A stretch of 64,000 bases of DNA, from NCBI RefSeq assembly GCF_012568645.1, contig NZ_CP046192.1, forward strand, positions 397,709-461,708, read 5' to 3'. The stretch's first letter is position 1. Each line of letters begins with the position of its first letter. The notes beneath the pieces were generated by a model. The model saw nothing but the letters and a program-made list of their open reading frames with translations. It did not search any database and had not been told where the DNA came from. The stretch is from Enterobacteriaceae endosymbiont of Donacia simplex (GTDB taxonomy: Bacteria; Pseudomonadota; Gammaproteobacteria; Enterobacterales; Enterobacteriaceae). Shown piece by piece: positions 1 to 64,000 of this stretch. The translations under genes were made by a program, and so were the position numbers.

Positions 1-1595
1 CTGGACATGCAGATTTTGGTGCAGAAGTAGAACGTATTTTATCAATGGTAGATTCTGTATTATTACTAGTTGATGCTGTTGAAGGTCCTATGCCTCAAAC
101 ACGATTTGTTGCATTAAAATCTTTTGCCTATAATTTAAAACCAATTGTAGTAGTTAATAAAATAGATAGAAATTTTATTAGACCAGATTGGGTTGTAAAT
201 CAAATATTTGATTTATTTGTTAATTTAAATGCTTCTGATGAACAATTAGATTTTCCTATAGTATATACTTCTGCACTTAAAGGAACTTCTGGATATGATG
301 TTAATGAAATGGGAAAAAATATGGATATATTATTTAAAACTATTATTGAACATGTTCCCTCTCCAAGAGGAAATATTAATAAACCATTTCAAATGCAAAT
401 ATCTCAAATAGAATATAATAAATATATAGGTAATATTTGTATTGGTTTAATAAATAATGGAAATATTAAAAAAAATCAATATGTTAATATTATTAAAAAA
501 AATAATAAAGTGAAAAAAGCTAAAATTTTATATATTATATTTAATATAGGATTAAAACCTGTTTATACTGATAATGCTAAATCTGGAGATATCGTAGGTA
601 TTGCTGGTTCAGGATTTGAAAATGTAAATATTTCAAATACAATTTGTGATATTAATCATTATATATCTTTACCTTCTCTCATAATAGAAAAACCTAAAAT
701 AGGAATGTTATTTCATGTAAATAATTCTCCATTTTCTGGTATGGAAGGAAAATATATAACATCTAATAAAATATTTAATAGAATTAATAAAGAATGTTTA
801 CATGATGTTGCGTTAAAAATAACTAAAACAAAAAATAGTAATATTTTTTATGTTTCTGGTAGAGGAGAATTACATTTAATTGTTTTAATAGAGAATATGA
901 GAAAAGAAGGATTTGAGTTATCGGTATCTAAACCAGAAATTATATCTAAAATAATTAATGGGTTAAAACAAGAACCATTTGAAATATTAATTTTAGATTT
1001 TAAACAAGATAAAAAAGGTAATATAATTCAATTAATTAGTAAAAGAAAAGCTATTATAAATAATATTATTTTAGATGATTATAATAATAGAATTAAAATT
1101 GAAGCAATTATTTCAAGTAGAGGATTAATTGGTTTTCGAAATGAATTCATAAATATAACTTCAGGTACTGGTATAATGAATTCTTTTTTTAGTCATTATG
1201 GTGTTAATCAATACCATATAATTGGGGAAAGGAATAATGGTGTTTTAATTGCAAATAAAGAAGGTTATGCAGTTTCTTTTGCTTTACATAATTTACAATC
1301 CAGAGGTAAATTATTTATTAATCCAGGAGAGAAAGTTTATGAAGGACAGGTAATAGGTGTTCATAATAAATCAAATGATCTTACTGTGAATTGTTTAATT
1401 AATAAAAAATTAACTAATATGAGAGCATCAGGTAGTGATAATCCTATTAATTTAATTTCTGTAAAAAAAATATCATTAGAAGAAGCCATAGATTTTATTA
1501 ATAATGATGAACTAGTAGAAATTACACCAAAATCAATTCGTATTCGAAAAAAATATTTAACAAAATCCCAGCGTAAATTAACAAAAAAAATATAA
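1..1595 (+). CDS. typA: Ribosome-associated GTPase TypA/BipA (5' end cut off by the window)
   Basis: Translational GTPase of the EF-G-like family that binds the ribosome and helps 50S subunit assembly under stress. The reading frame is open from the first bases of the window and starts inside the G3 region ([11 protein letters not shown]), so the N-terminal part with the G1 P-loop lies outside. The G4 motif NKID is visible, followed by the EF-G-like domains and the BipA-specific C-terminal domain ending in a region like E. coli TypA ([21 protein letters not shown]). About 530 residues are present against about 607 in E. coli. The internal ATG at 45 is not the true start. Identification is secure; only completeness is unknown. 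Confidence 0.96.
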
Positions 1596-1641
1596 AAATT
1601 TAAATATTATTTATTTATTTATATAATTAAATAATAATTAT

Positions 1642-2001
1642 TGGAGCTGGGGGGATTCGAACCCCCGTCCAAAATTACTACACTTTTAGAACTACATGTT
1701 TAGTTTTATTTTATAAAGATTTCTTAATATAAACTAATAAAACTAAGTTTTATATTATATAGTCTAATAATAACTTTAATATATAATTTTAAGACTAATT
1801 GTATACGATCTCTTTTTTTATGACCTGTTTGCTTTTATCAAAGAGAAAAATAATAAGAAACAGGGCTTCCTGCAGTTTTTTATGCTGCTAAAGCGTATTT
1901 TTCAGTATTTGCAACTATATTATACGGTTTTTTTACAAGGCCTACCGTTCCTTGACATGCTCTTCAAGTTTTATAACTTTGTCAAATCCATAATCAGCCC
2001 C
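1642..2001 (-). ncRNA. ssrA: Transfer-messenger RNA (tmRNA)
   Basis: Rescues stalled ribosomes by acting as tRNA-Ala and then as a short mRNA encoding a degradation tag. The 5' end GGGGCUGA (2001-1994) pairs with CAGCUCC (1649-1643) to form the acceptor stem, next to a T-arm with GGGGG-TTCGAAT-CCCCC. The tag frame at 1912-1880 starts with the GCA resume codon and reads ANTEKYALAA then TAA, compared with ANDENYALAA in E. coli. The discriminator A is at 1642 and the next genomic bases are ATA, so the 3' CCA is not encoded and must be added afterwards. At about 360 nt it is close to the E. coli length. It lies 7 bases downstream of smpB on the same strand, so the two are probably co-transcribed. 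Confidence 0.97.
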
Positions 2002-2008
2002 ATAAATT

Positions 2009-2466
2009 TTAAATATTCTTTTTTAAAAAACGTAATTTATTAATATTCCATTCTTTATTTTTTATAATATTTCTTTTATCGTATTTTCTTTTACCTTTTA
2101 CAATAGCAATTCTTAATTTACACCAAGATTTTTTCCAAAAAAGACCAATAACTACAGCAGTAAAACCTTTTAAATTTATATAATTTTTTAATAATTCTAT
2201 TTCTTTTTTTTTTAATAATAATTGTTTTTTTCTATTATTATCATATTTTATATGATTACAAATTGTCTTTATAGGATTAATATCTAAATTAAATACATAA
2301 ACTTTATTATATAAGAAACTTATATAACTATTAATAATATTAACTCTATTTAATCTTAATGATTTTACTTCCCAACCTTGTAAAATAAGACCTGCATTAA
2401 TTTTTTCCTTAATAAAAAAATTATGGTAAATTTTTTTATTAAAAATAATATATTTTTTTTTTCCAT
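2009..2466 (-). CDS. smpB: SsrA-binding protein SmpB, start codon and body out of frame across an A10 run
   Basis: SmpB is the small beta-barrel protein that carries tmRNA into stalled ribosomes. The body is open from 2461 to the TAA at 2009-2011 (150 codons) and clearly matches E. coli SmpB: INAGLILQGWEVKSLR, then VVIGLFWKKSWCKL and KGKRKYDKR near the basic C-terminus. The only plausible ATG (2466-2464) is followed by G and ten A, so frame zero reads 33 residues and stops; eleven A would give MEKKKYIIFNKK joined to the body. An in-frame TAA at 2494-2492 prevents extension upstream. The gene may be rescued by polymerase or ribosome slippage, start at a non-standard ATT (2449 or 2446), be newly broken, or carry a base-count error. 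It sits directly upstream of ssrA, as in E. coli. Confidence 0.85.
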
Positions 2467-2772
2467 AATAAAAATATTTTATTATTAAATATTATTAATT
2501 ATAGTCTTTATATTTAATAAGATCAATATATTAAATAATATATATTTTAAAAAATATTTTTTAAAAATTAAAATATATTTATTAATTAAAATTTTATATA
2601 TTATAATCTTATTATTTATTAAATAAATATAATATTCTATTAATTTAAAATTTTATTTTATAATTATTTAATAAATTTTTTAATATTTATTATTATAAAA
2701 AATAATATATATTATTATTTATAATAAGTATTTATTTTTAAATTTTATATAAAACTTATATAAGGATGATAT
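2467..2772. other. Gene-free divergent spacer between smpB-ssrA and grpE
   Basis: About 306 bases of almost pure A/T between two divergently read genes. In E. coli the grpE-smpB interval holds nadK, recN, bamE and ratAB; no remnant of any of these is recognisable here. It must carry promoters for both directions, but low complexity makes -10-like hexamers too common to assign one. An AAGGA ribosome binding site for grpE lies at its right edge. Confidence 0.6.
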
Positions 2773-3417
2773 ATGAAAAATAATCAATCATCAATTGATA
2801 TTAAAAAAAATAATATAGAAAAAAAAGATGATAAAAATATAAAAGAAAAAAATTGTAAAAATATAAAAAAAAATGAAAATGTTAAAAAACATGATATTGA
2901 ATATTTTAAAGAAAAAAATAATAAGTATAAATTTAAAATTATTGAACTTAAAAAACAATTAAAAGAAAATGAAAATAATATATGGGATTTAAAATTACGA
3001 TCTCAATCTGAAATTGAAAACATAAGACGTAGAACTTTATTAGATATAGAAAAAGCTTATAAATTTTCATTAGAAAAATTTATTAATGAATTATTACCAG
3101 TAATAGATAATTTAGAAAGAGCTATAGATTTAAAAAAAAAACAGAAAAATAATATTGATTTATCTATAATAGAAGGTATTGAATTAACATTAAAATCGTT
3201 ATTAGTATTAATTAAAAAATTTGGTGTAAGTATTATAGATGAAATTAATATACCATTTGATCCTACTCAACATCAAGCGATGTCTATTATAGAATCGGAT
3301 GTAATTAAAGAAAATTATATTTTAAAAATTTTACAAAAAGGATATTTTCTTAATATGAGATTATTAAGACCTGCAATGGTAATTGTATCTAAAACTAAAA
3401 AAATTAATAATAATTAA
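2773..3417 (+). CDS. grpE: Nucleotide exchange factor GrpE
   Basis: Co-chaperone that releases ADP from DnaK in the cytosol. Residues 1 to about 65 are a Lys/Asn-rich low-complexity stretch. A long helical region follows, with the family core RSQSEIENIRRRTLLDIEKA and ELLPVIDNLERAID, and then the C-terminal beta domain with PFDPTQHQAMS and the closing RPAMVIVSK. At 214 residues it is slightly longer than E. coli GrpE (197), owing to the N-terminal stretch. The ATG follows an AAGGA site at 2762-2766. A hairpin terminator lies just downstream. dnaK and dnaJ are not in the window. Confidence 0.95.
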   Translation: MKNNQSSIDIKKNNIEKKDDKNIKEKNCKNIKKNENVKKHDIEYFKEKNNKYKFKIIELKKQLKENENNIWDLKLRSQSEIENIRRRTLLDIEKAYKFSLEKFINELLPVIDNLERAIDLKKKQKNNIDLSIIEGIELTLKSLLVLIKKFGVSIIDEINIPFDPTQHQAMSIIESDVIKENYILKILQKGYFLNMRLLRPAMVIVSKTKKINNN

Positions 3418-3431
3418 TGTTTATTTTTGTT

Positions 3432-3468
3432 AATATGTTTATTAACTATTATAGTTAATGAACATATT
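3432..3468 (+). terminator. Intrinsic terminator after grpE
   Basis: A 17-bp inverted repeat (3432-3448 and 3452-3468) with one G-U pair and a 3-base loop, followed by ATTTTTAT. It lies 14 bases after the grpE stop and before rpmB. Confidence 0.7.
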
Positions 3469-3514
3469 ATTTTTATAAAATATTCTTAAAACTTTGAAAA
3501 ATAGGATTTTATAA

Positions 3515-3733
3515 ATGTCTAAAATTTGTCAAATAACAGGTAAGAAAACAGTAAAAGGTAATAATCGTTCTCATGCAATGAATGCAACTAAAAGAAAGTT
3601 TTTACCAAATATTCATTTTCATAAGTTTTGGATAGAAAAAAAAAAAAAATTTATAACTATAAAAGTATCAGCAAAAGGTATGAGATTAATAAATAAAAAA
3701 GGTATTGAAAATATTTATTTATATAAAAAATAA
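3515..3733 (+). CDS. rpmB: 50S ribosomal protein L28
   Basis: Small protein of the large ribosomal subunit. [29 protein letters not shown] is interrupted only by conservative changes relative to E. coli L28, and the [14 protein letters not shown] segment is typical of the family. At 72 residues it is six shorter than E. coli L28 at the C-terminus. The start is set by AGGA about 10 bases upstream. It is followed after 11 bases by rpmG, the conserved enterobacterial rpmB-rpmG pair. Confidence 0.95.
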
Positions 3734-3744
3734 AGGTTATTTTT

Positions 3745-3909
3745 ATGGCAAAAAAAACACGTATTTTAATTAAATTAATTTCATCTGCTCAAACTGGTCA
3801 TTTCTATACTATTACTAAAAATAAAAAAAATATAAAAAAATTAGAAATAAAAAAATTTGATCCTTATATTAGAAAACATGTATTATATAAAGAAAAAAAA
3901 ATTAAATAG
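3745..3909 (+). CDS. rpmG: 50S ribosomal protein L33
   Basis: A 54-codon gene ending in TAG at 3907-3909. It begins [20 protein letters not shown] and ends with the family pattern [22 protein letters not shown] split across the last third, like E. coli L33 (55 residues). This form has no zinc-binding cysteines, as in E. coli. An AAGG site precedes the ATG by about 9 bases. It forms an operon with rpmB and ends before a bidirectional hairpin shared with rpmE. Confidence 0.93.
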
Positions 3910-3943
3910 AGTTTAATTCTTTAAAATTAATAATTAATAATAT

Positions 3944-3986
3944 ATTAATCAATAATGTTTTTAACAATTAACAATTATTGATTAAT
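3944..3986. terminator. Bidirectional terminator between rpmG and rpmE
   Basis: A perfect 13-bp inverted repeat (3944-3956 and 3974-3986) with a 17-base loop, followed on the plus strand by ATTTTTT. It lies between two convergent genes and can serve both. Confidence 0.7.
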
Positions 3987-4001
3987 ATTTTTTAAAACAA
4001 A

Positions 4002-4223
4002 TTATTCAAAGATTTTAGAATTTTTAAATCTTTTCTTAAAATTTTCAACACGTCCTTTAGTATCAGTTCTTTTTTGTTTTCCTGTATAAAAAGGATGACA
4101 TATATAACATACATCTAAATTTAATTCTTTATTATTTTTTAAAGTTGATCTAGTATTAATAATATTACCACAAGAACATTTTACAGTAATTTTATTATAT
4201 TCAGGATGGATATTTTTTTTCAT
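4002..4223 (-). CDS. rpmE: 50S ribosomal protein L31 (zinc-binding form)
   Basis: Large-subunit protein at the central protuberance that contacts the small subunit. The 73 residues include the zinc-ribbon cysteines, CSCG near residue 16 and CYIC near residue 37, marking the Zn-containing type. It ends with [13 protein letters not shown] as in E. coli L31. It is divergent from priA across about 100 bases, the same arrangement as in E. coli. Confidence 0.95.
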
Positions 4224-4327
4224 AAATTACCAATAATATATTTTTAAAACAATTTATTTACATATTTTATAAAAATATTTTATTATTACAAGGAAATTTT
4301 TATAAAAAAGAATAAAAACTTTAAATT

Positions 4328-6418
4328 ATGAATATTATTAAAGTAGTATTTAATAATTCTGTTCTATATAACAAATTTGATTACTTATTACCTAAAAATA
4401 CATCAATTTATATTGGATGTAGAGTTATAGTTCCTATAAAAAAAAAAAATTATATAGGTATAGTTATCGAAATTAATAATTTTTCTAAAATATCTATAAA
4501 AAAATTAAAATTTTTATATAAAATTTTAGATAAAAAACCACTTTTTAATTCTTCAATTTTAAATTTTGCAAATCAAATTTCTAAATATTATAAATATCCT
4601 ATTGGATTAATTTTATTTCAGATATTACCAATATTTTTTAGAAAAAAAAATAAATATAAAATAAATTTAAAAAATACTTTACAAGTAGAAAAAATAAATA
4701 TTTTAAATAATATAAAATTAATAAAATTATATAATTTTATTAATATAAAAAAATTTTTGTCAAATAAAAATAATACACATTTTTTTTATAAAAAAAAAAA
4801 TAGTAATTTTAATCAAGAAAATATAAATAAAATATTACAATTTTTAAAAAAAAAAGATTTTCAGAAAAATTTTTATGTTTGGATAACACAAGACAATATT
4901 ATTTTTCTTGAAAAAATAAATATTTATTTAAATATTATAAAAATGATTATATCTCAAAAAAAACAAGTTTTAATAATAGTACCTCAAGAATATCATTTTT
5001 TTTATTTATATCAATATTTTATATCTAAATTAGATATTTCAGTATGTTTACTATATTCAAATTTTAAAAATCAAAAAACATTATCAATTTGGGAAAATAT
5101 AAAAAATGGTAAAATATTAATTATCATTGGTACAAAATTTACTATTTTTACACAATTTTTTAAATTAGGATTAATCTTTTTAATAGAAGAACATAATTTT
5201 ATATATAAGAAAACAAATATATATAAATATAATATAAGGAATCTTGCTATTTTAAGAGCAAAAATAGAAAATATTCCTATTATATTAAGTTCAAAAACAT
5301 TAAGCTTAGAAACATTATATAATATAAATATCGGAAAATTTAAATTTTTATTTAAAAATAATAAAAAAATATTATATACAAATTTTTTTAAGTTTTTAAT
5401 TTTAGATGTAAATAAACAAATATCAAAATTACAGTTATTTCATAAAAATTTAATAAAAAAAATACAATTATGTATTAAAAATAATGAACAAATTATTATA
5501 TATTATAAATATCAAGGATATTCTAATCTTATATTATGTAATTTTTGTAAAAAACCTTTAAAATGTAAAAATTGTAATAAAAATTATATTTTCTTTAAAA
5601 AATTATGGAAATTATATTGTATATATTGTAAAAAAAATATAAACATGTTAAGTTTTTGTCCTTTATGTAAAAAAAATTTTTTTATACCAATAGGTATTGG
5701 ACAAGAACAATTAATTGAATTTTTAAATAAATTATTTCCAAAAACATTAATTTTAAATATTAATAGTAAAAATTTTTTAAAAAAAATTTTATTAATTAAA
5801 AATAATAAACCGTTAATAATAATTTCTTCTCAAATTTTATATAAAGAATATTTTTCTTTTTTAATTAATACTTTAATTATTATTTTAAATATAGATAATA
5901 TTTTTTTTTCTAAAAATTTTAAAATAACAGAATATTTTTCTCAATATATTTTTAGTATATTAAATAATCATTTAGATATAGGTATTAAAAAAAAAAAAGT
6001 TATTCTTCAAACAAATTACCCATATAATGAAATTATTAAAAGAATTTTTAAAAAATATAATGAATATTATAAGATTGCACATCTTCTTTTAGAAGAAAGA
6101 CAAATAATGTTATTACCACCTTTTACTAATCATATTATTTTAATTTTAGAGTCTTATGATAAAAAAATTTTATTAAATTTTTTAGAAATGTTAAAAAAAC
6201 AGATAATGTATAAATATGTAAATGAAAAAAATTTCTTTATTATTGGTCCTTTATCATTATTACAAAATAAAAGAAAAGGATTATTTAGAAAACAAATTAT
6301 TTTACAACATACTTTAAAAAGTAAATTACAATTTATTATTAGTTATATTATCTCTATAATTAAAAAAATTATGAATTTTAATAAAATTAATTTCATAATT
6401 AATGTTGATCCAACATAA
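4328..6418 (+). CDS. priA: Primosomal replication restart protein PriA, helicase motifs degenerate
   Basis: PriA recognises abandoned forks and recruits PriB/DnaT/DnaB. The 696 residues (E. coli 732) keep the N-terminal 3'-end-binding domain, all eight zinc cysteines in CxxC pairs (from about residue 404: CNFC, CKNC, CIYC, CPLC) and the C-terminal domain ending NVDPT. The ATPase motifs are eroded. Where E. coli has GVTGSGKTEVY, this protein reads WITQDNIIF (about residue 185); DEEH has become IEEH (about 285); GSATPALE is SSKTLSLE; GTQMLAKG is SSQILYKEY; and the AGRAGR motif VI is absent. The frame is full length, so selection still acts on it. It is probably a structural primosome loader without helicase activity. 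Its divergence from rpmE and co-orientation with mnmG support the identification. Confidence 0.92.
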   Translation: MNIIKVVFNNSVLYNKFDYLLPKNTSIYIGCRVIVPIKKKNYIGIVIEINNFSKISIKKLKFLYKILDKKPLFNSSILNFANQISKYYKYPIGLILFQILPIFFRKKNKYKINLKNTLQVEKINILNNIKLIKLYNFINIKKFLSNKNNTHFFYKKKNSNFNQENINKILQFLKKKDFQKNFYVWITQDNIIFLEKINIYLNIIKMIISQKKQVLIIVPQEYHFFYLYQYFISKLDISVCLLYSNFKNQKTLSIWENIKNGKILIIIGTKFTIFTQFFKLGLIFLIEEHNFIYKKTNIYKYNIRNLAILRAKIENIPIILSSKTLSLETLYNINIGKFKFLFKNNKKILYTNFFKFLILDVNKQISKLQLFHKNLIKKIQLCIKNNEQIIIYYKYQGYSNLILCNFCKKPLKCKNCNKNYIFFKKLWKLYCIYCKKNINMLSFCPLCKKNFFIPIGIGQEQLIEFLNKLFPKTLILNINSKNFLKKILLIKNNKPLIIISSQILYKEYFSFLINTLIIILNIDNIFFSKNFKITEYFSQYIFSILNNHLDIGIKKKKVILQTNYPYNEIIKRIFKKYNEYYKIAHLLLEERQIMLLPPFTNHIILILESYDKKILLNFLEMLKKQIMYKYVNEKNFFIIGPLSLLQNKRKGLFRKQIILQHTLKSKLQFIISYIISIIKKIMNFNKINFIINVDPT

Positions 6419-6473
6419 TTATAAATTATAAAAATAACTTAATATTTTATTATTAAATATGGTAAATAATCTT

Positions 6474-8360
6474 ATGTTTAATTTTAATAAATTTGATGTA
6501 ATAGTTATAGGTGGAGGACATGCTGGTACAGAAGCTGCTATAGCTAGTGCTAAAATGAAAAAAAGAACTCTCTTAATTACAAATAATATAGATACAATAG
6601 GACAAATGTCTTGTAATCCAGCTATAGGAGGTATTGGAAAAAGTCATTTAGTAAAAGAAATAGATGCATTAAATGGAATAATGGCTACTGCAATTGATTA
6701 TTCTGGAATTAATTTTAAAATACTTAATATTAGTAAAGGTCCTGCAGTTAGATCAACAAGAGCACAAGCAGATAGAGAATTATATAAATCTCAAATCAAA
6801 TTATCATTAAGTAAAGAAGAAAATTTATTTATTTTTCAACAAGAAGTAAAAAAAATTATAATTAAAAATTATAAAATAATAGGTATCATTACTAAAAATA
6901 ATGATATTATTAATACAAAAACTGTAATTTTAACTACTGGTACTTTTTTAAATGGAAAAATTTATATTGGATTAAATAATAAATATTATGGAGGAAGAAT
7001 TAATGATCCTTCATCTACAGAATTAGCTGATTTTTTAAATGAATTACCTTTAATAAAAGGAAGATTAAAAACAGGTACTCCTCCCAGGATTGATAAAAGA
7101 AGTATTAATTTTTCTAAATTAGAAATTCAATATAGTGATAATCCTTTACCTTTTTTTTCTTTTATTGGTAATTCTAAACAACATCCTAAACAGTTACCTT
7201 GTTATATTACATATACGAATAAAAATACACATAAAATAATACTAGATAATATTATTAAAAGCCCAGTATATAGTGGTTTAATTAAAAGTAAAGGACCTAG
7301 ATATTGTCCTTCTATTGAAGATAAAATTATCAGATTTCCAGATAAAGATAAACATCAAATTTTTTTAGAACCAGAAGGTATATTAAGTTATGAAATTTAT
7401 CCTAATGGTATTTCAACAAGTCTTCCATTTGATATGCAGTTTTCAATTATACAATCAATTAAAGGTTTAGAAAATGCTTATATTACAAGACCAGGATATG
7501 CTGTAGAATATGATTTTTTTGATCCTAGAGGATTAAAACCTACAATGGAAAGTAAATTTATAAAAGGATTATTTTTCGCAGGACAAATTAATGGTACTAC
7601 TGGTTATGAAGAAGCTGCAGCACAAGGATTAATAGCTGGATTAAATGCTTCTCTTTTAATTGATAATAAAAAACATTGGTTTCCACTAAGAAATCAAGCA
7701 TATATTGGAGTATTAGTAGATGATTTATGTACTTTAGGGACAAAAGAACCATATCGGATGTTTACTTCTAGAGCAGAATATAGATTAATATTACGTGAAA
7801 ATAATGCAGATATAAGATTAACAGAAATAGGTCGTAAATTAGGTTTAGTGGATGATTTACGTTGGAAAAAATTTAATGAAAAATTAGAAAATATTGAAAA
7901 AGAATATCAAAAAATTAAAAATTTTTGTATTAATTTAAATGACAAAGAAAATATTAAAAAAATAAATCTTTTATTACACAATCCTATTAAAAAAAATATA
8001 AATGGTATAAATTTATTAAAACGTTCTGAAATTAATTATTTAGATTTAATAAAATTAAATATGTTTAATTTTAAAAAAGAAAGTATAGAAATTATTGAAT
8101 ATATTGAAACAGAATTAAAATATGAAGGATATATAAAAAGACAAAAAGAATTTATTAAAAAATTTAAAAAAAATGAAAAAACATTAATACCAATAAATAT
8201 TAAATATTGTAATATTAAAAGTTTATCATACGAAGCAATAGATAAATTTAGTTTATATAAACCTTTTACTATTGGACAAGCTTCTAGAATACCTGGTATA
8301 ACACCAGCAGATATTTCAATACTTTTAATTTATTTATTAAAAAATAAAAAAACATATTAG
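6474..8360 (+). CDS. mnmG: tRNA uridine 5-carboxymethylaminomethyl modification enzyme MnmG (GidA)
   Basis: FAD enzyme that, with MnmE, makes cmnm5U at position 34 of tRNAs reading A/G-ending two-box codons. The FAD-binding [10 protein letters not shown] motif lies near the N-terminus, followed by [49 protein letters not shown] and the C-terminal helical region ending [16 protein letters not shown] chose the ATG at 6474 ([15 protein letters not shown]) because it matches E. coli MFYPDPFDVIIIGGG; an ATG at 6459 is the alternative. The length is near the E. coli 629 residues. Partner mnmE is at 43-44 kb. The E. coli downstream gene rsmG is absent. Confidence 0.95.
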
Positions 8361-9250
8361 TTTAGCATATTGATTATTAATTTTTTATTAAATATTTAAA
8401 ATATAATTATAAAAAATATTATTATTTTTAATAAAATATTAAATATATAAATATTATTTATTCTTATTTAGAAAAGTTAATCATATATATTCTAAATTTT
8501 CTAAAATATTACGTATTATATACTTTAATAAAATTTTTTTTTAATTAAAAAATTTTTTAAAATATTAAAATATTAATAATATAAAAAATATTAATATTAA
8601 TTTAAATCTAAATGATATTTTTTATTTAAATAAATAATAAAATAAGAAAAAATATTAGTAATTTTATAAAAATTAAACATATTAAAATTTTAATATTATA
8701 TAAAAGAATTAAGTTTAAATTTTTTAATATCTGTAAGTATATTTTTTAATTAAAAGTTATATTTATATATTTTTAGTTTAATAAAATTTAAATTAATATA
8801 ATTACAATAAATATTTTATAAATTATTTAATTAATAACATTATTTTTATTTATTTTAAAATATGAAATTTTATATTATATAAAAAATTATAAAAAATAAT
8901 TAATAGAAATTATTTTAAAAAAATAAATTTAATATGAAAAAACATATTCTAGTAATTAATTAATTTAAAATATTATTAGTTATTCTTATAAATTTTTTTT
9001 TAAATTATATTACTAATAATATTATCATTATTATAATTATAATTTATTATATTAAAATAAAAGAAAAGTAATAATATTAATTATACTTATAATTTTACTA
9101 AATTTATTATTGTTTAATAAATATTTTTAAGATAGAAATTCTGTTTTTTTATTTTTTTTAATAAAAAATTAATTAAATATTTTTATAAAATTAATTTTTT
9201 TAAATTTATTTAATATATTATTTATATTTTTTATGTAAAAGGTATTATAT
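8361..9250. other. 890-base gene-free A/T stretch between mnmG and nrdA
   Basis: The longest gap in the window. It is nearly pure A/T with very few G or C, no ORF of note and no tRNA-like or repeat-array structure. I see no DnaA-box-like TTATCCACA and no recognisable remnant of rsmG, atpIB or other neighbours of mnmG. It must contain the nrdA promoter close to its right end. Whether it is a dead gene, a replication start region or plain spacer cannot be decided by eye. Confidence 0.6.
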
Positions 9251-11533
9251 ATGAAACAAAATTTATTTGTTATAAAAAGAAATGGATGTAAAGAATTAAT
9301 AAATATAGATAAAATAAACACATTATTATCTCATTCATCACAAAATTTACAAAAAATATCTTTATCACAAATAAAAAAACAATTATTTCTACAAATATAT
9401 AACAAAATTAGTACGGTAAATATTCATAATATTATAATTAAAATAACAGCTGATCTTATTTCAGAAAAAAATCCTGATTATCAGTATATGGCTGCTAGAT
9501 TAGCTATTTCATATTTAAGAAAAGAAGCATATGGAAAATTTATTCCTCCTAAATTATATGATCATATAAAAAATATGGTGTATTTAAAAAAATATGATAA
9601 ATTTCTTTTAAAAAAATATACAAAAAAAGATTTTGATTTAATGGAAAAATTTCTTGATCATAATCGTGATATGAATTTTTCATATGCTGCAGTTAAACAA
9701 TTAGAAGGAAAATATTTAATAAAAAATAGAATTACAGGAAAAATTTATGAAAGTGCACAGTTCTTATATATACTTATTGCAGCATGTTTATTTGCAAAAT
9801 ATCCATCTAATAAAAGAATAAATTATATTAAATTATTTTATGAAGCTATTTCAACATTTAAGATTTCTTTACCAACCCCAATTATGTCTGGTGTACGGAC
9901 TCTTACAAAACAATTTAGTTCATGTATTTTAATTGAATGTGGAGATAATATTGATTCAATTAATGCTACTACTAGTAGTATAGTAAAATATGTATCTCAA
10001 AAAGCAGGTATAGGTATTAATGCAGGAAGAATTCGTGCAGTAGGAAGTCCAATTAGAAATGGAGAAGCATTACATACTGGATGTATTCCTTTTTATAAAC
10101 ATTTTCAAACAGCAATTAAATCTTGTTCACAAGGAGGGGTGAGAGGAGGAGCTGGTACATTATTTTATCCTTTATGGCATTTAGAGATTACTAATTTATT
10201 AGTTTTAAAAAATAATAGAGGAGTGGAAAATAATAGAGTAAGACATCTTGATTATGGAGTACAAATTAATAAATTATTATATCAACGATTAATTAATGGG
10301 GAAAAAATTACTTTATTTAGTCCTTCAGATGTTCCTGATTTATATGAATCTTTTTTTTCAAACCAAAAAAAATTCAAAGAACTTTATAAAAAATACGAAA
10401 AAAATATTAAAATTAGAAAAAAAAAAATCAGTGCTATAAACTTATTTTCGTTAATGATGCGAGAACGTACCTCAACTGGAAGAATATATATTCAAAATGT
10501 TGATCATTGTAATACTCATTCTTCATTCAATCCTAAATTAGCTCCAATAAAACAATCAAATCTTTGTTTAGAAATTACTCTTCCAACAAAAATTTTAAAT
10601 AAAATTGATGATCCTAATGGAGAAATAGGATTATGTACTTTAGCTGCTTTTAATTTAGGACAAATTAAAAATTTAAAAGAAATAAAAAATTTATCAAATT
10701 TAATTGTAAGAGCATTAAATTGTTTATTAGATTATCAAAAATATTTAATTCCTGCTGCTAAAAATTCTGCTTTAGGTCGTAGACCATTAGGTATTGGAGT
10801 AATTAATTTTGCATATTATTTAGCAAAAAATAATGTACGTTATTCTGATAATAGTGCAAATAATTTAACCCATAGAACATTTGAAGCTATACAATATTAT
10901 TTATTACAAGCATCTAATAATTTAGCTAAAAGTGAAGGACCATGTCCTTTATTTAAAGATACAAATTATTCAAAAGGTATTTTACCCATTGATACTTATA
11001 AAAAATTTATTGATAATATCCATACAGAAAATTTACATTATAACTGGGAAAAATTACGAAAAAATATCAAAAAATATGGATTACGTAATTCTACTTTATC
11101 AGCTTTAATGCCATCTGAAACTTCTTCTCAAATATCAAATGCTACTAATGGTATTGAACCTCCTAGAGGGTTTATTAGCATTAAAACCTCTAAAAATGGT
11201 CTTTTAAAACAAGTAGTTCCTGAATTTTTAAAATTAAAAAAAAAATATGAATTATTATGGGATATTCCTAATAATAATGGATATTTAAAATTAATAGGTA
11301 TAATGCAAAAATTTATTGATCAATCTATTTCTTCAAATATAAATTATGATCCTCATCGTTTTAATAAAAATAAAATACCTATGCAACAATTATTAAAAGA
11401 TTTATTAATTTCATATAAATTAGGGATTAAAACTTTATATTATCAAAATACTCGAGATGGTGCTAAAGATAATCAAAATGAAAATTTTTTAGAAGAAAAT
11501 AATGTATGTTTTAATGGAACTTGTATAATTTAA
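9251..11533 (+). CDS. nrdA: Ribonucleoside-diphosphate reductase class Ia, alpha subunit
   Basis: Catalytic subunit that reduces NDPs to dNDPs. The ATP-cone lies at the N-terminus (residues 1-95, FVIKRNGCKELINIDKI). Active-site cysteines are in SSCILIECGD, in QSNLCLEITLPT with the catalytic Glu, and in IGLCTLAAFNLG. The radical-transfer tyrosines are in TLYYQNTRDGAKD, and the C-terminal redox pair is CFNGTC. The 760 residues equal the E. coli length (761), with no visible loss. It forms an operon with nrdB 36 bases downstream. It stands alone from gyrA and ubiG, its E. coli neighbours. Confidence 0.97.
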   Translation: MKQNLFVIKRNGCKELINIDKINTLLSHSSQNLQKISLSQIKKQLFLQIYNKISTVNIHNIIIKITADLISEKNPDYQYMAARLAISYLRKEAYGKFIPPKLYDHIKNMVYLKKYDKFLLKKYTKKDFDLMEKFLDHNRDMNFSYAAVKQLEGKYLIKNRITGKIYESAQFLYILIAACLFAKYPSNKRINYIKLFYEAISTFKISLPTPIMSGVRTLTKQFSSCILIECGDNIDSINATTSSIVKYVSQKAGIGINAGRIRAVGSPIRNGEALHTGCIPFYKHFQTAIKSCSQGGVRGGAGTLFYPLWHLEITNLLVLKNNRGVENNRVRHLDYGVQINKLLYQRLINGEKITLFSPSDVPDLYESFFSNQKKFKELYKKYEKNIKIRKKKISAINLFSLMMRERTSTGRIYIQNVDHCNTHSSFNPKLAPIKQSNLCLEITLPTKILNKIDDPNGEIGLCTLAAFNLGQIKNLKEIKNLSNLIVRALNCLLDYQKYLIPAAKNSALGRRPLGIGVINFAYYLAKNNVRYSDNSANNLTHRTFEAIQYYLLQASNNLAKSEGPCPLFKDTNYSKGILPIDTYKKFIDNIHTENLHYNWEKLRKNIKKYGLRNSTLSALMPSETSSQISNATNGIEPPRGFISIKTSKNGLLKQVVPEFLKLKKKYELLWDIPNNNGYLKLIGIMQKFIDQSISSNINYDPHRFNKNKIPMQQLLKDLLISYKLGIKTLYYQNTRDGAKDNQNENFLEENNVCFNGTCII

Positions 11534-11569
11534 TTTTACATAATTTTTGATTATAATTAGGATAATGAA

Positions 11570-12700
11570 ATGAGTTATACTACTTTTTCAAAAAAAAAAA
11601 ATAATCAATTAAAAGAACCTATGTTTTTTGGACAATCTGTAAATGTTTCTCGTTATGATCAACAAAAACATTCTATTTTTGAAAATTTAATAGAAAAACA
11701 ATTAAGTTTTTTTTGGAGACCTGAAGAAATAGACATATCATATGATCGTATTCACTATCAAAATTTACCAAAAAATGAAAAACATATATTTATTAGTAAT
11801 TTAAAATATCAAACTTTATTAGATTCTATTCAAGGTAGAAGTCCTAATATAGCATTGCTTCCTCTTGTTTCTATCCCAGAATTAGAAACGTGGATAGAAA
11901 CATGGTCTTTTTTTGAAACGATACATTCTCGATCATATACGCATATAATTAGAAATATTGTAAATGATCCATCAATAATTTTTGAAGATATTGTTACCAA
12001 CAATAATATAATTCTTCGTACAAATGATATAATTAAATATTATGATGATCTTATTAAAATTACTAGTTATTGGCATTTATTTGGTGAAGGTACTTTTATA
12101 ATAAATAAAAAAAAAGTTACCATTAATTTATATAATTTAAAAAAAAAGTTATATTTATGTTTAATGAGTGTGAATATTTTAGAAGCTATTAGATTTTATG
12201 TAAGTTTTGCATGCTCGTTTGCTTTTGCAGAAAGAGAATTAATGGAAGGTAATGCTAAAATAATTAGATTTATAGCTAGAGATGAATATTTACATTTAAT
12301 TGGTACACAATATATAATTAATATGATGCAAAAAGGAGAAGAAGATAAAGATATGGCAAAAATTGCTATTGAATGTCAAAAAAAATGTTATCAATTATTT
12401 CTAAATGCATCTATACAAGAACAAAAATGGGCAGAATATTTATTCTGTAATGGATCAATGCTAGGATTAAATAAAAATATTTTATGTGAATATATTAAAT
12501 ATATTACTAATATTAGAATGGAAAAAGTTGGTTTAAAAAGTCCATTTAATATTCGAAAAAATCCTATTCCATGGATTAATTCTTGGTTAATTTCAGATAA
12601 TGTACAAATGGCACCTCAAGAAGTAGAAGTTAGTTCTTATTTAATAGGACAAATTGATTCTACAGTAGATATTAAAAAATTTAAAAATTTTAAATTATAA
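11570..12700 (+). CDS. nrdB: Ribonucleoside-diphosphate reductase class Ia, beta subunit
   Basis: Holds the diiron-tyrosyl radical used by NrdA. The iron ligands and radical tyrosine are visible in [11 protein letters not shown] (Glu, His and Tyr in the 115-122 pattern of E. coli), with later ligands in ELMEGN and RDEYLHL. The C-terminal tail ends [11 protein letters not shown]..., the segment that docks onto NrdA. The 376 residues match E. coli exactly in length. An AGGATA site precedes the ATG. Transcription ends at a strong palindrome shared with the convergent transporter gene. Confidence 0.97.
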
Positions 12701-12710
12701 ATTTATTATT

Positions 12711-12750
12711 TTATGACTGTTATATATTAATATTTAAATAACAGTCATAA
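12711..12750. terminator. Bidirectional terminator between nrdB and the YdgI-like gene
   Basis: A perfect 13-bp inverted repeat (12711-12723 and 12738-12750) containing GACTGTTAT/ATAACAGTC with a 14-base loop. It has more G+C than the surrounding spacer and lies between convergent genes. Confidence 0.7.
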
Positions 12751-12792
12751 TTGATTTTAATTATATATTATTTTTAAGCAAAAATTAAATAT

Positions 12793-14181
12793 TTATTTTA
12801 TTAAAAAATATAAAGCACAAAATGATAATATTAATAAAATAAAACAAAAAAATTTTTCTATTTTATTTAAAAATAAAATATTTGGATTATTAATTTTAGT
12901 TAATATTAAAAATATTAATCCAGGAGTATATAATATTAATGATAATAATAAATTTAAAAAACCAGCTGCATATAATAACCATATAGAATAGATACAAGAA
13001 CCAAAACTTATAAATAAATTGAATTTATTTTTTTTTAAAGATATTTTAAATAAATATGCACCTACTAATAAATATGGGATTAAGATCATTTCAGATGCAA
13101 TAGTTAATAATTTATTATAATCTATTTTAGTTATCCAAATTAATATTAAACATATTTGCATACTTATATTTGTAAATAATAAAGCATATGAAGGGGCTTT
13201 ATAAATATTTTGTTTAGATAATATATTAGGAAATATATTATTTTTAGATGCTATATATGGTACTTCTGCAGCCATAATAGTCCAACTAAGATAAGCTCCA
13301 CAAACTGATATAATTAGTCCTATTGCAGTAAATAAATTTCCAAAATTACCAATTAAAATTGTCATTATCCCTGCCATTGAAGGATTTCTCATACTTGCTA
13401 GATCAATTCTATCCATAATTCCAAAGGATAATAAAGTTACTAATAAATATATGAATAACGCAATAATAACTGCTAATAAAGTAGCTTTACCTACATCATT
13501 TTTATTTTTTGCTCTAGATGATAAAATTACAGCACCTTCTACTCCAATAAATACCCATAATGTTATTAACATTGTATTTTTAATTTGTTTCCAAATAGGA
13601 ATATTTAAATTTAATTCCATTAAATTTATTTTAAATATTTCAAAATTAAAAGCAATAAAAGATAAAAATATAAAAATAATTAAAGGAATTAATTTACATA
13701 ATGTAGTTATTATATTAATAATAGAAGCAGTTTGTGTTCCATTAAGTAATAAAAAATGAACTAACCATAATAAAATTGAGGCTCCTAATATAGCTTGCCA
13801 TGTATTACCATTACTAAAAATAGTATGATTTGGAGTATCAATAAAAAAACTAATAGCAGAAAATACAATAACTAAATAAGAAATGTTAGCAATAACAGCA
13901 CATAACCAATATCCCCATGCAGAGTAAAATCCAATTAAATTACCAAATCCATCTTTTGCATATGCAAAAATTCCTCCTTGTAAATCAGGTTTTAATTGAT
14001 TAAGTAATAATAATGTTGTAGCTAAAAAAATAATTCCAATTCCAGTTATACTCCATCCTATAATTAAAGCTAAAGGACCTGCATTTAGAGCCATATTTTG
14101 TGGTAAACTAAATACTCCAGCTCCTAACATAGAACTAAGAACTAACGATATAAGTGATATTAAATTTAATTTTTTATCCAA
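12793..14181 (-). CDS. ydgI: Basic amino acid/polyamine antiporter, YdgI (ArcD-like) type, APC family
   Basis: Inner-membrane APC-family antiporter of about 12 hydrophobic segments. Alignment by eye to E. coli YdgI is close from end to end: VLSSMLGAGVFSLPQNMA, GGIFAYAKDGFGNLIGFYSAWGYWLCAVIAN, NTMLITLWVFIGVEGAV, ISVCGAYLSWTIMAAEVP and IASEMILIPYLLVGAYL. YdgI is a predicted arginine/ornithine antiporter, so the likely substrate is arginine or a related basic compound, which is not proven. The start is TTG (MDKKLNLISL, compared with E. coli MEKKLGLSAL) preceded by AAGGA; no ATG fits. The length of 462 residues matches the family (460). It is flanked by nrdB and the NIF3-like gene, with no metabolic partner beside it. 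Confidence 0.88.
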   Translation of the reverse strand: MDKKLNLISLISLVLSSMLGAGVFSLPQNMALNAGPLALIIGWSITGIGIIFLATTLLLLNQLKPDLQGGIFAYAKDGFGNLIGFYSAWGYWLCAVIANISYLVIVFSAISFFIDTPNHTIFSNGNTWQAILGASILLWLVHFLLLNGTQTASIINIITTLCKLIPLIIFIFLSFIAFNFEIFKINLMELNLNIPIWKQIKNTMLITLWVFIGVEGAVILSSRAKNKNDVGKATLLAVIIALFIYLLVTLLSFGIMDRIDLASMRNPSMAGIMTILIGNFGNLFTAIGLIISVCGAYLSWTIMAAEVPYIASKNNIFPNILSKQNIYKAPSYALLFTNISMQICLILIWITKIDYNKLLTIASEMILIPYLLVGAYLFKISLKKNKFNLFISFGSCIYSIWLLYAAGFLNLLLSLILYTPGLIFLILTKINNPNILFLNKIEKFFCFILLILSFCALYFLIK

Positions 14182-14300
14182 AATAATTCCTTTTTCTATA
14201 TAAATTATTAATTTTATATTTTTAATTTAAAATATTAATTTTAACAAAATTTATAACAAGATATTTTTATATAAATTTTATAAAAAAATAATTATTTTTT

Positions 14301-15050
14301 TCATACTGGATTATGGATATTAATAAAATTAGTTTTTAACTTAAATTTATTTTTTAACCACTTTCCTAACATAATTACTCCTCCTTTTTCAGTTGCATGA
14401 TGTCCAGCACTAATAAAATGAATTCCATTTTCATTAGCAATATGAATATTCATTTCTGATACTTCTCCTGTAATAAAAACGTCTACATTAAATTTTATAA
14501 CTTCTTCAAAAAATTTTTGGCCGGCTCCACTACACCAAGCTATTTTATAAATTTTTTTGGGAGCATTTTCTCCAAAATGTAATGGTATTCTATTTAGTTT
14601 TTTTTTTATTTTAAAAAGAAAGTTTTTTATATTGATTTTATTTTTTAAATACCCGTAAAAAATAAAAGGATTAATTTTTCCTATAATATTTATATTTAAT
14701 AATTTAGCTAAATAAATATTATTTCCTATTTCTTGATTAATATCTAAAGGAAGATGCCAACTATATAAATTAATATTATTTTTTAAAATTGTAGATATTC
14801 TTTTTTTTTTAAATCCTCTAATTATTGGAGATTCATGATACCAAAAATATCCATGATGGACTATAACAGCATCTGTTTTAAATTTTACAGCAATATCTAG
14901 TAATTTTTGACAAGCACTTACACCCATTATAATATTTTTTATATATTTTTTACCTTCTATTTGTAATCCATTAGGTATATAATCTTTTATATCAGTATTA
15001 GTGTTTAATTTATTATTAATAATAATTTCTAATTTTTTATTTTTTATCAT
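14301..15050 (-). CDS. ybgI: NIF3/DUF34 family metal-binding protein (YbgI)
   Basis: Widely conserved dinuclear-metal protein of uncertain role; it has been annotated as a GTP cyclohydrolase-like protein and proposed as a metal-related chaperone. Metal-ligand motifs are all present: VIVHHGYFW (about residues 60-68), SWHLPLD, GEVSE and GHHATEKGG near the C-terminus. It matches E. coli YbgI along its length (249 versus 247 residues). It is divergent from ffh. E. coli neighbours (pxpABC, nei) are absent. Retention in such a small gene set suggests a housekeeping task. The identification is firm, the function unknown. Confidence 0.9.
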   Translation of the reverse strand: MIKNKKLEIIINNKLNTNTDIKDYIPNGLQIEGKKYIKNIIMGVSACQKLLDIAVKFKTDAVIVHHGYFWYHESPIIRGFKKKRISTILKNNINLYSWHLPLDINQEIGNNIYLAKLLNINIIGKINPFIFYGYLKNKINIKNFLFKIKKKLNRIPLHFGENAPKKIYKIAWCSGAGQKFFEEVIKFNVDVFITGEVSEMNIHIANENGIHFISAGHHATEKGGVIMLGKWLKNKFKLKTNFINIHNPV

Positions 15051-15184
15051 ATTATGTTATTAATATTTATTTTATTTATAAAATAAATTTATATTTTTTT
15101 TTTAATTTTAGGAAATTAATAATTCATTTTTTTAGATAAAAAAAGATTTTTTTAGAAAAAATAAAATTTATTTGAGGAATTTAA

Positions 15185-16555
15185 ATGTTTGAAAATTTAA
15201 GTAATAAATTATCTAAAATATTATTAAAAATTAGAAACTATGGGCGTTTAACAGAAAAAAATATTAAAGATACTTTAAATGAAATTTATATTAATTTATT
15301 AGAATCAGATGTTGCTTTAGAAGTAATTAAAGATTTAATCAATAAAATTAAAAAAGAAGCTATTGGTAAAAAAATTAATAATAATTTTACTCCAGGACAA
15401 GAATTTATAAAATTAATACATGAAAATTTAATTAAATTAATGGATTCTTCTAATAAGAATATTAATATAGCAACTCAACCTCCAGCTATAATATTATTTG
15501 TTGGATTACAAGGAGTAGGAAAAACAACTAGTGTTGTAAAATTAGCATATTTTTTAAAAAAGAAATATAAAAAAAAAATTTTAGTAGCATCAACAGATAT
15601 ATATAGACCTGCTGCTATACAACAATTAAAAATTTTAGCACAAAGTGTCAAAATTAATTTTTTTAATATAGATTCAGATATTTCTCCACTAGAAATAGCT
15701 AAAAAAGCATTTTATTATGCTAAAAAAAATTTTTATGATGTATTAATTATAGATACGGCAGGTAGATTACATATTAATGATAAAATGATGGAAGAAATAA
15801 AAAATATTTCTAACTTATTATGTCCTATAGAAACTTTTTTTGTTATAGATGCAATGACTGGACAAGACTCTATTAATAGTGCTAAAAAATTTAATGAATT
15901 GTTATCAATAACAGGAATTTTTTTAACTAAAACTGATAGTGATACTAGAGGTGGTGCTGTTTTATCTGTAAAATATATAATTAAAAAACCTATAAAATTT
16001 ATTGGTAATGGAGAAAAAATAAATAATATTGCAATATTTTCTCCTGAAATTATCGCTTCTAAAATACTGGGGATGTCTTCTGAATTAACTATTATTGAAA
16101 ATATTAAAAATAAAATTGATTTAAAAAAAAATAAAGAATTAATTGAAAAATTAAAAAATAAAAATAAATTAAGTTTACAAGATTTTTTAGAACAATTAGA
16201 ACAAATAAAAAAAATAGGTAATAAAAATATTACTTTTTTATTAAAAAAAATGCAAATCAATAATATATATTCTACTCATCCTATGATGAATATTTTAAAT
16301 ATAGATAATTCTACTATAAATAATCTTAAAACAATAATGAATTCTATGACTAATTTAGAAAGGAAAAATGTAGATATAATTAATTATTCTAGAAAAAAAA
16401 GAATATCATTGGGCTCTGGAGTTTCCATTTTTAAAATAAATGCTATACTAAAACAATATCATCAAATGATGTTAGTTACTAAAAAAATGAAAAAAAATAA
16501 TAATATTAATAAAATAATTAAATATGTGAAAAATTTTTTTAATTTAAAACATTAG
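15185..16555 (+). CDS. ffh: Signal recognition particle protein Ffh
   Basis: Binds 4.5S RNA and nascent inner-membrane proteins and delivers them to FtsY. The N domain helices (1-85) are followed by the GTPase with G1 GLQGVGKTTSVVKLA, DIYRPAA, G3 DTAGR and G4 TKTD. The methionine-rich M domain ends with the RNA-binding pattern SRKKRISLGSGVS. The length is 456 residues (E. coli 453). TTGAGGAA precedes the ATG. It heads the ffh-rpsP-rimM-trmD-rplS cluster in E. coli order; YidC is encoded elsewhere in the window. Confidence 0.97.
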   Translation: MFENLSNKLSKILLKIRNYGRLTEKNIKDTLNEIYINLLESDVALEVIKDLINKIKKEAIGKKINNNFTPGQEFIKLIHENLIKLMDSSNKNINIATQPPAIILFVGLQGVGKTTSVVKLAYFLKKKYKKKILVASTDIYRPAAIQQLKILAQSVKINFFNIDSDISPLEIAKKAFYYAKKNFYDVLIIDTAGRLHINDKMMEEIKNISNLLCPIETFFVIDAMTGQDSINSAKKFNELLSITGIFLTKTDSDTRGGAVLSVKYIIKKPIKFIGNGEKINNIAIFSPEIIASKILGMSSELTIIENIKNKIDLKKNKELIEKLKNKNKLSLQDFLEQLEQIKKIGNKNITFLLKKMQINNIYSTHPMMNILNIDNSTINNLKTIMNSMTNLERKNVDIINYSRKKRISLGSGVSIFKINAILKQYHQMMLVTKKMKKNNNINKIIKYVKNFFNLKH

Positions 16556-16564
16556 GAATAAAAT

Positions 16565-16804
16565 ATGGTTAAAATTAGATTATCTAGAAAAGGAACAAAA
16601 AAAAAACCTTTTTATCAAATAGTTGTTACTGATAGTAGAAATTCTAGAGATGGATATTTTATAGAAAAATTAGGTTATTTTAACCCATTAGGTTTAAAAA
16701 AAAATATTAAAAAAAAAATATTAAAAATTAATAAAGACAGAATAAATTTTTGGTTATCTAAAGGTGCTGTTCTTTCAAAAAGAGTTTGTAGTTTAATTAA
16801 GTAA
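16565..16804 (+). CDS. rpsP: 30S ribosomal protein S16
   Basis: Small-subunit assembly protein. It starts [20 protein letters not shown] and continues with [20 protein letters not shown], both S16 hallmarks. The 79 residues are close to E. coli (82). It begins 9 bases after ffh with an AGGA site overlapping the ffh stop region, so translation is probably coupled. Confidence 0.96.
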
Positions 16805-16820
16805 ATTAATAAATTTATTC

Positions 16821-17360
16821 ATGAATATTTCAAAAGAAAAAATAGTTTTAGGTAAATTTGGTAAAATTTATGGTATAAAAGGGTGGATTAGATTATTTTC
16901 TTATACTCAAAATAAGAGAAATCTTTTTTCTTATAAAAAATTATTTATAATAAGTAATATGAAAGATATTTGTTTTATAAAATTTAATCAATATATAAAA
17001 AAAAAAAAGTATTTTGTTGTTAAAATTAATAATATAAATAGAACTAAAGAAGTTATTAATTTTGTTAACCATAAAATTTATATACTTAAGTATGAACTAA
17101 TTAAATATAAAAATAAACAAGAATATTATTGGAATGATATAATTGGATGTTATGTATTAAATATTAATAAAATTTATTTAGGTAAAATTATAAACATAAT
17201 AGAAACAAAAATATATGATATTATTATAATTAAATCTAATAAATTACATGTGAAAAATAAAAAAATATTAATTCCATTTATTGAACCTAATATAATTAAA
17301 AGTATTGATTTAATTAATCATATTATTAAAGTAAACTGGAATTTACAATTTTATAAGTAA
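16821..17360 (+). CDS. rimM: 16S rRNA processing protein RimM
   Basis: 30S maturation factor that binds S19 and the 3' domain of 16S rRNA. The N-terminal domain has LGKFGKIYGIKGWIRLFSYT; the PRC-barrel begins around EYYWNDIIGCYV and ends with ILIPFIEPNIIKSID. At 179 residues it is near the E. coli length (182), though divergent in the middle. It sits between rpsP and trmD, which confirms the call. Confidence 0.93.
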   Translation: MNISKEKIVLGKFGKIYGIKGWIRLFSYTQNKRNLFSYKKLFIISNMKDICFIKFNQYIKKKKYFVVKINNINRTKEVINFVNHKIYILKYELIKYKNKQEYYWNDIIGCYVLNINKIYLGKIINIIETKIYDIIIIKSNKLHVKNKKILIPFIEPNIIKSIDLINHIIKVNWNLQFYK

Positions 17361-17374
17361 AATAAAAAATAATT

Positions 17375-18133
17375 ATGTGGATTAGTATTATTAGTTTATT
17401 TCCAGAAATGTTTAAAACAGTTATTAAATATGGATTAATTAATAAAAGTATAAAAAAAAAGTTATTAAATATTAGCTTTTGGAATCCTAGAAATATTATT
17501 AAAAATAAATTTAATAAGATAGATTCTACTATATATGGAGGAGGAGGAGGTGTTATATTAAAAGCAGAACCATTAATAGAATCTATTTATAAAGCAAAAT
17601 TAGAAATGAAAAATAATGTTAAAATAATTTATTTATCTCCACAAGGTAAAAAAATTAATATTTCTTATATTAAAAAATTATTATCGTATAATAAAATGAT
17701 ATTTCTTTGTGGAAGATATAAAGGTATAGATGAACGAATTATTACTAATTTTGTAGATGAAGAAGTCTCAATTGGAGATTATATTCTTAGTGGGGGAGAA
17801 TTACCTGCTATGATATTAATAGATATATTAGTTAGACAAATTCCTGGTGTATTAAATACAATGTCATCAAACAATTCTGATTCTTTTTTTAATAATGGAT
17901 TATTAGGATCTCCTAATTATACTCGTCCTAGAATATTAAAAAATTTAAAAAAAAATATTGTTCCTTCTGTATTATTATCAGGAAATCATAAAAAAATAAA
18001 AGAATGGAGATTACAACAATCATTAGGAATAACATGGTTAAAAAGACCAGATTTATTTAAAAAAAAAACATTAACAAAAAAAGAAGAAATTTTATTTAAT
18101 AAGTTTAAATATTCTTTTTTTAAAAAAAAATAA
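17375..18133 (+). CDS. trmD: tRNA (guanine37-N1)-methyltransferase TrmD
   Basis: SPOUT methyltransferase that makes m1G37 and prevents +1 frameshifting. The knot motifs are present: [25 protein letters not shown] and [15 protein letters not shown], followed by [10 protein letters not shown]. At 252 residues it matches E. coli (255). It lies between rimM and rplS and retains the catalytic Asp of the family (NSDSF region). Confidence 0.97.
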
Positions 18134-18152
18134 TATTATGGAGTATGATTTA

Positions 18153-18509
18153 ATGAATAATGTAATTAATTATTTAGAAAAAAAACAAATGAAAAATTAT
18201 CAAAAATTTCCTTTATTTAGATCAGGAGATACATTAAAAATAAAAATTTGGGTAGTGGAAGGAGCAAAAAAAAGACTTCAAACTTTTGAAGGTATTGTTA
18301 TTTCAGTAATGAAAAAAAATAGTTTTAATTGTTCTTTTACAATTAGGAAATTATCAAATGGCTTTGGAATTGAACGTGTCTTCCCTTTATATTCTACAAT
18401 AATTCATTCTATTATAGTTAAAAAAAAAGGGCATGTAAGACAAGCAAAATTATATTATTTACGTAAATTAACTGGTAAGGCTGCGAGAATTAAGGAACGA
18501 TTAATTTAA
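18153..18509 (+). CDS. rplS: 50S ribosomal protein L19
   Basis: Large-subunit protein at the intersubunit face. [40 protein letters not shown] and the C-terminal [13 protein letters not shown] match E. coli L19. I place the start at 18153 ([13 protein letters not shown], compared with E. coli MSNIIKQLEQEQM), with GGAG at 18140-18143 as binding site; an ATG at 18138 overlaps that site and is unlikely. It is the last gene of the ffh cluster and converges with recD across a short A/T spacer. Confidence 0.95.
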
Positions 18510-18534
18510 ATTAAAAAATAATATTAATTAATAA

Positions 18535-20385
18535 TTATTTTAAATAATTAATTATTTTTCTTTTTATATTTGAATATCTTTTAATTTTAATTTTTATTGC
18601 TTTATAAAAAATTGATTTTTGACTATAAATATTTATTTTTTTTTTAGCTCTTGTAATAGCAGTATAAATTAATTCTCTAGTTAATATAGAAGAAAATTTA
18701 TTTGGTAAAACTAATGAAATATTATTAAATTCTGATCCTTGAGATTTATGTACAGTTATCGCATACGCTATATCATAAGAAGGTAAATTTTTAATAGATA
18801 TAATTTTATATTTTCCATTAGCTAATAAGAATTTGATTTTTAGTTTTTTTTTAACTTTATCAAAAAAAGTAATTCCAATATCTCCATTAAATAAATTTAA
18901 AAAATTATTATTTTGAGTAATAATAATAGGTTTACCAATATACCAATTATTTTTTTCAATATTATGAATTAAATTTTTTTTATTAAATAATTCTTTTTCT
19001 ATAATATTATTAATGGTTTTTGTACCAAATAAACCATTTTTAATAGCACATATAATTTGAAAATTATTAAAATAATGTAAAATATTTTTATAATTATTAT
19101 TTTGTTTTTTTAAAAAAACAAAATATTTTTCATATTTATGAATAAATGAATCAATCATTGATATATATTTTTTTTTATTTATTACATTAATAAAATTAAC
19201 ATCGAAATTTTTTTTTAAAAATAATTTTTTAATTTTTTTTATATTACCTTTTTTAATCATTATAGCTAATTTATTAATGTTAGAATTTATTGAATACCTA
19301 TAATTATGTTGTAATTCAGTAATAAAATTACGAAAAAAAAATTTAGGAATATTATAATTTTCTTTTAATTTATTATTATTATTAATAGAGTTTAACCATA
19401 AAAAATATTGTTTTGTAAAAAAAAATTTTTTAAAATAACATAAATCTTTTAGCATACTACCATATTCTATTGAAGGTAATTGATATTCATCTCCTAATAA
19501 TATTAAATTTATTTTTTTAGGTAAAGCTTTCAAAATAATAGACATTAAGTTAAAATCAATCATAGATGCTTCATCTATTATTAATAGGTCTAAGTTTAAT
19601 GAATTTTGATTATTATATAAACTTTTTTTAGTATAAATATTCATTTTTAATAAATGATGGATAGTACTTGATTTTTTAGGAATACTTTTTTTTTCCTTTT
19701 CATTCATTAAATTTAAAGATATTTTTTTAAAAAATGTATTTATAGAATGAATTAATCGAACAGATGATTTACCAGTAGTTGATACTACTTTAATTTTTAA
19801 TGGTTCCTTAAAAATTTTAATAAATGTAAAAATTATTTTTGATATTATACTTGTTTTTCCTGTTCCTGGAGAACCACTAATAATACTAATTCTATGTGTT
19901 AAAGCAGCACATAATGCTTCTTTTTGAAAAATATTTTTATTATCATTATTATCAAATAAAATATTAAATATATGTTTAATTTTATTGGGTTCTATATAAA
20001 AAAAATTATTTTTAATAAAATTTTTAATTATTATATTTTCTTCTTCCCATATTTTATATAAATATAAACAATTATTTTCAAAAATTATAGGAGTAATTTT
20101 TTGACCGTAACTAATAATTTTATTATTTAAAAACAATTTTTTTTCCCAATCCTTTACTTTATTTATTTCCTTTATTTTTTTTAAAAAAGATATATCTTTA
20201 GTATGTATGTCTAAATATAATTTAGATATTGGTAAACAAATATTACCTTTACTAATACTATTACTCAGTAATGATATTGAATATTTTAAACATTCTTGTT
20301 TATTAGAAGTAAAAATAGAAGCAAAATAAAAATCAATTAGTCTAATAATACCTATTTTATATAATTTTTTTAAAAAATAACTCAT
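18535..20385 (-). CDS. recD: RecBCD enzyme, 5'-3' helicase subunit RecD
   Basis: Fast 5'-3' helicase motor of RecBCD and the subunit needed for Chi-regulated nuclease activity. An N-terminal RecC-contacting domain (1-150) is followed by intact superfamily-1 motifs: Walker A SGSPGTGKTSI, Walker B LLIDEASMIDFNL, GDEYQLPSIEYG, AITVHKSQGSEF and YTAITRAKK. At 616 residues it is slightly longer than E. coli RecD (608). It is the last gene of recC-recB-recD, 30 bases after recB. There is no sign of decay, in contrast to PriA. Confidence 0.96.
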   Translation of the reverse strand: MSYFLKKLYKIGIIRLIDFYFASIFTSNKQECLKYSISLLSNSISKGNICLPISKLYLDIHTKDISFLKKIKEINKVKDWEKKLFLNNKIISYGQKITPIIFENNCLYLYKIWEEENIIIKNFIKNNFFYIEPNKIKHIFNILFDNNDNKNIFQKEALCAALTHRISIISGSPGTGKTSIISKIIFTFIKIFKEPLKIKVVSTTGKSSVRLIHSINTFFKKISLNLMNEKEKKSIPKKSSTIHHLLKMNIYTKKSLYNNQNSLNLDLLIIDEASMIDFNLMSIILKALPKKINLILLGDEYQLPSIEYGSMLKDLCYFKKFFFTKQYFLWLNSINNNNKLKENYNIPKFFFRNFITELQHNYRYSINSNINKLAIMIKKGNIKKIKKLFLKKNFDVNFINVINKKKYISMIDSFIHKYEKYFVFLKKQNNNYKNILHYFNNFQIICAIKNGLFGTKTINNIIEKELFNKKNLIHNIEKNNWYIGKPIIITQNNNFLNLFNGDIGITFFDKVKKKLKIKFLLANGKYKIISIKNLPSYDIAYAITVHKSQGSEFNNISLVLPNKFSSILTRELIYTAITRAKKKINIYSQKSIFYKAIKIKIKRYSNIKRKIINYLK

Positions 20386-20415
20386 ATGTTTTATATTGAT
20401 ATTTTTAAATTAAAC

Positions 20416-23400
20416 TTAAAAAAATAATTTATTTAATTCATTAATTAAATTTAAAGATAATTTTGTTTCCCAGATACCAGTTTTAGATCTCTTATCATAA
20501 ATACCTCTAATATATAAATAAATTATTCCTCCGAAATGTTTTTTATAATTATAATTTTTAATTCGATATTTTAAGTATTTATGTAAAGACAGAGAATATA
20601 TTTGATATTGTATATCATAACGTTTTAAACATATATCATTTTCAATATTTTTTTTTTTATAATCTTTATAATTATCTCCTAACCAATTTGATTTATAATC
20701 TATAATATAATATTTTTTATCCCATAGAAAAATTAAATCTATTACACCTAATAAAAATCCTTGAATTGTTTTAAATTTTAATTTGGGTAACTTACGAGAA
20801 ATTACATCATATTTATTTATAATATTATTATATTTTATAGAAGAAAATGAATTTTTTATTGATAAATAAAATTTAAACTCAGTTTTTTTATTTTTATTAT
20901 TTACTTGATTTAAAATAATATTTTTATTTCCTATTGGAGTTTTAATAATATTATTAAACCAATTAGTTATTATAATATGCCAAATAGGATTAATATTATT
21001 TCTTATTAATTCTTGTTTAATAAATTTTCTGGTAATATTTTGAGTAAAATCTAATTTTTCTAAAATTTTATGTATAATAATTCCCATATATTTTCCATGA
21101 GGAAAATTGTATTGTGTTTTTTTTATATTTTTTTTATTTATATTTGAAAATTCATCTTTTAAATTAATATTTAAATAATTTAAATTATTGTTTTGTTGTT
21201 TATTAATTTGAGAATAACTAGATATTATTTTATTTTTATAAAAAAAATTATTAATTTTAGAAGTAAATAATAATTTATTATTTGTTTTTTTTAAAATTTT
21301 ACTATTTATTTTTATAATGTTTTTTTTTTTTATAATTTTAATAGAAATATCTTGATCTTTTAATTTTTTTAAAATTATTTTTAAATCTATATTAGAAATA
21401 TTATTTTTTTTTTTTAATAAAAAATCTAAAGCATTAAAATATTTATTATATGAATTTAATTTTTTAAAATTAAAAAATTTAATATTAGAAATTCCAACAC
21501 TACAATGAAAGATTGATCTTGTTAATGAAACATATAATAATCTTAAATTTTCTGCAAATGATTCTTCTAAAAATAATTTTTTACTTTCTTCTTCTATTTT
21601 AAAATCTAAAACTAATTTAAAAGTTTTTCTATCATGATAAATTACAGCATCTTTATTTATAAATTCTACAATATTAGAAGAAATAAATGGTAACCAAACA
21701 ATAGGAAATTGTAAACCTTTTGATTTATATATTGTCATTATTTTAATTTTATTAATATCATTATTTAATTGTATTTGTTTATTTAATAAATTTTTATCAG
21801 TATGTGTAATTTGTTGTAATAACCATTCGATTATTTGTTTACAATTTATTATATTTATACAAGATGTTTGTATTAATTCACCTAAATACATAATATTTTT
21901 AATTTTTTTTTCCATAATATGATTAATAATATTAATTTTATAAAAAATATCATCTTTTATAAAAATTTCTTCTAACATATTTAAAATACCATATTTTTCC
22001 CAAATTAATTTATAATTAATAAATTTATCAATTATTTTTTCTATGTAAATTTTTTTTTTATTATTTTTAAAAAAAGATAAATCAATATTAAATAATGTAC
22101 TAGATAAAAGATTAATAATTTTTTGTCTTTTATTTGGTTGTAAAATAGTTTTTAATAATAAAACTAATTCTTTTGCTTCTTGTTTTTCAAATATATTTTT
22201 TGAATTAGATAAATAAATAGAAGATAAATTAAACTTTATAAATTCTTTTTGTAAAATAAAAGCTTCAAAACGGTTTCGAACTAAAATTGTTATATCTGAA
22301 ATATTAATTTTTTTATTTTTATTATTTTTTTGAAGAAATGCTCTATTTTTTTTTCCTAAAATTATTAATTGACATATTTCATATGCACATGTATATGCCA
22401 TCTTTTGTTTATATAAATTTATATCAATAATTTCGTCAATAAACCAAAAAGTAAGGCCAGGTTTTATATTATTATTAATAATAAAATTATAATTTAATTT
22501 TTTAGTTACATATTTAATAGGATTAAATAATATATTTTTAAATAAAAAAGGATAAGATCTATAAGAAAATATTTTATTTATACTATTTACCATAGTACTA
22601 GATGAACGCCAATTATTTTTTAATGTATAACGGTTTTTTATTTCAGATGAAGCTTTTAAATAAGTAAAAATATCTGCTCCTCTAAAAGAATAAATTGCCT
22701 GTTTAGGATCTCCAATTAGTACAACAATATTGTTGTTATTAAAGTATATTTTTTTTAAAATTTTATATTGTTGTATATCTGTATCTTGAAATTCATCTAC
22801 TAATATTACAGGAAACAATTTTTTTATTTCTTGTATAATTTGTATTCCAATTTTACTATTTAAATTTTTATTTAAAATAATTAATAGATCATTAAAACTA
22901 ATTTCATTATTTAACTTTTTTTTTTTTGTAACATATTGATTAATATATTTAATAGCTTTAAGAATTATTAAAGATTTTAGGTTAATAAATTTTTTTAAAA
23001 AAATATCTATATCTTCAAATAAGATATATTTTGGAATTTTTGAAATATCAATAGTTTTATTATTTAATATTTTTTGAGAAAATCTGGATATTTCCTTTGG
23101 ATAAAAATTATCTTCATTTTTAGTAAAACTCCATAAATCAATAATACTAATCCATGTATTTAATGTTTTTTTATTATAAATATGTTTATTAATATTAGAA
23201 TTAAGAATTATATTTATTATTTTATCTTTATATTTTATCCATTTTTTTTTTATTATTTTAATATATTTTAAATTTTTATAAAATTGTATATCAAAATTTC
23301 TATCTTTAATAGAATTTTTTATAATTGGAAAAGGGTTTTTTGATAAAAATTGAGTTAAATTATCTAATAAAGTAAAAGGAGATTTCCAATAAAAAAAAAT

Positions 23401-23955
23401 TATTTTCGCTATTTTTTTTGGTAATTTATAAAAATATTTTCTCCAAAAATGTATAGAAGCTTCTTTTTGTAAAATTGTTTCATCACTAATAATTTTTTTA
23501 TTAGAAAAAAAATTATAAATTTCATAATTTTTAAAAGTTAATATTTTTTGACAAAAAGAATGTATTGTATAAATAGATGCATTATGCATATGTAATTCAG
23601 CTTGTAATAATAAATTATAAGCTATATCATGATTTTTAATTTCTTTTATAAAATTATTTATAATTTCATACTTACTTTTTTTTTTTAAACATCCTTTTCT
23701 TAAAATATGAATACTTTTTTTTATTCTTTTATATAAATCTTGAGTAGCAATATCAGTAAAAGTTACAACTAAAATTTCTTTTACAGTTAATGGAATATTA
23801 CAATTTTTTTGATACATTCCTAAAAGCATTCTTAAATATAAAATAATAATAGTAAATGTTTTACCAGTACCAGCAGATGCTTCAATAAGATATTGACCTG
23901 TTAAATTTTCTTTAAAAGGATTAAACTCTTTAAATTTTATTAATTTTTTTATCAT
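20416..23955 (-). CDS. recB: RecBCD enzyme, 3'-5' helicase-nuclease subunit RecB
   Basis: Helicase, nuclease and RecA-loading subunit that processes double-strand ends. Helicase motifs are all visible: ASAGTGKTFTI near the N-terminus, ILVDEFQDTDIQQYKIL, GDPKQAIYSFRGADIF, NWRSS, TIYKSKGLQFPIVWLP and LLYVSLTRS. The C-terminal nuclease domain keeps the conserved His (MGIIIHKILEKLDF), GVIDLIF and IIDYKSNWLG with the catalytic Asp and Lys. The 1179 residues equal E. coli (1180). It lies between recC and recD; the ptrA gene found beside recB in E. coli has been deleted. Confidence 0.97.
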   Translation of the reverse strand: MIKKLIKFKEFNPFKENLTGQYLIEASAGTGKTFTIIILYLRMLLGMYQKNCNIPLTVKEILVVTFTDIATQDLYKRIKKSIHILRKGCLKKKSKYEIINNFIKEIKNHDIAYNLLLQAELHMHNASIYTIHSFCQKILTFKNYEIYNFFSNKKIISDETILQKEASIHFWRKYFYKLPKKIAKIIFFYWKSPFTLLDNLTQFLSKNPFPIIKNSIKDRNFDIQFYKNLKYIKIIKKKWIKYKDKIINIILNSNINKHIYNKKTLNTWISIIDLWSFTKNEDNFYPKEISRFSQKILNNKTIDISKIPKYILFEDIDIFLKKFINLKSLIILKAIKYINQYVTKKKKLNNEISFNDLLIILNKNLNSKIGIQIIQEIKKLFPVILVDEFQDTDIQQYKILKKIYFNNNNIVVLIGDPKQAIYSFRGADIFTYLKASSEIKNRYTLKNNWRSSSTMVNSINKIFSYRSYPFLFKNILFNPIKYVTKKLNYNFIINNNIKPGLTFWFIDEIIDINLYKQKMAYTCAYEICQLIILGKKNRAFLQKNNKNKKINISDITILVRNRFEAFILQKEFIKFNLSSIYLSNSKNIFEKQEAKELVLLLKTILQPNKRQKIINLLSSTLFNIDLSFFKNNKKKIYIEKIIDKFINYKLIWEKYGILNMLEEIFIKDDIFYKINIINHIMEKKIKNIMYLGELIQTSCINIINCKQIIEWLLQQITHTDKNLLNKQIQLNNDINKIKIMTIYKSKGLQFPIVWLPFISSNIVEFINKDAVIYHDRKTFKLVLDFKIEEESKKLFLEESFAENLRLLYVSLTRSIFHCSVGISNIKFFNFKKLNSYNKYFNALDFLLKKKNNISNIDLKIILKKLKDQDISIKIIKKKNIIKINSKILKKTNNKLLFTSKINNFFYKNKIISSYSQINKQQNNNLNYLNINLKDEFSNINKKNIKKTQYNFPHGKYMGIIIHKILEKLDFTQNITRKFIKQELIRNNINPIWHIIITNWFNNIIKTPIGNKNIILNQVNNKNKKTEFKFYLSIKNSFSSIKYNNIINKYDVISRKLPKLKFKTIQGFLLGVIDLIFLWDKKYYIIDYKSNWLGDNYKDYKKKNIENDICLKRYDIQYQIYSLSLHKYLKYRIKNYNYKKHFGGIIYLYIRGIYDKRSKTGIWETKLSLNLINELNKLFF

Positions 23956-23970
23956 TTTATTAATTTTAAA

Positions 23971-26900
23971 TTAACAACTATAATATAGTAAATTTACCAT
24001 CCATTTATTTATTAACTTTATAATTTTTATCCAATTTTTTTCATTAAAATTAAAATTTAATTTTTTAAAATATTGATCATTACTTTCATTAAAAATATTA
24101 TTATTACCATTCCAATAATAAAAAAATTTTTTTTTTGCTTGGTTTTGTAATATATAATTATCATTAATACATTTTTTATTTTTATCATAACAATGATTTA
24201 TCCATATCCATGAACTTTTCATTGGTAGAAAAATAGGATTATTTATACCAGATAAATAACCATGAATATATTTTTCTAATAAAAAAATTGCTTTATCTTT
24301 TTCTAAAAATTTAAAATTATATTTTGTTTGTTTAAATCCATAAATAAATAAATTTATTTTTTTATTATTAATATTATTTGCACATAAAATTAAATGTTTA
24401 AGCCAAAGATCAATAATAGTTTTAATATCTATTATTTTTGGTTCAAATTCTATTAAATTATTTTTATAATTAAAATATTTAATTTTTCCTTCTAATATAA
24501 TATTTAAAATATTTAAATTAATTGTAAATACTTTTTCTTTATATTTATTTTTTCTAAATTTATTATTGAAAATTTGATTTATTTTATATATTTTTTCCTC
24601 CCACCATATTTTCCCATAATGACCATAAGGTAAAATACCGTTATTTAAATAATAATAGTATAAATTATTAATATTTTTATTTAAAACTAATGTATGTAAT
24701 ATTTTTTTATTTATAATATATTCTTGTAAGTAATTAATAGTAAATGGTTCTGTATTACATATTTTTAAATTATTTAAATCTTGTAGATATATTTTTAATC
24801 CTTGATTAAAAAAACCTTTAACAGGATGTTTCCAAAAATTAATTAAATTATCAATTTTTAATTTATTGATTTTTATTAATTTTGTTTTAGTAAAAAAATT
24901 ATATTTTACAATACAATTTTTTTTATTATAAAAAAATTGTTTATATTTATATTGATATTTTCTATAAAAATATTTAATAAGAATATTATTAATAAATGTT
25001 TTTTTAAAATAATAATTTTTAGAAATATATAACAATAATTTTTGAACTACACTAGATAAATTATTATTAATTAAATTATTATTAGTATAACTAATAAATA
25101 ATTTATTTTCTGTCGAAATAATTAATTTTAAAAACAAACTCTTATCATTATTTGAATAATTTTTTATTAAATCAAATATAAAAGGATATTTTTTTATTGG
25201 AAAAAATTCATTATTCATTCCTATTATAAAAATATTTTTAAAAAATATATTTTGAAATTTTTTTAAAGGACAAAAATTAATTTTATTTATACAAAATAAA
25301 AATTTTTTATTTTTTTTATTAATAAAAAAATTAGCTTTTTTTATTATTATATTAATTGAAATTTTTTTATTATATTTTACATTTAATCCTTGGTTAAGAA
25401 ATAAAAAAATTTTTTTTAAAATAAAATTTATATTTTGATTTATGAATTTATTTTTAGGAAAAAAATCATGACAAAATTTTATTAAAATTGTTTTCCATTT
25501 TTGTAAAACATATTTTTTCTTAAATTTTTTTTTCCATTTTTCTAATGTAAATAAAAAATAAATAAATTTTTCTAATAATTTTTGTGATAAACTAGTAGAT
25601 ACATTATATGGAATTAAATTTTTCCATATTCCTGAATCTTGATTTAACGAAAAACCTAAAAATATACGATGTATACCTAATTTCCATGTAAATTGATCTT
25701 TAGGAAAAGAAACACTATGAAATTTTTTAATATTTAAACTAGATTTTATACCTAAATCTTTTATCCAATATTTTAAATATTCTATGTCATTTTTATCTAA
25801 AAAAAATTTATTAGATATATGGTTGTCATCTAATAAAAAAAATATTTCTTTAGGTATCAGATCCTTATAAGGTAAATTTAATAAAAATAAAAATTTATTT
25901 AAAATATTTAAATTTTTTAAATTTTCTGAATTAGAATATATATTAATAGGTATACTTTTATTTTTAAATATTGAATTAATAAAAGGAGCATATAATTCTA
26001 ATTTAGGTGATACAACAATTATATCATGTAAAAAATAATCTTGATTTTTTTTTAAAGTATATAATATATTATTATATAATAATTTTACTTCTGTATATAA
26101 ATCTTCACAAATATTTATTTGAATAGATTTATCCAAATAATTAATTTTTTTTTTAAATTTTGGATTATTTTCATTTGAAAATAAAATATCGTTTTTTATA
26201 TTATTTAATAAATTTAAATTATTATTTTTTATAAAAGATTCAATAGATCTAGATGATAAGTTTATTAATTTATTAATATTATTAAGGTAATAATTACCCC
26301 AAGAAGATAATAATGTATTAAAATTAACATTTTTTTTATTAAAACTGGTATATTTAGATATCCCCCCCCAATAATATTTTGAAGGACTACACATTAAAAT
26401 ATGTATTTCAATATATTTTTTAAATTTATCTAATAATTTTAAATATATTAAAGGAATATTTTGTATATCTAATATATATATTCTTTCCGGAAAAAAATTA
26501 TATTTCAAATTTTTATATTTTTTATTTTGTTGGTAAAAATTATATAATTTACCATAATGCCATAATTTTTTATCTAAAATATTTTCATAATATATTAATA
26601 TTGTTTTCCATAATTTAGCTTGCCATATTTCATTTTCTTTATTTAAAGAATTAAAAATTTTATTTTTTTCCCATAAAAATAATAATTCTGGTTTATATTT
26701 TTGATAATTATTATATAAATAAGATATTTGAGTAGATAATTGAAATAAAAAATTAAAATTTTTAATTTTAGATTCAAATCTTTTTTTAAAATTTATAAAT
26801 TCTTTAGTATATATTAATTTAGGAATAAGTAATGATATTAACCAAACAATATTATCTTTATATAAAAGATCATCTTGAGATATTATATGAATAATATTTA

Positions 26901-27123
26901 TAAATAGATCATGCATAAATTTATCTAAAGAAATAAATTCTATGTTACTATATATACCTAAAATTTTTGAAAAATTTATTTTTATTAATTGAGAAAAATT
27001 TTTACAATTTTCAAATAATATAATTTCAGAAGTCAAAGGATTTCTTAAAGGATTTTTTTCAATTTGTATTTTTATTATATTTAATAATATATTAATATTA
27101 TTAGAATAGTAAGTTGTAAACAT
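23971..27123 (-). CDS. recC: RecBCD enzyme, Chi-recognition subunit RecC
   Basis: Scaffold of RecBCD that splits the duplex and reads Chi. At 1050 residues it is about 70 shorter than E. coli RecC (1122) and very Asn/Lys/Ile-rich, but recognisable from the N-terminal YYSNNINILLNII, from FIIGMNNEFFPIKKYPFIFDLI (compared with the E. coli GMNDGVYPR region) and from FWKHPVKGFFNQGLKI near residue 770. The ATG at 27123 begins 7 bases after the lgt stop codon, so the genes are probably co-transcribed; thyA and ppdABC, which lie between them in E. coli, are gone. Chi specificity cannot be read by eye. Confidence 0.93.
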   Translation of the reverse strand: MFTTYYSNNINILLNIIKIQIEKNPLRNPLTSEIILFENCKNFSQLIKINFSKILGIYSNIEFISLDKFMHDLFINIIHIISQDDLLYKDNIVWLISLLIPKLIYTKEFINFKKRFESKIKNFNFLFQLSTQISYLYNNYQKYKPELLFLWEKNKIFNSLNKENEIWQAKLWKTILIYYENILDKKLWHYGKLYNFYQQNKKYKNLKYNFFPERIYILDIQNIPLIYLKLLDKFKKYIEIHILMCSPSKYYWGGISKYTSFNKKNVNFNTLLSSWGNYYLNNINKLINLSSRSIESFIKNNNLNLLNNIKNDILFSNENNPKFKKKINYLDKSIQINICEDLYTEVKLLYNNILYTLKKNQDYFLHDIIVVSPKLELYAPFINSIFKNKSIPINIYSNSENLKNLNILNKFLFLLNLPYKDLIPKEIFFLLDDNHISNKFFLDKNDIEYLKYWIKDLGIKSSLNIKKFHSVSFPKDQFTWKLGIHRIFLGFSLNQDSGIWKNLIPYNVSTSLSQKLLEKFIYFLFTLEKWKKKFKKKYVLQKWKTILIKFCHDFFPKNKFINQNINFILKKIFLFLNQGLNVKYNKKISINIIIKKANFFINKKNKKFLFCINKINFCPLKKFQNIFFKNIFIIGMNNEFFPIKKYPFIFDLIKNYSNNDKSLFLKLIISTENKLFISYTNNNLINNNLSSVVQKLLLYISKNYYFKKTFINNILIKYFYRKYQYKYKQFFYNKKNCIVKYNFFTKTKLIKINKLKIDNLINFWKHPVKGFFNQGLKIYLQDLNNLKICNTEPFTINYLQEYIINKKILHTLVLNKNINNLYYYYLNNGILPYGHYGKIWWEEKIYKINQIFNNKFRKNKYKEKVFTINLNILNIILEGKIKYFNYKNNLIEFEPKIIDIKTIIDLWLKHLILCANNINNKKINLFIYGFKQTKYNFKFLEKDKAIFLLEKYIHGYLSGINNPIFLPMKSSWIWINHCYDKNKKCINDNYILQNQAKKKFFYYWNGNNNIFNESNDQYFKKLNFNFNEKNWIKIIKLINKWMVNLLYYSC

Positions 27124-27129
27124 GTTAGA

Positions 27130-27987
27130 TTATATATAATTAAATAAGTTGTTTATAAAAATAATTAACCCAATAATTATCATAATTATTGAAAATAATT
27201 GATTAATAGTTAAAATTATATGATTATGTAAAAAAGTAAATTGAATATCAGGTTCTCTAAAATATTCTATAAAAAATCTCATTATACCATAAGAAAATAA
27301 AAATAAACTAGACTTATATCCTATAAAAATATTTTTTTTTAATATTATATTTAATATTAAGAATAAAATAACTCCTTCTAAAAAACATTCATAAATTTGT
27401 GTAGGATGTCTAGGTAAATTACCATATAATATAAATATATCTTGATATTTTAAATATTTTTGAATATATATTATATCTTTTTGAGTTGAATTTGGAAATA
27501 TAATAGCCCAAGGTACATTTGTAACTTTTCCCCATAATTCACTATTAATAAAATTACCTATTCTTCCCATTGTAAGTCCAATCGGTACCATAGGTGTTAT
27601 AAAATCTGTTATTTGTAAAAAATTTTTTTTTTTTATATAAGAAATAACAAAAATCATTATAACAGTACCAATTAAACCTCCAAAAAATGACATTCCTCCT
27701 TTCCAAAATTGAATTAAAATAACTGGATTTTTAATAAAATCCTTTATATGATATATTAATATACATCCAATTTTTCCTCCTAATAATAATCCTAAAAAAC
27801 ATAAACATAATAAATTATAAATTTCTTTTTTTTTCTTAAAATTTTTTTTTTTATTTTTTATATAAGAAATTTTTTTTATAAAAATAAAACTAATTAAATA
27901 CATAATTCCATACCAATAAATATTAATTTTATTTATTTTCAAAAAAATTGGATTTACATTTGGAAATATAAAATATTTTTTATACAT
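27130..27987 (-). CDS. lgt: Prolipoprotein diacylglyceryl transferase Lgt
   Basis: Inner-membrane enzyme that transfers diacylglycerol from phosphatidylglycerol to the lipobox cysteine of prolipoproteins, the first of three lipoprotein maturation steps. About seven membrane segments; the family signature GRIGNFINSELWG (E. coli GRIGNFINGELWG) and WYGIMYLISF, WKGGMSFFGG and LPRHPTQIYE are retained. At 285 residues it is close to E. coli (291). It heads the lgt-recC-recB-recD run. The genes for the later steps, lspA and lnt, are not in this window. Confidence 0.95.
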   Translation of the reverse strand: MYKKYFIFPNVNPIFLKINKINIYWYGIMYLISFIFIKKISYIKNKKKNFKKKKEIYNLLCLCFLGLLLGGKIGCILIYHIKDFIKNPVILIQFWKGGMSFFGGLIGTVIMIFVISYIKKKNFLQITDFITPMVPIGLTMGRIGNFINSELWGKVTNVPWAIIFPNSTQKDIIYIQKYLKYQDIFILYGNLPRHPTQIYECFLEGVILFLILNIILKKNIFIGYKSSLFLFSYGIMRFFIEYFREPDIQFTFLHNHIILTINQLFSIIMIIIGLIIFINNLFNYI

Positions 27988-28059
27988 TTTTATTATAGAT
28001 TAATTTATTTTGTTATTATATTATATAATATATTTATAAATAAAAATTTTATATTATAT

Positions 28060-28749
28060 ATGAAAAAAATTTTTCCTACTTGTATTTCTAATGAAAATAT
28101 TCTCTTTTTGAGAGCAAAATTAATAACAGGATATTATATAGTAGATATTTTAAGATGGTTAAATTATAAAATTTCTAATAAATTTAAAAAAGATAAAGGA
28201 ATAATAGGTAAATTAATTGAATTTTATTTAATAGGTAATAAACAAAATAATTTTTCAAATCAAGATATTCCACATCTTGGTATAGAAATTAAAACTATTA
28301 CGATTGATATAAATAATAAAATTATTAATGATAGTTTTATTTGTTCTTTACCTTTAATTAATAAAAATAATTTATTTTTTTATCAAAGTAAATTATATAA
28401 TAAATTATCTAAAATTTTATGGATACCTATTATAATTAAAAATATAAATACTCCCATTCTTATGAGAAAAATAGGTCATCCATTTTTTTGGATACCTTCT
28501 ATAAATGAAAAAAAAAAATTACATGATGATTGGGATAATTTAATGAAATTATTAATTTTAGGAAAAATAAAATATATAAATTTTTATAATGGTTATATTT
28601 TGTTAGTAAAAAATAAAGGAAATAAAAAACAATTAACTAAAACTATAAATAATATAGGTGAAATTATATCTGTAATTCCTAAATCTTTATATTTAAAAAA
28701 AAAATTTTTATATTCTTTAATAAAAAAAAATAAAAATTTTATAAAATAA
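28060..28749 (+). CDS. mutH: DNA mismatch repair endonuclease MutH
   Basis: Cuts the unmethylated strand at hemimethylated GATC when activated by MutS/MutL. The catalytic Asp, Glu and Lys pattern is seen as DIPHLGIEIKT, about residues 67-77, followed by FICSLPL. A later PFFWIPSINEKKKLHDDW block and the C-terminal PKSLYLKKKFLYSLI match E. coli MutH. The length of 229 residues equals the family. It is divergent from lgt and convergent with lysA, 13 bases apart. dam, mutS and mutL are not in this window, so whether the pathway is complete is unknown. Confidence 0.93.
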   Translation: MKKIFPTCISNENILFLRAKLITGYYIVDILRWLNYKISNKFKKDKGIIGKLIEFYLIGNKQNNFSNQDIPHLGIEIKTITIDINNKIINDSFICSLPLINKNNLFFYQSKLYNKLSKILWIPIIIKNINTPILMRKIGHPFFWIPSINEKKKLHDDWDNLMKLLILGKIKYINFYNGYILLVKNKGNKKQLTKTINNIGEIISVIPKSLYLKKKFLYSLIKKNKNFIK

Positions 28750-28762
28750 ATTAATAAATTTT

Positions 28763-30037
28763 TTATTTAAATAATTCTAAATTGATTAATTCTTGTATTT
28801 TTTGACGACGTCTAATTATTTTTGGAATGTTATTTTCAATTAAAATTTCAGGTATTAGAGGTCTACTATTATAATTAGAAGACATTGAAGCTCCATATGC
28901 TCCTGTATCATGGAAAACTAAATAATCACCAAGATTTACTATAGGTAACATAAAAAAAGAAATTTCTCCATTATCTAATTGTGTAAATATATCTCCTGAT
29001 TCACACAAAGGTCCTGCAATAATAGTATTAATTTTTGGATAATTAGACATATCTTCACCTTTTTCAGAAATTGCAGATATGTAATGATAACTACCGTACA
29101 TTACTGGTCTAATTAAATCATTAAAACCTGCATCTACAATAACAAATCTTTTTTTTTTTATCTTTTTTATAGCACATACTTGACAAATTAAAATTCCTGA
29201 TTCTGCAACTAAAAATCTTCCTGGTTCAATTTCTAATTTTATTTTTTTTTTAAAAAAATTATTAATAATATTTCTTGTATTATCCCATAATTGAAAATAA
29301 TGATTTGTATTAACTATTTGATCACTTTTTTTATAAGGTATAGACAATCCTCCGCCAGCTGATATCATATTAATTTTTGGCATATAAGGTTGTAATACAT
29401 TATATAACATTGAATTACATACTTTTTGTAAATGTTGATAATTAACTCCTGAACCTATATGCATATGTATTCCAATTAAATTTAAATTATATTTTTTAAT
29501 AAAAAAAATTGACTTTTCTAAGTCTGTATACCAAATACCATGTTTACTTGTTTCTCCCCCAGTATTTGTTTTTTTATTATGTCCGTGTCCAAAACCAGGA
29601 TTAATTCTTAACCATATATTATGACCTGCTGAAATATGACCTAATTGATGTAACATATCTATTGATCCAATATTAACAGTAATATTAAGTTCAATAATAC
29701 GTTTTAATGTTTGTTTATCAAAAATGTCTGAAGTAAACACAATATCATTTATATTTTTTGGATTATATCCAGCAATTAAAGCTCTTTCTATTTCTCCTAA
29801 TGAAATAGCATCTACTTTAACTCCTTCACATTTCATAAGTTTTAAAATATTTATATTAGAACATGATTTTTGTGCAAATCTAATTATATCAAATTTTTTC
29901 AATTGTAAAATTTTATTTTTTATATTTTCAGCACAATATAACCAAAAAGGAGTTTTATATTTCTTTATTAAAAATAAAATTGTTTCAGTAGTAATATTAT
30001 TTTTATTAAAATTTTTATCAAAAATTTGTATTTTCAT
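28763..30037 (-). CDS. lysA: Diaminopimelate decarboxylase
   Basis: PLP enzyme converting meso-diaminopimelate to L-lysine, the last step of lysine synthesis. The PLP lysine lies in FAQKSCSNINILKLM (about residue 57); GFGHGHNKKTNTGGETSKHG, GIHMHIGSG, ISAGGGLSIPY, EPGRFLVAESG and CESGDIF carry the remaining PLP and substrate residues, and YGASMSSNYNSRP is close to identical to E. coli. The 424 residues match (420). The activator gene lysR, divergent from lysA in E. coli, is absent, so expression is probably constitutive. The gene is consistent with lysine supply to the host or to the symbiont itself. Confidence 0.97.
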   Translation of the reverse strand: MKIQIFDKNFNKNNITTETILFLIKKYKTPFWLYCAENIKNKILQLKKFDIIRFAQKSCSNINILKLMKCEGVKVDAISLGEIERALIAGYNPKNINDIVFTSDIFDKQTLKRIIELNITVNIGSIDMLHQLGHISAGHNIWLRINPGFGHGHNKKTNTGGETSKHGIWYTDLEKSIFFIKKYNLNLIGIHMHIGSGVNYQHLQKVCNSMLYNVLQPYMPKINMISAGGGLSIPYKKSDQIVNTNHYFQLWDNTRNIINNFFKKKIKLEIEPGRFLVAESGILICQVCAIKKIKKKRFVIVDAGFNDLIRPVMYGSYHYISAISEKGEDMSNYPKINTIIAGPLCESGDIFTQLDNGEISFFMLPIVNLGDYLVFHDTGAYGASMSSNYNSRPLIPEILIENNIPKIIRRRQKIQELINLELFK

Positions 30038-30441
30038 TTTAAAAACCTTATTTTTATAAATATAACATTTTAAAAAATTTTTACAGATATTTTAATAATT
30101 AATTATATAAATATTCATATTTATATAATTAAAAAATAAGATATTAACTTATCATTATAATTATATTTTAAATTTTATTTAAATAAAATTTAACTAAAAT
30201 TTAAATGTATATTATTTTAATAATACATAAAATATTTAATATAAACAAAAGCTTTAATTATTTAGTAGCCAAGATAATTTATCTATGTTATTTATAAAAT
30301 AAAATATTTAAAATAATTAATAATTATCTATATAATTTACTAATATAATTTATTATAATTTAATTTGTTATTAATTAAATTAAAATTTAATTTTTTAATT
30401 ATATAAAAATTTTAAAATATATTAAAATTTAGGGAAAAATA
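30038..30441. other. Gene-free spacer between lysA and ptsH
   Basis: About 400 bases of A/T-rich sequence between divergent genes. A slightly more complex patch near 30245-30300 (with AAAAGCTTT and AGTAGCCAAG) does not fold into a tRNA by eye and matches nothing I recognise. It should contain promoters for both lysA and ptsH. No trace of lysR or cysK is visible. Confidence 0.55.
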
Positions 30442-30696
30442 ATGTTACAAAAAGAAATTATTATTCATAATACTCATGGTTTTCATACTCGTCCAGCAGC
30501 AATATTTGTAAAAGAAGCTAAAAATTTTATATCAGATATTACAATTACATCTCAAGGAAAAACTGTAAATGCTAAAAGTTTATTTAAAATACAAACTTTA
30601 GGATTAACTAAGGGAACTTTAATTATTTTAAAAACTTCAGGAATAGATGAAAAAAAAGCTATTGAATATTTAACTAAAATTATTCAAAAATTATAA
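30442..30696 (+). CDS. ptsH: Phosphocarrier protein HPr
   Basis: Cytosolic phosphotransfer protein of the sugar PTS, accepting phosphate from enzyme I. The active-site histidine is in NTHGFHTRPAAIFV (His at about residue 15), and the Ser-46 region reads NAKSLFKIQTLGL. At 84 residues it matches E. coli (85). AGGGA precedes the start. It is the first gene of ptsH-ptsI-crr. Confidence 0.97.
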   Translation: MLQKEIIIHNTHGFHTRPAAIFVKEAKNFISDITITSQGKTVNAKSLFKIQTLGLTKGTLIILKTSGIDEKKAIEYLTKIIQKL

Positions 30697-30820
30697 AATA
30701 ATATTAAAATTTTATAATTATAATCATAAAAATATTTTATTAATCAATTTAATTAATTATTAAAATTATGACTAAGGATAAATTTTTGATATAAATTATT
30801 ATATAATAGGAGTAAAAAAT

Positions 30821-32554
30821 ATGATTTCAGGAATTATAGCTTCTCCTGGTATTTGTTTTGGTAAAGCTTTTTTATTAAAGAGAGATAATATTATTATTAA
30901 TCGTAATAAAATAACTCATAATCAAATAAATATAGAAATTAATAAATTTTTAAATAGTCAAAAAAAATCTATAAAACAAGTAGAAGACATAAAAAAAAAA
31001 TCATTACAACAAACAAATTCTGAAAAAGAATTAATTCTTGATGGATATATTCTATTTTTAGAAGATGAAGAAATGACTAAAGAAATTATTTTTTTAATAA
31101 AAAATAATTTATTATCTGCAGATGCAGCTGTAAATTCAGTTATAAATTCTCAAATTAAAAAATTAAAAAATTTAAATGATGATTATTTAAAAGAAAGAAT
31201 TTTTGATATTAAAGATATTGGTGATCGTTTAATAAAAAATATTTTAAAATTAAGTATGATTAATTTAAATAAAATAAATGAAAAAGTAATCTTAATTGCA
31301 AAAGATCTTACACCATCTGAAACAGCTCAATTAAATTTAAAAAAAATTTTAGGATTTATTACTGATTTAGGAAGTAAAACTTCTCATACTGCTATAATGG
31401 CACGTTCATTAGAAATACCAGCAATTGTTGGAACTGGAAACATAACTACTAAAGTTAAAACAAATGATTATATTATTTTAGATAGTATTAATAATAATAT
31501 TTATATAAACCCTTCTGTAAATATAATTAAAAAAAAAAAAATATTATTTAATAAATATATGATAGAAAAAGAAAAACTTAAAAAAATTAGTAATTTACCA
31601 GCTAAAACTAAAGATAATTATCAAATTAAAATATGTGCTAATATAGGATCATTAAAAGAGTTAAGTAATATTAAAGAAAATGGTGCTGATGGCATTGGTT
31701 TATATAGAACAGAATTTTTATTTATGAATCGTAATTCTTTACCTACAGAAGAAGAACAATTTTATATTTATAAAACTGTAGCTAAAAAAATGAAGAATAA
31801 ATCAGTTATTATTAGAACAATGGATATAGGAGGTGATAAAAAAATACCATATATGAATCTACCTAAAGAGGAAAATCCATTTTTAGGTTATAGAGCTATT
31901 AGAATAAGTATCGATCGTAAAGATATTTTACACGCACAATTAAGAGCTATTTTAAGAGCATCTATATTTGGTAAATTATATATTATGTTTCCTATGATTA
32001 TTTCAGTAGAAGAAGTTTTATGTTTGAAGGAAGAATTAAAATATTTAAAAACACAATTACAAAAACAAAAATATGATTTTAATACAAATATTCCTATAGG
32101 AATAATGATAGAAACACCTTCTTCGGCTATAATAGCTCATTATTTAATCAAAGAAGTAGATTTTTTTAGTATAGGTACTAATGATTTAACTCAATATACA
32201 TTAGCTGTTGATCGTGGTAATGATTTAATTTCACATTTATATAATCCTATTCATCCTGCTATACTTTTTTTAATAAAAAAAGTAATAGATGCTTCACATT
32301 CAGAAGGAAAATGGACAGGTATGTGTGGAGAATTAGCAAGTGATGAATTTTTTATCCCTGTATTATTAGGTATGGGATTAAATGAATTTAGTATGAGTGC
32401 TATTTCCATTCCAAAAATTAAAAATATTATTCGTAATATAGAAATAATTAAAGCTAAAGAATTAGCTAATAATATTTTATTAGAACCTACAATTAAAAAT
32501 ATTAAAGATTTATTAATAAAGTTTAATAAAAAAAAAAAATTTTCTAGAAGGTAA
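30821..32554 (+). CDS. ptsI: PTS enzyme I (phosphoenolpyruvate-protein phosphotransferase)
   Basis: Transfers phosphate from PEP to HPr. The phosphohistidine lies in GSKTSHTAIMARSLEIPAIVGT (about residue 188). The PEP-binding C-terminal domain has GLYRTEFLFM, IRTMDIGGDK, GTNDLTQYTLAVDR and the catalytic cysteine in GMCGELASD. The length of 577 equals the family (575). AGGAG sits about 8 bases before the ATG. A 124-base spacer separates it from ptsH, and crr starts 4 bases after its stop. No sugar-specific EII permease is encoded in the window. Confidence 0.97.
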   Translation: MISGIIASPGICFGKAFLLKRDNIIINRNKITHNQINIEINKFLNSQKKSIKQVEDIKKKSLQQTNSEKELILDGYILFLEDEEMTKEIIFLIKNNLLSADAAVNSVINSQIKKLKNLNDDYLKERIFDIKDIGDRLIKNILKLSMINLNKINEKVILIAKDLTPSETAQLNLKKILGFITDLGSKTSHTAIMARSLEIPAIVGTGNITTKVKTNDYIILDSINNNIYINPSVNIIKKKKILFNKYMIEKEKLKKISNLPAKTKDNYQIKICANIGSLKELSNIKENGADGIGLYRTEFLFMNRNSLPTEEEQFYIYKTVAKKMKNKSVIIRTMDIGGDKKIPYMNLPKEENPFLGYRAIRISIDRKDILHAQLRAILRASIFGKLYIMFPMIISVEEVLCLKEELKYLKTQLQKQKYDFNTNIPIGIMIETPSSAIIAHYLIKEVDFFSIGTNDLTQYTLAVDRGNDLISHLYNPIHPAILFLIKKVIDASHSEGKWTGMCGELASDEFFIPVLLGMGLNEFSMSAISIPKIKNIIRNIEIIKAKELANNILLEPTIKNIKDLLIKFNKKKKFSRR

Positions 32555-32558
32555 AAAA

Positions 32559-33062
32559 ATGAATATTTTTTCTAATTTTTTTAAAAAAAAAAAACAAATT
32601 GAAATGACTAAAATATTTGCTCCTATTTCAGGAAATATAATAGATATAAAAGAAGTTCCTGATATTGTATTTTCTGATAAAATTATAGGAGATGGTATTG
32701 CTATTAATCCAACTGGGAATATTATAGTTGCTCCTATTGATGGAGTAATTGGTAAAATATTTGAAACTAATCATGCTTTTTCAATAAAAACGTATAATAA
32801 AATTGAGTTATTTGTCCATTTTGGAATTGATACAGTAAATTTAAAAGGTAAAGGGTTTATAAGAAAATTTAATTTAAAAAAAAATAATATAGTAAAAAAA
32901 GGTGAAATAATTATTAAAATAGATTTAAATTTTTTAAAAAAAAATGCTAAATCCATATATACTCCTGTAATAATTTCTAATATTGAAAAAATTAATAAAA
33001 TAAAAAAATATTCAGGAAATGTTATAGCTGGTATTGATCCTATATTAGAAGTTTATAAATAA
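32559..33062 (+). CDS. crr: PTS glucose-specific EIIA component
   Basis: Cytosolic EIIA that passes phosphate from HPr to the glucose permease and, in E. coli, also regulates adenylate cyclase and permeases. The active-site histidine is in LFVHFGIDTVNLKGKGF (His about residue 88), with IFAPISGNIIDIKEVPD at the start of the domain and GDGIAINPTG following. At 167 residues it equals E. coli (169). It is tightly coupled to ptsI. A matching EIICB (ptsG or relative) should lie elsewhere. Confidence 0.96.
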   Translation: MNIFSNFFKKKKQIEMTKIFAPISGNIIDIKEVPDIVFSDKIIGDGIAINPTGNIIVAPIDGVIGKIFETNHAFSIKTYNKIELFVHFGIDTVNLKGKGFIRKFNLKKNNIVKKGEIIIKIDLNFLKKNAKSIYTPVIISNIEKINKIKKYSGNVIAGIDPILEVYK

Positions 33063-33121
33063 ACTTTTTTAAAAAAATTTTAATAATAAAAAATAATTAA
33101 TAAAATTGTTAAAATATTTTT

Positions 33122-33592
33122 TTATAAATATATACGACTATGTGTAATTGCAATTGCTAAGGCATCAGCTGCATCTTGTTGAGGATAGTCATGTAGTTTT
33201 AATAATGTAAATATTGTATCTTGTACTTGTTTTTTTTTTGCATTACCAATACCTGCTACAATCATTTTTACTTTACTTGCTGAATATTCAAAAATAGTCA
33301 AATTATTATTTACAGCTGATACTATAGCTGCACTTCTTGCATGTCCTAATTTTAAAGCAGAATTTGCATTTTTAGACATAAAAATTTGTTCTATAGCAAA
33401 GATATCAGGTTTAAATTTTTTTATTATTTTATTTATATCATTATAAATTACTTTTAATCTGGTAGGAAAATCTTTAATTTTAAAAGTAATAATACAACCA
33501 CTATCAATATAAATAATTTTATTTTTAAATTTTTTAATTAAACCATATCCTGTAATTCTAGAACCTGGATCAATACCTAAAATTATTGTCAT
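33122..33592 (-). CDS. ruvC: Holliday junction resolvase RuvC
   Basis: Endonuclease that cuts Holliday junctions symmetrically. The four acidic active-site positions are visible: Asp in [14 protein letters not shown], Glu in [19 protein letters not shown], and the two Asp in the [14 protein letters not shown] block. At 156 residues it is shorter than E. coli (173) only at the C-terminus. It is downstream of yebC as in E. coli, but ruvA and ruvB do not follow; the next gene is convergent crr. Confidence 0.95.
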
Positions 33593-33630
33593 AATATTTT
33601 ATCTTTTAAATTTTTAAAAATATTTATTTA

Positions 33631-34344
33631 TTAAATATCAGCATCATGATAAATATCTTTTATATCATTATTTTTTTTACATAAATATAAAAAATTTATT
33701 AATTTATTTTTTGTAAAAATATCTATTTTTTTTTTTATAAATGGTTCTATAAATAAATTAATTTTTATTGGTTCTATTTTAATTTTTTTTATTTCTTTAG
33801 TAAGAAATTTATATTTTATTTTTGAAAAAATGATTTGAATATTTTTTTTATTAAATAAAATATCATCTGCTTGTAATTTTTCTGCTATATCGATAATATA
33901 ATTTAAATTATGTTTATATGAATATGAAACAAATATTTGTTTTTTAAATATATAATTAACTGCACCTTGTTGTTTTAAACTTCCTCCAATTTTATTTAGC
34001 ATATTACGTATAAAAGATATAGTTCTATTATGATTATTTGTTAAACATTTAATCATTAATGCAATATTATCAGGACCAAAACCTTCATAATATATTTCTT
34101 TTAATAAATTATTATTTTTATTTTTTTTTTCTAAAATATTTTTAATAATTGATCTTTTCATATTATATGATAATGCTTTTTCTATAATTAAACGTAATTT
34201 AGAATTATATTGTGGATTAATACTATCTCCTATTTTTATTGCTGAATGTAATTCTTTAATAATTTTAGAAAAAATTTTATCTTTTTTATTATCTTGTAAT
34301 TTTTTACGATGACGCATATTAGACCATTTACTGTGTCCGGACAT
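33631..34344 (-). CDS. yebC: YebC family protein (TACO1-like translation factor or regulator)
   Basis: Conserved protein usually annotated as a transcriptional regulator; the mitochondrial relative TACO1 and recent bacterial work point to a role in translating difficult sequences. It starts MSGHSKWSNMRHRKKLQDNKK, the family hallmark, followed by YEGFGPDNIALMIKCLTNN and GGSLKQQGAVNYIF. The length of 237 matches (246). It lies between aspS and ruvC; nudB, present there in E. coli, is lost. Its exact role here is an inference. Confidence 0.93.
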   Translation of the reverse strand: MSGHSKWSNMRHRKKLQDNKKDKIFSKIIKELHSAIKIGDSINPQYNSKLRLIIEKALSYNMKRSIIKNILEKKNKNNNLLKEIYYEGFGPDNIALMIKCLTNNHNRTISFIRNMLNKIGGSLKQQGAVNYIFKKQIFVSYSYKHNLNYIIDIAEKLQADDILFNKKNIQIIFSKIKYKFLTKEIKKIKIEPIKINLFIEPFIKKKIDIFTKNKLINFLYLCKKNNDIKDIYHDADI

Positions 34345-34379
34345 ACAATTGTATTCCTTTTATTATTAAATTACTATTA

Positions 34380-36125
34380 TCATAAATATGATAAACCTAA
34401 ATCTTTTAAAAAATTATCATTTATTGTATATGGAGATTTAGTTAATAAACAACTTGCTGATGTAGTTTTTGGAAATGCAATAACATCACGAATATTATTC
34501 GTATTAGTTAATAACATGATTAATCTATCTAATCCTAAAGCTATTCCTATATGTGGAGGTGTTCCAAATTTTAAAGCTTCTAAAAAAAAACCAAAATTTT
34601 GTTTTTGTATTATTTTATTTATTTGAAGAAAACTAAATATTTTTTTTTGAAGTTTATAATTATTTATTCTTAAAGAACCACTTCCTATTTCATAACCATT
34701 AATTACTAAATCATATGAATTAGATATTATTTGAAAAGGATCTTCTTTAAAAAGACTATCTATATTTTTTATAGAGCAGTTTTTTGGAGATGTAAATGGA
34801 TGATTCATTGAAACTAATTTTCCTATTTTATTTTTTTGAAATAAAGGAAAATCTATTATCCATAATGGAGCCCATTCCTTATTTTTTATAAGATTAAAAT
34901 CTTTTCCCAATTTTTTTCGTAATTGTCCCATTGAAGATATATTATCATGTATAATTTCTGTTCCAATAAAAATAATATCACCATTATAACAATTATTTTT
35001 ATAAATAATATTTTTAATTATTTCATTATCTAAATTAATAATAAAATTATTTTTTATGTTTAAAATATTTATTAATTTATTATTATTTACTTGTAATATA
35101 GTTAAATCTTTTGTACCATATTTTTTAATAAAATTTATATATTTATTTAAATATTTTATCTTTGTATTATATAAATATTTATTTTTAATAGAAATTGAAA
35201 TTATTCTATTCTTGTTTCTTTTTTTAAATAAGTTACTTATATTTATAAGTTTTAAATTATTTCTTAAATCAGGTTTATCTGTACCAAAATCTTCCATTGA
35301 TTTTTTAAAAGTTAAAATTTTAAATTTATTTAAATATATATTTTTTATATCTTTCCATATATAAAAAATCATTTTTTCTATAAAATTTTGAAATTTCTTT
35401 AATGTAATAAAAGATACTTCTATATCAATTTGTGTAAATTCTGGTTGACGATCTGAACGTAAATCTTCATCACGGAAACATTTAGCAATTTGATAATAAC
35501 GATCTAATCCAGCAATCATTAATAATTGTTTAAAAATTTGTGGAGATTGAGGTAATGCATAAAAATTATGTTTATGAATTCTACTTGGTACTAAATAATC
35601 TCTTGAACCTTCTGATGTTACATTTGTTAATATAGGAGTTTCAATATTTAAAAACTTTTTTTTTTCTAAAAAAGATCTAATATAACTCATTATATTAGAT
35701 CTTTTTTTTAAAATTTTAATCATTTTTTTTTTTCTTAAATCTAAATATCTATATTTTAATCTAATTTCTTCTGAATTATTCATATTAAGATCAACAGGCA
35801 ATGATTTAGATTTATTTAGTATATCTATATTAAAACTAATAATTTCTATCTCTCCAGTTAATAAATTTAAGTTTTTATTTTTTTCCTCTCTTTCTACTAT
35901 TTTACCTTCTATTTTAACACAAAAATTATTACGTAATGTAGCTGCTATACTATAAGCTATTTTGTATTTAGGTTTAAAAACAGCTTGAATTATACCCTCT
36001 CTATCTTTTATATTAACAAAAATTAATTTTCCTAAATTTCTATAACTATCTACCCAACCATAAATAATTATTTCTTTATTTATATGATTTTTATTAATTT
36101 CCCCACAATAAATTTTATTTTTCAT
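34380..36125 (-). CDS. aspS: Aspartate-tRNA ligase
   Basis: Class II synthetase charging tRNA-Asp. The N-terminal OB-fold ([22 protein letters not shown]) reads the anticodon; motif 2 is [20 protein letters not shown], and motif 3 is [13 protein letters not shown] near the C-terminus. The length of 581 is close to E. coli (590). The internal bacterial insertion domain is more divergent and Asn/Lys-rich. It heads the minus-strand run aspS-yebC-ruvC and is divergent from argS. Confidence 0.97.
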
Positions 36126-36539
36126 TTATAAATCCTTTATTAAAAAATAGTTATTATATAACTAAATTAGTTATATATAAAATATATTTTTATAAAATAA
36201 AATTTTATTAGATAAAATTTATTATCGTATAGAAAAAATATTAAATAAAATAATTAATAAAGTATTTTATATGTATATAATATACATTATTTTTAATTTT
36301 AATAATTTTTTATTTTAAATAATTTTTAATTAATTTAAAATATTAAATAAAATTTGAAAAAAAAATATGATATTGTAATAAATAAAAATAAATAATTTAT
36401 TTTAATAATTAAATTGTTTAAAATAAAAAATAATAAATTATTTTAGAAAAATTTTTGAAGAAGATAATTTTGTTTTTTTAAATATTATTAATAACTATAA
36501 TAGTTATATAAAGTGTTAAAATAATAAAATAGGAGATAT
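36126..36539. other. Gene-free divergent spacer between aspS and argS
   Basis: 414 bases of A/T-rich DNA. It contains AGTTATATA-type short repeats near 36145-36175 and a small palindrome (ATAACTA/TAGTTAT) at 36491-36507 close to argS, which includes a TATAAT. These could belong to promoters, but no convincingly spaced -35 box is seen. No remnant of cmoA/cmoB, found between these genes in E. coli, is recognisable. An AGGAG site for argS lies at 36531-36535. Confidence 0.55.
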
Positions 36540-38273
36540 ATGAATATAAAAAAAATTCTTTCAGAAAAAATTCATAAATCTATGATTAAAATAGGTATCC
36601 CCGAAAAATATAGTCCAATATTACGTTCATGTAAGAAAAAAACAATAGGACACTATCAAGTTAATGGTATTATATCTGCAGCTATCTATTTAAAAATAAA
36701 TCCTAATATTTTAGCTACTAAAGTAGTAAAATATTTAAATATAAAAAATATAATATCTAAAATTAAAATATCTAAATTAGGATATATTAATCTTTTTATT
36801 AACAATAAGTGGTTATCAAATCAAGTTAATTTATTAATAATGTCTAAAAAATTAGGATTAACAACAAAAATTTTATCTGAAAATATTGTTATTGATTATT
36901 CAAGTCCTAATATAGCAAAAGAAATGCATGTAGGTCATTTAAGATCTACAATTATAGGAGATTCTATTGTAAGAATTCTATCTTTTGTTGGTCATAATGT
37001 GATTAAATCAAATCATATTGGTGATTGGGGTACACATTTTGGAATAATTATAGCTTTTTTAAATCTTAAAAAAAATAAAAAAATTGATTTATTACTTTCT
37101 AATATAGAAAAATTATATAAAAAAGCTCAAAAAAAATATATTAAAGACGTCAATTTTGCAAAAAAATCTAAACTTTATGTAGTTAAATTACAACAAAAGG
37201 ATATTTATTGTTTAAAAATATGGAAAAAAATAGTTGATATTACTATGAATTATAATTATCAATTATATAAAAAACTTAATGTTAAACTTACATGTCATGA
37301 TACTATGGGAGAGAGTATATATAATGATATGTTATCAGATATAATCATTGATTTAAAAAAAAAGGGAATAGCCATTAATAATAATGGAGCTGTTGTTGTT
37401 CCGATAAAAGGAACAAAAAATATAAAAGGAAAATCAATGGCTGTTATTATTAAAAAAAAAGATGGAGCATATCTTTATGCAACAATAGATATTGCATGTA
37501 TTAAATATCGTTATGAACAATTTAAAGCTAATAGAATTATTTATTATGTAGATTCACGTCAAAATCAATATTTAAAACAAATTTTTCAAATAGTTAAAAA
37601 AGCTAAATATGTACCTTCTAATATGAAATTAGAACATCATATGTTTGGTATGATTTTAAATAAAAAAAATAAACCTTTTAAAACAAGAGAAGGAAATAAT
37701 ATAAAATTAAATGATTTAATAAAAGAGTCTATTATTAGAGCTAAAAACATAATTATTAAAAAAAATCCTTTTATTAAAAAAGAAATATTAGAAGAATTGT
37801 CTCATATTATTGGTATTGGAGCAATAAAATATGCCGATCTATCTAAAAATAGAATAAACAATTATATTTTTAATTGGGATAAAATGTTATCTTTAGATGG
37901 AAATACATCTTTATATATTCAATATGCTTATGTAAGAGCTTTTTCTTTATTAAAAAAATCTAATATTAATTTAACAAAATTTTTAAATTTAGAAATTAAT
38001 TTCATTACTCATTATGAATTTAATCTTGTTATATCATTTTTAGATTTTGAAGAAATTATTTTTAAAATTGTTGAAAAAGGTACTCCACATATATTATGTA
38101 ATTGGTTATATAATATTACGGTATTATTTACTTCATTTTATGAAAATTGTAACATTTTAAATTTAAAAGATGATATGCTAAAAATTAGCAGATTAAAAAT
38201 AGTTTTTTTAACATCTTTATTTTTAAAAAAAGGATTATATTTATTAGGAATAAAAACTACAAATAAAATATAA
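36540..38273 (+). CDS. argS: Arginine-tRNA ligase
   Basis: Class I synthetase charging tRNA-Arg. The N-terminal Add-1 domain (1-115) starts MNIKKILSEKIHKSM like E. coli. The HIGH-type motif is HVGHLRSTIIGDSIVRIL, followed by NHIGDWGTHFG, and the KMSKS-equivalent segment reads FKTREGNNIKLNDLI, as usual for ArgRS. The 577 residues match E. coli exactly in length. The start is supported by AGGAG five bases upstream. Confidence 0.97.
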   Translation: MNIKKILSEKIHKSMIKIGIPEKYSPILRSCKKKTIGHYQVNGIISAAIYLKINPNILATKVVKYLNIKNIISKIKISKLGYINLFINNKWLSNQVNLLIMSKKLGLTTKILSENIVIDYSSPNIAKEMHVGHLRSTIIGDSIVRILSFVGHNVIKSNHIGDWGTHFGIIIAFLNLKKNKKIDLLLSNIEKLYKKAQKKYIKDVNFAKKSKLYVVKLQQKDIYCLKIWKKIVDITMNYNYQLYKKLNVKLTCHDTMGESIYNDMLSDIIIDLKKKGIAINNNGAVVVPIKGTKNIKGKSMAVIIKKKDGAYLYATIDIACIKYRYEQFKANRIIYYVDSRQNQYLKQIFQIVKKAKYVPSNMKLEHHMFGMILNKKNKPFKTREGNNIKLNDLIKESIIRAKNIIIKKNPFIKKEILEELSHIIGIGAIKYADLSKNRINNYIFNWDKMLSLDGNTSLYIQYAYVRAFSLLKKSNINLTKFLNLEINFITHYEFNLVISFLDFEEIIFKIVEKGTPHILCNWLYNITVLFTSFYENCNILNLKDDMLKISRLKIVFLTSLFLKKGLYLLGIKTTNKI

Positions 38274-38348
38274 AAAATAGATATATTTTTTTTTAAAAAA
38301 ATATTACTGTTTAATTTAGTATATAAAATTTTTTATTTTAGATAATTT

Positions 38349-39446
38349 ATGTTAAAAAAAAAAGTTATAGTTGCAATGTCTGGTGGAATAGATTCTTCTT
38401 TTACTGCTTGGTTATTAAAAAAACAAAATTATCAAGTAGAAGGATTATTTATGAAAAATTGGGAAGAAGATGATATAAATAATACTTGTAATTTTAAAAA
38501 AGATTTGCATGACGCGGAAAACATTTGTAAAAAATTAAAAATTCGTCTACATAAAATTAATTTTTCATCTGAATATTGGGATTATGTATTTAAAAAATTT
38601 CTTCTTGAATATAAAAAAGGAAATACCCCAAACCCTGATATTTTATGTAATAAAATTATTAAATTTAAATATTTTATGAATTTTGCTATTAATAACTTAG
38701 GAGCTGATTTTATCAGTACAGGTCATTATGTACGTCGTAAAAAAATAAAAAATAATTTTTTTTTATTAAAAGGAATTGATTCTAATAAAGATCAAAGTTA
38801 TTTTTTATATACAATAAAAGAAAAACAATTAAAAAAAATTTTATTTCCTATAGGTGGATTAAAAAAAACAGAAGTAAGATATTTTGCAAATAAACTAAAA
38901 TTTGTTAATGCTAATAAAAAAGATTCTACTGGAATTTGTTTTATAGGTGAAAAGAATTTTCCTAATTTTTTAAATAAATATATATCTTCTCAACCAGGTA
39001 ATATAGTTAATATTAATGGAAAAATTATCGGTAAACATAAAGGATTAATTCATTATACTATAGGACAAAGAAAAGGTATTGGAATAGGAGGTTCTGTTTA
39101 TTTCAAAAATAAACCATGGTATGTTTATAAAAAAAATATAAAAAAAAATATCTTAGTTACAATACAAGGTAGAAAAAATTTGTATTTATATTTTATTGGA
39201 TTAATAGTAAAAGAAATTAATTGGATTAACTTTATACCAAAAGATATAAAAAAAAAATATACGGTTAAAACTAGATATAGACAGAAAGAAGTTAAGTGTA
39301 AAATTATCTTTTTAAAAAAAAATAAAATTAAAGTATATTTATATAATCCTATTTCTTGTATTACAAAAGGACAATCAGCTGTATTTTATTATGGACAAAT
39401 TTGTTTAGGAGGTGGAATTATTGAAAAAGGAATCCCATTAATTTAA
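38349..39446 (+). CDS. mnmA: tRNA-specific 2-thiouridylase MnmA
   Basis: Adds the 2-thio group to U34 of tRNA-Lys, -Glu and -Gln, using sulfur relayed by IscS and the Tus proteins. The ATP pyrophosphatase loop MSGGIDSSFTAWLL is at residues 10-23; the catalytic cysteines are in TPNPDILCNK (about 100) and DSTGICFIGE (about 200). At 365 residues it matches E. coli (368). It precedes potA, which keeps part of the E. coli mnmA-pot neighbourhood with purB, hflD and phoPQ deleted. Confidence 0.97.
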   Translation: MLKKKVIVAMSGGIDSSFTAWLLKKQNYQVEGLFMKNWEEDDINNTCNFKKDLHDAENICKKLKIRLHKINFSSEYWDYVFKKFLLEYKKGNTPNPDILCNKIIKFKYFMNFAINNLGADFISTGHYVRRKKIKNNFFLLKGIDSNKDQSYFLYTIKEKQLKKILFPIGGLKKTEVRYFANKLKFVNANKKDSTGICFIGEKNFPNFLNKYISSQPGNIVNINGKIIGKHKGLIHYTIGQRKGIGIGGSVYFKNKPWYVYKKNIKKNILVTIQGRKNLYLYFIGLIVKEINWINFIPKDIKKKYTVKTRYRQKEVKCKIIFLKKNKIKVYLYNPISCITKGQSAVFYYGQICLGGGIIEKGIPLI

Positions 39447-39488
39447 CTAAAATAAATTTTTTTAATATTTTTTATATAGAGTATTGTT

Positions 39489-40616
39489 ATGGAAAAAAAA
39501 AATTTTAAAAAAATACTAATTAATTTAATTAATATTAATAAGTCATTTTTAGGTAAAAAAATTATTTCTAATTTAAACTTAAGTATTAATGATGGAGAAT
39601 TTATTACTTTATTAGGACCTTCTGGCTCTGGTAAAACAACTATTATACGTTTAATAGCCGGTTTAGAAAAAGTTGATAGTGGTTATATTTTTCTAAATCA
39701 AAAAGAAATAACAAAATATCCAGCAGAACAAAGACAAATAAATACTGTTTTTCAAAGTTATGCATTATTTCCTCATATGTCTGTTTTTGATAATATAGCT
39801 TTTGGGTTAAGAATGCAAAAAAAGACAAATAAAGAAATAAATAATAAAGTTGCAAAAATTTTAGATATAGTACAATTAAAAAATTTTATAAATAATAAAC
39901 CACACGAACTATCTGGAGGTCAACAACAAAGAGTTGCAATAGCAAGAGCTGTAATTAATAAACCAAGAATATTATTATTAGATGAATCATTATCAGCATT
40001 AGATTATAGATTACGTAAAAAAATGCAAAATGAATTAAAAGCTTTACAAAGAAAATTAGGTATTACTTTTATATTTGTTACCCATAATCAAGAAGAAGCT
40101 TTAAGTATTTCAGATCGTATTATTTTATTACGTAATGGTAAAATAGAACAAGATGGTACTCCTAGGGAAATATATGAAGAACCTAAAAATTTATTTGTTG
40201 CTAAATTTATAGGGGATATAAATATTTTTAACGCTAAAATTTTACAAAAATTTGATAATAATCAAGTATTAGCTAATTTAGAAGGTTATATATGTAATAT
40301 TAAAGTTCCATTTCCAATTATTATTGGGGAAAAAATACATGTCTTATTAAGACCAGAAGATCTAAGAATTAAAAAGATTAATAATAAAACTGATTTAACT
40401 ACAGGTTTAATTGGTTATATAAAAGAAAAAAATTATAAAGGAATGACTTTAGAATCTATCTTAAAACTTAATAATGGGAAAATTATTACTGTAAGTCAAT
40501 TTTTTAATGAAAATGATCATTACATTGAACATTCTTTAAATCAAAAAATGTTAATTAATTGGGTAGAAACATGGGAGGTTGTATTACCTTATGAAAAAAA
40601 TAATGAAATATATTAA
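39489..40616 (+). CDS. potA: Spermidine/putrescine ABC transporter ATPase PotA
   Basis: Energises uptake of polyamines with PotB and PotC. Walker A is [12 protein letters not shown] (about residue 43), the signature [14 protein letters not shown], Walker [13 protein letters not shown] and the H-loop [10 protein letters not shown]; the C-terminal regulatory TOBE region follows ([10 protein letters not shown]). The 375 residues match E. coli (378). It is the first gene of potABC, and potB begins within its 3' end. Confidence 0.96.
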
Positions 40617-41457
40617 AAAAATTATAATTTTTATAATTATTAGTTGGTTATTTTTATTTATTTTATTACCTAATATAATAATAATTATCATTAGTTTTTT
40701 AAAAAAAGGAAATTATAATTTATTTATATTTAGATTTTCTTTTAATAATTATGTAAATTTATTTAATTTTCTATACATTAAAATCTTTATAAATTCTTTA
40801 TTTATTTCCTTTATTACAACATTTATATGTCTTTTAATAGGTTATCCTTTTGCATGGTGTTTAACAAAAATATCTAATAAAAAAAAATCTTTAATGTTAT
40901 TTTTCTTATTTTTACCATTTTGGGTTAATTCATTAATTAGAATATATTGTTTAAAAATATTTTTAGGAGTTAATGGTTGGTTAAATAATATTTTACTTTA
41001 TTTTAAAATTATTAATTCTCCTATTCATATAATTTATACTTCTACTGCCGTTATACTAGGATTAGTATATATTTTACTCCCTTTTATGATAGTACCTATA
41101 TATTCTAGTCTTGAAAAATTAGATAAATTTTGTATAGAAGCAGCAAAAGATTTAGGTGCCCAATCTTGGAAAATATTTTTTCATATTATAATACCTTTAA
41201 CTACATCAGGTATTATTGCAGGATGTCTTTTAGTTTTTTTACCTAGTATGGGTATGTTTTATATTTCTGATTTAATGGGGGGATCTAAAAATTTATTAAT
41301 TGGAAATATTATTAAAAACCAATTTTTAAACATTAGAGATTGGCCATTAGGAGCTGCTACTAGTACAATAGTAACATTATTTACGGGTATATTTTTAATA
41401 TTATATTTTAAAACTATTAATTTTTTAAATAAAAAGGAATTTAAAAAAAATGTTTAA
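40591..41457 (+). CDS. potB: Spermidine/putrescine ABC transporter permease PotB
   Basis: Inner-membrane permease with six hydrophobic segments and the EAA loop ([22 protein letters not shown], about residue 190). It matches E. coli PotB well in [18 protein letters not shown] and [28 protein letters not shown]. The start at ATG 40591 fits E. coli MKNTSKF... and follows GGGAGG at 40573-40578; an in-frame TTG at 40579 lies on the ribosome site and is unlikely. It overlaps the end of potA by 26 bases and the start of potC by 8. Confidence 0.95.
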
Positions 41458-42250
41458 ACATATTTGTAGAATTATTTTTATAAATCTAATTTATTTTTGT
41501 TTTTATATACCTATTATTTTATTAATAATCAATTCTTTTAATTCATCACGTTTTGGTATTATATGGCAAGGATTTAGTACTAAATGGTACAAATTAATTA
41601 TACATAATTATTCTTTATTAGAAGTAACATATCATTCTTTATGTATTGGTTTTATTACTGCTACTTTTACAACATTTATCGGATTATTAACTGCATTATC
41701 ATTATACCATTATAATATACATATTAAATCGTTTATAAATACTTTATTATTTATAGTAATTATTTCTCCTGACATTGTAATGGGTATTTCTTTGTTATTA
41801 TTATTTATTTTATTTAATTTTTCTTTAGGTTTTTGGTCTTTATTATTTTCACATATTACATTTTGTCTTCCATATGTAGTTATAACTATTCATTCTAGAT
41901 TACAAGATTTTGACAATCGTATAATAGAAGTTGCAAAAGATTTAGGTGCTAGTGAAATAATTATTTTAACAAAAATTATCTTTCCAATTATATCTCCAAC
42001 TATTATTTCTAGTTGGTTATTGAGTTTTGCTTTATCTATGGATGATATAACTATATCAACTTTTGTCACAGGTCCTGAATATGAAATATTACCTTTAAAA
42101 ATTTATTCAATGTCAAAAATAGGTATTACACCGGAAATTAATGTTCTGGCAACAATATTAATAATTATATCTTTATTTTTAGTTATTATGAGTAGAATTA
42201 TTTTAGGAAGATATAAAACATATAATCAAATTACATCTTTATTAGATTAG
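41450..42250 (+). CDS. potC: Spermidine/putrescine ABC transporter permease PotC
   Basis: Second permease of the polyamine importer, 266 residues (E. coli 264), with about six membrane segments. The EAA loop reads EVAKDLGASEIIILTKIIFPIISP, and SFALSMDDITISTFVTGPEYEILPLKIYSM is close to E. coli PotC. The start overlaps potB (translational coupling). The E. coli operon continues with potD, the periplasmic binding protein; here convergent mutM follows after 19 bases, so potD is missing from the operon. Confidence 0.95.
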   Translation: MFKHICRIIFINLIYFCFYIPIILLIINSFNSSRFGIIWQGFSTKWYKLIIHNYSLLEVTYHSLCIGFITATFTTFIGLLTALSLYHYNIHIKSFINTLLFIVIISPDIVMGISLLLLFILFNFSLGFWSLLFSHITFCLPYVVITIHSRLQDFDNRIIEVAKDLGASEIIILTKIIFPIISPTIISSWLLSFALSMDDITISTFVTGPEYEILPLKIYSMSKIGITPEINVLATILIIISLFLVIMSRIILGRYKTYNQITSLLD

Positions 42251-42269
42251 TTTTTTTATTTTAAAATAA

Positions 42270-43088
42270 TTATTTTTGACATTTATAACATAGAAATGTA
42301 CTTCTATTTCTTTGAAATATTCTAATAATTTTTGTTTTACATATTGGACATAATTTATCTTTTTTAGCATATACAGAAAAATATTTAGAAAAATTTCCAG
42401 TATTATTATTAGGTAATTTATAATTATTTATAGTAGAACCTCCATATTTTATGGATCTATATAAAATATATTTGATATTTTTAACTAATATGTTAATTTC
42501 TTGTAAATTTAAAGTATTTGATATACGAATCGGTGATATTTTCGATAAAAATAAAGATTCATTAGCATATATATTACCTATTCCTGTCACAATTTTATTA
42601 TCCATTAATAATATTTTAATAGCAATATTTTTTTTTTTTGTATATTTATATAAATATAAACTATTAAAATTATTTTTTAATGGTTCAGGTCCTAATTTTT
42701 TTAAAAATATATTTTTTTGATAATTTTTTATTTCCCATAACCAAAATCCAAATTTTCTAATATCTGTATATCTTAAAATTAAATGATTATCTATAATTAG
42801 ATCAATATGGTCATGTTTATGATATAAATTAATATTTTTATTATTAATAATAGATAATATACCTGTCATACCTAAATGTATAATAATTGTATTTTTTAAT
42901 AGAATTATTATTATATATCTACCTCTTCTTTTAACATCTAAAATTTTTTGATTATTAATTGTAATAATATTATTAGGAACAACATATTTTAATTTCTTAG
43001 TTCTAATTATAGAATAATTAATTATTTTTCCTTTTAATAAAGATTTTAGCATATTTTTAATTACTTCTACTTCAGGTAATTCAGGCAT
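42270..43088 (-). CDS. mutM: Formamidopyrimidine-DNA glycosylase MutM
   Basis: Base-excision repair enzyme removing 8-oxoguanine and cutting the abasic site. It starts MPELPEVEVIKNML with the catalytic Pro and Glu right after Met. A helix-two-turn-helix segment (IVTGIGNIYANESLF) and the C-terminal zinc finger CPIC...CYKC with the preceding GGSTINNY lysine/arginine region are intact. At 272 residues it matches E. coli (269). It lies 5 bases downstream of mnmE, a different place from the E. coli rpmBG-mutM order. Confidence 0.97.
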   Translation of the reverse strand: MPELPEVEVIKNMLKSLLKGKIINYSIIRTKKLKYVVPNNIITINNQKILDVKRRGRYIIIILLKNTIIIHLGMTGILSIINNKNINLYHKHDHIDLIIDNHLILRYTDIRKFGFWLWEIKNYQKNIFLKKLGPEPLKNNFNSLYLYKYTKKKNIAIKILLMDNKIVTGIGNIYANESLFLSKISPIRISNTLNLQEINILVKNIKYILYRSIKYGGSTINNYKLPNNNTGNFSKYFSVYAKKDKLCPICKTKIIRIFQRNRSTFLCYKCQK

Positions 43089-43093
43089 AATTT

Positions 43094-44458
43094 TTATTTA
43101 CCAATACAAAATTGAGAAAAAATATTATTTAATAGATCTTTAGAATAGAATTTTCCAGTAATAGAATCTAATTCTTTTTGTATTAATCTGAAATCTTCAG
43201 ATAATAATTCTATAGAATTTGTATTTAAAAAATTATTTTTTCCTTTTATAAGATATTTATAGATATTATTTAAAGAATTTAAATGTCTTTCTTTTGCTGT
43301 AAATTGATCTTCATTTGTATTAGTATATATAATTTTTTTTTTTATAAAATTCATTAAAATTGAAATTCCTTTTTTAGTTTTAGTAGATATTTTTATAATT
43401 GTATAATTATTATTATATATTATTCCAGGAATATTATTTGTTATATCAATTTTATTACGTATTATAATTATAGGAATTTTTTTAATAAATTTTTTTAAAT
43501 ATTTTTTTATAATTTGAAATAAATGTTTTTCTGATATTTTATCTTCTATTATAAAAAATAAATAATTAGAATTTTTAATTTCTTTAAGAGTTTTTTGAAT
43601 ACCTAATATTTCAATTTGATTATCAGTATCTCTGATACCAGCAGTATCTATAATTTCAACAGGAACTGAATTTATATAAATATTTTCATGTAAAATATCT
43701 CTAGTTGTTCCAGGAATATTAGTAACTATAGAAACATTTTTATTAGTAATTAAATTCATTAAGCTAGATTTACCAGCATTAGGAGGACCAATTAATATTA
43801 TTTTAATTCCTTCTTTAATTTTAATACCATTTGTTACATATTTTATAATATTTATTAAAATTTTTAATAATTTTTCTATTTTTATCAAAATTTTTTTACA
43901 AAAAAGAGCAAAATTAATTTCATAATCAAATTCAAGAAAAGATTCTATTTGACTTCTTAAATTAATAATTATTTTTTTAAGTTCTTTTAATAATAAAGAA
44001 AATTTACCATTCATTAAATTCATTGCTGAAAATACAGCTGCTTTTGAATTAGCAGAAATAATATCAGAAATTGCCTCTGCTTGAGTTAAATCAAATTTCT
44101 TATTTAAAAAAGCTCTTTTAGAAAATTCTCCTGGAGATGCCATTTTAATTCCAGAAATATTTAATATGTTATTGATTAATAAATCTAATAATATAGGGTT
44201 TCCATGACATTGAATTTCTAAAATATCTTCTCCAGTAAAAGAATTAGGTTTTGGAAACCAAATTACTATACCTTTATCTATAATCTTATTTTTATAAAAA
44301 AAAGGTAAGTAATGTGCATATCTTGGTTTAAGATAATTTAATTTTAATGTATATTTTATTACATTTATTACTTTATCTCCAGATATTCTTATAACTCCTA
44401 TACTTCCCTGTCCCAAAGGAGTTGCTCTTGCAATTATCGTATATTTTTTTGTTTCCAT
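43094..44458 (-). CDS. mnmE: tRNA modification GTPase MnmE
   Basis: Works with MnmG to build the 5-substituent on U34. The N-terminal tetrahydrofolate-binding domain starts TIIARATPLGQGSIGVIRISG. The inserted G domain has GPPNAGKSSLMN, G3 DTAGIRD and G4 RNKID, and the protein ends in the family C-terminal CIGK. The 454 residues equal E. coli (454). It follows yidC in the rpmH-rnpA-yidC-mnmE run, conserved except for the loss of yidD. Confidence 0.97.
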   Translation of the reverse strand: METKKYTIIARATPLGQGSIGVIRISGDKVINVIKYTLKLNYLKPRYAHYLPFFYKNKIIDKGIVIWFPKPNSFTGEDILEIQCHGNPILLDLLINNILNISGIKMASPGEFSKRAFLNKKFDLTQAEAISDIISANSKAAVFSAMNLMNGKFSLLLKELKKIIINLRSQIESFLEFDYEINFALFCKKILIKIEKLLKILINIIKYVTNGIKIKEGIKIILIGPPNAGKSSLMNLITNKNVSIVTNIPGTTRDILHENIYINSVPVEIIDTAGIRDTDNQIEILGIQKTLKEIKNSNYLFFIIEDKISEKHLFQIIKKYLKKFIKKIPIIIIRNKIDITNNIPGIIYNNNYTIIKISTKTKKGISILMNFIKKKIIYTNTNEDQFTAKERHLNSLNNIYKYLIKGKNNFLNTNSIELLSEDFRLIQKELDSITGKFYSKDLLNNIFSQFCIGK

Positions 44459-44483
44459 AATTTAAATAATAAAATAGTTATGT

Positions 44484-46115
44484 TTAATAATATTTATTTT
44501 GTATTGTATAAAAAATCCATTTTTGTTGTAAGATAGTTATTAAGTTATTAACTATATAATATAAAACTAATCCTGAAGGAAGCCATAAAAAAAATAAACT
44601 AAAAATAATAGGTATTATATATGTAAATTTTTCTTGTATACTATCTTTATTAAAACTATTCTGAGAAATTTTTTGGATTATTAACATAGTAATACTCATT
44701 ATAATTGGTAAAATATAATATGGATCTTGTGATGATAAATCTTTTATCCAAAAAATAAATGAAGCATGCCTTAATTCTACAGAATTAGTTAATGTATAAT
44801 ATAAAGACAAAAAAATAGGCATTTGTATAATAAAAGGTATAAATCCAGATAATGGATTTAAATTTTCTTTTTTATATAATGAAATTATTTCTTTGGTAAA
44901 TTTTTCTTTGTTATCGCCAAAAATTTCTTTAATTTTTTTAATTTTTGGTTGTAAAAAATTCATTTTAGCAATAGCTATATATTGTTGTTTTGATAAAGGA
45001 TATGTTAATATTCTTATAATTAGAGTAATTATAATTATTGAAAAACCCCAATTTCCTATTAAATTAAATAATAAATTCAATAATTGAAATAATGGTTTTG
45101 ATAAAAAACCAAAAAAACCATAATCTATAGTTAAATCTAAAAAAGGTGCAATTTTAGACATTTTTTCTTGAATTTTAGGACCTATCCATAATTTAGATGA
45201 AAAGTTATATTTTTTCCCAGGTAAAATTAAATAATTAGCAGATTTAAAACCAATACTAATAACATTAGTAAACAATTTTTTTATATATATAGTATTTTTT
45301 TTTGGAAGTTTAGGAATAATCCAAACTGAAGTAAAATATTGTTGTAACATAGCTATCCACCCAGAATTAGCAGAAATATTTATTTTTTTATTTTTTAAAA
45401 TATTAGAAAATTTATATTTTTTAAATTTATTATTTTCTGTAGAAACAGCTACATTATTAAACATATTAGTAGAAATATTATTTTGTTGGTGATCTAAATA
45501 TTTTTTAGGAGTATAACTAGATTTATCTATTTGACCAAATATACCTAAACGAATAGGTTTTTTACTTTTATTAAAAATCTGATGACTAATATTTACTAAA
45601 TAAGTGTCTTTTGTAAAAGAAAATATTTTTATATACAAAATATTTTTTTTTATAAAAAATAAAGGTATTTTTAATATATTTTTATTTTTTTTAAAATTAA
45701 AATTATATGATTTTGAAAAAAATTTAAAATCTTGATTAAAAAATTTATTTTTTTTTAAATTATTTTTTTGGACTATACCACTTTTTATTTGATAAATAAA
45801 ATCACAATTTTTTCTTAATAAAGTAAAAAATTTTTTAGAATTTAATTTATCTAAATAATCTAATAGTTGTACTTTTTCAATAGTACCTCCATAAGGATTA
45901 ATTTGTAAGAGAAATTTATTAGTTTTTACTAAAATATTATTATTTTTAGTAATATTGGAAATATTTTTATATTTATTATCTATATTTATTATATTTTCAT
46001 TAATAACTGGTTTTGTGTTATTTTTAATATAACTATATATTTTTTGCCAATTACCTAAAATAACAACACTACATAAACAAAAAATAATTATAATAATATT
46101 ATTTTTTGAATTCAT
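44484..46115 (-). CDS. yidC: Membrane protein insertase YidC
   Basis: Inserts and folds inner-membrane proteins, alone or with SecYEG. One N-terminal membrane segment (residues 5-27) is followed by the large periplasmic P1 domain (about 50-340) and the five-helix core with DYGFFGFLSKPLFQLL, NWGFSIIIITLIIRIL, the cytoplasmic helical hairpin (KMNFLQPKIKKIKE) and LSGFIPFIIQMPIFLSLYYTL. The length of 543 is near E. coli (548). It lies between rnpA and mnmE; ffh in the same window supplies the co-translational route. Confidence 0.96.
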   Translation of the reverse strand: MNSKNNIIIIIFCLCSVVILGNWQKIYSYIKNNTKPVINENIINIDNKYKNISNITKNNNILVKTNKFLLQINPYGGTIEKVQLLDYLDKLNSKKFFTLLRKNCDFIYQIKSGIVQKNNLKKNKFFNQDFKFFSKSYNFNFKKNKNILKIPLFFIKKNILYIKIFSFTKDTYLVNISHQIFNKSKKPIRLGIFGQIDKSSYTPKKYLDHQQNNISTNMFNNVAVSTENNKFKKYKFSNILKNKKINISANSGWIAMLQQYFTSVWIIPKLPKKNTIYIKKLFTNVISIGFKSANYLILPGKKYNFSSKLWIGPKIQEKMSKIAPFLDLTIDYGFFGFLSKPLFQLLNLLFNLIGNWGFSIIIITLIIRILTYPLSKQQYIAIAKMNFLQPKIKKIKEIFGDNKEKFTKEIISLYKKENLNPLSGFIPFIIQMPIFLSLYYTLTNSVELRHASFIFWIKDLSSQDPYYILPIIMSITMLIIQKISQNSFNKDSIQEKFTYIIPIIFSLFFLWLPSGLVLYYIVNNLITILQQKWIFYTIQNKYY

Positions 46116-46190
46116 TATTTTATGCTCATTTAAATTTATTTGATATTAAAAATAATTATAACTTAAAAATAATAATTATTTTAAAAAAAA

Positions 46191-46538
46191 TTATTTTATT
46201 TTAAAAAAATTCCATATATTTTCTAAATATTTTTTTAAAAAAAAATTATTTATTTTTAAAATATTTTTATTATTTATAATAATAATATAATCCATAATAA
46301 TAAATGAATATTGATTCAAACGAAAATATTCACGTATAGTTCTTTTAAATTTATTTCTCAAGTTTGTTTTTTGAATTATTTTTTTAGGAATAATAATACC
46401 TATACGAGAATATTGCATATAATTTATCTTACTTAAAATAGTATAATATTTATTATTTGATTTAATAGGATTATTAAATACAAAATTAAAATCTAATGAA
46501 GTTAAACGTTTTTTTTTAGAAAAATTTAAATTATTCAT
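46191..46538 (-). CDS. rnpA: Ribonuclease P protein component
   Basis: Basic protein subunit of RNase P, which matures tRNA 5' ends. The signature RNKFKRTIREYFRLNQ corresponds to the RNR motif; KKKRLTSLDFNFVF at the N-terminus and RIGIIIPKK fit the family. At 115 residues it is near E. coli (119). It starts 2 bases after the rpmH stop codon, so translation is probably coupled. yidD, which follows rnpA in E. coli, is lost. Confidence 0.94.
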   Translation of the reverse strand: MNNLNFSKKKRLTSLDFNFVFNNPIKSNNKYYTILSKINYMQYSRIGIIIPKKIIQKTNLRNKFKRTIREYFRLNQYSFIIMDYIIIINNKNILKINNFFLKKYLENIWNFFKIK

Positions 46539-46540
46539 TT

Positions 46541-46693
46541 TTATTTTAATCTTTTGTCTGAAATACTTAAATACATACGATTTTTACTACGACGACGATT
46601 TATTATTTTTCTACCATTTTTTGTTTTCATTCTATTTCTAAATCCATGAGATCTTTTTTTTTTTAATACAGATGGTTGAAAAGTACGTTTCAT
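46541..46693 (-). CDS. rpmH: 50S ribosomal protein L34
   Basis: A 50-residue protein read from ATG 46693 to TAA 46541-46543. It begins [19 protein letters not shown] and continues [19 protein letters not shown], the unmistakable L34 sequence, with a C-terminus slightly longer than E. coli (46 residues). The reading frame passes through an 11-A tract without disruption. It forms the rpmH-rnpA pair and faces dnaN across 150 bases, where dnaA would normally begin. Confidence 0.96.
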
Positions 46694-46843
46694 AAAATTT
46701 ATATTTATACATATTTTAAATAAATTAATTATTACATAAAATTTGTATTTTATATATCATTTTTTAATTTAGATAATTAAAAATTTAATTATGTTATAAT
46801 TATAAAAAAAATTTTATTATAATTTTTTATAAAATATAAAATA

Positions 46844-47965
46844 ATGGAAAATAATATTATTATTAATCGTGAACTATTAATTAAACCATTAAAACATGTA
46901 ACAAATATTATTAATAATAAATCTATACATCCTATTATTAATAATATTTTAATAAAAATTATGGATAATGGAATAATTTTATTTAAAAGTACTAATTTAG
47001 AAATTGAAATCACATCATTTATTAAAAATAAAAATAATAAAAAAAAATATTCAGTTATACTTCAAGGAAAAAAATTTTATAATATATGTCGTAGTTTACC
47101 TAAAAATACTGAAATAACAATATTATTTAGTAATAATAAAGCAATTATATCATCAAAAAATTGTTTTTTTAAAATATCTACTTTACCGGTAGATAATTTT
47201 CCTACTATAGATTTTATAAAATATGATATAGATTTTAATATTAAAGATAAGATAATAAAAAAATTTATATATGCTACTTATTTTTCAATAGCAGATAATG
47301 ATGTAAGAAAATATTTAAACGGTTTATTATTACAAATTAAAAATAATATTTTAAATATTGTATCTACTGACGGACATAGATTATCTATTTACACTTATAT
47401 TATAAATAAAAAAATTATTGATTATTATGTTATAATTCCTAAAAAAAGTATTTTTGAATTATTTAAACTACTTAATAATACTGATGAACTAATTAATATT
47501 AGAATTAATCGTAATAATATTTGTTTTGTTTTTAATAATTTAAAATTTATATCTAAGTTAATTGAAAGTAATTTTCCTAATTATAAAAAAATTATACCGA
47601 AATTTTTTTATAAAGTAATAAAAATTAATCGTATAGAATTAAAAAATTCTTTAAATAGAATATCTATTCTAGTTAATGAAAGAACTAAAGGAATAACATT
47701 ATTATTTAATAATAATTATTTAAAAATATTTAGTAGTAATATTAATAATGAAAGAGTTGAAGAAACATTAGAAATAGAAAAACATAATAATAGTGAAGAA
47801 TATAATATTAATATATCATTAAATATTAATTATTTAATTAATGTTATTAATGTCTTAGAAAGTAGTATTATTAAAATTTCTTTTACTAATAATATTTCTA
47901 GTATTCAAATAGAAGATAATTATGAAAAAAATAAAATTTATTTAATTATGCCAATGAAAATTTAA
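46844..47965 (+). CDS. dnaN: DNA polymerase III sliding clamp (beta subunit)
   Basis: Ring-shaped processivity clamp. The 373 residues (E. coli 366) show the three-domain pattern, with LKHVTNIINNKSIHPIINNILI in domain 1, STDGHRLSIYTYII in domain 2 (E. coli ATDGHRLA), and a C-terminus ending YLIMPMKI (E. coli YVVMPMRL). It is quite divergent and rich in Asn/Ile. The gene directly faces rpmH and precedes gyrB; dnaA upstream and recF downstream, standard in E. coli, are both absent. Confidence 0.95.
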   Translation: MENNIIINRELLIKPLKHVTNIINNKSIHPIINNILIKIMDNGIILFKSTNLEIEITSFIKNKNNKKKYSVILQGKKFYNICRSLPKNTEITILFSNNKAIISSKNCFFKISTLPVDNFPTIDFIKYDIDFNIKDKIIKKFIYATYFSIADNDVRKYLNGLLLQIKNNILNIVSTDGHRLSIYTYIINKKIIDYYVIIPKKSIFELFKLLNNTDELINIRINRNNICFVFNNLKFISKLIESNFPNYKKIIPKFFYKVIKINRIELKNSLNRISILVNERTKGITLLFNNNYLKIFSSNINNERVEETLEIEKHNNSEEYNINISLNINYLINVINVLESSIIKISFTNNISSIQIEDNYEKNKIYLIMPMKI

Positions 47966-48003
47966 AAATTGTATTATTTTTTATAAAAAAATGAGAGTTA
48001 AAT

Positions 48004-50415
48004 TTGAAAAATAAATATTATGATTCATCAAGCATTCAAATTTTAAAAGGATTAGATGCAGTTAAAAAAAGACCAGGAATGTATATTGGAAATACAGATG
48101 ATGGTACCGGACTCCATCATATGGTATTTGAGGTTATAGATAATGCTATAGATGAATCTCTTTCTGGTTATTGTAAAAATATAAATATTATTATTTATAA
48201 CGATAATTCTATTTCTATTAGTGACGATGGAAGAGGTATCCCTACAGATATTCATAAAGAAGCTAAAATATCAGCAGCGGAAGTAATTATGACTATATTA
48301 CATTCGGGCGGTAAATTTAATAATAAATCTTATAAATTATCAGGAGGATTACATGGTGTAGGTATTTCTGTAGTAAATGCATTATCTAAAAAATTAAAGT
48401 TAATTATTAAAAGAAATGGAAAATTATATAAACAATTATATTATTATGGAGTACCACAAAATAAATTACAAATTATTGGTATAAGTAAAACTACAGGCAC
48501 TAAAATTAGATTTTGGCCAAATTATAATATATTTACAAATATTCAGACTTTTAACTATAAAATTTTATCTAAAAGATTAAGAGAATTATCATTTTTAAAT
48601 TCAGGATTATTTATTTCAATTAATGATACTAGAAATAATAAATATAATTCATTTAAATATTATGGAGGTATAAAAGAATTTATTAAATATTTAAATCAAA
48701 ATAATAGTCTTATCCATAAAAATATTTTTTATTGCCATAAAAAAAGTAATAAAGTAAATATAGAAATTGTTATGCAATGGAATAATTCTTTTAAAGAAAA
48801 AATATATTGTTTTACAAATAATATACCACAAGAAAATGGAGGAACTCATTTATCTGGATTAAAATCAGCTATAACACGTACAATTAATTTATATGTAGAT
48901 AAAGAAGGTTATAATAAAAAAAAAAATATAAATATAACAGGAGAAGATACAAGAGAAGGTTTAATTGCAATTATATCTATTAAAATATCAAATCCTAAAT
49001 TTTCTTCTCAAACTAAAGATAAATTAATTTCATCAGAAATAAAATCTTTAGTAGAATGTTATGTTAATCAACAACTAATGTTTTTTTTATTAGAAAATCC
49101 TAGTGATTCTAAAAAAATAATAGAAAAAATAATACATGCGGCAAAAATAAGAGATTTAGCAAGAAAAACAAAAGATATTATAAAAAATCAAAACATCCTT
49201 AGTATATCTAGATTACCAGGTAAATTATCTGATTGTCAAGAAAATAATCCAAAATTATCTGAAATTTATTTAGTAGAAGGTGATTCTGCAGGAGGATCAG
49301 CAAAACAAGGTAGAAATAGAAAAAATCAAGCAATTTTACCTTTAAAAGGTAAAATTCTTAATGTAGAAAAAGCTGGATTTAACAAAATTATTTCTTCTCA
49401 AGAAATAATTACATTAATTACTGCTTTAGGTTGTAATATCTATTCTGGAAAATATAATTTAGATAAATTAAGATATCATAATATTATTATAATGACAGAT
49501 GCAGATGTAGATGGAGCACATATTCGTACTTTATTATTAACATTTTTTTATCGTCAAATGCCTAAAATTATAGAAAAAGGATATATATATATTGCACAAC
49601 CTCCATTATATAGAATCAAAAAAGGTAATCAAAAATTATATATTAAAAATAATGAAGAAATGGAAATTTTTACATTAAATATAGCTTTAAATAAAGCTAT
49701 ATTTTTTTTTAAAAATACAAAAAAAATATTATCAGATAAAAAATTACGAATATTAGTTAATGAATATAATATTATAAAAAAAAATATAAAAACTTCAAAA
49801 TATATTTTTTCTAATAAAATATTAGATGCAATATTATATAATATAAAATTAGAAAAATTAAATAATTATGATAATGTAAATTTATGGATAAATAATTTAT
49901 TACTATTTTTAAATAAAAAATATAATAATGTTGATTATTCAGGAAATATATATAAAAATATACAGAAAAATATTTTTGAACCAATAATTTATGAAAATAA
50001 ATATGGTAATACACATAAATATTTATTAAATTATAATTTTTTTATTAGTGATGAATATAAAAAAATATGTTTATTAGGTAATAAATTAATTTCCTTAAAG
50101 GAAAAAAAAATTTTTCGTGTAGAAAAAGGTAAAAAATATCAATATATTAACTCTTTTGAAGAAGGCTTAGAATGGTTATTAAAAGAATCAAAAAAAAGTT
50201 TTACTGTGCAAAGATATAAAGGATTAGGTGAAATGAATCCTAGTCAATTATGGGAAACTACTATGAATCCCTTAACTAGAAATATGTTAAAAGTAACAAT
50301 TAAAGATGCAATAAAAGCAGATAAATTATTTTCTACTCTTATGGGTGATGAAGTTGAACCTAGAAGACTATTTATAAAAAATAATGCTTTAAAAGTAACT
50401 AATATTGATATTTAA
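48004..50415 (+). CDS. gyrB: DNA gyrase subunit B
   Basis: ATPase subunit of gyrase. It starts with TTG at 48004 (MKNKYYDSSSIQILKGLDAVKKRPGMYIG, compared with E. coli MSNSYDSSSIKVLKGLDAV), preceded by GAGAG; an upstream ATG at 47990 is in another frame. The ATP-binding DDGRGIP and GGLHGVG motifs, the TOPRIM residues EGDSAGGSAKQGRNR and DADVDGAHIRTLLLTFF, and the C-terminal QRYKGLGEMNP are all present. The 803 residues equal E. coli (804). It follows dnaN by 38 bases, with recF deleted between. Confidence 0.97.
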   Translation: MKNKYYDSSSIQILKGLDAVKKRPGMYIGNTDDGTGLHHMVFEVIDNAIDESLSGYCKNINIIIYNDNSISISDDGRGIPTDIHKEAKISAAEVIMTILHSGGKFNNKSYKLSGGLHGVGISVVNALSKKLKLIIKRNGKLYKQLYYYGVPQNKLQIIGISKTTGTKIRFWPNYNIFTNIQTFNYKILSKRLRELSFLNSGLFISINDTRNNKYNSFKYYGGIKEFIKYLNQNNSLIHKNIFYCHKKSNKVNIEIVMQWNNSFKEKIYCFTNNIPQENGGTHLSGLKSAITRTINLYVDKEGYNKKKNINITGEDTREGLIAIISIKISNPKFSSQTKDKLISSEIKSLVECYVNQQLMFFLLENPSDSKKIIEKIIHAAKIRDLARKTKDIIKNQNILSISRLPGKLSDCQENNPKLSEIYLVEGDSAGGSAKQGRNRKNQAILPLKGKILNVEKAGFNKIISSQEIITLITALGCNIYSGKYNLDKLRYHNIIIMTDADVDGAHIRTLLLTFFYRQMPKIIEKGYIYIAQPPLYRIKKGNQKLYIKNNEEMEIFTLNIALNKAIFFFKNTKKILSDKKLRILVNEYNIIKKNIKTSKYIFSNKILDAILYNIKLEKLNNYDNVNLWINNLLLFLNKKYNNVDYSGNIYKNIQKNIFEPIIYENKYGNTHKYLLNYNFFISDEYKKICLLGNKLISLKEKKIFRVEKGKKYQYINSFEEGLEWLLKESKKSFTVQRYKGLGEMNPSQLWETTMNPLTRNMLKVTIKDAIKADKLFSTLMGDEVEPRRLFIKNNALKVTNIDI

Positions 50416-50490
50416 TATATTAATTTAAAGAATAATATTTATAAATAATAATAAAAATTTTTTATAAAACATAATTTATGAAAAAATAGA

Positions 50491-50742
50491 TTAATAATTA
50501 TATAAATCAACAGATTGAAATTTTTTATCTATATTTTTTTCATAATTATCTACTATTTTTTTATTTATTAATCCTTGTTCAATTTCTCTTAATGCTAAAA
50601 TAGTAGTTTTATCATTTTTTTCAGGTAATAACGGAATTTTACCTCTGATTTGAATTTGTCTTGCTCTTTTAGATGCTATTATAATTAAATCAAATCTATT
50701 ACCTATTTTTTTAACAGCTTTTTCTACAGTTACTCTAGCCAT
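50491..50742 (-). CDS. rpoZ: RNA polymerase omega subunit
   Basis: Small subunit that helps assemble RNA polymerase around beta-prime. [31 protein letters not shown] is nearly E. coli omega, followed by [15 protein letters not shown]. At 83 residues it is slightly shorter than E. coli (91). Its E. coli neighbours gmk, spoT and trmH are all missing, so the gene stands alone, convergent with gyrB. Confidence 0.95.
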
Positions 50743-50901
50743 AACTAATAAACCATTTTATATAAAAAAATTAATAAATTAAATTATTAATTTTATTTAA
50801 AGTAATATAATATTAAATATGTTAATTATTATATCATGTTTTTTTAAAACATAAAATTTTAATATTTTAAAACATTTTTTATATTTTAAGGAAATTATTG
50901 T

Positions 50902-51444
50902 ATGAATTTTAATAATATACCTTCTGGTAAAAATATTCCTAATGATATTAATGTAATTATTGAAATATCTTCTAATTCTAATGGGATAAAATATGAAGTT
51001 GATAAAAAATATGGAATATTATTCGTAGATCGATTTATAAATATACCTATATTTTATCCATTTAATTATGGATATATAAATAATACTTTATCTTTAGACA
51101 AAGATCCATTAGATGTATTAGTAATAACTAAATATTCAATTATACCAGGATCTGTAATAAGATGTCGTCCTATAGGTTTATTAAATATGCAGGATGAATC
51201 TGGAGATGATAAAAAAATAATTGCAGTACCACATGATAAAATTTCTCAAGAATTTGCTTTAATAAAAGATATAAATGATTTATCTATATTATTACAAAAA
51301 CAGATTATATATTTTTTTAAACATTATAAAGATTTAGAACCAAAAAAATGGTGTCAAGTAAATGATTGGGGAGATATTTTTCAAGCAAAAAAGGAAATTT
51401 TACTTTCTATAAAAAGATTTCAACAGAAAAATAATATTAATTAA
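50902..51444 (+). CDS. ppa: Inorganic pyrophosphatase
   Basis: Hydrolyses PPi from biosynthetic reactions. Active-site residues are visible in IIEISSNSNGIKYEVDKK, FNYGYINNTLS, the DKDPLDVLVI motif (three metal-binding Asp with the later DESGDDKK), and the C-terminal HYKDLEPKKW block. At 180 residues it matches E. coli (176). AAGGA precedes the start. It is a monocistronic gene ahead of eno, with about 160 bases of spacer between them. Confidence 0.96.
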   Translation: MNFNNIPSGKNIPNDINVIIEISSNSNGIKYEVDKKYGILFVDRFINIPIFYPFNYGYINNTLSLDKDPLDVLVITKYSIIPGSVIRCRPIGLLNMQDESGDDKKIIAVPHDKISQEFALIKDINDLSILLQKQIIYFFKHYKDLEPKKWCQVNDWGDIFQAKKEILLSIKRFQQKNNIN

Positions 51445-51607
51445 TATTCTATAAATTTATATTATTATTTTATTAAATTAAAATTTATTATATTTATTTT
51501 ATCAATATAAATATTAAGTTTGTTAATATATAAAATATTAATATACTCTTTATGAAAAATTTTTAAATAATATATTATTTATATTATTAATTTATTAAGG
51601 AAATAAG

Positions 51608-52855
51608 ATGTCTAAAATAAAAAAAATAGTAGGTAGAGAAATTATTGATTCTAGAGGATATCCTACTATTGAAGCGGAAGTACATTTAAATAATAATATA
51701 ATTGGTATGGCTTCCGTTCCTTCTGGAGCATCAACAGGTTCTAAAGAAGCAATAGAATTGCGTGATGGAAATAAAAAAAGATTTTTAGGTAAAGGAGTTT
51801 TAAAATCTGTTAAAATTATTAATACTATTTTTAATAAATATTTAATTAATCAAAATTCATTAAATCAATCAAATATTGATGAAATCATGATTAATCTAGA
51901 TAATACTGAAAATAAATCTAATTTTGGAGCTAATACAATTTTAGCTGTTTCTTTAGCTAATGCTAGAGCTTCTGCATTATTTAACAATATTCCATTATTT
52001 CAATATATTAGTAATATTAATCATACAGAAAAAAAATTTTTTATGCCATTACCAATGATTAATATTATTAATGGTGGTAAACATGCTAATAATAATTTAG
52101 ATATACAAGAATTTATGATTCAACCTATTAGTGCTAAAAATATAAAAGAAGCTATACGTTATGGTGCAGAAGTATTTCATCATTTATTTATTGTACTAAA
52201 AAAGAATAAATTAATTACTTCTGTTGGAGATGAAGGTGGTTATGCTCCAAATTTAAAAAATAATAGTGAAGCATTTAACATGATGTCAGAAGCAGTTAAT
52301 AACGCCGGTCTTGTTCTTGGAAAAGATATTACTTTTGCAATTGATTGTGCTGCTTCAGAATTATTTTATAATAATAAATATTATTTAAATAGTGAGAATC
52401 TTAATCTTTCTTCAAAAGAATTTACAAAATTTTTATATAATTTAATTAAGAAATATCCTATTACTTCTATAGAAGATGGTTTAGATGAAAATGATTGGAA
52501 TGGTTTTATATATCAAACAAAAATATTAGGTAATAAAATACAATTAGTAGGAGATGATTTATTTGTTACTAATAAAAAATATTTAAAAAAAGGTATCAAA
52601 AATAAAGTTGCTAATGCTATTTTAATAAAATTAAATCAAATTGGATCTCTTACAGAAACATTAGCAACTATTAAAATAGCTAAAAAAGCAGGGTATAAAA
52701 TTATTATTTCACATAGATCTGGAGAAACAGAGGATACATTTATTTCAGATTTAGCTGTAGGAACAAATGCTGATCAAATTAAAACGGGTTCAATGAGTCG
52801 TTCGGATCGAAATGCAAAATATAATCAATTAATTAGAATTGAAGAAAAATTGTAA
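51608..52855 (+). CDS. eno: Enolase
   Basis: Interconverts 2-phosphoglycerate and PEP; the PEP also feeds the PTS encoded at 30-33 kb. Hallmarks are [66 protein letters not shown] and [18 protein letters not shown]. At 415 residues it is slightly shorter than E. coli (432), trimmed at the C-terminus. AAGGA lies before the ATG. A hairpin follows its stop. pyrG, its E. coli partner, is not adjacent. Confidence 0.97.
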
Positions 52856-52869
52856 ATTATTTTTATAAA

Positions 52870-52895
52870 CTATGTTGTGTATATATACAACATAG
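52870..52895 (+). terminator. Intrinsic terminator after eno
   Basis: A 9-bp inverted repeat (CTATGTTGT at 52870-52878 and ACAACATAG at 52887-52895) with an 8-base loop, 14 bases past the eno stop. The following T-run is broken, so it may be a weak terminator. Confidence 0.55.
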
Positions 52896-52928
52896 TAAAA
52901 TATTATTTTATTATATTTATAATTTAAA

Positions 52929-54656
52929 ATGAAAACAACATATACAGAAAAAGAAATAATTTTATGGTTAAAAAAACAAAGTTTTTTTGCTAAAAATTTC
53001 TTAAAAATATCTTATTTATTAAATTTTATTAATATATGTATATTAATTATTCAAAATTGGATATTATCTAAACAAATACAAACTTTCTTTTTAAAAGAAA
53101 ATAAAAATAAAATTTTTTATTATTATATAATATTATTTTTATGTTATATAATAAAGATATTTATAAATATTATAATAAATAAGATTAATTTTTATTATAG
53201 TCAAATAATAAAAATTTCTATTAGAAAAAAAATTTTAAAGAAGTTAACATCTATATACTATAAACACTTTACTGATCAAACATCAGGATCTGATATATCA
53301 TTAATTATAAATCAAGTAGAAAATTTACAAAATTATTATAATCAATATATACCTCATTTTTTTACTACTAAAATAGTAATATTAATAATTTTAACTACTA
53401 TATTTTATATTAGTTGGATTATAGATATAGTATTAATTATTGTTAGTATAATAGCATTTTTTTTTATAATATTAATTGGGAAAAAAGCAACTAAAAAAAA
53501 TAAAAAAAATTTTAAAATATTATCTATTTTAAATGGATTATTTTTTGATAGATTAAAAGGCATAGAAACTATTAGATTATTTAATCTATCTATAATAGAA
53601 ATAAAAAAAATTACTTTTTATATAGAAAAATATAGGCAAAAAAATATTGAAATATTAAAAATTATTTTTTTAACTTCAGCTATCTTAGAATTTTTTTCTT
53701 CTATTTCTTTAGCTTTTATTATTATGTATTTTAGTTTTACATATTTACATATCATAAATTTTGGTTTTTATAATAAAAATATTAAAATATTACATAGTTT
53801 TTTTATATTAATGTTAATTTCTGAATATTTTCAAAATTTTAGTAATTTAGGATTATTATATCATATAAAATCTAAAGCAATTGGTGCTGCTAATAATATT
53901 ATAAAATTATTAAATAATAAAAAATATACTAATTTAAAAAATAAAAAAAAGATTTTCTTAAAAAAAATAAATAAATTAGTAATAAAAGCTAAAAATTTAG
54001 TTATTAAAGATAAAAACGGAAATATATTGATAGGTCCTATATCTTTTAAAATATTTTCTGGACAAAATATAGTTATTATTGGTCCAAATGGATGTGGAAA
54101 AACAACATTATTTAATGTATTTTTAGGTATATTACCTTATGATGGTTCATTTAAAATTAATAATATTGAATTTAAAGATATAGATTTATATAGTTGGTAT
54201 AAACAAGTTTCATGTGTGAAACAAAACACTAAATTACCTGCTATAACAATCCGAAAAAATTTATTTTTTAAAAAAAAATTAAATAATAATAAAATACAAA
54301 AAATTATGAAAGAAATTGGTATAATAAATTTTTTAAAAAAATTACCTAGAGGAATAGATACATCTTTATATAAAGAAAATATATATTTATCAGTAGGTCA
54401 AATACAAAGAATTGCAATTGCTAGAGCGTTAATTAAAAATTATATAATATTATTATTAGATGAACCAATATCTAATATTGATATTAAAAGTCAATTTGAT
54501 ATTATTAAATCAATAAAACAAAATATCTCACCATTAAAAATTAGTATAACAATTACACATAAAATATATAACATTAATTATTATAATATAATTTGGTATA
54601 TGAAAAATGGTAAGATTAAAAAAAATATTTTAAATCTTAAAAAAAAAATTTATTAA
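52929..54656 (+). CDS. cydD: Glutathione/cysteine (heterodimeric) ABC exporter subunit CydD
   Basis: One half of the CydDC exporter, an inner-membrane ABC protein needed to assemble cytochrome bd and to set the periplasmic thiol state. About six hydrophobic segments (residues 20-320) precede the ATPase domain with Walker A GPNGCGKTTLFN, signature LSVGQIQRIAIARAL and Walker B ILLLDEPISNID. The 575 residues match E. coli (588); the membrane domain is highly Ile/Asn/Lys-rich. It pairs with cydC 17 bases downstream. cydAB itself is not in the window. Confidence 0.92.
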   Translation: MKTTYTEKEIILWLKKQSFFAKNFLKISYLLNFINICILIIQNWILSKQIQTFFLKENKNKIFYYYIILFLCYIIKIFINIIINKINFYYSQIIKISIRKKILKKLTSIYYKHFTDQTSGSDISLIINQVENLQNYYNQYIPHFFTTKIVILIILTTIFYISWIIDIVLIIVSIIAFFFIILIGKKATKKNKKNFKILSILNGLFFDRLKGIETIRLFNLSIIEIKKITFYIEKYRQKNIEILKIIFLTSAILEFFSSISLAFIIMYFSFTYLHIINFGFYNKNIKILHSFFILMLISEYFQNFSNLGLLYHIKSKAIGAANNIIKLLNNKKYTNLKNKKKIFLKKINKLVIKAKNLVIKDKNGNILIGPISFKIFSGQNIVIIGPNGCGKTTLFNVFLGILPYDGSFKINNIEFKDIDLYSWYKQVSCVKQNTKLPAITIRKNLFFKKKLNNNKIQKIMKEIGIINFLKKLPRGIDTSLYKENIYLSVGQIQRIAIARALIKNYIILLLDEPISNIDIKSQFDIIKSIKQNISPLKISITITHKIYNINYYNIIWYMKNGKIKKNILNLKKKIY

Positions 54657-54673
54657 AATAAAGAATTTTCAAA

Positions 54674-56431
54674 ATGTTTTATTTATTTTATTTTTTAAAA
54701 AATTATCAAAAATATATTAAAAAAATTTTTTTAGGAATTTTTTTATCTATAATAAATAATTTAATGAATTTATTTTTATCAATAATATCTGGATATTTAT
54801 TATCTTCTACTTTTTTATTAAATATTCAAAATAATAATATATATTATAATTATATTATTCCTACAACTGTTATTAGATTTATTTCAATAATAAAAACTAT
54901 TACTAAATATTTTGAAAAAATAGTTCAACATAATAATACTTTATATTTATTAAAAAATTTAAGGATTTTAATTTTAAAAAAAATTTTTCCCTTATATCCA
55001 TCTAATTTAACTTTAATTGATAATATTGAAATCTTAAATATATTAATTTCAGATATTGAAACATTAGATTTTTTATATTTACAAATAATTACACCTTTTT
55101 TAATAATAAGTATTATTACTTTAATAATTTTAATATATTTAATTTTATTAAATAAAATTTTTTTTCTTATTTTATTTTTTAATATTATTATATTAATAAT
55201 ATTTTATTTTTTTTATTTTTATAAAAATGGTAAAATAATAGGAAAAAAAAATATAGATATAAAGAAAAAATATTATTATTTAGTAAATAATTTTTTATCG
55301 AATTGTATAGAATATAAAATTTTTGAAGGTATAAATTATATATCTAATAAAATTAATATTTTAGAATTAAAGTGGGAAAAAATACAATTAATAAAAAATA
55401 ATTATAGTATTAATTCACAATTATTAATAAATATTATAACTGATATTAATATAATTATTATATTATTATATAATCACATATATATTGATAATGTAACATT
55501 ACAATATAAAATTATAATATTTATATTATTTTTAATAACGTTTTCTAAAATATTATTCCCTTTAAGTAATATTTTTCAAAATATTCATGAAATTTTTTTT
55601 TCAGCTAAAAAAATTTTTAATATTATAAAACAAAAACCAATTATTTATTTTATAGATATAAACAAAAATCAAAATCAAAATAATATTAATTATTCTATGA
55701 ATGTAAATATAAATAATTTATTTTTCTATTATAATAAAAAATATCCATATATTTTAAAAAATATATCTTTACATATAAAAAAAAAACAAAAAATAGCAAT
55801 TACCGGATATAATGGAAGTGGAAAATCTACATTGTTTATGTTATTAACTCGAGCTTGGGATCCTGTGAAAGGAAACATTTATTTAAATAAATATAATTTA
55901 AAAAAATGGGATTTATGGTCATTAAGAAAAAATATAAGTGTATTACCTCAAAAAATATATTTATTTAGTGATACGTTAAAAAACAATATTTTATTAAATA
56001 ATCAATATAATGTAGATATTAATCATAAATATTTAATAGAAATTTTAAAATTAGTAGGTTTAAAAAAATTATTAAATAAAAATTTAAATTTAAATCAATG
56101 GATGGGAGAAGGAGGTAGAATCCTTTCGGGAGGAGAATTAAAAAAATTAGGTATAGCAAGAATTATATTACATAATGGAAATTTAATTTTATTAGATGAA
56201 CTTACAGAAGGATTAGATCAAAATTCATCTATTAAAATGATTAATTTAATTTTATCTATTTTTAAAAAAAAAACAGTTATATTTATCACACATAATATTG
56301 ATATTATGAAAAGAATGGATTGTATTTATTTTATGTATAATGGTTTTTTAATTGAAAAAGGTACATATGATTATTTAATAAATAAAAAAGGATATTATTG
56401 GAATTATATAAAAAATAATATAAGATTATAA
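54674..56431 (+). CDS. cydC: Glutathione/cysteine (heterodimeric) ABC exporter subunit CydC
   Basis: Partner of CydD. The membrane domain spans roughly residues 15-310; the ATPase has Walker A GYNGSGKSTLFMLLTRAWDP, the family signature LSGGELKKLGIARI and Walker B LILLDELTEGLD, and the H-loop FITHNID. The length of 585 is close to E. coli CydC (573). It is the second gene of cydDC and is followed by infA, with aat missing between them. Confidence 0.92.
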   Translation: MFYLFYFLKNYQKYIKKIFLGIFLSIINNLMNLFLSIISGYLLSSTFLLNIQNNNIYYNYIIPTTVIRFISIIKTITKYFEKIVQHNNTLYLLKNLRILILKKIFPLYPSNLTLIDNIEILNILISDIETLDFLYLQIITPFLIISIITLIILIYLILLNKIFFLILFFNIIILIIFYFFYFYKNGKIIGKKNIDIKKKYYYLVNNFLSNCIEYKIFEGINYISNKINILELKWEKIQLIKNNYSINSQLLINIITDINIIIILLYNHIYIDNVTLQYKIIIFILFLITFSKILFPLSNIFQNIHEIFFSAKKIFNIIKQKPIIYFIDINKNQNQNNINYSMNVNINNLFFYYNKKYPYILKNISLHIKKKQKIAITGYNGSGKSTLFMLLTRAWDPVKGNIYLNKYNLKKWDLWSLRKNISVLPQKIYLFSDTLKNNILLNNQYNVDINHKYLIEILKLVGLKKLLNKNLNLNQWMGEGGRILSGGELKKLGIARIILHNGNLILLDELTEGLDQNSSIKMINLILSIFKKKTVIFITHNIDIMKRMDCIYFMYNGFLIEKGTYDYLINKKGYYWNYIKNNIRL

Positions 56432-56462
56432 TTATAATATTTTATAAATATAAGGTATAATA

Positions 56463-56681
56463 ATGTCTAAAGAAGATAATATAGAAATGCAAGGTACAGT
56501 ATTAAATACATTACCTAATACTATTTTTCATGTAAAATTAGAAAATGGACATATAATAACAGCTCATATTTCAGGTAAAATGAGAAAAAATTATATTCGT
56601 ATTTTAACAGGAGATAAAGTTACTGTTGAATTAACACCTTATGATTTAGAAAAAGGTAGAATTATTTTTCGTAGTAGATAA
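56463..56681 (+). CDS. infA: Translation initiation factor IF-1
   Basis: Binds the ribosomal A site during initiation. The 72 residues equal E. coli and keep [44 protein letters not shown] and the terminal RIIFRSR. It is downstream of cydC as in E. coli, except that aat is deleted. It converges with trxB. Confidence 0.97.
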
Positions 56682-56754
56682 TTTAATATTAATTAAATAA
56701 TCTTTTAAAAAATTTAAAATTTATATGAAATTATTAATTATTTAAAAAAATTAA

Positions 56755-57723
56755 CTATTTATCAATATAATTTAAAAATTTTTTTGCATCTAATGCAGCC
56801 ATACATCCTGTAGCTGCTGACGTGATTGCCTGTCTATAATTATTATCCATAACATCACCAGCAGCAAAAATTCCAGTAATATTTGTTTCTGTAAAGTTTA
56901 ATTTTTTAAATTTATTTTTATTAGTTAATATATAACCATTTTTATCTAAATTTAATATTTTTTGAAATAAAATACTATTAGGTATAGTCCCAATTAATAT
57001 AAATATACCATATACTGGTATAATTTTAATATTTCTATTATTTAAAGAGGAAATTTTTATTCCCGTTACTCCAACATCATTACCTAATATTTCTTTAACT
57101 ATATAAGGAGTATGTAATATTATTTTTTTATTTTTTACTAATAATTTTAATTTTTGAAGTAATATTTTTTCGGCAATAAAATTATTTTTTCTATGAATTA
57201 AATGTATTGTAGAAGTAATTTTGGATAAATATAATGCTTCTTCTATTGCAGTATTACCACCTCCTATAATTGCAATTATTTTATTACGGTAAAAAAATCC
57301 ATCACAAATAGCACAAGAAGAAACACCTTTTCCTATAAATTTTTTTTCAGAATCTAAACCTAAAAATCTTGGATATGATCCTGTAGCAATAATCATACTG
57401 TCACATTTATATGTAAATAAATTACCTTTTACAATAAAAGGTGTTTTTTTTAAACTAATAATTTTTGTTATTGTATCATTAATAATATTAGTTCCAAAAT
57501 ATAATGAATGATTATATAATTGATCCATTAATTTTTGTCCAGTTATATTTGGGAAAATTCCTGGCCAATTTTCTATATTATAAGTTTGTGTTAATTGTCC
57601 TCCAATTTGATTACCTGTAACTATTATAGGATTTAAATTAGCTCTTGCAGCATATATCGCTGCAGTATAACCTGCAGGACCAGATCCTAATATAAGAAGT
57701 TTTGTTTTTTTATCATCTTTCAT
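56755..57723 (-). CDS. trxB: Thioredoxin reductase
   Basis: FAD enzyme transferring electrons from NADPH to thioredoxin, which supports ribonucleotide reductase NrdAB. The FAD motif GSGPAGYTAAIYAARANL is at the N-terminus, the redox-active CAIC is in SSCAICDGFF (about 140), the NADPH motif is GGGNTAIEEALYLS and the C-terminal FAD motif is GIFAAGDVMDNNYRQAITSAATGC. At 322 residues it equals E. coli (321). It is divergent from serS. Confidence 0.97.
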   Translation of the reverse strand: MKDDKKTKLLILGSGPAGYTAAIYAARANLNPIIVTGNQIGGQLTQTYNIENWPGIFPNITGQKLMDQLYNHSLYFGTNIINDTITKIISLKKTPFIVKGNLFTYKCDSMIIATGSYPRFLGLDSEKKFIGKGVSSCAICDGFFYRNKIIAIIGGGNTAIEEALYLSKITSTIHLIHRKNNFIAEKILLQKLKLLVKNKKIILHTPYIVKEILGNDVGVTGIKISSLNNRNIKIIPVYGIFILIGTIPNSILFQKILNLDKNGYILTNKNKFKKLNFTETNITGIFAAGDVMDNNYRQAITSAATGCMAALDAKKFLNYIDK

Positions 57724-57865
57724 ATATATTTATCATATTAATATTTTAATTATTATATATAAAATATATGATACTCAATATCAAATATTTTTAAAAATTT
57801 AAATATGTATAAAATAATTTTTTATGTTAAAATTATATAGTATATTTATATATATGGAAAGTATT

Positions 57866-59149
57866 ATGTTAGATATAAATTTATTACGTAATAATATTAA
57901 TTATGTGTATAAAATTTTAAAAAAAAGAAATTTTTATTTGGATATTAATTTAATAAATAAATTAGAACAAAAAAGAAAAATTTTTCAAATTAAGATAGAA
58001 CAATTACAGATTAAAAAAAATCAAATAACTAAAAATTTATCTAACAAAAGTATTCATAATATATCTGAATATAAAATGATAGTAATTAATATTAATAATC
58101 AAATTTCAAAAAATAAAATTATATTAGATAATATTAAAAAAAATATAAATAAAGTTTATAATATAATACCTAACTTACCATTAAGTGATGTACCAATAGG
58201 GTATGATTCTAAAGAAAATAAAGAAATAATAAAATGGGGTGAAATAATTAAATATAATTTTCCTATACGTGATCATGTAGAATTAGGTATTTTAAATAAA
58301 GGTATTGATTTAGAAGCAGGTGTTAATTTAAGTGGATCTAAATTTTTTGTTTTAAAAGGATTAATAGCATATTTATATAGGATTCTAATTCAATTTATGT
58401 TAAATATTCATATTAATAATCATAATTATAAAGAAATTTATGTTCCTTATATAGTAAAAAAAAAAGCTTTATATGGTACTGGACAATTACCTAAATTTAG
58501 TAAAGATCTTTTTCATATAAAAAATTTTAAATCTTCTAATATAGAAGATTATTTCTTAATTCCTACAGCAGAAGTTCCATTAACTAATTTAGTATATAAT
58601 AAAATTATTGAAGAAAAAGAATTACCGATAAAATTAGTTTCACATAGTCCTTGTTTTAGATCTGAAGTAGGTTCATACGGGAAATATAATAAAGGATTAA
58701 TAAGAACACATCAATTTGATAAAGTAGAATTAGTACAATTAGTGAAACCCAAATACTCTGTTAAAGCTTTAGAACAAATTACTGAAAATGCAGAAAAAAT
58801 ATTACAATTATTAAATTTACCATATAGAAAAGTATTATTATGTACAGGTGATATGAGTTTTTCATCATGTAAAACTTATGATTTAGAAGTATGGTTTCCT
58901 TCGAAAAATAAATATTATGAAATTTCTTCTTGTTCTAATATGTGGGATTTCCAAGCTAGAAGAATAAAAGCTAGATATAGAAGTATTAAACATAATAAAA
59001 TTACTTTTATACATACTTTAAATGGATCTGGATTAGCAATTGGTAGAACTTTAGCAGCTATTATGGAAAATTATCAACTTAAAAATGGAAATATCAAAAT
59101 ACCTAAAGTTTTAAGACCATATATGCAGGGACTAAAATATATAAAATAA
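57866..59149 (+). CDS. serS: Serine-tRNA ligase
   Basis: Class II synthetase charging tRNA-Ser. An N-terminal coiled-coil arm (about 25-105) holds the tRNA; motif 2 reads PCFRSEVGSYGKYNKGLIR and motif 3 GSGLAIGRTLAAIMENYQ. I choose ATG 57866 (MLDINLLRNNINYVY, compared with E. coli MLDPNLLRNEPDAV) with GGAAA upstream; an upstream ATG at 57824 adds 14 residues not found in the family. From the chosen start it is 427 residues (E. coli 430). The neighbours lolA and ftsK are deleted. Confidence 0.96.
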   Translation: MLDINLLRNNINYVYKILKKRNFYLDINLINKLEQKRKIFQIKIEQLQIKKNQITKNLSNKSIHNISEYKMIVININNQISKNKIILDNIKKNINKVYNIIPNLPLSDVPIGYDSKENKEIIKWGEIIKYNFPIRDHVELGILNKGIDLEAGVNLSGSKFFVLKGLIAYLYRILIQFMLNIHINNHNYKEIYVPYIVKKKALYGTGQLPKFSKDLFHIKNFKSSNIEDYFLIPTAEVPLTNLVYNKIIEEKELPIKLVSHSPCFRSEVGSYGKYNKGLIRTHQFDKVELVQLVKPKYSVKALEQITENAEKILQLLNLPYRKVLLCTGDMSFSSCKTYDLEVWFPSKNKYYEISSCSNMWDFQARRIKARYRSIKHNKITFIHTLNGSGLAIGRTLAAIMENYQLKNGNIKIPKVLRPYMQGLKYIK

Positions 59150-59160
59150 AAAATTTAAGT

Positions 59161-59183
59161 AAACTATATTCATTTTATAGTTT
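59161..59183. terminator. Probable bidirectional terminator between serS and argR
   Basis: An 8-bp inverted repeat (AAACTATA at 59161-59168, TATAGTTT at 59176-59183) between convergent genes. On the plus strand it is followed by TTG and further T. The right arm overlaps the argR stop codon, so it works for argR only if the hairpin can form at the very end of its mRNA. Confidence 0.5.
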
Positions 59184-59654
59184 TTGTTCAAATAGATTTT
59201 GTATAGAATTATATAATTGAATAGTTTTAAATAAATGAGTAGGTACTACAAAAATAGTATCATCACCTGCAATTGTACCTAATATACCTTCTGCTTTTCC
59301 TAAAGAATCTAATAATCTAGCTATTAATTGAGCAGCTCCAGGACTAGTATGAATAATAATTAAAATATCATTATAATCAATATCTAACACTAGATTTTTT
59401 AATGGACTAGTAGTATTTGGAACACCTAATTCTAAAGGAAAACAATATACCATTTCCATTTTTGTATTTCTAATTCTTACAGCTCCAAATTTTGTTAACA
59501 TTCTAGATACTTTAGATTGATTAATATTATGAAATCCTGCTTCTTGCAAAGCACGTACAATTTCAGTTTGAGTACCGAATTTTTCTTGTTTTATTAAATT
59601 TTTAAATATTTTAATTAAATTAGCTTCTTTTTTTTTTATAGAAATTATATTCAT
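59175..59654 (-). CDS. argR: Arginine repressor ArgR
   Basis: Hexameric arginine-responsive repressor, in E. coli also an accessory factor in Xer recombination at cer. The winged-helix DNA-binding domain ([33 protein letters not shown]) is nearly identical to E. coli. The C-terminal domain keeps [16 protein letters not shown] and [15 protein letters not shown], which carry the arginine-binding Asp pair and hexamer contacts. The start is ATG 59654 (159 residues, E. coli 156); an upstream TTG at 59672 is less likely. It is exceptionally well conserved beside its strongly drifting neighbours. No clear ARG box is seen upstream of it or of the transporter genes. mdh, its E. coli neighbour, is missing. 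Confidence 0.96.
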
Positions 59655-59750
59655 AAAGTTACCAAAAAACAAAAGAAAAAATATTACTTATCTAAGAAAA
59701 TTATTTTTTAAATATTACAAAATATATAATATCAAAATAAAAAAGACTAA

Positions 59751-59779
59751 TTGCATTTATAATATAACTATATTATCAT
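59751..59779 (+). promoter_or_regulatory. Possible sigma-70 promoter for rplM-rpsI
   Basis: TTGCAT (59751-59756) and TATCAT (59774-59779) are separated by 17 bases, about 100 bases before rplM. It is the best-spaced pair seen in the argR-rplM interval, but A/T-rich background makes chance matches common. Confidence 0.3.
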
Positions 59780-59876
59780 ATTTTAATAAAAATTTATATT
59801 TTTTTATTAAAAAATTAAAAAATAAATAATTAAATAATATAATCATATTAATTACTTATATTGTGGATATATATAA

Positions 59877-60296
59877 ATGAGTATTTTATTAAAAAAAAAA
59901 GTTTATCGTCAATGGTATCTTATAAACGCAAAAAATAAAATTTTAGGAAGACTCTCAAGTATAATTGCCCATTATTTAATGGGAAAACATAAAATTTCAT
60001 ATTCTCCTCATCTTGATATAGGAGATTATATTATAATTATAAATGCAAATAAAATTAAAATAACAGGAAATAAAAAAAAAGATAAAATTTATTTTAGTCA
60101 TAGTGGTTATTCTGGAGGATTAAAAAAAATTTCATTTGAAAAATTAATGATAAAAGATCCTTGTAAAATAATACAACATTCTGTTAAAGGGATGTTACCT
60201 AAGAATAAAATTGGGTTATTAATGTTAAATAGATTAAAAATTTATTCAGGAATAATACATAATCATATAGCACAAAAAAATATTTTAAATATTTAA
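59877..60296 (+). CDS. rplM: 50S ribosomal protein L13
   Basis: Early-assembling large-subunit protein. It has RQWYLINAKNKILGRLSSIIAHYLMGKHK near the N-terminus, GDYIIIINANKIKITGNK, and VKGMLPKNKIGLLMLNRLKIYSG, as in E. coli L13. The 139 residues match (142). It is followed 24 bases later by rpsI, the conserved pair. Confidence 0.96.
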   Translation: MSILLKKKVYRQWYLINAKNKILGRLSSIIAHYLMGKHKISYSPHLDIGDYIIIINANKIKITGNKKKDKIYFSHSGYSGGLKKISFEKLMIKDPCKIIQHSVKGMLPKNKIGLLMLNRLKIYSGIIHNHIAQKNILNI

Positions 60297-60320
60297 TAAT
60301 ATTATTAAGGATATAAATTT

Positions 60321-60719
60321 ATGAAAAAAAATAACTATGATTATAATGCGACAGGAAGAAGAAAAAGTTCCTCTGCTAGAGTATTTATAAAAAAAGGTAT
60401 TGGAAATATTTCTATTAATAAAAAAAATATAAATGTTTTTTTTCCTAGAAAAGCACATTATATTATGATAATGAAACCTTTAAAATTAATAAAAATGGAT
60501 AATAAATTAGATGTATATATTACAGTTAAAGGAGGTGGAAATTCAGGACAAGCAGGAGCAATTAGACATGGAATTACAAGAGCTTTAATAAAATATGATA
60601 ATTTTTTTAGAAAAAATTTTAAAAAACAAGGTTTTATAACTCGTGATGATAGAAAAGTAGAACGTAAAAAAGTAGGTTTTAAAAAAGCTAGACGTAGTCC
60701 TCAATTTTCTAAACGTTAA
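60321..60719 (+). CDS. rpsI: 30S ribosomal protein S9
   Basis: Small-subunit protein whose C-terminal tail reaches the P site. [40 protein letters not shown] and the tail [12 protein letters not shown] with the final Lys-Arg are kept. At 132 residues it is close to E. coli (130). The ATG has AAGGA 11 bases upstream. It is the last gene of rplM-rpsI. Confidence 0.97.
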
Positions 60720-60845
60720 AATTAAATTTTATTTAATTATATAAAAAAATTTTTAGTAAAATTTAATTTATTTTTAAAATTTTATTTATTAAAAAATAAT
60801 CTCTATTTTTTATTTTAATATTTTATTAATATTTTCAGAGAAAAA

Positions 60846-62108
60846 ATGGATAAATTTATAATAAAAGGTCCAGTAAAATTAAAAGGAGAAGTTAATATTT
60901 CTGGATCTAAAAATGCAGCCTTACCTATTTTATTTTCTTCCCTTTTAATAAAAGAAATAATAGAAATTAAAAATATTCCTAAATTAAAAGATATAGATGT
61001 AACGATAAAATTACTTTTAAATTTAGGAGTAAAAATTAAAAATGGTAAATCATTAATAATTAATACAAGTAACTTATATACTAATTTTAATTTTCCTGAA
61101 AATTTAATAAAATCTATTAGAGCTTCTATTTGGTTAATTAGTCCTTTATTAGTACGTTTTAAAAAAATAAATATATCTTTACCAGGAGGTTGTTCTATTG
61201 GTATGAGACCTATTGATTTACATATTAAATATTTACAAAAATTAGGTGCTAATATTTATATTAAAAATAATCGTATTATTGCATCTATAAATAAAAAATT
61301 TATGGGTTCTCATATAATAATGAAAAAAAATAGTGTAGGAGCTACAATTAGTATTATTTTAGCTGCAATTTATGCTAAAAATGTAACTATTATTGATAAT
61401 GCAGCTAAAGAACCAGAAATAAAAGATTTAATTAATTTTTTAAATACTATGGGTGCTAATATAAAAGGAGGTGGGACTAATCAAATAATAATTAAAGGTG
61501 TTTTAAAATTAAAAGGAGGTATTTATACTATAATGGATGATAGAATAGAAACAGGTACTTTTTTAGTAGCTGCTGCAATTTCTAAAGGATATATTTTATG
61601 TAAAAATACTAATCCTAAAAATTTAAAAATAATTTTAAAAAAATTAAAACATACAGGAGCAAAAATTAAAACAGGAAAAAATTGGTGTAGTATTAATATG
61701 AATAATAAAAAACCAAAAGCTGTAAATATTATAACTGGACCATATCCTAATTTTCCTACAGACATGCAACCTCAATTTACATTGTTAAATTGTATTTCTT
61801 TAGGTAAAAGTATAGTACAAGAAACTATTTTTGAAAATCGTTTTCTATATATAAATGAATTAATTAAAATGGGAGCAAAAATTTTTATAAAAAAGAATAA
61901 AGTTTTTTGTCAAGGAATAAAATCACTATATAGTGCAAAAATTAAAGCCACTGATCTAAGAGCATCGATAAGTTTAGTATTAGCTGGATGTATTGCCAAA
62001 GGAAAAACAATTGTTAATAATGTTGATTATATTGATCGTGGATATGAAAATATAGAAAGTAAATTAATTTCTTTAGGCGCAAAAATTAAAAGATTAAAAA
62101 ATAAATAA
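60846..62108 (+). CDS. murA: UDP-N-acetylglucosamine 1-carboxyvinyltransferase MurA
   Basis: First committed step of peptidoglycan precursor synthesis, adding enolpyruvate from PEP to UDP-GlcNAc. KLKGEVNISGSKNAALPIL is at the N-terminus and the catalytic cysteine lies in LPGGCSIGMRPIDLHI (about residue 115), so the enzyme should be active and of the fosfomycin-sensitive Cys form. DDRIETGTFLVAAAIS and TDMQPQFTLLNC follow. The 420 residues match E. coli (419). Its presence implies at least partial cell-wall synthesis. ispB, between murA and rplU in E. coli, is absent. Confidence 0.97.
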   Translation: MDKFIIKGPVKLKGEVNISGSKNAALPILFSSLLIKEIIEIKNIPKLKDIDVTIKLLLNLGVKIKNGKSLIINTSNLYTNFNFPENLIKSIRASIWLISPLLVRFKKINISLPGGCSIGMRPIDLHIKYLQKLGANIYIKNNRIIASINKKFMGSHIIMKKNSVGATISIILAAIYAKNVTIIDNAAKEPEIKDLINFLNTMGANIKGGGTNQIIIKGVLKLKGGIYTIMDDRIETGTFLVAAAISKGYILCKNTNPKNLKIILKKLKHTGAKIKTGKNWCSINMNNKKPKAVNIITGPYPNFPTDMQPQFTLLNCISLGKSIVQETIFENRFLYINELIKMGAKIFIKKNKVFCQGIKSLYSAKIKATDLRASISLVLAGCIAKGKTIVNNVDYIDRGYENIESKLISLGAKIKRLKNK

Positions 62109-62196
62109 TTAATAATCTAAAGATAGATAATAATTAAATTATATAATAATATTATTAGTTATTTATTTTTAAAATATATTATAAGGATAATAATAA

Positions 62197-62514
62197 ATGT
62201 ATGCTATTTTTGACAGTTGTGGTAAACAATATAAAGTAATTCAAGGACAGACTATTAAATTAGAGAAGATAATAGGCAAAATTGGAGACAGAATTGAATT
62301 TAAAAATATTTTAATAATATATAACAAAAATCAATTAAATATAGGTAATCCTATTATTCCAGGAGCAAAAATAATAGCACAATTAATGTTACATGGTAAG
62401 GATAAAAAAATTAAGATAATTAAATTTCGTAGAAGAAAACATTTTCGTAAAATACAAGGACATCGTCAATTATTTACTAATATAAAAATTCTTAAAATTC
62501 AATATCTAGTATAG
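62197..62514 (+). CDS. rplU: 50S ribosomal protein L21
   Basis: Large-subunit protein with [25 protein letters not shown] at the start and the RNA-binding [23 protein letters not shown] near the C-terminus, as in E. coli L21 (103 residues; here 105). AAGGA precedes the start. rpmA follows after 11 bases. Confidence 0.96.
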
Positions 62515-62525
62515 GAAAATATTCT

Positions 62526-62783
62526 ATGGCGCAGAAAAAAGCTGGTGGTTCATCTAGAAATGGTAGAGATTCACATTCTAAGAGATTAGGTATTAAATGT
62601 TTTGGAGGAGAAAAAGTAAAACCAGGATTTATTCTTATAAGACAAAGAGGTAATAAATTTCATGCTGGAAATAATGTAGGATGTGGTAAAGATCATACTT
62701 TATTTTCCAAAATAAATGGAGTTGTGAAGTTTACTATTAAAGGAATTAGAAAAAAAAAATATATAAATATTATTAGTGTATAA
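62526..62783 (+). CDS. rpmA: 50S ribosomal protein L27
   Basis: Large-subunit protein whose N-terminal tail reaches the peptidyl transferase centre. [22 protein letters not shown] and [26 protein letters not shown] are diagnostic. At 85 residues it equals E. coli. The N-terminus begins directly with AQKKAGGS, so no protease-cleaved extension is present. Confidence 0.97.
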
Positions 62784-62867
62784 TTTTTTTATTTATTATT
62801 AATTTTAATTAAATATTAAATAATATTTTAAATTATAAAAATCTATTTTATATAAAATGGAGTTATA

Positions 62868-63890
62868 ATGAAATTTTTTGATGAAGCAATTATACATATT
62901 AAAGCAGGTAATGGAGGAGATGGATGTATTAGTTTTCATCGTGCAAAATTTATTCCTAAAGGGGGCCCTGATGGAGGTAATGGAGGGCAGGGAGGAAATA
63001 TATATTTTATATCTAATAATAATATTAATAATTTAAATAATTTCTATCGTAAACAAAATTATATATCTGAAAATGGATTAAAAGGACAAAATTATCAACG
63101 TACAGGAAAAAATGGTAAAAATTTGATTATTTACGTACCAATAGGTACAAATATTATTGATGTAAAAAAAAATATAACTCTTGTATTTTTAAAAAAAGAT
63201 AAACAAAAATTTTTAGTTGCAAAAGGAGGAAAAGGAGGATTAGGTAATATTAATTTTAAATCTTCTATTAATAGAACTCCTTATAAAAGGACTAAAGGTT
63301 GTTTAGGACAAAAAAAAAAAATAAAATTAAATTTTATTTTAAAGGCGGACGTAGGTGTATTTGGTTTACCTAATTCTGGAAAATCAACATTTATAAAAAA
63401 AATATCTTCTGCTAATACTAAAATAGGTGATTATTTTTTTACAACTACAAAACCTATTTTAGGAATTATTAAAAATACATTAAATAATTCCTCTATTTCA
63501 ATATTAGATGTTCCTAGTATTATAAAAAAATCTTCAGTTGGTAAAGGTTTAGGATTAAGTTTTATTAAACATTTTAAATATTGTAATTTATTATTACATT
63601 TTATAGATATATCAATTAATAATAATATTATTAGTATATCTAGTGCTATAAATATAATTAATTTTGAACTTATAAAGTATAGTAAAAAAATTCTTTTAAA
63701 AGAACAATGGCTTATTTTAAATAAAATTGATTTAATAGATAATCAAAATAATTTAATATTATATATTAATAAAATTTTAATAAAATATAAATTTATAAAA
63801 AAATTTTATTTAATTTCATCAAAAAAAAATATTGGAATAGAAATATTATGTATAGATATTTTAAAATATTTATTAAATAAAAATTTATAA
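62868..63890 (+). CDS. obgE: GTPase ObgE (CgtA), shortened C-terminus and altered G3 motif
   Basis: Essential ribosome-associated GTPase for 50S assembly. The glycine-rich Obg fold (1-158) has GNGGDGCISFHRAKFIPKGGPDGG split over the expected positions. The G domain shows G1 FGLPNSGKSTFIKK, G2 FFTTTKPILG and G4 LNKIDLID. The G3 motif is DVPS (about residues 214-217) where E. coli has DIPG, and the GLIEGA switch II reads SIIKKSS. The protein stops at 340 residues (E. coli 390): the acidic C-terminal tail is missing. The rplU-rpmA-obgE order is conserved, with yhbE lost. Confidence 0.93.
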   Translation: MKFFDEAIIHIKAGNGGDGCISFHRAKFIPKGGPDGGNGGQGGNIYFISNNNINNLNNFYRKQNYISENGLKGQNYQRTGKNGKNLIIYVPIGTNIIDVKKNITLVFLKKDKQKFLVAKGGKGGLGNINFKSSINRTPYKRTKGCLGQKKKIKLNFILKADVGVFGLPNSGKSTFIKKISSANTKIGDYFFTTTKPILGIIKNTLNNSSISILDVPSIIKKSSVGKGLGLSFIKHFKYCNLLLHFIDISINNNIISISSAINIINFELIKYSKKILLKEQWLILNKIDLIDNQNNLILYINKILIKYKFIKKFYLISSKKNIGIEILCIDILKYLLNKNL

Positions 63891-64000
63891 TATAAATTAA
63901 TTTTATTAATATTAATTACATAAAATACTTATATCATTTATTTGTATTATTTTATAAAAAAATTATATTAAATTAAATTTTATTTAATTTGGATCTTAAA

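Follow-up and report, generated by a model that had tools for sequence, protein, structure and literature searches.

In the symbiont of Donacia simplex, the start codon of smpB lies out of frame with an open and conserved SmpB body, from which it is separated by a run of ten A. This out-of-frame ATG is a confirmed observation. The layout is not due to chance, because the same order of ATG, A run and body, with the ATG out of frame, recurs in 14 of 24 genomes of the reed-beetle symbiont genus. Judging from the evolution of the locus and from published cases, we consider it fairly probable that RNA polymerase slippage on the poly(A) run joins the out-of-frame ATG to the functional smpB body.

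Layout of the smpB locus

The genome of the D. simplex symbiont comprises 466,924 bases in two contigs. The window, i.e. the whole stretch of DNA that was analysed (64,000 nucleotides), covers positions 397709–461708 of the chromosome (461,708 bases). The features of the locus are as follows.

2464–2466, minus strand: ATG, the sole plausible smpB start, out of frame relative to the SmpB body
2453–2462, minus strand: A10 run, the proposed slippage site, preceded by a G at 2463 and followed by TATATT
2365–2466, minus strand: frame-zero ORF from the ATG, 33 aa; its length is not conserved and it matches no NCBIfam family
2009–2461, minus strand: open smpB body frame, running to the stop at 2011–2009; conserved SmpB from 2440, 143 codons
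2492–2494, minus strand: in-frame stop 5′ of the body frame, which opens that frame 17 codons before the conserved NKK codons
1642–2001, minus strand: ssrA, intact tmRNA gene, starting 7 bases past the smpB stop; tag ANTEKYALAA

A sequence-only reading of this DNA had described the ATG, the G and ten A behind it and the frame-zero product of 33 residues, and these sequence facts are right. Its description of an open, conserved SmpB body beside a tmRNA gene with a tag was borne out by profile matches. The body matched the Pfam profile with an E value of 1.5e-41 (profile positions 2–142 of 143), the NCBIfam equivalog NF003843 with 152.8 bits (cut-off 130) and TIGR00086 with 137.3 bits (cut-off 119.1), and residues 1–140 of 143 align with solved structures of SsrA-binding proteins (E 1.6e-39). 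The body is thus a member of the SmpB family, with curated cut-offs passed, the full domain length present and a tmRNA partner in the genome. The tmRNA scored 167.6 bits against the Rfam tmRNA model (gathering score 47), and a tmRNA gene was found in all 24 genomes of the genus. The same reading had argued that the in-frame stop precludes an upstream start; this holds for D. simplex, in which no ATG, GTG or TTG is present in the body frame between the stop at 2494–2492 and the conserved body.

Elsewhere in the window, mnmG is followed by an 890-base spacer (8361–9250). Plateumaris has apparent ATP synthase genes at this place, and no clear remnant of them was found in the spacer.

Recurrence of the out-of-frame start across the genus

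The genus sample consisted of 24 genomes, one assembly per species, among the 26 species in Table 1 of Reis et al. 2020 (PMC7289800), with D. versicolorea and D. semicuprea absent. An ATG was located 24–27 bases before the NKK codons in every genome, out of frame in 14 and in frame in 10. The out-of-frame starts comprise A10 after ATGG (eight genomes), A11 after ATG (four) and A9 after ATGG (two). Both wrong frames occur: in 12 of the 14 one extra A would bring the ATG into frame, and two (D. sparganii and D. cincticornis) have the other wrong frame. In each case the single break lies inside a homopolymer in a gene that is otherwise open, and the break is kept across species, as expected of the slippage-corrected homopolymer frameshift genes of insect endosymbionts.

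The frame of the ATG goes with the length of the run. Runs of at least nine A are found in 14 out-of-frame and four in-frame genomes, and runs of at most eight A in six genomes, all in frame (one-sided Fisher 0.0016, a value that ignores kinship and is therefore not proof). On the tree, run length and frame changed together in two to three independent pairs and never in opposite directions, pairs that are too few to test. The genus tree was built from six proteins, and 18 of its 21 inner branches are starred (well supported). The frame state requires at least five changes on it, the same number when starred branches alone are counted, and 9 of 500 label shuffles gave a count as low; when the three frame classes are distinguished, six changes are required. 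Out-of-frame species occur in Plateumaris, Neohaemonia and Donacia, and seven species with the A10 out-of-frame type form one clade with a support of 100/100.

Other uses of the region were considered. A functional frame-zero peptide is unsupported, as the 14 out-of-frame genomes have frame-zero ORFs anywhere between 8 and 33 aa long. An upstream in-frame start is excluded in D. sparganii and D. cincticornis, in which a body-frame stop overlaps the ATG (TAATGG); elsewhere, only two species have an ATG, GTG or TTG in frame ahead of the run, P. braccata at 26 codons upstream and D. dentata at 15. An internal in-frame ATG, GTG or TTG 13 codons into the body was found in 3 of the 14 (clavipes, fulgens and marginata); it is not conserved, and its use would cut off a conserved N-terminal part. 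In many Donacia (e.g. loci L032 and L036) a TATAAT string overlaps the smpB ATG, probably through composition or descent. We set it aside as a promoter because transcripts starting from it would leave out the ATG.

Selection on the SmpB body and on the ATG

The SmpB body is under purifying selection in the out-of-frame species. Pairwise dN/dS (NG86) was 0.12–0.27 in eight out-of-frame pairs and 0.08–0.27 in four in-frame pairs, within the range of typA and mnmG for the same pairs, and no further stops were found inside the body in the out-of-frame genomes.

The out-of-frame ATG is itself retained in 14 of 14 genomes. As a neutral yardstick we took the fourfold-degenerate sites in other genes and compared each with the base in D. 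simplex. In all members of the seven-species clade that were used, G was unchanged at 0 of 47 such sites, C at 1 of 24, A at 265 of 641 and T at 350 of 775; across the 14 out-of-frame genomes the corresponding counts were 0/27 for G, 0/11 for C, 24/389 (6%) for A and 41/458 (9%) for T. An unused ATG would hardly survive, since a fourfold G was never kept within the clade and the ATG was kept in all 14, and the out-of-frame ATG is probably used as a start. Among the Lys columns common to the 14 genomes, 193 of 288 are AAA throughout, so conservation of the run is weaker evidence than conservation of the ATG.

Homopolymers and reading frames in other genes

The assemblies contain many long runs in genes that remain open. 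ORFs of control genes were counted only where at least 70% of the query was matched in one frame. The first control set (574 ORFs of 26 genes, from the same assemblies) contained 1047 runs of at least nine A and 91 of T inside open frames, and the second (183 ORFs of 10 genes) contained 240 and 19, respectively. Because other genes with at least nine A almost never lose their frame, any correction at smpB must be partial and tolerated by this gene.

A scan for frame changes with 45-residue pieces (584 + 200 gene–genome pairs) revealed a break in recC at a single position in three Plateumaris and decay of nrdA and nrdB in P. rustica; weak single-piece signals came from priA in P. pusilla and steT in P. 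rustica, and one from rnpA in P. consimilis proved to be a chance match. In P. braccata, P. consimilis (T10) and P. rustica (T12), a single frame change at a shared position splits recC, and in P. pusilla the run is interrupted and the gene is in frame. From its sequence, Plateumaris recC is a second candidate for slippage correction. In P. rustica, nrdA and nrdB have decayed into several frames; in P. sericea an nrdA-like frame is open.

Besides smpB, 10 of the 574 ORFs of the first set and 2 of the 183 of the second had no nearby start codon. Six of these are grpE (5 of 23 genomes in another count), traced mainly to repeats and N gaps, and we therefore rejected the loss of the grpE start as an instance of the smpB trait. 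The N-terminal region of grpE (window 2773–3417) carries species-specific tandem repeats, e.g. in D. crassipes, D. provostii and Macroplea, and N gaps in some assemblies. In D. bicoloricornis, the starts missing from lysA and yidC lie in an N gap or directly beside one; the start-less nrdB is the decayed gene, and the start-less recC of D. piscatrix sits in a gappy assembly. That leaves mutH of D. bicoloricornis and rnpA of D. thalassina, the latter located where its stretch ends.

The genome of the D. simplex symbiont holds three copies of the 15-base string ATGGAAAAAAAAAAT found at the smpB start. Its second copy forms the start of a potA-like gene (window 39489) and is in frame, and the third lies in another context. 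The potA start was in frame in all 19 genomes with a usable match (the five Plateumaris gave no match); in D. marginata and D. thalassina the potA run is shorter. Since potA stays in frame, an out-of-frame start appears to carry a cost, tolerated by smpB but not by potA.

smpB starts in other small genomes

The outgroup sample comprised 60 smpB loci (30 + 30) from genomes of at most 0.9 Mb in other genera of the family, picked from 295, of which 54 were readable by motif. An ATG, GTG or TTG was in frame at the expected distance in 52 of the 54, and 18 of these had runs of at least nine A nearby. The out-of-frame trait is thus concentrated in the reed-beetle symbiont genus. The remaining two loci (L152 and L177, from genomes G132 and G205) have in-frame ATT codons there in place of an in-frame ATG, GTG or TTG; the start region of L177 also holds an A12 run. 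A search of the plasmid collection with smpB gave no informative match, and the search for related loci returned only one relative from the genus.

Explanations for the out-of-frame start

As we propose it, translation would start at the out-of-frame ATG, and RNA polymerase would slip on the A10 run (9–11 A in the relatives), giving a mixed pool of mRNAs. Faithfully copied smpB mRNAs would yield the 33-aa peptide and then reach a stop, and the minority with an altered run length would bring the ATG into the SmpB frame and be translated into full-length SmpB. Slippage at transcription is favored because it would account for both wrong frames and for the link with run length. Polymerase slippage had already been suggested by the sequence-only reading, and it emerges as the best explanation from the evolutionary pattern and the published cases; we infer all three of its parts, namely use of the ATG, slippage at transcription rather than translation, and a lowered output of SmpB.

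In published work on frameshifted endosymbiont genes, 12–50% of transcripts are reported as corrected at long poly(A) runs (PMC5009743), and full-length transcripts made up about 30% in earlier work (PMC3017870). In Buchnera, insertions made in transcription fell almost all in homopolymers (151 of 157; PMC5574713), which fits the 12 of 14 genomes that need an insertion. As counter-evidence, the same study is reported to have detected no restored frame in Buchnera transcriptomes. Selection against A/T runs is described as often evident from nine bases (PMC1088944).

The start and the body could also be joined in translation, by ribosomes that start at the ATG and then slip (−1 at A AAA AAA) or slide on AAA codons. 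The A AAA AAA heptamer is in phase at the smpB start, a −1 shift gives the frame needed by 12 of the 14 out-of-frame genomes equally well, and sliding on poly(A) has been described for the ribosomes of E. coli (PMC4363877). However, the other two genomes need the other frame, so a −1 shift does not serve every member; sliding in the E. coli cell-free system is reported as strong from A11 and slight at A9/A10 (PMC4363877), and 10 of the 14 runs here have nine or ten A; and other genes with AAA runs keep their frame. We regard a ribosomal mechanism as unlikely. A non-AUG start at an AUU in the body frame just past the run, which would make the ATG irrelevant, had likewise been put forward by the sequence-only reading. 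An in-frame ATT is indeed present at −3 or −2 codons from NKK in each of the 14 (12 of 14 at each position), and the two outgroup loci that have no standard in-frame start (L152 and L177) have in-frame ATTs. The proposal is weakened by the preservation of the out-of-frame ATG far beyond neutral sites. In addition, no single codon position is near-cognate in all 14, the ATTs are also present in in-frame relatives, as coding codons, and no Shine-Dalgarno-like string is evident by eye before them. We regard an AUU start as improbable.

It could further be argued that smpB is dying, with the frame break inactivating it and the body a young pseudogene, and frameshifted smpB genes are listed in other bacteria, including two Buchnera strains (PMC4131195). 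Such a state is very improbable for a break present in a seven-species clade and in 14 of 24 genomes, given the absence of other stops, the dN/dS of 0.12–0.27 and a tmRNA that is intact in 24 of 24. An assembly or base-count error in the homopolymer was another alternative offered at the outset, and a single pipeline of short-read Illumina assembly produced 23 of the 24 genomes (M. mutica also has PacBio data; PMC7289800). However, 14 of 24 libraries agree with a trait that follows the tree, and more than a thousand runs of at least nine A lie inside open frames of genes that keep their frame in these assemblies, so an error is very unlikely.

If transcription slippage is indeed the mechanism, the level of SmpB would depend on it. 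A more far-reaching proposal, which we consider doubtful, is that of a maintained dimmer, in which selection would keep the start out of frame at a slippery length and thereby hold the dose of SmpB and rescue low and governed by slippage in a genus that is ∼75–100 million years old, with the frame free to switch.

Meaning of the out-of-frame start

If transcription slippage does operate at smpB, a widely conserved gene can persist for long although its start codon is out of frame. The 24 relatives, among which run length spans 5–11 A and each of the three frames occurs, form a natural series for gauging the worth of slippage correction. Published RNA reads (PMC12508126) cover both states, with D. 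marginata and D. thalassina as A10 species whose start is out of frame and Macroplea mutica as one in frame, which makes the question directly testable. Gene callers will misannotate smpB in such genomes.

Comparison with known systems

Frameshifted smpB (PMC4131195) and slippage-corrected endosymbiont genes (PMC3017870, PMC4389277) are already known; the present case adds the position at the start of the gene, the recurrence and the switching of frames. We found no publication on smpB frames in reed-beetle symbionts, and the relevant terms do not occur in the main text of the two symbiont papers.

The closest parallels are the poly(A)/poly(T) frameshifts of Blochmannia and Buchnera, in which slippage during transcription restores the frame (Tamas et al. 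2008 and Wernegreen et al. 2010, as presented in PMC3017870, PMC4389277 and PMC5009743). As in those cases, the host genome is that of a reduced, AT-rich insect endosymbiont, a single homopolymer break interrupts a gene that is otherwise open and selected, and the break is common to several species; the frameshifted genes of B. vafer include genes of DNA replication and translation, to which smpB can be likened. Unlike them, the smpB break parts the start codon from nearly the whole gene, occurs in both wrong frames and has switched at least five times within one genus.

The frameshifted smpB genes of Hudson et al. 2014, including those of Buchnera BCc and TLW03 (PMC4131195), resemble ours in having a single break in a tiny endosymbiont genome. 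They are listed as inactivating or as possible sequencing errors, with neither a run nor a rescue discussed in the available text of that paper, whereas in the reed-beetle symbionts the state recurs genus-wide and the body is selected. In dnaX of Thermus thermophilus and mxiE of Shigella (PMC1088944), as proposed for smpB, slippage on about nine A or T/U sets the frame that is read; there it is described as giving either a second product or, late in the gene, an extended one, whereas at smpB it would give the sole functional product, from the start. Ribosome sliding on poly(A), as described in PMC4363877, shares the consecutive AAA codons with smpB but is strong only from A11, and the smpB runs are mostly A9 or A10.
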